NCBI GenBank assembly: GCA_007131755.1
Contig: SLPW01000514.1
Span: 1 to 32,420, forward strand
Length of the DNA stretch: 32,420 nucleotides
Source of the DNA: Myxococcales bacterium
Lineage (GTDB): Bacteria; Myxococcota_A; Bradymonadia; Bradymonadales; Bradymonadaceae
Direction: 5' to 3'
The notes below the pieces were generated by a model. The model had not been told where the DNA came from. It made no database searches and was given only the letters and a program-made list of their open reading frames with translations. Made by a program: the position numbers and the translations under genes. Below, in pieces: positions 1 to 32,420 of this stretch; position 1 is the stretch's first letter; the number at the start of each line of letters is the position of its first letter.

Positions 1-1
1 C

Positions 2-3000
2 TCACATCGCCCGTCGATACTCCCCGCCCACCTCGTACAGGGTATGCGAGATCTGCCCCAGACTTGCGTATCGTACCGTATTCATCAATTCGGCGAAGAT
101 ATTTCCACCGGACAGAGCCACCTGTCGAAGGCGCTTCAGAGCTTCTTCGCTTTCATCGCGATGCTCCTCTTTGAACGCCGCCAGGTTGCGAAGCTGCGTT
201 TGCTTCTCCTCCTCTGTCGAACGGATGAGCTCCAACTCCTGTTCCTCCTCTTCTTCCTGCAGGTGTTCCGGAGCAAGGAAGGTGTTGACGCCGATGACCG
301 GGCGCTCTCCGGAGTGCTTCTTTCGCTCGTAGAGCATCGACTCTTCCTGAATCTTGCTCCGCTGGTACTGATTCTCCATCGCTCCCAGCACACCGCCGCG
401 CCGACTGATGCTCTCGAACTCCGACAAGACCGCCTCTTCCACCAGATCCGTGAGCTCCTCGACGATAAACGATCCCTGATGAGGATTTTCGTTCTTCGCC
501 AACCCGAACTCCCGATTGATGATGAGTTGAATGGCCATCGCCCGCCGAACGCTCTCTTCCGTGGGCGTCGTGATGGCCTCGTCGTAGGCGTTAGTGTGAA
601 GGCTATTGCAATGGTCAAAGAGCGCCAACAATGCCTGCAAGGTGGTCCGGATATCGTTGAACTGGATCTCTTGCGCGTGAAGCGACCGACCCGAGGTCTG
701 AATATGGTATTTCAACTTCTGAGATCGCCCGTTGGCGCCGTATTTTTCACGCATCGCCACCGACCAGATCCGCCGCGCCACTCGCCCCAGCACGGTATAC
801 TCCGGATCCATTCCGTTGGAGAAGAAATACGATAGATTCGGCGCAAACTCGTCGATATCCATCCCCCTCTTCAGATAGTACTCCACGTAGGTGAACCCGT
901 TGGCCAGGGTAAAGGCGAGCTGGCTTATCGGATTCGCCCCCGCCTCGGCGATATGATAGCCGCTGATGGAGACGGAATAATAATTTCGCACCTTCTTCTC
1001 GACGAAATACTCCTGAATATCCCCCATCATTTTCAGGGCGAACTCCGTGGAGAAGATGCACGTATTCTGCGCCTGATCCTCTTTGAGGATATCCGCCTGC
1101 ACCGTACCGCGGACCACGTGGAGTGTGTGATCGCGGATCTCGTCGAGCTCCTCCGGGTCGGGCGCCCGTCCCTGTTCGGCGCGAAATTTGTCCACCTGCT
1201 GATCGATGGCCGTATTGAGAAACATGGCCAGAATGATCGGCGCCGGACCGTTGATGGTCATGGACACGCTGGTATTGGAGGCGCAGAGATCGAATCCGTC
1301 GTATAGCCTCTTCATATCGTCCAGCGTACACACGCTGACCCCCGAATTTCCGACCTTTCCGTAGATATCTGGCCTCCGGTCCGGATCCTCACCATAGAGC
1401 GTCACCGAGTCGAAGGCCGTGCTCAGTCGATTCGCCGGCTCTCCTTCGCACAGGTAGTGAAAGCGCTTATTCGTACGCTCCGGCGTTCCCTCCCCGGCGA
1501 ACATCCGCTTTGGCTCCTCATCACGTCGTTTGAACGCAAATACACCGGCTGTATAGGGAAAGCGGCCAGGAACGTTCTCCAACAACTGCCAGCGCACCAC
1601 ATCTCCCCAGTCGCGAAATTTCGGCAACGCCACCCGGGGAATCTTCGTCCCCGACAGCGACGTCTTTCTCAGATCGAATTCGATCGTCTTATCGCGGATC
1701 TGCACCTCGAAGATGTCGCCGCTATAGTCCTCCTTCAATTGATCCCATCCCTCGAGAAGTTCTCTGGGCTCATCGTCCAACTCCGCCCACAACTGAGCCT
1801 GCTTTTCGGCGATGGCTTGCCCGTCGTCGACGAGCTCTTTAGCTCCCTCCAACTGATAGAGTTTCGAGGCCAGATCGGCCTGCTCCTCCACCCATCGGCG
1901 AAAATCACGACATGTCTCGGCCACCTCGGCCAGGTAGCGACTTCGCGAACCGGGAATGATCCTATGGGCCCGCTCCGTGACGGGACCGCTGGTCTCCCAT
2001 TTCGAATCCTCCATCCCCAGGCCCGTATCCTCCATCAATCGATGATATAGCGCCGTCACCCCCGTATCGTTGAACTGGCTGGCGATGGTCCCGAATACGG
2101 GCAATTCTTCGTCTTCGATATCGTAGCCAATCTGGTGATTGCGGCGCAGCTGTTTTCGCACCGCTCGCAGCGCATCTTCGCTGCCGAATTTCTCGAATTT
2201 GTTGATCACCACGAAATCTGCGTAATCGAGCATCCCGATCTTCTCGAGCTGACTGTGGGCACCGAACTCGCTGGTCATCACGTAGATGGACAGATCGGAG
2301 TGGTCGACGATATCTGCATCGCCCTGCCCGATGCCGCTGGTCTCCACGATCACCAGATCAAAGCCCGCACTCTTCACAATGGCGATCGCCTCGTCCAATG
2401 CCTGCGCCACCTCTCCCTTGCTCTGTCGCGTCGCCAATGAGCGCATATAGACGCGCTCGTCATTGATGGCGTTCATTCGAATTCGGTCCCCCAGAAGTGC
2501 TCCACCGCTCTTTCGCCGCGACGGATCGACACATAATAGGGCCACCTTTTTGTCCGAAAAATCCAACAGATATCGACGTATAATCTCGTCCGTAAGACTG
2601 CTCTTTCCCGCCCCTCCGGTTCCGGTGATCCCCACCACGGGAATCTGCTTCAACGAATCTGGAAGCTCCAACTCGTCGAAGCGCCCCATCTCGGCCATCG
2701 TGATCGCCCGCGCCAACGCCTCGGGCTCGCCACTTTGCACCGCCTCGGCCGTCACACTTCCCACCTCTTCCACCGGATCGAAATCGGTGCGCTCCAGCAT
2801 ATGGTTGATCATCCCCTGAAGCCCCATCTCCCGCCCGTCATCGGGGCTGAAGATCTTACCCACCCCGTACTTCTCCAACTCCTCGATCTCGTCGGCGACG
2901 ATCACCCCACCGCCACCTCCGAAAACCCGGATATGGCTCGCCCCTCGCTGCTCCAACAGGTCGATCATATATTTGAAATACTCGATATGACCGCCCTGAT

Positions 3001-3238
3001 AGCTCGACACGGCGATCCCCTGGGCGTCCTCCTCGATGGCGGCGTCGACGATCTCGGCCACAGAGCGATTGTGCCCAAGGTGCACCACCTCCGCTCCCGT
3101 GGCCTGCAGGATTCGGCGCATCACGTTGATCGCCGCATCATGGCCGTCGAACAGACTCGCCGCGGTGACGAAGCGTATCGGGTGCACTGGCGAATACTTC
3201 TCGGGCTTCTGGGATGCCGAGGGGGCGGTGGCACTCAT
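2..3238 (-). CDS. icmF: Fused isobutyryl-CoA mutase-type enzyme: N-terminal B12-binding domain, MeaB-like GTPase, C-terminal mutase
   Basis: Translation shows the B12-binding segment ([13 protein letters not shown]...[14 protein letters not shown]), P-loop [13 protein letters not shown], and the mutase motif [14 protein letters not shown]...[18 protein letters not shown] typical of IcmF rather than MCM. Stop codon at 2-4; preferred ATG at 3236-3238 (MSATAPS). Confidence 0.93.
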
Positions 3239-3357
3239 GGCTTCTCTCTCGTCTGGGGTAATCTGGGGGTGGACTCCGTATCTCAGCGGCCAATAAAGCA
3301 AAACGGCCCCGAACTCACAAGCATTTCGCCGGCAAATACCTCGGCGATCACGGGCAC

Positions 3358-3543
3358 ATTAGTCCCTGAACAGGCGCTCATTTCGTTGCGAGGGCCCGGA
3401 GATGAGCGTAATGACAAGGAGAAGAAACTCAGGCGATGCAGCGCATCTTCAAGTTTCAGGTGAGCGCAGCGAACCGCTTCGACGCAGTCAGTGTGCGCAG
3501 ATCCGGGGCCGCAGCAGAAAGAGTCGCTTGTTCAGGGACTAAT
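3358..3543. repeat. 186-bp foldback/MITE-like element with 14-bp perfect terminal inverted repeats inside longer imperfect arms
   Basis: attagtccctgaac at 3358-3371 and its exact reverse complement gttcagggactaat at 3530-3543; similarity between the arms continues inward about 45 nt (e.g. gggcccggagat vs ggccccggatct). Confidence 0.7.
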
Positions 3544-3547
3544 ATTA

Positions 3548-3583
3548 AAAGGGCCCACCTCCCGTTCGGAGGCGAGCCCTTGA
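3548..3583 (-). terminator. Rho-independent terminator downstream of the 3611-5137 gene
   Basis: Minus strand reads AAGGGCTCGCCTCC-GAAC-GGGAGGTGGGCCCTT followed by TTAATATT; lies just past the stop of the minus-strand gene. Confidence 0.65.
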
Positions 3584-3610
3584 ACTGATCAAACTCAGAC
3601 CATCGGCTGA

Positions 3611-5137
3611 TTATTCGGCTGCGTCGTCTTCCGCAGCCTCGTCACCATTGATGGCACCGTCATCATCACCCGTTGCCGGAGCGTCGACGGTCCCGCCGAT
3701 GGAGAACAGCGGAACGCTCTCGCTCGCCACGCTGTCGATCGCGTCTTGAAGCGGCGTCAACTGCCTGGCCAACTGGTCGGTATACTCGCCCATCATCTTC
3801 ACGCGGTGCTCATATCGCTGCAGAGCGTTATTTCTCTCGACATCCAGAAAATGAGCGCGATTGACGGGAACGATATCGTAAATCGCCACGTTCTCAGTGC
3901 CTCCGGGCTCTCCGTACTCGCCGGGCGATACGTATTCCACGCGGATCATCCCCTCGTCGTCTACCTCGAATCGCGATCGGGGGTCGTCGGCCTGAGCCTC
4001 CTCCTCGATGTCAAAATCCGGTCGCACCGGCGCTCTGACTAACGATCCCGGCGAAGGATTGAATTGGTAGGGCGGCTGATCGGGATCCTGCATATGTAAA
4101 CCCCAGCCCTGCAGACTGAAGCGCACGGCGAGTTCCTCTTCCGGACTCCAATCATCGAAGCCTTCTGCAAGGGCTTCTAATTCCTCTCGGTCCACACCGG
4201 TGGTGATCTGGTAATGTTCCAAGATCAACCGAAACAGCGCGTCCGTATTTCCCATCGCCTGGTTGAGGGGACCCACGATAGACCGATCGGCCATCAGCAT
4301 TCGCTCCCTCGGCAACACACGGGCGTTGATCACGAAGTCCAACTCCGCCAGTTCTCGGGCCGCATCGAAATCGATCTCGCCGTGCTCGGCATTGGCGAGC
4401 TCCCGGATGATCTCGCGCGCTCGTTCGAAATCCTCGATCTTCGGCTCCAGATCGGCCTGCAGGCTCTTGGCGTCGTCGATCCGTGACTGTTGAATGGCAC
4501 GAGCGTCGAGGCTATCCGAGGTGAAAAAGCCAAACATCAGCCCCAACACCGCCACCACCACCATCACCACCACCGTAGCCGGTGAGAAGATGCCTCCGTC
4601 GTCGAGATCGAAATCCTTCAGATCGATCTCTTCGTCGTCGTCCAGCCCGAATTGTTGGCCCGTTGACGTCGCCGCTTGCCGCTGTTGCTTCGGTGGCGCC
4701 ATCGCCGTCGGCGGCGGCCCCTGCGCTCCCGGGGGCGGACCGGCCTGGCGCGGTGCAGCGCCACCGGGTTGAGCTGCGGCACTCGACTGTTGAGGTTGCG
4801 CGGCAGCGCTGAACTCGTCGAATCCTCCGCTGCTCGTCGGCTGTTCTGCTGCTGACGGTGCGCTCACTTCAGCCTGGGCCTGCTGAACCGGCTCGGGCTC
4901 CCTCTTCGACTTCAGCTTCGACTTCTTGAGCGCCGCGAGGCGATCGTCGACTCCTCCACCACCGCTTTTTGCCCCGGTCCGCTGTGGACCGGACCCCGTC
5001 AAAGCCGACTGCCCTCCGGAGCCTGTCGTCTTATTCTTGGCATCGCCTGATGATTTATCGGGGCCACCTCCCGGCTTCTTGAGCCCGAGACGCGACTTGA
5101 GATTGGAAAGATCTGGCTTGTTGTCTTTGCTCGACAA
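3611..5137 (-). CDS. Hypothetical membrane-anchored protein with long Gly/Pro/Gln/Ala-rich N-terminal region and one TM segment
   Basis: ORF with TM stretch IFSPATVVVMVVVAVLGLMFGFFTSD. TTG start chosen (codon 5135-5137, LSSKDNKPDLSNLKSRLGLKKP) because AGGAGG lies 6 nt upstream; the longer ORF to 5293 is less likely. Confidence 0.75.
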   Translation of the reverse strand: MSSKDNKPDLSNLKSRLGLKKPGGGPDKSSGDAKNKTTGSGGQSALTGSGPQRTGAKSGGGGVDDRLAALKKSKLKSKREPEPVQQAQAEVSAPSAAEQPTSSGGFDEFSAAAQPQQSSAAAQPGGAAPRQAGPPPGAQGPPPTAMAPPKQQRQAATSTGQQFGLDDDEEIDLKDFDLDDGGIFSPATVVVMVVVAVLGLMFGFFTSDSLDARAIQQSRIDDAKSLQADLEPKIEDFERAREIIRELANAEHGEIDFDAARELAELDFVINARVLPRERMLMADRSIVGPLNQAMGNTDALFRLILEHYQITTGVDREELEALAEGFDDWSPEEELAVRFSLQGWGLHMQDPDQPPYQFNPSPGSLVRAPVRPDFDIEEEAQADDPRSRFEVDDEGMIRVEYVSPGEYGEPGGTENVAIYDIVPVNRAHFLDVERNNALQRYEHRVKMMGEYTDQLARQLTPLQDAIDSVASESVPLFSIGGTVDAPATGDDDGAINGDEAAEDDAAE

Positions 5138-5439
5138 GGACGTCCTCCTGGGTTGAATGCGACCCCGGCACGCTGCTAGTGATATTCGGCGGAAGTTCTG
5201 AGCCTTATTCGGCCAAGACCGGCGAAATACGGGTTGAAACTTCTGTCGATCACCACTAGCCGTTAGGCCGTCGACACATTTCTTAATTCTCACCTGTGTC
5301 GGCTTTCTCGACCACTGCGACCATCATTTACCAGCAAATTCTGGTATCGACACGCTATCTCAGCCCCACAATTTTCGTCAAGTAGTCGCCCCGAGACCTT
5401 GAAAAAGACTTATCCATTTTACAGAATTGGCCGTTGGCC

Positions 5440-5463
5440 GATCTCTGACGTTCGTCGGAGATC
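5440..5463. promoter_or_regulatory. 24-bp dyad, candidate operator upstream of the 5524 lipoprotein
   Basis: GATCTCTGACG-tt-CGTCGGAGATC: 11-bp arms with a single T/G pairing and a 2-nt centre, about 60 bp 5' of the ATG. Confidence 0.45.
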
Positions 5464-5523
5464 CGGTCGGTGGACGACTCAGGGGCTCGTCCCCCCAATT
5501 TTCCCCAGCGAGTGTGACGGGAT

Positions 5524-8500
5524 ATGACCGTGAAATTCCAGCGTAGTTCTTCAAAGCATCTCTGCCGTCGGCTGCGACACAGCTCCTATCTATTCATTTT
5601 CTTCGTCGGTGCCACCACATTTTTGTGGGCCTGCGGCTCCGATGAGCCGGGGGAAGTCAGCGGATCCCTCGTGGAGACCTCGGTAAGTCCCGAAGCCGGA
5701 TATCCCGACGTAGAGCTGACGGTCTCACTGGAGATCGACCCTCAGGGTGCACCGGAGGACGAGATCAGTTGGACCGTCGATTTCGGCGACGGAAATCGAA
5801 GATCCGGCGACAGCCTGGAGGCAACGGCCACCCACGCCTACTCCGACGTCGGGGAATATCGCATCGTCGTCGAAGCTCTCCATAACGGGGAGACCGCCGA
5901 CACCGACGAGATCTTCTTTACGGTCTATGATCCCGTCGACGTCAGCGTCGGATCCGTCAGCGCCCAGCCCGTCAACATCCTGGTCGGCGAAGACGCCACC
6001 GTCTCCTTTACGGTGGAAAACCTCACGGCGAGCCCCGTCTTCACTCCCGTCACCTTGCGGGCCTATCTCTCTCCCACCACCGACGTGACCCGCGAACAAT
6101 TCGACGCCGGCGAGCTCGACGATCTGGTCCCCCTGGGAGAACAGGTGCTTCAATTGGACGAAAACGACGTTTCTCTCAACCCGGGAGCATCACGAAACGT
6201 CAGCATCAACGCGCCCATCCCCGAGGTTCCCACCGGCGACTATCACACCGTTGTGGTCCTCGACCCCGATCACGAACTCCAGACTCAGACTCCGGAGGCC
6301 ACCCTGGCCTCGAGCATCGGCATCTTGCGCATCGAAAACCTGGACGCCAATCTCCCCAATATCTCCGTGGACTCATTGGAGACCCTGCCCGACCGCGCAT
6401 TCCCCGAGCTCAGCCGCTTCACCCGTGCCTTCGAATTGAGCAACCTCGGCGGGGTCGACGTCTTCAACGTGGTCCACAAGACCTATCTCCAGCCCGGATC
6501 CTCCACGCTCGACGACGACGCCATCCTCGTCCACACAAGCGATCCCATCAATCTTTCGGTGCACCAGTCGGAGGCCATCGGGCCTGACGAGTTCATTCTC
6601 TCCGAGCCCATCACCGCTCCCGACGACGAAGAGCTCGAGCTCTTCGTCATCGTCGAGGCCTTCTCCGAAGACGGCGATATCGAGGAAGCGACGACGGACA
6701 ACAACATCATCAGCTCCGATGATCCCATCATCGTCTCCAATGACCCCGTGGAAGGCCCGGACATCGTCGTCGAAGACTTCTCGGTATCCCCGGATAGCAC
6801 CTTCCTGGACGGCACGCTCGATCTTGAAACCACCATCGCCAATCGCGGCACCTCCGACGTACCCAGCTTCTTTTGTGGCATCTATATGAGCCCCCAGCCG
6901 GTCATCAACTTCGGCGGCGACCCCCAGATCCAGAATATCAACCTCACTGGTCTGAGCGCCGGCGACGAAACCCATATCGAAGACGAATTATACATCCCCG
7001 CCCTTCACGACCCCGGGGTCTACTACTTCTATATCGTCTGTGACCCCCACGGCGCGATTGACCAGCAATACCGGGGAAATAGTCAGGCCATCCACCTCGA
7101 GCCCATCACTGTGACCGACGAGGCGGATATCGATCTCTATGTCGACTCCATCAGCCTCCCCGAATTCGCCGACGACGGCGATAACATCATCGTTGAAGCC
7201 ACCGTCTGCGTCGCCGGATCCAATGCCAGCGGAACCACCCTCGGCGAACTCCACGTCAGTTCCGGCACGGACGTCGACTTCGACGGCGAACCCTACAAGA
7301 CCTTCGAGGTCCCCAGCGTCAGCCCCGGGGAGTGCGTCGAGCTCGAGTTGGAAGCCCAGGCCCGCTGCCAGGACTTCGTCGATGAATGGAGCGTCGGGGT
7401 ATACGTCGACGCCGACGAATCTCTTCCGGAGGACAATCGGGACAACAACAAACTCACAAGCTCCACTCCCCTGTTGCTCCAGGGCCCCTATTGCGAGTGC
7501 ATCGAAGACGACTTCGGGCCCAATCAGACGGCACAATCCGCTCACCCCGTCGACGTCGCTCCCGGCACCCCGGCCCACAAAGAGGCCTCTCTCTGCGTCC
7601 CCGGCGGCTGCGACTACTATATGGTGGAGCTCTTGCAGGGCGAGACTTTGCTCGTCGACATCTACCATGACTCCGAACGGGGCCCCTTGAAGTCGCGAAT
7701 GCTCAACCCCGCCGGATCCACAACCCTGGACTTCGACGACAGCGACGACTACCAGCAGATTCGCCGCTTCCTCGCCTCCTCCGACGACGACCCGGGGATC
7801 GGTCACCTCTTCCGGGTCTGTGCTCAGGATGGCAACGGTCGCAATTATTACGAGATGGATATCGACATCTATCCCCAGGCCGCCACCGTCGACGTCCTGC
7901 CCCACAATATCGAAATCCCACCACAGGAGAGCTTCTCCGTCGGGGCTACCTTCGACGTCGATCTGCGCATCTACAACCTGGGCGAACAACCGACCGGCCC
8001 CTTCGACGCCCAACTGGTGCTGACCAAGGAACGCGACGCCCTCACCCTGGGCGAAGGCGACGATATCGTACTCGCCACCCATCCCATCGACTCCCTCAGC
8101 CCTGCCAGCCATCGCGACGTCAGCCTGGAGGTGACGCTGTCCTCCTTTGTGGACGACGGCGATTATTTTATCGGCGTCAACCTCGATCCCTACGAGGTGT
8201 TGAACGACGAAAACCCGGAAAACCAGATCGGCTTTACCGACCAATTCTCCATCGAGACCGACTGCTACGACGCCTTCACCCCCAACGACTCCTTCGACGA
8301 AGCCGCCGCCATCGAGGCCGGCGTCACCTACGTCAACCTCGTCGCCTGCACCTCCAGCAACAACTACTATCAGATCTGCGCGCCCAGCGGTCACAGCATG
8401 GAAGCCACCATCGACGGCTTCGACCCCGCCGACGGGGACATCGACCTGCGACTCTTCGACCACACCCTGGGATCGCCCATCGATACCTCGGGCACCATGG

Positions 8501-9408
8501 GCGCAGACTCCGAGACGGTCTCCGTCGACTATATCGACGGAGATCAATGCTACTATCTGCAGACTTCTCTCGTGACCGTAGATGCGGTTGCCGAGAATAG
8601 CTACAACCTGCGCGTAGAGCTCGACGAGCTGCCCGCCGACATGCAATGCAACGACACCTTCGAGCCCAATGACGACTTCCAGACCGCCAGCAGTCTGTGG
8701 GAAGCCCTGGATTACGGTGGTGAGCTCGATCGCTGTCCCTCCTACGACATCGACGTCTACTCCGTGCAATTGTCACCGGAGTCCACCATCGACATCAGCG
8801 CCTCCCTCGATCCGCCGAACCAGTCGGGCACCCTCTTTTTGCAACTCCACGGGCCGAACTTCGTGCCCCTGGCCTTCGCCGAGACCGGCCCCGGTAATCC
8901 CACTGCCTCCATCGAGGGATTCACCCCCTCTACGACGGGCCCCCATTATGTGCGCATCGATATCGGCGGCGACGAACATCGCGTCACCTACAGTCTCGAT
9001 GCTCAGGGACTGCCCGGAATCGACCTCGCCGCAAAGGACCTGCGCATTGGCTCCGGTACCTATGTCGAGGGCGACCAGATCCGCTACGACTTTCTTCTCA
9101 CCAACTTCGGCGGCGATCACGTCGACTCCGTGACCTATCACGTCTATCTGGGCTCGTCGGCCACACCCGGCTCCTCCGACTCCCTGCTGGGAGCCTTCGA
9201 GGTCACCGACATCGCTCCCGACGAAACCATTGAGCTCGAGGGGCAGACCAACGTCCCCTCCTCCACTGAACCCGGAGAATACTACGTCCACGTCGTCGTC
9301 GATCCCGACGAAGAACTTGACGACGTCAATCTCAGCAATAACGTCACCTCCGTGCCCATCATCATCGTCGAATCTGAAGGCGATGACGACAATGGCGAAG
9401 ACTCCTGA
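5524..9408 (+). CDS. Large secreted lipoprotein with PKD-like domain, several CARDB domains and pre-peptidase C-terminal (PPC)-like modules
   Basis: Signal peptide with lipobox LWAC; PKD-like WTVDFGDGNRRSG...HAYSDVGEYRIVVEA; repeated VSVGSVSAQPVNILVGEDATVSFTVENL / DNNK type CARDB blocks; three Cys...FxPNDxF...A modules. Confidence 0.85.
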   Translation: MTVKFQRSSSKHLCRRLRHSSYLFIFFVGATTFLWACGSDEPGEVSGSLVETSVSPEAGYPDVELTVSLEIDPQGAPEDEISWTVDFGDGNRRSGDSLEATATHAYSDVGEYRIVVEALHNGETADTDEIFFTVYDPVDVSVGSVSAQPVNILVGEDATVSFTVENLTASPVFTPVTLRAYLSPTTDVTREQFDAGELDDLVPLGEQVLQLDENDVSLNPGASRNVSINAPIPEVPTGDYHTVVVLDPDHELQTQTPEATLASSIGILRIENLDANLPNISVDSLETLPDRAFPELSRFTRAFELSNLGGVDVFNVVHKTYLQPGSSTLDDDAILVHTSDPINLSVHQSEAIGPDEFILSEPITAPDDEELELFVIVEAFSEDGDIEEATTDNNIISSDDPIIVSNDPVEGPDIVVEDFSVSPDSTFLDGTLDLETTIANRGTSDVPSFFCGIYMSPQPVINFGGDPQIQNINLTGLSAGDETHIEDELYIPALHDPGVYYFYIVCDPHGAIDQQYRGNSQAIHLEPITVTDEADIDLYVDSISLPEFADDGDNIIVEATVCVAGSNASGTTLGELHVSSGTDVDFDGEPYKTFEVPSVSPGECVELELEAQARCQDFVDEWSVGVYVDADESLPEDNRDNNKLTSSTPLLLQGPYCECIEDDFGPNQTAQSAHPVDVAPGTPAHKEASLCVPGGCDYYMVELLQGETLLVDIYHDSERGPLKSRMLNPAGSTTLDFDDSDDYQQIRRFLASSDDDPGIGHLFRVCAQDGNGRNYYEMDIDIYPQAATVDVLPHNIEIPPQESFSVGATFDVDLRIYNLGEQPTGPFDAQLVLTKERDALTLGEGDDIVLATHPIDSLSPASHRDVSLEVTLSSFVDDGDYFIGVNLDPYEVLNDENPENQIGFTDQFSIETDCYDAFTPNDSFDEAAAIEAGVTYVNLVACTSSNNYYQICAPSGHSMEATIDGFDPADGDIDLRLFDHTLGSPIDTSGTMGADSETVSVDYIDGDQCYYLQTSLVTVDAVAENSYNLRVELDELPADMQCNDTFEPNDDFQTASSLWEALDYGGELDRCPSYDIDVYSVQLSPESTIDISASLDPPNQSGTLFLQLHGPNFVPLAFAETGPGNPTASIEGFTPSTTGPHYVRIDIGGDEHRVTYSLDAQGLPGIDLAAKDLRIGSGTYVEGDQIRYDFLLTNFGGDHVDSVTYHVYLGSSATPGSSDSLLGAFEVTDIAPDETIELEGQTNVPSSTEPGEYYVHVVVDPDEELDDVNLSNNVTSVPIIIVESEGDDDNGEDS

Positions 9409-9423
9409 GGGGACCACAACTGT

Positions 9424-10353
9424 ATGCGTATCGGCCACATCTCTGATCTTCATATTCTGGAACTCGACAAACCGAGGCCCTTGAAATTTCTCAACAAGCG
9501 CCTCGTCGGGGGACTCAACCTGTTGCTCAAACGCTCCAACGCCCACTCTTCGAAGGTCGTGGAGCGCGCCATCGAGCATCTCGACGATCACGATGTGGAC
9601 CACATCGTGATCAGCGGCGATCTGACCAACCTTGCGCTGGACTCCGAATTCGCCGCCGCCCGAACCGTCGTCGACGGCCTGCGCGGCGGACCGGACCGGG
9701 TGAGCATCGTCCCCGGAAATCACGACTACTACACCCCCGGAGCGGCGCGTAATGGCCGCTTCGAACGCCACTTCCAGCCCTATCTGAAGAGCGATCTCCC
9801 TCGCTACCAACTCGATGAAGGCTACCCCTTCTGCCACCTGCGAGACGACGTGGCCATCATCGGTCTCAACAGCGGCATTGCCACCCCCTGGCTCTTCGCC
9901 ACAGGCCGCGTCGGCCCCGATGAGTTGCGGGCCGCCGAGCGCCTGCTCGACGATCCCGAGGTTCAGCGCCGATTCAAGATCGTCGTCGTCCACCATCCCC
10001 TGCTTCCCGACGAACATCATTCGATCCAGTTCAATCGACGCCTCCTCAACGCCGCTGAAGTCCTGGAGATGGTCCGCCGCAAAGACGTGGACCTCGTCCT
10101 TCACGGCCACAACCATTATTTCTCCGTCCTCCAGGTCCCCAAGCTCGGATCTCCCGGCACCACCTATATCTGCGAGGCCGGAAGCACCTCCGTGGCCATG
10201 GGCGGCGACCCGATGATGTCCGGAAAATTCAATATCTACACTGTGGAAGACGGCCACCTGCGGCAGGTGGAGAGCCATCTCTTCGAGAGCCACGAGGCGG
10301 GATTCCTCCCCTGGAAGTCCGAGGTCTTTCGGCGCACCATCGCGGAGGACTGA
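9424..10353 (+). CDS. Calcineurin-like metallophosphoesterase
   Basis: Motif series ISDLH, SGDLTN, VPGNHDYY, VVHHP, LHGHNHY. Confidence 0.92.
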   Translation: MRIGHISDLHILELDKPRPLKFLNKRLVGGLNLLLKRSNAHSSKVVERAIEHLDDHDVDHIVISGDLTNLALDSEFAAARTVVDGLRGGPDRVSIVPGNHDYYTPGAARNGRFERHFQPYLKSDLPRYQLDEGYPFCHLRDDVAIIGLNSGIATPWLFATGRVGPDELRAAERLLDDPEVQRRFKIVVVHHPLLPDEHHSIQFNRRLLNAAEVLEMVRRKDVDLVLHGHNHYFSVLQVPKLGSPGTTYICEAGSTSVAMGGDPMMSGKFNIYTVEDGHLRQVESHLFESHEAGFLPWKSEVFRRTIAED

Positions 10354-11268
10354 ATGCAGATTGCTGCTGCCGTGGCCGAGGCGGCCCACCGGATCGGGCT
10401 GTCATTGAGCGTCGACGGCGACCCCTCGCTGCCGATCAAGATGCACCGCAGCGGCTGGACCGTCGAGATCGACGCCGCCGATCTCTTCGACGCCTCAAAA
10501 AGTCGCACCCATCACCTCCGGGCGGCCTGGGCGCTCCTGGGCGTGCGCCTGGGCATCGACAAATTGAGCGCCTCCGACGACGACGAACCCGCCCCCTCCT
10601 CTCCGCAACAATTTCGACGAACTCCTGTGCGGCGCTATCACGAGGCCCCTTCGGTCCACGGCGATCGCCTCCAATTTCTGGTGCCCACCATAACGCGTCA
10701 GACCTTCGAAGCCGTCGCCGGGACCACTGCTTTGAGTCGCAACTGGCTATTCATCCAACTGGAGATCCTCCTGTTGCGGGAGACGGGAAAGCGTCTCGAC
10801 ATCCTGACCGACGACGAATCTCAGCCCAATGACAGCAGCGATGATCGACGCTGGCAAAAAGCGCGCTCCGCCCTTTTCTATCAGTCCTATAAAATACGTC
10901 CCATATCGACGGTTGACGTCCCCGGCGGAAGACTGCGCATTATCGAGACCGGTGAGGGCTTCGGCGCATCGCGAGCGCTGCTTCTCCCCGAATTCGACTA
11001 TGACGCCTCCCGGGACTACGGCTACCTGGCGATTCCCACCCGAGATCGACTCATCATCGCCCGACCTCGCGAACGCGAGGTCGCCCCGCAGATGCTCCCT
11101 GGTCTGCGCGACGCTCTCACGGACTCCATGGGCTCGTCCAACTTCGCCCTCACCGACGCCATCGTACAACTGGAGCCCGACAACCTACGCCTTCTCCAAG
11201 AGCCCACCCTTCGCCTCGACATCGATCCTCCACCCTCGGAGCGTATCCTCTCCGTGACTCCTCCTTGA
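10354..11268 (+). CDS. Hypothetical protein, probable divergent DUF1444-like
   Basis: ATG abuts the preceding TGA; C-terminal pattern GEGFGASRALLLPEF...YGYLAIPTRDRLIIAR resembles DUF1444 from memory. Confidence 0.75.
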   Translation: MQIAAAVAEAAHRIGLSLSVDGDPSLPIKMHRSGWTVEIDAADLFDASKSRTHHLRAAWALLGVRLGIDKLSASDDDEPAPSSPQQFRRTPVRRYHEAPSVHGDRLQFLVPTITRQTFEAVAGTTALSRNWLFIQLEILLLRETGKRLDILTDDESQPNDSSDDRRWQKARSALFYQSYKIRPISTVDVPGGRLRIIETGEGFGASRALLLPEFDYDASRDYGYLAIPTRDRLIIARPREREVAPQMLPGLRDALTDSMGSSNFALTDAIVQLEPDNLRLLQEPTLRLDIDPPPSERILSVTPP

Positions 11269-11347
11269 ATTTGGTCGGTTTTCCTCCCTATATGCGTGTC
11301 TATACGTCAGTGCGTGCCGTCCTCTCTCTTCTTTCCCAGGACCAAAT

Positions 11348-12157
11348 ATGAGCGACACCGATCATCTCCATGAGCTAACCGAGGTCCTGCGCAGCCGACG
11401 CCTGGAAGTCGACCTCGTCGAGGACACCCTCAACGTCAGCCAGGGAACGGGGATCATGGCCCACAAGGCCCATCTCGATCCTCGCCCCCTGCTCGACATC
11501 TTGAGCGATGACGAGGCCCATCGGCGCCGACAGATCGCCGCCTACGCAAGCGGCGTCAAACACGTCCTCCTCGAACCTGCTCGATCCAAGGCTGCACAGT
11601 GGGACTTCATCAAAAGCGCCGGCGGCCTCCTTCCCGGTTTGCACGTCTCCACCTTCGAACTCGGCGTAGAAGCCGCCGCCGGTGAGTCACCCTGGACCCT
11701 CGATTTTCCCGGCGATCTCATCGTCGCCTATTTTATCAAGCTCGACCGCGGCATCCGCGTCCTGACCGCTCCCCAGGTCCAGCGCTGGGACGTCAGCGAC
11801 GACCGCATCACCTCCGCCGCCCGAAGTCTCCTCTTTCACAACACGCGCCACCAGACCTTCCAGCCCTTCGGCGATACGCAATCGGTGCGCCGCCTTCACG
11901 CCGGTGACGGCCATGACGCCGCCCGATGCCTCGTCATCGCAGACGCCTTTTATACCGAGATCGACTCCGGTTTTCGCTTCTCCCTGCCCACGCCCGATCA
12001 CTTCCTCTGCGTCTTCAATAATAACGACGAAACCATGGCAGAATTGAGCGCCGCGACCAAAGAGGTGTACCGCGACGCCGACTATCCGCTGTCAGAAACC
12101 CTCTTTCGCTTTGAATCGGGACGTCCCCTGCCTCTGGAGGAAACCGACCATGAGTGA
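11348..12157 (+). CDS. Hypothetical protein, probable DUF1444-like
   Basis: GDGHDAARCLVIADAF...FSLPTPDHFLCVF...TKEVYRDADYPLSETLFRFESG resembles the DUF1444 C-terminus. Confidence 0.75.
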   Translation: MSDTDHLHELTEVLRSRRLEVDLVEDTLNVSQGTGIMAHKAHLDPRPLLDILSDDEAHRRRQIAAYASGVKHVLLEPARSKAAQWDFIKSAGGLLPGLHVSTFELGVEAAAGESPWTLDFPGDLIVAYFIKLDRGIRVLTAPQVQRWDVSDDRITSAARSLLFHNTRHQTFQPFGDTQSVRRLHAGDGHDAARCLVIADAFYTEIDSGFRFSLPTPDHFLCVFNNNDETMAELSAATKEVYRDADYPLSETLFRFESGRPLPLEETDHE

Positions 12158-12665
12158 AAGACACCCCGAAATTGACCCCACCCTGCCCGAAGTGGTTCAA
12201 AATTTTCTCAGAAGCGGCGCCGAACTCGAGGAGATCCGTCTCGACGAACGCGGCGAATGGACACACGAGGGATTGCGTTTCGAAAACTCCCGTCTCATCG
12301 GGCTCTTCTCCCGCAGCATCGGACGCACCGAGGGAGGCACGTGGATCCTCGAGATCGGGCCCTTTACGTACCCCATCACCGTCGAGGACACCGGGTTTTT
12401 CGTCGAAGCCGTCGACTGGTCCGAACAGCCGCCCCGCCTACGCCTGAGCGACGACACCTCAGAACCCCTGGACGTCCACTCCTTGGAATACCGCCCCGGC
12501 GGACGTCTCTACTGCCGGATCAAAGACGGCGCCTTCCGCGCTCGTTTCAAACACAACGCCTACCACTCCATCATGGACCACCTTCACGAAGAGGACGGCA
12601 AGGTCATCCTCTCCGTGACCGGCACCCAGATATGCCTCGCCGACCTCGATGAGTTGCGGGAGTGA
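12150..12665 (+). CDS. DUF1285-like protein
   Basis: ATG (MSERHPEI) overlaps the previous stop by 8 nt; DERGEWTHEGLRFENSRLIGLFSRSI...ILEIGPFTYPITVEDTGFFVEAV matches the DUF1285 pattern as recalled. Confidence 0.75.
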   Translation: MSERHPEIDPTLPEVVQNFLRSGAELEEIRLDERGEWTHEGLRFENSRLIGLFSRSIGRTEGGTWILEIGPFTYPITVEDTGFFVEAVDWSEQPPRLRLSDDTSEPLDVHSLEYRPGGRLYCRIKDGAFRARFKHNAYHSIMDHLHEEDGKVILSVTGTQICLADLDELRE

Positions 12666-12812
12666 TCAATTCATCGTCGAAAAAATTTGCAGTCTTCTCA
12701 CCACTCCCTAGTGTCTACCTTGTACCTGCCAACGCCGCAGTCCCCAGATTGGCGTTCGCAGCCCTCGTGCCAAGGATGGCCGAATCAGTTCCCGCAGTGA
12801 CACGGAGTCGTC

Positions 12813-13256
12813 ATGAATACCAACCAGTTTTCGTCCCAACAGTCCCCGGAAAAACGAAACGGAGCCGAGGGCACCAACCAGGTGCTGACTCTGCGCTCCG
12901 GAACGGGCGCCCCCATCTTCGAGCCCGGACCCCACACCCGGATTCGTCGCAATCCGGTCCGGGCCATCGCATCCCTTACGTGGGAGGGCGGACCTCGCGA
13001 AGTCTTCGGACAAATCCGAGACGTCAGCCTCACCGGTTGTTTGCTGCGCACGGAATCCACGATCCCCGTCGATTCCGATCTTGATATCACCATCACCCTC
13101 GTCGGCGCTCGCAGCGAGGCTGGTTTTGAAGTGCGCGCCACCGTTCGCCGTCAGACCACAATTGACGGACGCCGTGGATACGGCCTCGAATTCCTCTTTC
13201 CTTCGACCCGACACCGAAGGGCCGTGCAGGCCCTCTACTCCGAGACTGCCCGTTGA
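12813..13256 (+). CDS. PilZ-domain protein (putative c-di-GMP receptor)
   Basis: R-rich motif RIRRNPVRAIASL followed by DVSLTGCLL and RRGYGLEF; SD-like CGGAG upstream of the ATG. Confidence 0.8.
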   Translation: MNTNQFSSQQSPEKRNGAEGTNQVLTLRSGTGAPIFEPGPHTRIRRNPVRAIASLTWEGGPREVFGQIRDVSLTGCLLRTESTIPVDSDLDITITLVGARSEAGFEVRATVRRQTTIDGRRGYGLEFLFPSTRHRRAVQALYSETAR

Positions 13257-13259
13257 CCC

Positions 13260-14477
13260 ATGGAGATTCTGGTCGTCGTTGACGCCACGAATTCCCGCGC
13301 GCCCGACGGCCCGGCGACAGTAGTCGCCGGGCTGTCTCTTTTGGAGCGCTCCCTGCGGCTGGCCGAGATCTGCGGGGGCGACGAAATTCTCCTCTGCACT
13401 ACCAATCCTTCCGCCCTTCCCCCCTGCGACATCGCTCACCGCAAAATCTCCGTCCAACCCATCTCTCCCGGCGATCCCCTCGACCCCAGGCTCCGACCCG
13501 ATATCGTCCTCTTCCTCGATGCCGAAACGGTCTACGATCGTTCATATCTACAGCAGGTCGTGAAGTCCTTTACAGACACCGACCCGGGAGAGGCCGTCCG
13601 TACAGCCGATGCACTCCTGGCAATGAAGCGGCTCGCTCCCGACGAAAAACTTCAACCAACACCCGAAAAACTCCTAAAGCATCGCTATAACTTCCCCCCT
13701 CGACTATCAGGTGGTTGGACCGTGCCCGTCGACTCTCGCCGTGCCGCGCAGCGCGCGGAGCGACGCATCTGGAATAGCTGCCGAAAGCCCGAAGACGGAA
13801 TCATCTCCAGACACCTCAACCGCCACTTCAGCCTCGCCATAAGTCGACGCCTGGCTCCCACGTCTCTACGACCCGATCACGTCACGGCCGTCACATTTTT
13901 TCTCGGCATCGCCGCCGCGCTGGCGGCGGCCATCGGCGGATACGCCGGATTTCTGGTCGCCGGCGTCCTCTATCAGTTAAATTCGATCATCGACGGAGTC
14001 GACGGAGAGCTGGCTCGCGCACGTTATGAGTTCAGCCTGCGTGGAGAGTGGCTGGATACGCTGAGCGACGATCTATCGGATCTATTGATCTACCTCGGCA
14101 TCGGCATCGGTGCCTGGCGCACCGCCGTCGAATTTCCGGGCCCCTTCGAGCCCACCGCCTGGCTTGCGCTAGGGATCACCGCTGCCGTCGCCAAGCTCGC
14201 CACCATCGTTATCTATTACCGATGGCTCGCCAGGCGCGGCCGAGGCGATCTCCTCTCCTTTCAGTGGAGCTTCGAAAAAAATAGCGACGGCAATACCACA
14301 GATCGCATCCTTCGAAGCCTGCGCTATCTCTTTCGCAAGGACTTCGTCGTCTTCCTGGCCATGATCATGAGTTTTGGCGGCTATCTCCCTCATCTGCTGC
14401 TTCTGCTTGCTCCGGGCAATCTCGTCGTCGCCCTGAGTGTTCTGCTTCAACACCGCACGTTCAGCGAAGAATTTTGA
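13260..14477 (+). CDS. CDP-alcohol phosphatidyltransferase with N-terminal nucleotidyltransferase-like region
   Basis: Exact family signature DG-x2-AR-x8-G-x3-D-x3-D in DGELARARYEFSLRGEWLDTLSDD; multiple TM segments. Confidence 0.85.
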   Translation: MEILVVVDATNSRAPDGPATVVAGLSLLERSLRLAEICGGDEILLCTTNPSALPPCDIAHRKISVQPISPGDPLDPRLRPDIVLFLDAETVYDRSYLQQVVKSFTDTDPGEAVRTADALLAMKRLAPDEKLQPTPEKLLKHRYNFPPRLSGGWTVPVDSRRAAQRAERRIWNSCRKPEDGIISRHLNRHFSLAISRRLAPTSLRPDHVTAVTFFLGIAAALAAAIGGYAGFLVAGVLYQLNSIIDGVDGELARARYEFSLRGEWLDTLSDDLSDLLIYLGIGIGAWRTAVEFPGPFEPTAWLALGITAAVAKLATIVIYYRWLARRGRGDLLSFQWSFEKNSDGNTTDRILRSLRYLFRKDFVVFLAMIMSFGGYLPHLLLLLAPGNLVVALSVLLQHRTFSEEF

Positions 14478-14573
14478 ACCCTCTTCGCATTCGGCGGGTG
14501 AAATTCCCTCGGCGGTGCGCTACGGTGGGTTGACCTCTCGGATTTTATCCCCGCTCACTCCAAGGACATCCAA

Positions 14574-17500
14574 ATGTCGTATCCGAGGGTGCGCTGCACC
14601 CATCACCTGTCGCTTCTCGTCGCCGGCACCATTGCCGCCACAATTTTCGGACTCGGTTGTGGCTCCAGCGATGTGGACCCCTTCGAAAACCAGGACATCA
14701 TCATCGACGATGTCGAGGGCTACGATGTCCCCGACGCAGGTGACGTGGATCCCTCCGATCCCGACACGGACATCCCCGACACGGACATCCCCGACACGGA
14801 CATCCCCGATACGGACATCCCCGACGTCGATCCGCCTGATCCGGACGATATCGTAGAATGCGACAACCCCCTTCCCGAACCGCCGGCCGGTGAGCGCTGC
14901 GTGGTTCTTCCCGGAACCAACGATCACCTCGTTTTTCAGGGAACCCTTCTCGTCGGTGACGAGATCTACGAAGAGGGTACGCTCATCGTCGACGATCAGG
15001 CGCCGAACCGCCGTATTGAGTGCGCGGGCTGTGATTGCGCCGATGATCCCATCGTCGACGAAGCGACCATCGTCTCCTGCCCCGACACGGTCATCTCGCC
15101 GGGTCTCATCAACCCTCACGACCACCTGACCTTCGCCCAGGGCTGGCCCCAGCCTCACGGTGATGAACGCTACGACCACCGCCACGACTGGCGTACCGGA
15201 GCCCGCGGCCACTCCAGAATTAATGTATCTCCTTCCGGTGGCAGCAATAACGCCGTCAGCAGTTATGGCGAACTGCGCATGCTCTTCGGAGGCGCTACGA
15301 GCATCGCTGGCTCTACGGCCGCCGCCGACGCCAGCGGCCTTTTGCGAAACCTCGACCAGCTTGACGAAACAGAAGGACTCGAGACCATCGACGTGCGCTA
15401 CAGCACCTTTCCCCTCGGTGACTCCGACGGAACCCTCCTCGCCGAGGGCTGCGCCTACGGAAATATCGACAGCGAATATGACGACGGCATCTACCTTCCC
15501 CACATCGCCGAGGGCATCGACGACGAGGCCAGAAACGAAATCCACTGCCTCGCCGGTGCCTCGGGACGAAATCTGATCCAAGACAACACCTCCATCATCC
15601 ACGGCATCGCCGTCAACGCCCGCGACGTGGCCATGATCGCCGATCGCGGCGCGACGCTCGTCTGGTCACCGCGCACCAATATCGATCTCTACGGCAACAC
15701 CGCACCGGTCCCTCTATATCACCGCTTCGGCGTCCCCATCGGCCTCGGCACCGATTGGTCCACCAGCGGTTCCATGAATATGCTCCGCGAGTTGGAGTGC
15801 GCCGACTATCTCAACCGCATGCACTTCAACAACACCTTTACGGACGCCGAATTGTGGAAGATGGCCACCTACTGGGCCGCCATCACCATGGGCGCCGACC
15901 ATAAGCTGGGCCTTCTGTACCCGAACTACGTCGCCGACATCACGATCTTCGACGACAGGGGCCGAACTCCCTATCGGGCCATCATCGACGCCGACATCGA
16001 CGAAATTGCCCTCGTCTTGCGTGGCGGAGAGCCCCTGTACGGTGACGCCCAACTCGTCGAGGACCTCGTCGGCGCCACGGACTCCGAACAATGCGAATTG
16101 GTCGACGTCTGCGATCGCGACCGCCGCGTTTGCGTGGAGCTCGATATCGGTGAGACCATCGCCGATCTGGAGGCGGCGATCCCCGAAGACTCCTACCCCC
16201 TCTTCTTCTGCGGTGATCCGGAAGACGAACCGACCTGTGTCCCATCGCGCCCCAGCGAATACGACGGCATCACCGGCTCCGACAGCTCCGGCGACGGCGT
16301 CCCGGACTCCGTCGACAACTGCCCCGACTACTTCAACCCCATCCGCCCCATGGACGGCGGGATTCAGTCCGATATCAACGGCAACGGCATCGGCGATGTC
16401 TGCGATCCCTGTCCGTTGAGCGAAGATCTGGACTGCACTCACATCGATCCCGGTGACTGGTCCGGGGACGGTGTGCCCAACGAAGAGGACAACTGCCCCT
16501 TTCACTACAACCCACTACAGGAAGACTCATCCGGCGACGGCGTCGGTGATGTATGTAGCCCCTGCCCGGACCGGGAGATCACGCCCGGTCGACCCTGCCC
16601 CTACGATATCTACGAGATCAAAAACGGTGATGTCGACGAAGGCACAGCCCTGGAGCTTCGCGACGTCCTGGTGACGGCCGTCAATGTCGGCGAGGGGCTC
16701 TTCGTTCAGGTCCATCCCGAAGAAGAGGGCTTTCAGGGCGTCGATCGCAGCGGCCTCTACGTCTATCTGCGTCACGACCTCGAGGATGAGGAATTCCCTC
16801 AGCCGGGCGACCGGATCAGTATCGTCGGCTCCGTCAGCGTCTTCTTCAGCCAGACCCAACTCGCAGACGTGTCGACCGTCGAAATTCTGTCCTCGGGCCA
16901 CGAACTCCCGGAGCCGGAGCTCGTCACCCCTGAAGAGGTGGAAAACGGTGGCTCTCGCCAGTGGGATCTTGAAGGAGTCCTCGTCGAAGTCCAGGACCTG
17001 ACCGTCACCGACGACGACCCCGGCCCGGGAGCCGGTCAGCAGGAATCTCCCGACGAATTCGTCGTCAACGACTCTCTCTACGTCAATAACTTCTTCTACA
17101 CCATCGATCCCAAACCCCAGGTAGGCGACACCTTTGAATCCATCACCGGTGTATTGCGCTGGGCCAATAGCAGAAGCCGCCTCGAGCCTCGTGGAGAGGA
17201 CGATATCGTCGACGGGCCCCCACAATTGGATCGCTTCGATCCCGACGTCGTCTACGCCGAGGTCTCGGCCTCCCCTATTCCCATGCTCAACCTCTACCTC
17301 GATCGACCCGCTGAGGAGCTCATCGACATTAGCCTCAACTCCAGCGACTCCGATATCGTCTTCGTCGAGGATGAAGTCTCCTTCCAGCCCGGCCAGGAGT
17401 CGATCTCGGTGGAGATTCAAGCCCTCCAGGCACAACAGACGCCGGTGATCATCGAGGCCTTCGATGGCGAGGTCACCGTCAGCGCCACCGTCTACACCTA

Positions 17501-19310
17501 CGATGACGAAATGGAGCGCTATCTGGAGAGCTTCGGAGCGCAGAAGAGCGGATTTCTCAGCGATGAAACTCTCATCTTCACCGCCGAACTCAATGTCCCC
17601 GCCCCCAGCGGCGGAGACACCCTGGATTTGGAATTCTTTCCCAGCTTTGATGCTGGCCTCCCCGGCGAAATTACCTTTGCCCCCGGAGATAAGGTCGCCG
17701 AAGTCAGCGTCGAACTCTCCGATGACCTCGTCGGCCGCCACGTGGCAGCAGCCACTCACGAAAATAACGCCGAGTTCTTCGGCTTCGAGATCTTCCTGGC
17801 CTCCGAGATCTTTTTGGAGACCTTTTCCAACTTCTCCACCAGTGGCACCGCCTACCACGATGGATCCTTTACGGGCGATCTGGGCTTTGACTGGCATTAT
17901 ACCAACGCTCGCCAAGCTACGGGCACTTCCTCCCCGACCCCCATCGACGACAACTCCATGACCTTCCAGACCGATGAGGGCTCGGTGCGCGCAGAGAATA
18001 TCCCCGGCGACATCTCCACATTCGCCGTGGATATGAAGAAGGCCTTTACCGGTGCCGGCGACCGCCAACTGGCCCTTCTCATCAACGATGAAGAAGTGGC
18101 CACCTCCATCGTCTTCGATGAGGACGACGTAGTCCACGAATTCCGCGTCGACGACATCGGTGTCACCGGCGGCTTCGACCTCGAAGTCAGCTCCATTGGC
18201 GGTCGACAGATCACCATCGACAATCTGCGCTGGTCCGACGGCCCCACCCTCGAGGCCGCTCCAGAAGAGGTTGATTTTGCCCCCATCCTCCTCGACAGCT
18301 TCGCCCCCGACTTTGCCTTCCTGGAAGTCTCCGACTCCCCTGAAGACGTCCTGACTCTTCACTCCCTGAAGCCCGCCTTGGAAGAGACCACCGTCTCGCT
18401 GAGCTATGGCGACAGCGCCATTGTCGGCCCCGATGAGGTCACCTTCCAGCCCGGTGAATTCTTCGTCACCATTGCGCTGCAGGCCGACGAAGGCCGCCCG
18501 GAACCGGTGGAGATCGAGGCATCCTTCGATGGCCAGACCGTGACCGCCGAAGTCCATCCCTTCGATGAGACGACGCCGCGGACCATCACCGCTCTCGAAG
18601 CCTGTCCTTCGGCCCTCGTTGATCATCCTGTGGAGTTTCTGGTCGAGATCGACATTCCCGCCGGAGAAGACGGCTTCGCCATCGACGTCGAGGTCGATCC
18701 CGACAGCGCCGTCACCTCATCTCCTTCGGAGGTCATCCTCGATGAAGGCCAATTCTTTACCACCTTCTCTCTGACCTTCGTCGAGGAGCATTCCTCCGTG
18801 GACGTCACGTTGACCACCAACGACGACGAGGAAACCCTCAACGTGGCAACCTTCGACGCAACACCTCCGCTGGTAGAGGATTTCTCACAACTGCAACCCG
18901 ACCCGGACTTCGGAGATGGCAATTTCACTGGAAATTATGGACTCCTCTGGTCCTACTTCGGTGCACGAGGCACGGAGTCTCAGGCCATCGACGGCATTTC
19001 ACTTCTCTTCGACGCCGACGGGACGCGCTCTTTGGAGGTGACCAATCCTCCCGGTGGGCTCTCCTCCTTCGAAGTCGAGGCTCGACTCACCGACGATGCC
19101 GACGAAGACGGCCAGCTCGAGCTCTTCATCGATTCTCAGAGCCTGGCAACTTCCGAAGTCCTGGAGGTCCCCTCCAACGGCGACCCTCAGACTCTGACTT
19201 TCGTCGTCGACGATATCGATGGACAGTGTGTGCAGGCCCTCGAACTTCGATCCATTGGTGATGGCGAGGTCGTCATCGACAACCTCACACTGTCACCGTA
19301 TACGCTGTGA
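14574..19310 (+). CDS. Large lipoprotein with amidohydrolase domain, thrombospondin type 3-like Ca-binding repeats, OB-like region and duplicated C-terminal beta modules
   Basis: Lipobox GLGCGSS; metal-binding SPGLINPHDHLTF and LGTDWSTSGSMNMLRELECADYLN; DSSGDGVPDSVDNCPDYFNP and WSGDGVPNEEDNCPFHYNP repeats; AAGGA SD. Confidence 0.85.
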   Translation: MSYPRVRCTHHLSLLVAGTIAATIFGLGCGSSDVDPFENQDIIIDDVEGYDVPDAGDVDPSDPDTDIPDTDIPDTDIPDTDIPDVDPPDPDDIVECDNPLPEPPAGERCVVLPGTNDHLVFQGTLLVGDEIYEEGTLIVDDQAPNRRIECAGCDCADDPIVDEATIVSCPDTVISPGLINPHDHLTFAQGWPQPHGDERYDHRHDWRTGARGHSRINVSPSGGSNNAVSSYGELRMLFGGATSIAGSTAAADASGLLRNLDQLDETEGLETIDVRYSTFPLGDSDGTLLAEGCAYGNIDSEYDDGIYLPHIAEGIDDEARNEIHCLAGASGRNLIQDNTSIIHGIAVNARDVAMIADRGATLVWSPRTNIDLYGNTAPVPLYHRFGVPIGLGTDWSTSGSMNMLRELECADYLNRMHFNNTFTDAELWKMATYWAAITMGADHKLGLLYPNYVADITIFDDRGRTPYRAIIDADIDEIALVLRGGEPLYGDAQLVEDLVGATDSEQCELVDVCDRDRRVCVELDIGETIADLEAAIPEDSYPLFFCGDPEDEPTCVPSRPSEYDGITGSDSSGDGVPDSVDNCPDYFNPIRPMDGGIQSDINGNGIGDVCDPCPLSEDLDCTHIDPGDWSGDGVPNEEDNCPFHYNPLQEDSSGDGVGDVCSPCPDREITPGRPCPYDIYEIKNGDVDEGTALELRDVLVTAVNVGEGLFVQVHPEEEGFQGVDRSGLYVYLRHDLEDEEFPQPGDRISIVGSVSVFFSQTQLADVSTVEILSSGHELPEPELVTPEEVENGGSRQWDLEGVLVEVQDLTVTDDDPGPGAGQQESPDEFVVNDSLYVNNFFYTIDPKPQVGDTFESITGVLRWANSRSRLEPRGEDDIVDGPPQLDRFDPDVVYAEVSASPIPMLNLYLDRPAEELIDISLNSSDSDIVFVEDEVSFQPGQESISVEIQALQAQQTPVIIEAFDGEVTVSATVYTYDDEMERYLESFGAQKSGFLSDETLIFTAELNVPAPSGGDTLDLEFFPSFDAGLPGEITFAPGDKVAEVSVELSDDLVGRHVAAATHENNAEFFGFEIFLASEIFLETFSNFSTSGTAYHDGSFTGDLGFDWHYTNARQATGTSSPTPIDDNSMTFQTDEGSVRAENIPGDISTFAVDMKKAFTGAGDRQLALLINDEEVATSIVFDEDDVVHEFRVDDIGVTGGFDLEVSSIGGRQITIDNLRWSDGPTLEAAPEEVDFAPILLDSFAPDFAFLEVSDSPEDVLTLHSLKPALEETTVSLSYGDSAIVGPDEVTFQPGEFFVTIALQADEGRPEPVEIEASFDGQTVTAEVHPFDETTPRTITALEACPSALVDHPVEFLVEIDIPAGEDGFAIDVEVDPDSAVTSSPSEVILDEGQFFTTFSLTFVEEHSSVDVTLTTNDDEETLNVATFDATPPLVEDFSQLQPDPDFGDGNFTGNYGLLWSYFGARGTESQAIDGISLLFDADGTRSLEVTNPPGGLSSFEVEARLTDDADEDGQLELFIDSQSLATSEVLEVPSNGDPQTLTFVVDDIDGQCVQALELRSIGDGEVVIDNLTLSPYTL
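14763..14822 (+). repeat. 4 x 15-bp in-frame tandem repeat encoding DTDIP
   Basis: gacacggacatcccc x3 plus gatacggacatcccc, inside the lipoprotein linker. Confidence 0.95.
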
Positions 19311-19480
19311 AGCTCGAACTCCCTGGGCGCTGTGCCTCTAATATATCTGCCGGTTGCATCCACGGCGCGTTAGCGGTAAAGAGTCGCCGCGGCGTATATT
19401 TCGGGACGACTTGACTGATGGATGATATGGCATTGGTCCCCGGCGACTGGCGCCGCCAATTTATTGTATGGATGTGATGA

Positions 19481-19507
19481 GCCCGGTCTCTTTATCCGAG
19501 ACCGGGC
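19481..19507 (+). terminator. Hairpin terminator-like element downstream of the 1578-aa lipoprotein
   Basis: gcccggtctc-tttatcc-gagaccgggc, perfect 10-bp stem followed by the T-rich ttggtatttt. Confidence 0.65.
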
Positions 19508-19795
19508 TTGGTATTTTAAAGACATTCGATTTTCCTTAGCCCGCGGCCAGCCCCGCCGCATTTCAGGCTACTAGCCCGAATCGTACCACCGCCCCCCACG
19601 CATGATTCTGCGAATATCGCGAGTTTTGTGTACTTGAAGCACTCCGGCACTACCTGATAGAAGTATAGGGTAGAAACCGGGCCCTCCTATTTCGACACGA
19701 GATTCATCACCGACCGGCACACGCCTTCGTGAGCCCGTGATTCTACAAACTCCTGCTCCTCAGTCGTGACCACCCGAGGATCTCGCGAGTCATTG

Positions 19796-22700
19796 ATGAG
19801 CCACCGCCGCAAAACGAATCCTTCCGATTCGGCGGGGACGGAATCCAAGCTACAACAGGATCGAGATCGCGACTATGGCGCCCGAGCTACAGGGCGGCTA
19901 TCTGCACTCAACATCGATCATACCCAGGCGCAACACACCCTGGAAGACCATCGAAAGAAGAGTCGATGGATTGTCGGTGGCTACCTCCTCGCCTCGGTAC
20001 TCTGGATCCTCTTTACCGATACGGCGGTGGAACTGCTCATCGACGCTCCCGAACTTCGTGCGCAAGCTCAGACCATAAAGGGGATCGCCTTCATCACCCT
20101 TTCGTCGGGATTTATCTTCTTTCTGATCACTCGACACTTCAGCCGCATCCGGCGAGTGGAGAAGCAACTTCGCCAACGCGACACTTTCGTCGGTCGCATC
20201 ATCGACACCATGGCCAACGGAGTCGCGCTTATCGACCTCGATGGCACGGTGGTCGACGTCAACCCCGCATTGGCGGATATGTTTGGTGCCAACCGGGACT
20301 CCCTCATCGGTCAATCTCTCGACTCTGCCCGCATCTCAACAACCGAACCGGACTCCACCGCTGACGATATTCTGGACAGGGCCCGCACAGAAGGACAATG
20401 GTCCGGGGAATTGAGCTGCCGACACTCCGATGGTCATCACGTACCTGTCCACTTGACCCTCGCCCCATTATCCGACGAACAGGGTGAACTGACCGGATTT
20501 GTCGGTGATTACCTCGACCTTCGAGCCCTGAAGAACGCCCGCGCCCAGCTCGACGGGCTGGGAGAAGTCATCGAGCAACTCGCCACTGAGACCGATGTTG
20601 AGGTCGTCGGTAAAAAGGCGGTGACAGCGGCTGTCCAGTTAACCGGCAGCGACCTGGGCGGTGTCGTCCTCACGGAACCGGATCACGGGCAATTTTTCCA
20701 CCGTTGGAGGTGTGGCTTCGGCGATGCCCTGCCGGAACAGGCCCACAAAGAGCCGATTGAAGACCACAAATTGGCCGATCGAATCGTCGAGGTTCCCCGG
20801 CCGCAGGTATTCGAGGAGTTCGATTCCTCCGCCCATGGGCTTTCGTCCTACCACCGTGGCGGTGCCCGAACCCTGGCCGCCGTTCCTCTCACCATTCGAG
20901 GCATTACCCGCGGCGCCCTCGTCGTGGCCACCACCGAATCCCGCTCGGCCTATAACAATCAGCAAATTCAGCTCCTGGAGGCCATCTCCCGCCAGATCGG
21001 CGTCGCCATCCATCGCCATGAACTTCTGCAGGAGGCCCGCCGCTCGGAGACTCGATTTCGAAATGTGGTCAATGCCGTTCCCGATATTCTCTACAAGGCT
21101 TCGTTGCCCGAATTCGAAACCCAGTTTATCAGTCCCTCCGTGGAGCAGATCCTGGGCGCTCCAATCCATGACTTTCTGGCCAACCCCCGTCTGTGGCGAG
21201 ACCTGATCCACGACGAAGATCGCCAACGAGTCACGAACTCCATTAAGACCGTGATAGCCGACCCCGGTAAACACCGCTATAGCGTGCAATATCGAAGCTG
21301 GAACAGCGATCGCACCCGCATTATCTGGTGCGAGGACCGAGGCCGTATCGAGCGAGACGACCAGGGTCGCCCCGTGGCAATTATCGGATCCGTCAGCGAC
21401 GTCACGTCGCGCAAGAAGGCTGAAGATCGCCTCGCATTCTTGGCCTTCCACGACCGATTGACGGCACTTCCCAATCGCCTCGGCCTTCTTGAGGAGCTCG
21501 ATGAGCGCGTCCACTGCCACTCCGCAGCCACGGGCATCCTCTTATATTGCGATCTCGATGGCTTCCACCTCATCAATGATATCTACGGTCACGATTGCGG
21601 CAACAACCTCCTCGTAGAAGCGGCCCGGCGTCTCGAAGACACCCTTCCCGACAATACTACGGTCAGTCGTATCGGTGCCGATGAATTCGTGGCCTTCATC
21701 CCCGTTGACGAAGGAGATCGGTCCACTTCCGACCCCCACGAGCGCAAGGCCTCTACCTCCTTTTTGGAGGCCATGGCCCGTGGACACTGTGAACAGGTCA
21801 TGGCCGCCTTCAAGCGTCCCTTCTCCATTCGAAACCAGGACTCCTATGTGAGCACCACCATCGGGATCGGACTTCTCACTCCCGATCTCGACGACAGCCG
21901 TACCCTGCTGAAAAACGCGCACCGTGCCCTGGCCCACGCCAAGAGCAAGGGCCCCGCCAATTTCGCCTTCTATGCCGGCGAGCTCGCCCTTCGCCAACAG
22001 CGCCGCCTTTCCCTTCAATCTCGTCTTCACCGAGCGATTGAGCAACAGCAATTTACCCTTCATTATCAACCCCTCATCGACCTGAACACCGGGGCCATTA
22101 TCGGCGCTGAGGCCCTCCTTCGCTGGACCACCGAGGACGGCGAACGCATCTCTCCCGGCGAATTCATTCCCGTCGCCGAGGATTCCGGCCTTATCATCCC
22201 CCTTGGCGACTGGGTCTTGCACAGGGCCTGTCGTGACCTGCGCTCCTGGCGCGACGACGGTCTCGACCTACGCGTGTCCCTGAACCTCTCTCCCCATCAA
22301 TTTTTTCATCTCGACATCGTTGACCGGGTTGAATCCGCAGTTCGCGACGCAGGATTGTCTCCGGAATATGTGGAGTTGGAATTGACCGAAACTGCTATGC
22401 TCGTCGACCCCGACGAAACCGCCCAGACGCTGGGCCGGCTACGAGCCGTCGGATTCTCCGTGGCCATCGACGACTTCGGCACCGGCTATTCTTCACTGGA
22501 TCGCCTCAAACAGCTCCCCGTGGAAACTCTCAAGATCGATCGTTCCTTCGTCAGTGATCTGCCCGGCACCTCCCGCGACGCCAGCATTGTCCTCTCCGTG
22601 GTCACTCTCTCCAAGAACTTCTCCATGGACGCCCTGGCCGAAGGGATCGAAACTCGCGAACAATGGCAGTGGTTACGCAGCAAGGACTGCCCCTACGGCC

Positions 22701-22798
22701 AGGGATATTACTTCAGCCGTCCCCTGCCCGAGCCGGAATTTCGTTCCCTTTGCAACGCTCCCCCTCCCTGGCTCGACTCCGACGACACACTGCATTAG
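19796..22798 (+). CDS. Membrane-associated PAS/GAF/GGDEF/EAL protein, likely c-di-GMP phosphodiesterase
   Basis: Two N-terminal TM segments, PAS (MANGVALIDLDGTVVDVNPALADMF), GAF, second PAS, RIGADEF (degenerate GGDEF), and EAL motifs GAEALLRW, LELTE, IDDFGTGYSSL, LKIDRSFV. The start is uncertain (19766 possible). Confidence 0.9.
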   Translation: MSHRRKTNPSDSAGTESKLQQDRDRDYGARATGRLSALNIDHTQAQHTLEDHRKKSRWIVGGYLLASVLWILFTDTAVELLIDAPELRAQAQTIKGIAFITLSSGFIFFLITRHFSRIRRVEKQLRQRDTFVGRIIDTMANGVALIDLDGTVVDVNPALADMFGANRDSLIGQSLDSARISTTEPDSTADDILDRARTEGQWSGELSCRHSDGHHVPVHLTLAPLSDEQGELTGFVGDYLDLRALKNARAQLDGLGEVIEQLATETDVEVVGKKAVTAAVQLTGSDLGGVVLTEPDHGQFFHRWRCGFGDALPEQAHKEPIEDHKLADRIVEVPRPQVFEEFDSSAHGLSSYHRGGARTLAAVPLTIRGITRGALVVATTESRSAYNNQQIQLLEAISRQIGVAIHRHELLQEARRSETRFRNVVNAVPDILYKASLPEFETQFISPSVEQILGAPIHDFLANPRLWRDLIHDEDRQRVTNSIKTVIADPGKHRYSVQYRSWNSDRTRIIWCEDRGRIERDDQGRPVAIIGSVSDVTSRKKAEDRLAFLAFHDRLTALPNRLGLLEELDERVHCHSAATGILLYCDLDGFHLINDIYGHDCGNNLLVEAARRLEDTLPDNTTVSRIGADEFVAFIPVDEGDRSTSDPHERKASTSFLEAMARGHCEQVMAAFKRPFSIRNQDSYVSTTIGIGLLTPDLDDSRTLLKNAHRALAHAKSKGPANFAFYAGELALRQQRRLSLQSRLHRAIEQQQFTLHYQPLIDLNTGAIIGAEALLRWTTEDGERISPGEFIPVAEDSGLIIPLGDWVLHRACRDLRSWRDDGLDLRVSLNLSPHQFFHLDIVDRVESAVRDAGLSPEYVELELTETAMLVDPDETAQTLGRLRAVGFSVAIDDFGTGYSSLDRLKQLPVETLKIDRSFVSDLPGTSRDASIVLSVVTLSKNFSMDALAEGIETREQWQWLRSKDCPYGQGYYFSRPLPEPEFRSLCNAPPPWLDSDDTLH

Positions 22799-23076
22799 AC
22801 CGAAAGCCCGCTATTCCCTGACACCACTTTTTATCGACACCCCGATTTTCCGGCACGGTAACTACAACTCCGAGCGGGCTTGATCGTTGTACCCCAGCCG
22901 GTATACTTCCACTCAATGCACTCTGGGCGCTTCGTATATATTTGTACGACCACGCGACCCATGTCGCCCGATGCCTTCCACATGGACACGTCACGGCAGC
23001 CATCATCGATTAGTGCTTGTCGGCTCGCCATAACTCGAATGGATCTGCGGGCTCACCCGCCGATGCGGAGGAACGA

Positions 23077-25083
23077 ATGATACCGAGAATCACCACCAAA
23101 TTTCTGGCGCTCATCGCCGCTGCTTCCATCGCCATGGCGATGGGATGTACCGATGACCCCGGCTCCTCGTCGGGTGAACGGCCCAATGAAGAAACGAACC
23201 AAACCCCGTCGGAGCCCATCGACGAAAATAGCTACCTGCTCTTTCACGGCGACCTCTGCAATCCCGCTGAGACCACCTGCGGGTTGTCTCCCTCCGTTGG
23301 GGAATCGCTTCGGTTGGAGGTCCAACTGCTGACCGGTGACGACGTCCCGATTCAGAACGCCCTCATCGATTTCCAGAAGGAGTCCATCCAGGACGCCAGC
23401 GAAGCCTCATTGAGCGCCAGCGCCGCCTACACCAACTCCAACGGCGTCGCCGACGTCGACCTCTATATGGGGGATAATCCCCAGGACGCCATCGGACAGC
23501 TCCATGTCACCGCCAGTGTCGCTGACGATGATGACGTCAATGAATTGGTCTTCAACGTCGGCATCACCCCCAAGGACGGTGCTTCCTACGTCATCCAATA
23601 CACCCACCAGGGACAAGCTACCCCAGACGAGGTACGCACCCGACTCTACGACCCGTCCCAGAGCTGCGAAGATGCCATCGATGACTTCTTCAACGGTGGC
23701 AACTGGCCCAGCGCCCAGATGATGCTTCCTCCCATCCAGGTCGCGCCTGACGGATCCATCCCCGACTCTCGGCCCCCCGTTCAGAACAACGAAGCCTATA
23801 CCGTACTTGCCATCGCCGAGCAGCATATCGGCAACGAGCGCGTCGAAGTCGCCTATGGCTGTAACGACGACGGTCAGCCCGTCGAACTCGGCGTCAACGT
23901 CTACGTCGACGTTCAGCTCACCGACCACGTGCCTCACTTCGAAGAGCGCTATGAGATGACCCACCACTTCGACCTGTCGGCCGCCATGCCCGAGTCTGTG
24001 CAAACGGTCATCAATATCGTGTCCACCCTGGCCGACAGCCCCGCACAATTCGTCCTGGGCTGTCCCCGCGACAGCAATGGAGACATCCAGGACCCCGAAA
24101 ATTGTAATACCGAGACCGGGCTCTTGGACCTTCTCTTCGAGTTGGACTTCCTCGACGGTGCCGACTGGCTCGATATGGTCGAAAACCTTCGCGACGGGCC
24201 TCTCTACTCTGCTGCCGAGCAATACCTCAACGATGCCATCGAAGAATATGTCCTGGGCAATATCCCCTCCTGGGCTGCCGACAGCATTCACATCGCAGGT
24301 GATGTTGCCGACATGCTCCAGTCCTTTACTGTACGAGGGCCCATATTCTTTGATGAGCAGCCCACCCCCGTCGTCATCGACGGCGTCACCATTGGCGAGT
24401 TCAACGGCGTCGCCCATCAGCGATGGGACGAAATCGTCTTCCAATTCAGCCTCGGCTGTGAGGACTCCTCCGATCCGGAGGCCTGCGCCGAGACCGTCGT
24501 CAGCGCTGGCGACCTGGGAACCAGCAATATCATCGTCGGTGAATTTGACGCCGTCGTTCACGGCACACAATATATCGAGATCGATCGCCACCACCTCACT
24601 CTTCACTACGGCGCGCTCATCATCGGTGCCATCGAACAGGTGGTCCTGCCCCGGCTCTTCGACGACCCCACCGTCAACTCCCTGGAGGCCATGATCGGAC
24701 AGCTCATCAATTGTGAGAATCTGGCCGAAACCGTTGAAAATTGGAGCTCCCTTGGTGAGACCCTCGCCCCGACCGTCGAGGACGTATGCAACGACATGAT
24801 TGAGAACGCCGCCGATGCCGTCTACGACTACGTCACGGACGCTCTCGTCGTAGGCGACTCCGATCAATTCGTCCTCAGCACCCCTCTCGACGAGCCCTGC
24901 AATATTCAGCAGCCCGCCACCTACTCCTCGAGCGGATGGCCCGGACAGCCCCTTCCCTACATCGAGTCCATCGGACACGATGACGATGAGGGTAGCTGCA
25001 CCTGGCATACCGAGATCGACTACAACGGAGACGGGACCGTCAACTTCGAAATCCCCGGCCAATTCTACGGCAATCTTCACTGA
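23077..25083 (+). CDS. Hypothetical secreted lipoprotein
   Basis: GGAGGA SD 4 nt before the ATG (MIPRITTKF); signal peptide with lipobox AMAMGC; unknown fold. Confidence 0.85.
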   Translation: MIPRITTKFLALIAAASIAMAMGCTDDPGSSSGERPNEETNQTPSEPIDENSYLLFHGDLCNPAETTCGLSPSVGESLRLEVQLLTGDDVPIQNALIDFQKESIQDASEASLSASAAYTNSNGVADVDLYMGDNPQDAIGQLHVTASVADDDDVNELVFNVGITPKDGASYVIQYTHQGQATPDEVRTRLYDPSQSCEDAIDDFFNGGNWPSAQMMLPPIQVAPDGSIPDSRPPVQNNEAYTVLAIAEQHIGNERVEVAYGCNDDGQPVELGVNVYVDVQLTDHVPHFEERYEMTHHFDLSAAMPESVQTVINIVSTLADSPAQFVLGCPRDSNGDIQDPENCNTETGLLDLLFELDFLDGADWLDMVENLRDGPLYSAAEQYLNDAIEEYVLGNIPSWAADSIHIAGDVADMLQSFTVRGPIFFDEQPTPVVIDGVTIGEFNGVAHQRWDEIVFQFSLGCEDSSDPEACAETVVSAGDLGTSNIIVGEFDAVVHGTQYIEIDRHHLTLHYGALIIGAIEQVVLPRLFDDPTVNSLEAMIGQLINCENLAETVENWSSLGETLAPTVEDVCNDMIENAADAVYDYVTDALVVGDSDQFVLSTPLDEPCNIQQPATYSSSGWPGQPLPYIESIGHDDDEGSCTWHTEIDYNGDGTVNFEIPGQFYGNLH

Positions 25084-25099
25084 TCGCTGCTAGAAATCG

Positions 25100-25133
25100 A
25101 AAGCCCCGGACGACTGAGTGCGTCCGGGGCTTT
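25100..25133. terminator. Bidirectional rho-independent terminator between convergent genes
   Basis: aaagccccggacg-actgagtg-cgtccggggcttttt: perfect 13-bp stem with T run on + and A run (T on -) at the other side. Confidence 0.92.
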
Positions 25134-25164
25134 TTGCCTTCTTGCCGCTTCTTCGATCCCCCTG

Positions 25165-25380
25165 CTACTGGGGTTGGCCTTTCACCTCGATCCCCATATT
25201 CTTGCAGGTAAATAGAAAGACCTCCATCTCCACATCCGTGAAGTACTCATTGGGCAGCGCCTCGTTGATCTCCTCCCAGCTCAACTCTCCCTTTTCTCGG
25301 CCACGCTTCAACAACTCCCTCTTATTTGCGTGATAAGCCGTCTTCTCTGGCTTCGGTTCAAACTCCGGTCTCTCTTCCAT
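25165..25380 (-). CDS. 71-aa stand-alone sigma-70 region 1.1-like protein
   Basis: MEERPEFEPKPEKTAYHANKRELLKRGREKGELSWEEINEALPNEYFTDVEMEVFLFTCKNMGIEVKGQPQ resembles RpoD region 1.1 (G.L.YEEIN..LP...D....I...L..MGI.V); strong GGAGG SD 5 nt upstream of the ATG. Confidence 0.8.
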   Translation of the reverse strand: MEERPEFEPKPEKTAYHANKRELLKRGREKGELSWEEINEALPNEYFTDVEMEVFLFTCKNMGIEVKGQPQ

Positions 25381-25454
25381 CGACTCCTCCTGAACACCGA
25401 TCGAGTGCCATCTCTCGCCTGCTTTCGGCAAATATAATCACCGTCATCCAGGCC

Positions 25455-26702
25455 TCAATCCGCATCATAGGTTCGAAGTTCCCAAGCCCTCATCCCGCAC
25501 GCCTCCAACACCTCGCCAAGGAGAAAAATCGAACCGAACGCCAGAATCGTTCCCTTCGAACTGCTCATTGCCTCCTCGAAGGCTTCTGCGGTGGGCCTGG
25601 CCCCCTGCCACAACGCAGGCGGTACGTGGTTTCGTAACTCCACTTCGCTGCGTACCCGTTCGTTCTCCACCATCGCTCCCCACACGGGCGCACCCACTTC
25701 GCTGAGAAAATCCTTCGTTTGCCCCGGGTCTTTGTCTTTCATCGCGGTCCACAACACAGCCGAGACTTCGTCTGCCCGATGGGACCAGGCTTTTCTCAAG
25801 GCCGCGACGCCTGCCGGGTTGTGAGCCGCGTCGAGCAACAAACGTCGAGCCCCGTCATCCAATGACACCTGATCGAAACGCCCGGGCCAACGCCAGCACG
25901 CAAGACCGGTGTCCACCGCGTCACGTCGCCATCGATCCCCGAGATACCTTCGAGCCACGCCCATCGCTGTGCGACGGTGGCGCGTCTGGATCTTCCCCGA
26001 CTCGTCGCTCACATTCTCCCCGCCATCGCTCACCTCATCGACGGGTGTCCCCACCGCCTTCGCCGCTTCCACCAGGGCATCACGGGCACCCACCACTTCC
26101 TGTGCGCCGATGACGGCGGGAATGTCCTCGCGAAAGATCCCCGCCTTCTCCCTGGCTATATCACCGATCTCAGTACCCAGATGCTGGGTATGATCGAACC
26201 CGATTGTCGTCACCGCTGTGACCACCGGATCGAGAGCGTTTACCGCGTCCAACCTTCCCCCAAGCCCCACTTCGAAGACGGCGACGTCCACCCTTTTTTG
26301 GTTGAAGAGCACTGCTGCCGCAAGCGTCGTGAGTTCGAAGAAGGTCAGCCCCGTTACAGCACCACTTTCATCCTCGCTGCGTCCGTGTTGCTCGAGCAGT
26401 CGCTCCAGCACCGGCCCCACTTCTCTTCGCGACAGCGGAACCCCGTCGACCCGAAGCCGCTCCGTCACGTCGATGAGATGAGGGCTGGTATACAACCCCA
26501 CCCGCAACCCGTGCGCCTGCAGTATCGCCGCCACCATCGACGCAACCGTTCCCTTTCCATTGGTACCGGCGACCGTGATAACACCGTAGCACCGATCTGG
26601 ATGACCCTCCGCCTTCAACGCCACCTGCATTGGCCCCAATCCCGGATCGATCCCGAAGCGGCGCAATCCGTACAACTTCGCCACCAACGCGTCCCACTTC
26701 AT
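25455..26702 (-). CDS. folC: Folylpolyglutamate synthase / dihydrofolate synthase
   Basis: VITVAGTNGKGTVASMVAAIL, YTSPHL, EVGLGGRLDAVN, ALDPVVTAVTTIGFDHTQHLG, DAAHNPAG motifs. Confidence 0.93.
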   Translation of the reverse strand: MKWDALVAKLYGLRRFGIDPGLGPMQVALKAEGHPDRCYGVITVAGTNGKGTVASMVAAILQAHGLRVGLYTSPHLIDVTERLRVDGVPLSRREVGPVLERLLEQHGRSEDESGAVTGLTFFELTTLAAAVLFNQKRVDVAVFEVGLGGRLDAVNALDPVVTAVTTIGFDHTQHLGTEIGDIAREKAGIFREDIPAVIGAQEVVGARDALVEAAKAVGTPVDEVSDGGENVSDESGKIQTRHRRTAMGVARRYLGDRWRRDAVDTGLACWRWPGRFDQVSLDDGARRLLLDAAHNPAGVAALRKAWSHRADEVSAVLWTAMKDKDPGQTKDFLSEVGAPVWGAMVENERVRSEVELRNHVPPALWQGARPTAEAFEEAMSSSKGTILAFGSIFLLGEVLEACGMRAWELRTYDAD

Positions 26703-26956
26703 TTGACTACATTACCTTCGCTGAAATTTTCGGCCCCTGCGAGCTTACCTGCCTCGACTCCTCTCCCAGGCCCCTGCGGCCTTGGCCACTCGATCCGGGT
26801 AGCGACGCCAGTCTTATGGCATAGCCCATAACGCCTGATCCCAATGCGGTGATAATTAGGGGTGACCGCGAGAAACGAGCCGTCGACCGTCCGCGATGGC
26901 AGCGCCACAATCTCGCTACCGCTCGTCGTGGCGCCGAGGGATGCCATCGGCTCCAA
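26699..26956 (-). CDS. Possible small protein upstream of and translationally coupled to folC
   Basis: 85-aa ORF whose TGA overlaps the folC ATG as ATGA; TTG start; no confident homology. Confidence 0.35.
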   Translation of the reverse strand: MEPMASLGATTSGSEIVALPSRTVDGSFLAVTPNYHRIGIRRYGLCHKTGVATRIEWPRPQGPGRGVEAGKLAGAENFSEGNVVK

Positions 26957-27055
26957 GAGTCCGTTGTTTCTCCTCGGTTTTCGTCTCTCACCTCGCGAAT
27001 CCGAGTCTTGATCCGGGTAGAGTGGGCTTGGCCGCGGGTGAATCAGACTGGACAG

Positions 27056-27682
27056 CTAGAAGGAAAACCGGTCCTGCAATTCCAGATAGCGCAGATACCG
27101 ATCGTAGGCGTCGGGATCGACGATCTCGAAATAGCCCCGGCGATCGATGTGGATCAACTCCCCTTTGACCAATTCACCCAACACCTTCTTGACCTCACCG
27201 ACCTCCATGGCCAGTGCGTCGGCCAGATTATCCGGAATCGGTGTCGCCGTGTTGACGTCGCCGCCATTGCGCTGCTCCGCTTCCGCCTTCAATTGATGCA
27301 ACAGGCGGGCTGTATTGGAGCGCAAGATCAGATTGCTGACTCGATATTGAGCCTGCGTCAAGCGCTGGGTCAGCTTCTTGAGCATTCGCAGCGCAATATC
27401 GCTATTGCCCCGGATCATATCCTCGAATTGATCGGTCTGAACCTGGATGACGTTTGCATCCTCGATCACCACTGCCGTCACGGGACGTTTCGACGATCCC
27501 AGCATCGCCAATTCGCCGCAGAATTCGCCCGCGCCCAGATCTTCGACCTCCATCTCGGAATCGTGAATCCTCTTCGACAGCCGAACACGACCGGACTTGA
27601 TGACGTACATCCGATCGCCCTCTTCGCCTTCACGAAACAATACCGTCCCTGCGGAACACTCTTGTACGCCTTTGTCAGCCAC
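27056..27682 (-). CDS. Crp/Fnr-family cyclic-nucleotide-binding transcriptional regulator
   Basis: cNMP-binding beta-roll (GTVLFREGEEGDRMYVIKSGRVRLSK...LGAGEFCGELAML) plus C-terminal winged-HTH-like segment (IPDNLADALAMEVGEVKKVLGELVKGELI); GTG start. Confidence 0.85.
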   Translation of the reverse strand: MADKGVQECSAGTVLFREGEEGDRMYVIKSGRVRLSKRIHDSEMEVEDLGAGEFCGELAMLGSSKRPVTAVVIEDANVIQVQTDQFEDMIRGNSDIALRMLKKLTQRLTQAQYRVSNLILRSNTARLLHQLKAEAEQRNGGDVNTATPIPDNLADALAMEVGEVKKVLGELVKGELIHIDRRGYFEIVDPDAYDRYLRYLELQDRFSF

Positions 27683-27739
27683 GTGTCTTTCCAGATGTTT
27701 GTGTAAAGGTGACGAACTCCCGGGAGATCACCGAATGCC

Positions 27740-28486
27740 CTACTCCTCATCGCCGAGCCCCGTAAGGGACTGCGACCTCAGTATCGACCGGGTGTGTTGA
27801 CCGACCAGCGGCTCTCGGCTGGCCAGATATTCAAATAGGTGAAATCGAGCTCTCTTCAGATCCTCGAAGGTATCGATATCATACCAATAGCCAAGCAATT
27901 CACACAAGAGCCCCTGTCGCCGCGCTATCCGCCAACTCTGCTCCATGACCTCACGGGTACTCCACTCGATCCCGTCGAAGACCACCTCCTCCGGCAGGGG
28001 AAGTTCGGCCCGGCTTTCCCCGAGACCAATGAGGTAATATCCCCCGTCGAAGGCCGGCCCAAAGACGACGTCACAGCGCTCCAACCACAATCGGGCCGTC
28101 TGTAGATGCTCCATCGACAATGTTGGCGAGTCCGTGCCGAGGATCATCATCGACTCCGCCCCTTTCTGCCGGCACCAGTTGGCAATCCGCCGCAGCCTCG
28201 CCCCTAGATCGCCGCCGTCCTGGCCTACGAATTCAAACCCCAGCTCCCTCGTGGCGAACACCGCCAGTCGATCCGACTCCTCACCGTCCCAGGCGAGCAC
28301 CACCTTGACGCGCCGGTTCCCCGACGCCTCCTCTTCGTCTCGATATCTGGCCACCAATTCGAAGACATCACGAGCAAAAGCATCGTATAAAAGGGCGGCC
28401 TCCTCAGCCTGCAGCGGTGGGCAAAGCCGGGTCTTTACCTCGCCAGGGCGCGCCGTCTTGCCGAATATGACCACCGCCTCTTTCAT
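27740..28486 (-). CDS. DUF2064 / TIGR04282-type glycosyltransferase-like protein
   Basis: VVIFGKTARPGEVKTRLCPPL, GTDSPTLS, VVFGPAFDGGYYLIGL. Confidence 0.9.
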   Translation of the reverse strand: MKEAVVIFGKTARPGEVKTRLCPPLQAEEAALLYDAFARDVFELVARYRDEEEASGNRRVKVVLAWDGEESDRLAVFATRELGFEFVGQDGGDLGARLRRIANWCRQKGAESMMILGTDSPTLSMEHLQTARLWLERCDVVFGPAFDGGYYLIGLGESRAELPLPEEVVFDGIEWSTREVMEQSWRIARRQGLLCELLGYWYDIDTFEDLKRARFHLFEYLASREPLVGQHTRSILRSQSLTGLGDEE

Positions 28487-28488
28487 CC

Positions 28489-29307
28489 TCAGCTCTCTCC
28501 GATGCCTTCTGTAGATCGATCTTGCACATATTGTGCAGCCAGGGTGTACAGGATCTTATATCCCGCCAACACCGTGCCGCGCAGGGTGCCCGTAATCTTT
28601 GATACACCCACGCGACGCCGGTAACTCACGGGCACCTCCACGGCAGAAAGCCCCCGGCGCGCCGCTTTGATCTGCATTTCCACGGTCCAACCAAAATCAC
28701 GATCCTCCATCTGCAGTCGCTTCAAAGCTGACCAATCTATGGCCCGAAAAGGCCCCAGATCGCTGAATCGATAGCCGTACATCCATCTCATCAGCGCGCA
28801 GGCCAGCCGATTGCCAAATAACGCCTGTGGCAAGAGCGCTCCCGGCTCGCTCTCGCCGAGAATTCTGCTTCCGATCACCAACTCCACCCCGTCGTTCACA
28901 ATCGGAGCCACTACTCGCGGCAATTCCTCCGGAAAATCGCTAAAATCGGCGTCCACGAATACAACGATCGAAGGTGGGTCGGTGCTCAACTCCTCCAACC
29001 CACGAAGGCAGGCCGATCCGTAACCCCGCCGTTCCTCGCGCACCACCGTCGCTCCCCCGGCCCTCGCCACGTCCGCCGTAGCATCCTCGCTGCCGTTGTC
29101 CACGACCACCACGCGCCGCACCCACTCCCGCGGCAATGCCTCCAACACAAGCGCTATGCTCTCTTCTTCGTTGAGCGCCGGAATCACCACGTCGATCGGT
29201 GGAAGATCCTCTGGTGGTCCCCCCCCCTGGTCTGGCCACCAGACCCCTCCCCTCCTCACCTCGCGCTCTCCCCGGGTCTTTTCACTCCATACTGCCACAG
29301 ACTCCAT
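28489..29307 (-). CDS. Family 2 glycosyltransferase
   Basis: IDVVIPALNEEESIALVLEAL, VVVDNGSEDATA, VFVDADFSDFPEELP, VIGSRILG, VPVSYRRRVGVSKITGT. Confidence 0.92.
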   Translation of the reverse strand: MESVAVWSEKTRGEREVRRGGVWWPDQGGGPPEDLPPIDVVIPALNEEESIALVLEALPREWVRRVVVVDNGSEDATADVARAGGATVVREERRGYGSACLRGLEELSTDPPSIVVFVDADFSDFPEELPRVVAPIVNDGVELVIGSRILGESEPGALLPQALFGNRLACALMRWMYGYRFSDLGPFRAIDWSALKRLQMEDRDFGWTVEMQIKAARRGLSAVEVPVSYRRRVGVSKITGTLRGTVLAGYKILYTLAAQYVQDRSTEGIGES

Positions 29308-29553
29308 CCTTGCTACGACGTCCCGTCCAGCAGCGCTCGACGGAGGTTCCGGTTCGGACCACTAAAGCAGATTTGCCTCCAAAACCGGAGCCCTTTTGAG
29401 AAATGACCCCGACCAACCTGGTTACCCATATTTCGTTCGCCGAAAAAGCATTTATCCCCTCCATCCCCATATCTCTTCTTTACTTATACGCCACGGTGGA
29501 ATTGCCCCCAACACCGGCGGAAGAAGAACTCCGGTTTTCCACGTACCAGTGGG

Positions 29554-30099
29554 TTAGGTCCTCGAGCAGAGTCGAGAGGTCAACGCCACCAGCGTCAATG
29601 CGTCGATCTCTGAGCGACGAAGTCGCGCCATTCTCCCCTCTCCCATACACTCCCACTCACGCACGACACCCAACTCCACTTCTTCCAGCAGATGCAGTCG
29701 CTGCCGATCGAGCATCATGCTCACCGAAGAACTTCCGAGTGACCTCCCGGGCCCTTTCGACTGCAGGCTCACGACTCGATCCCGCCCTTCACAGCGAGCG
29801 TCCCACCAGGACTTCCATGCCTCGTCACTCTGTTCGTCCCACTGCTCCACCACCATGAAGTAGTCATCGAAATAAGCGACGGTCACCACCTCACCGTCAT
29901 CCACCACAAAGATCGCCCGCTCCGCCCACCCCTTCCCCAGCACCTCGTAGACGCTCCCCAGGACGACTTCGCCATGGGCAAAATCCGGCGGAAACACCTG
30001 CCGACGACGACGCTGTCGCCTTCTCTGCCGTGCCAATATCTGCGACACCGACCGAAGTCGCTTTCCACCCCGTACTGAGACATATTCTTGCTCTTGCAT
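29554..30099 (-). CDS. Hypothetical protein with Arg-rich N-terminal region
   Basis: Start at MQEQEYVSV supported by GGAG SD; upstream promoter-like sequence in the same orientation. Confidence 0.6.
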   Translation of the reverse strand: MQEQEYVSVRGGKRLRSVSQILARQRRRQRRRRQVFPPDFAHGEVVLGSVYEVLGKGWAERAIFVVDDGEVVTVAYFDDYFMVVEQWDEQSDEAWKSWWDARCEGRDRVVSLQSKGPGRSLGSSSVSMMLDRQRLHLLEEVELGVVREWECMGEGRMARLRRSEIDALTLVALTSRLCSRT

Positions 30100-30145
30100 A
30101 TCGATCTCCATCCGTGGAATCCGAATTGGCGGCTCCGTGCCGACC

Positions 30146-30208
30146 ACTGAACAAGTTTATACTGAACACAAAAACAGAGATCAAGAAAAAACCAAAACTT
30201 TGTTCAGT
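30146..30208 (-). promoter_or_regulatory. Sigma70-like promoter with three ACTGAACA operator-like sites
   Basis: Minus strand TTGATC (30184-30179), 17-bp spacer, TATAAA (30161-30156). ACTGAACA at 30146-30153 and 30161-30168, inverted copy tgttcagt at 30201-30208. Confidence 0.55.
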
Positions 30209-30260
30209 ACCCAACTCCGCTCAACGATGTCCCCGAGAAACTTCCGGTAGTTCGACGAGA

Positions 30261-30277
30261 CCTGCGCACTGCGCAGG
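30261..30277. promoter_or_regulatory. 17-bp perfect palindrome, candidate dimer-binding site
   Basis: CCTGCGCA-c-TGCGCAGG; a 1-nt centre disfavours a hairpin and favours a DNA operator. Confidence 0.35.
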
Positions 30278-30532
30278 CTAATCACCGCCCAGGTGGACAT
30301 CATCGACGTCTCTCATTCCGGTATCTGCGACATTCATGGATTTTCCGGACGGGAACGAGCTAATCGTACTACGGCCGTTGCGATTATCTCCTACGTTACA
30401 AGACTATGTACGAAGGTAGTTGCCCGGGCCGATAGTTCATCGCTACCATAAGTTGTCCGAAATAATTTGTTTTCGAGTAACGAGGTCAGGCGTAATCTGT
30501 CTTGCGACTCGATCCTTCTAGTGAGGTACTTG

Positions 30533-31006
30533 ATGAAGAATTCAAAGCTCGCATTTTTGCTCTGTCTTGCCACGCTCTTTCTTTTCGCTTTCCCGGCGAT
30601 GGCCGAAGATGGCGATGACGAAGCGTCTGACACACAGGAAGCTCCGGCCGAGGCACCTGCCACGACATCTGCTTCCGCATCGGGAGACCTCGCCGTAGTC
30701 GATGCCAAAGCCGCAAAAGGGGTCGAAGACCGCGAAGCCGTCGATGCAACGGACAGCTTTTCCACCGGTGATACGGTCACCATCTGGATGGCCTTTCGAA
30801 ACCCTTCCGCTGAATCGGCCGCCGAAGTCGTCTGGCGCGCAGGCGATGCCGAGGTCCACACCTTTTCAATGGATATCGGCAAGAGCTACCGCTGGCGAAC
30901 CTGGGCCCAATTGAAGGTCTCCCGCACGGGAGACTGGAACGTGGAGATCCGCGACAGCAGTGGAAATACACTGGAGACGGTCTCCTTTACGGTCAGCGAT
31001 TCCTGA
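30533..31006 (+). CDS. Exported DUF2914-like protein
   Basis: Signal peptide MKNSKLAFLLCLATLFLFAFPAMAE; DUF2914 pattern TGDTVTIWMAFRNP...SYRWRTWAQLKVSRTGDWNVEIRDSSGNTLETVSFTV. Confidence 0.8.
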   Translation: MKNSKLAFLLCLATLFLFAFPAMAEDGDDEASDTQEAPAEAPATTSASASGDLAVVDAKAAKGVEDREAVDATDSFSTGDTVTIWMAFRNPSAESAAEVVWRAGDAEVHTFSMDIGKSYRWRTWAQLKVSRTGDWNVEIRDSSGNTLETVSFTVSDS

Positions 31007-31109
31007 TCGAATCTATTCGACCTTCGTGTTACCGCCCGCACTACCTGATGGTCTGAAGCGAGATTTCAGGCACATTATTTGAGGGGGAAGACTCGTTGCT
31101 CATGATTGA

Positions 31110-31314
31110 TCACATTTCCACACCGAGTACATCCAGAGCGACGCGAAATCCTTACTCAAGCTGACGGAGACGTTCCCATCCGTGCCCCAGAACGAGCCAT
31201 CCCGGAGGATCATGAGGGCCGATGCCCCTCTTTCGCTGTGGCACGGCGACGTCTGTTATGGCCCTCCCATCATCGTCGCTGGCGAGGAGAGGCTGTGGGC
31301 CTTCGTAGACGACC
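31110..31314 (+). pseudogene. Remnant of DDE (rve-type) transposase/integrase
   Basis: Frame after an in-frame stop reads ...RRIMRADAPLSLWHGDVCYGPPIIVAGEERLWAFVDDQ, resembling the first catalytic-Asp region of rve transposases; the rest of the catalytic domain is missing. Confidence 0.5.
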
Positions 31315-31321
31315 AATGCCC

Positions 31322-31567
31322 CCCTCCATCGAAGAATATTTCGGCTTTGATACTCTCCCCTTTCACAAGGCCATCGACGACGACGAATTGTGGCTTCCGG
31401 AATCGAAGCGACAGATCGTCGACGCCATCTGTCGCGTCGTCGAACGTCGCCAGAACCTGGTGTTGACCGGCGAGCCCGGCGCCGGAATGACCTGCGTACT
31501 TCGCGCCGTGCGCCATCACCAAACCGCCGTCATCCCCTGCCGCGTTTCAGCCTTCCTTCCGAGCTAG
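31322..31567 (+). pseudogene. Truncated ExeA/TniB-like AAA ATPase with mutated Walker A
   Basis: MPPSIEEYFGFDTLPFHKAIDDDELWLPESKRQIVDAICRVVERRQNLVLTGEPGAGMTCVLRAV; Lys of GxxGxGKT replaced by Met (31487-31489); ORF stops in a tandem-repeat array. Confidence 0.65.
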
Positions 31568-31690
31568 CCGCATCGCAATCACCGCAAACCGCCGTCATCC
31601 CCTGCCGCGTTTCAGCCTCCCTTCCGAGCTAGACGCATCGCAATCACCGAAAGCCGCCGTCATCCCCTGCCGCGTTTCAGCGTCCCTTCC
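31512..31690. repeat. Tandem repeat A, period 65 bp, about 3 copies
   Basis: gccgtcatcccctgccgcgtttcag starts at 31526, 31591 and 31656. Confidence 0.92.
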
Positions 31691-31707
31691 GCAGCACTCT
31701 TCAGAGT

Positions 31708-31840
31708 CCAGCGTCCAGCGTGCAGCGTCCAGCCCTCCGCGAATCCTGGTCCCGCGCTCCGCGTCCAGCGTGCAGCGTGCAGCCCTCCGCGAATCCTGGT
31801 CCCGCGCTCCGCGTCCAGCGTCCAGCGCTCCGCGTCCAGC
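31708..31840. repeat. Tandem repeat B, period 50 bp, about 2.6 copies, with internal CCAGCGT/GCAGCGT heptamers
   Basis: gcgtccagcgtgcagcgt[c/g]cagccctccgcgaatcctggtcccgcgctcc at 31711-31760 and 31761-31810, partial copy from 31811. Confidence 0.92.
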
Positions 31841-31847
31841 GTCGAGC

Positions 31848-32420
31848 TCAATAACTCGACAGATCGAAGACATGGGTTGTACGCTGTCGCGTAGACACGG
31901 GCTCACAATTGCGCGTCGCCGGCTCGAAGCGCCATCGCCAAAAGACAGCCTCTGCTGCCTCGTTGAGCCCGTCCCCGGGTCCGTCGACGATTCGCACGTC
32001 CGTCACATTGCCCTCCTCGTCGATCTGCAGCAGTCCCACTACGGCACCTTCCGTACCTCTTCGGCGGGCTTGAACGGGATATTCCGCGTTGGGAGAGTGG
32101 ATGACCTTGGCCTCCGTTGGCGGACAGTCTCGGCCTTCCCCGGAATCGATCTCTCGAGGGGGTTCACGGTCCTCGCGAGTGACGATGCCATCGCCATCTC
32201 CCTCTCTATCCGACTGTGCTGCGCGGGATCTGGACTCCTCCTCCGGGGAGGCTCGATCGACCTCGGAAACTCTCAACACCTCCGGCTCTGATTCTGGCTC
32301 GGGATCAGGATCGGGCTCCGGTTCGGGCTCCGGTTCGGGCTCCGGCTCCGGCTCCGGCTCCGGTTCGGGCTCTGGCTCCGGTTCGGGTTCGGGCTCTGGT
32401 TCGGGCTCTGGTTCGGGCTC
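31848..32420 (-). CDS. TonB-like C-terminal domain protein with (Glu-Pro)n spacer, 5' truncated by the window end
   Basis: Frame stays open to the window edge as EPEPEP...; C-terminus [56 protein letters not shown] is TonB-like. Confidence 0.85.
32283..32420. repeat. Hexanucleotide-type repeat encoding Glu-Pro (some Asp-Pro) dipeptides
   Basis: ggctccggttcg-type units continuous to the window end, in frame with the TonB-like gene. Confidence 0.9.

Follow-up and report, generated by a model that had tools for sequence, protein, structure and literature searches.

A conserved free-standing sigma-70 region 1.1 protein encoded downstream of folC

We describe here a 71-residue protein, encoded within a stretch of 32,420 nucleotides (the window, meaning the whole of the DNA analysed), which carries sigma-70 region 1.1 as an independent polypeptide. 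Region 1.1 has been studied as an in-cis gate, coming and going with the sigma factor to which it is attached. The small protein is a free-standing and evolutionarily old derivative of this folded domain, which is itself known but appears here in a new architecture. Profile, fold, orthologue and selection analyses leave us virtually certain that region 1.1 stands free here, as a protein that is conserved and under selection. As to function, our best reading from the sequence is that of a putative RNA polymerase (RNAP) modulator acting in trans, to which we would give about an even chance.

The small gene starts with ATG at 25380 and ends with TAG at 25167-25165, on the minus strand according to its open reading frame; the earlier note had left the strand unstated. 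Its translation is MEERPEFEPKPEKTAYHANKRELLKRGREKGELSWEEINEALPNEYFTDVEMEVFLFTCKNMGIEVKGQPQ. The Shine-Dalgarno sequence, called strong in that note, is a good one, and a GGAG-type motif precedes most of the orthologous starts in the loci compared. The position just after folC also held up: folC lies upstream on the same strand, across a gap of 74 bp. The promoter-like match in this interval is weak, with one match observed against 0.6 expected by chance, and it gives no evidence of function. Beyond the stop codon, a G+C-rich hairpin common to the small gene and the convergent lipoprotein gene is likely to be a bidirectional terminator for both, the plus strand offering the better T-tract. Of the shared terminator proposed earlier, the shared hairpin and its folding score stand; a simple terminator scan did not report it. 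The convergent gene encodes a 688-aa putative lipoprotein which has no Pfam match and adjoins the small gene in most relatives. Coordinates are collected in Table 1.

Table 1. The small gene and the features flanking it, with positions in the window
Feature	Positions	Strand	Basis
Stand-alone sigma-70 region 1.1 protein, 71 aa	25165..25380 (stop included)	-	ORF, PF03979, orthologues, dN/dS, fold
Shine-Dalgarno AGGAGGAG	25384..25391	-	Sequence; 3 nt 5' of ATG
Promoter-like TTGAGG-16-TATATT, folC/small-gene interval	25431..25458	-	Weak
G+C-rich hairpin 3' of stop, common to convergent lipoprotein gene	25102..25131	.	Fold z=-4.5
folC, folylpolyglutamate synthase-like Mur ligase	25455..26702	-	Mur_ligase_M, synteny
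cNMP-binding (Crp/Fnr-type) regulator, conserved 5' neighbour of folC	27056..27682	-	Synteny
688-aa putative lipoprotein, convergent, conserved neighbour on the other side	23017..25083	+	Synteny

Elsewhere in the window, a long open reading frame on the minus strand (2-3301) resembles a fused isobutyryl-CoA mutase with B12-binding, G-protein chaperone and mutase domains. A 15-bp tandem repeat of 4.4 copies (14760-14825) encodes DTDIP repeats close to the N-terminal end of a putative lipoprotein of 1578 aa. Further tandem repeats, with a 65-bp unit (2.6 copies), with a 50-bp unit (2.3 copies) and as a TCGGGCTCCGGT-type array which reaches the window end, lie at 31520-31847 and 32280-32420.

The identity of the small protein is carried by profile homology. 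PF03979 (Sigma70_r1_1) matches residues 18-68 with E=1.3e-9 and 38.3 bits, against a curated cut-off of 22.5 bits, and is the sole Pfam family to match; the same holds for the aligned orthologues, 21/21 of which match PF03979 (E<=0.01) and no other Pfam family. The resemblance to RpoD region 1.1 noticed earlier is thereby confirmed by the HMM comparison that the earlier note had recommended, as is the lack of sigma regions 2-4: the 71 residues hold nothing beyond region 1.1, and the regions 1.2, 2, 3 and 4 that a group 1 (primary) sigma factor has in one polypeptide are absent. The top NCBIfam matches are RpoD models, covered at their N-terminus only, and RpoD chains rank first when solved structures are searched with phmmer. 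A profile built from the stand-alone proteins gave significant matches to solved structures that were all region 1.1 of RpoD or SigA, and in 284 genomes it recovered 24 stand-alone proteins followed by almost only RpoD-length frames.

Structure prediction, likewise recommended, agrees with the profile. The AlphaFold model, built with seven orthologues, has a pLDDT of 77.9, helices at residues 15-30, 35-41 and 49-61 and a strand at 65-67. Its best Foldseek matches are SigA (9a58) and 5mww, the isolated domain 1.1 of B. subtilis SigA (for 5mww, probability 1.00 and 1.7 A across 50 columns); lower in the list come several E. coli sigma-70 chains. At 71 residues the chain is so short that the Foldseek E-values are weak (0.05-0.3), and the claim of homology therefore rests on the HMM; profile score and fold both place the protein in region 1.1.

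A search for homologous small proteins found orthologues in 24/57 genomes of the class, the named relatives being metagenome assemblies labelled Myxococcales, in a class which we take to be Bradymonadia. The protein occurs in 19/21 genomes of the family, in 4/5 genomes of a sister family of the same order and in one genome of a further family, and it was not recognised in the remaining four families of the class. The fifth sister-family genome is 65% complete, and folC was likewise not found in it. Two orthologues (G018, G031) have no start codon at the expected site, so that their N-termini are unsure. Genus g2 (G005, G016) is without the small gene; in G016 folC is intact and a convergent gene comes directly after it, leaving no small gene in the interval, and from the folC loci examined the gene was lost in this genus.

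In 21/24 genomes folC lies upstream on the same strand at a gap of 1-120 bp, and the orthologue loci widely share the convergent lipoprotein and, 5' of folC, the Crp-type regulator. The linkage to folC would suit a protein serving folate or envelope metabolism alongside the neighbouring folC and lipoprotein. Such a role is very unlikely in our estimation: the small protein persists in G008 with folC on the other strand, as it does in G023 and G025, where the stretch examined does not include folC, and we know of no folate role for a sigma domain. No telling co-inherited partner gene was found, and the small gene gave no PADLOC hit as a defence gene.

Beyond the class, no other stand-alone region 1.1 copy was recognised above threshold in the phylum sample (284-379 genomes), a result that rests on the stand-alone profile (284 genomes) and on a check of second matches, rather than on the PF03979 matches listed over 379 genomes. 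Where other genomes of the phylum have a second PF03979 match, it lies in each case in a frame of at least 441 aa and thus in a full sigma factor. A phage or plasmid origin was rejected: no stand-alone region 1.1 was found in phage, plasmid and viral-contig collections, the annotated matches there were sigma factors or RpoD, and of the unannotated plasmid matches the five that were opened all proved to be long frames, of which four are clearly RpoD. Parapedobacter and Sphingobacterium loci returned by the genome scan were discarded as false matches within one conserved protein of ~650 residues, presumably ribosomal protein S1-like.

The small protein is under strong purifying selection. Among three species of one genus, dN/dS is about 0.01-0.03 (dN 0.006-0.018, dS 0.60-0.77); for the genus to which the window belongs, dS approaches or exceeds saturation, with most changes at third codon positions. 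Together with the 24 orthologues, this ratio makes the gene real beyond chance, as had been argued from its context. When 24 stand-alone proteins and 30 RpoD 1.1 domains are placed in one tree, a single branch divides the two sets with a support of 100/100, and the stand-alone proteins form one clade, separate from every RpoD region 1.1 in the sample. As the alignment has 71 columns, too few to settle the inner order, and long branches meet, the tree speaks for one separate old family and not for the point at which it budded off.

These results bear on the reading, raised earlier as a potential refutation, that the gene is a functionless decaying fragment of a duplicated rpoD, absent in relatives. 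The domain is clearly derived from region 1.1, and the gene was lost in genus g2, as a decaying fragment might be. The selection analysis has already contradicted this reading, since a dN/dS of that order, 24 intact orthologues over three families and motif-level conservation rule out a remnant, and the host RpoD is itself intact with its own region 1.1; we regard decay as extremely improbable.

The earlier note had also asked whether the host rpoD keeps its region 1.1. The same genome encodes a separate full-length RpoD in a 636-aa frame, with its own region 1.1 at 75.4 bits, which disposes of the small protein as a stand-in for a region 1.1 missing from RpoD. A group-2 sigma factor with region 1.2 and without region 1.1 is conserved in the family (L093 (G000:C524), L095, L096, L097). 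In four family genomes that carry the small protein, this second region-1.2 sigma has an N-terminal part of 54-72 residues ahead of region 1.2 and no PF03979 match, and the small protein might be imagined to provide it with region 1.1 in trans. We give this supply little likelihood, since most class genomes without the small protein still carry at least two region-1.2 sigmas, and G005, which also lacks the small protein, still shows a second region-1.2 match at a contig edge. A partnership with the group-2 sigma was accordingly set aside as a co-occurrence that is unspecific across the class.

The earlier note had described the protein as acidic and a potential DNA mimic, and the comparison with RpoD does not support either point. 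The folded core is near neutral: averaged from individual values, and with slightly different domain limits in the two sets, its net charge has a mean of about -2 in the stand-alone proteins vs about -7 in RpoD 1.1 of related genomes. Acidic positions of RpoD 1.1 have become basic, neutral or hydrophobic (D25>K/R, D54>V, E61>N, D68>G), and V20, K22, M57 and L58 of RpoD are replaced by K, E, F and T, giving the stand-alone proteins a conserved signature of K20, E22, E51, V54, F57 and T58. The residues of the fold core, L23, G27, G31, L33, L42, P43 and I64, are common to both. An acidic N-terminal tail, down to -9, is kept by a minority of members, and the whole-protein charge is still negative in most. 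The fold was thus retained and the surface remade, a pattern that speaks for a new interface and, the acidic tails of some members notwithstanding, against a plain acidic mimic of DNA.

A mimic acting in trans would fill the RNAP main channel or cover the DNA-binding surface of sigma, the part that RpoD 1.1 plays in cis, and would so compete with RpoD 1.1. It would be expected to have a strongly acidic folded domain and the linker joining region 1.1 to region 1.2; the small protein has the same domain and fold as RpoD 1.1, but its core charge and the four exchanged acidic positions speak against this mode of action, the linker is missing, and we consider it rather improbable. The same exchanges could suggest a small protein that has no connection with RNAP and binds nucleic acid or dimerises, with an interface formed by a basic helix 1 (KRELLKRGREK) and extra hydrophobics on helix 3. 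Helix 1 is indeed basic or neutral, and V54, F57 and T58 are conserved where RpoD has D54, M57 and L58. We nevertheless think this unlikely, since the protein overall is negative in most members and its invariant residues largely coincide with those of region 1.1.

For the reading that we prefer, a putative RNAP modulator, the small protein would bind RNAP, as core or holoenzyme, as a separate polypeptide. It is predicted to use a surface other than the acidic one of RpoD 1.1, or to make altered contacts, and in trans it may modulate promoter-complex formation or sigma exchange. Region 1.1 in cis inhibits DNA binding by free sigma and occupies the cleft (PMC4496709), and on its removal basal transcription rises about 32-fold at some promoters (PMC6970531); a free copy could therefore plausibly matter. 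In the open literature, outside which most subscription journals lie, we found no description of a stand-alone region 1.1 protein or of sigma work in Bradymonads. If a modulating role is true, an in-cis gate can turn into a separate trans-acting regulator beside an intact RpoD 1.1, and nature provides a small tool for probing region 1.1 apart from sigma. The protein also gives a concrete case on which to test how region 1.1 governs the formation of open complexes, a question of long standing.

The closest known system is region 1.1 of RpoD and SigA (PF03979), to which the small protein is linked by profile homology, ungapped over residues 18-68, and by the same predicted fold; it differs in having no sigma regions 1.2-4 and no linker, and in a core that is far less acidic. 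Other small RNAP binders exert their effect partly via sigma 1.1, namely TraR/DksA (PMC6970531 for TraR) and T7 Gp2 (PMC3778932 and Bae 2013 as cited). Their sites on RNAP are the secondary channel for TraR/DksA and the beta' jaw for Gp2. Neither is a piece of sigma, and both are unrelated to the small protein by family and fold searches.

The Firmicutes delta subunit (RpoE) is alike in fold and logic only: its N-terminal domain has a similar fold, and delta is a separate RNAP subunit. Delta was not recovered by the stand-alone profile among solved structures, nor was it among the 50 listed Foldseek matches. The small protein belongs to a different phylum and ends at residue 71, with no counterpart of delta's C-terminal region, a long disordered and acidic stretch that enters the main channel; by sequence homology and by this region, it is not an RNAP delta subunit. 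By analogy, the small protein may be a lineage-specific accessory RNAP subunit, an old region 1.1 duplicate which works beside an intact RpoD 1.1 as an independent counterpart of delta, a possibility that we place somewhat short of an even chance. If true, it suggests that a delta-like solution arose outside Firmicutes.
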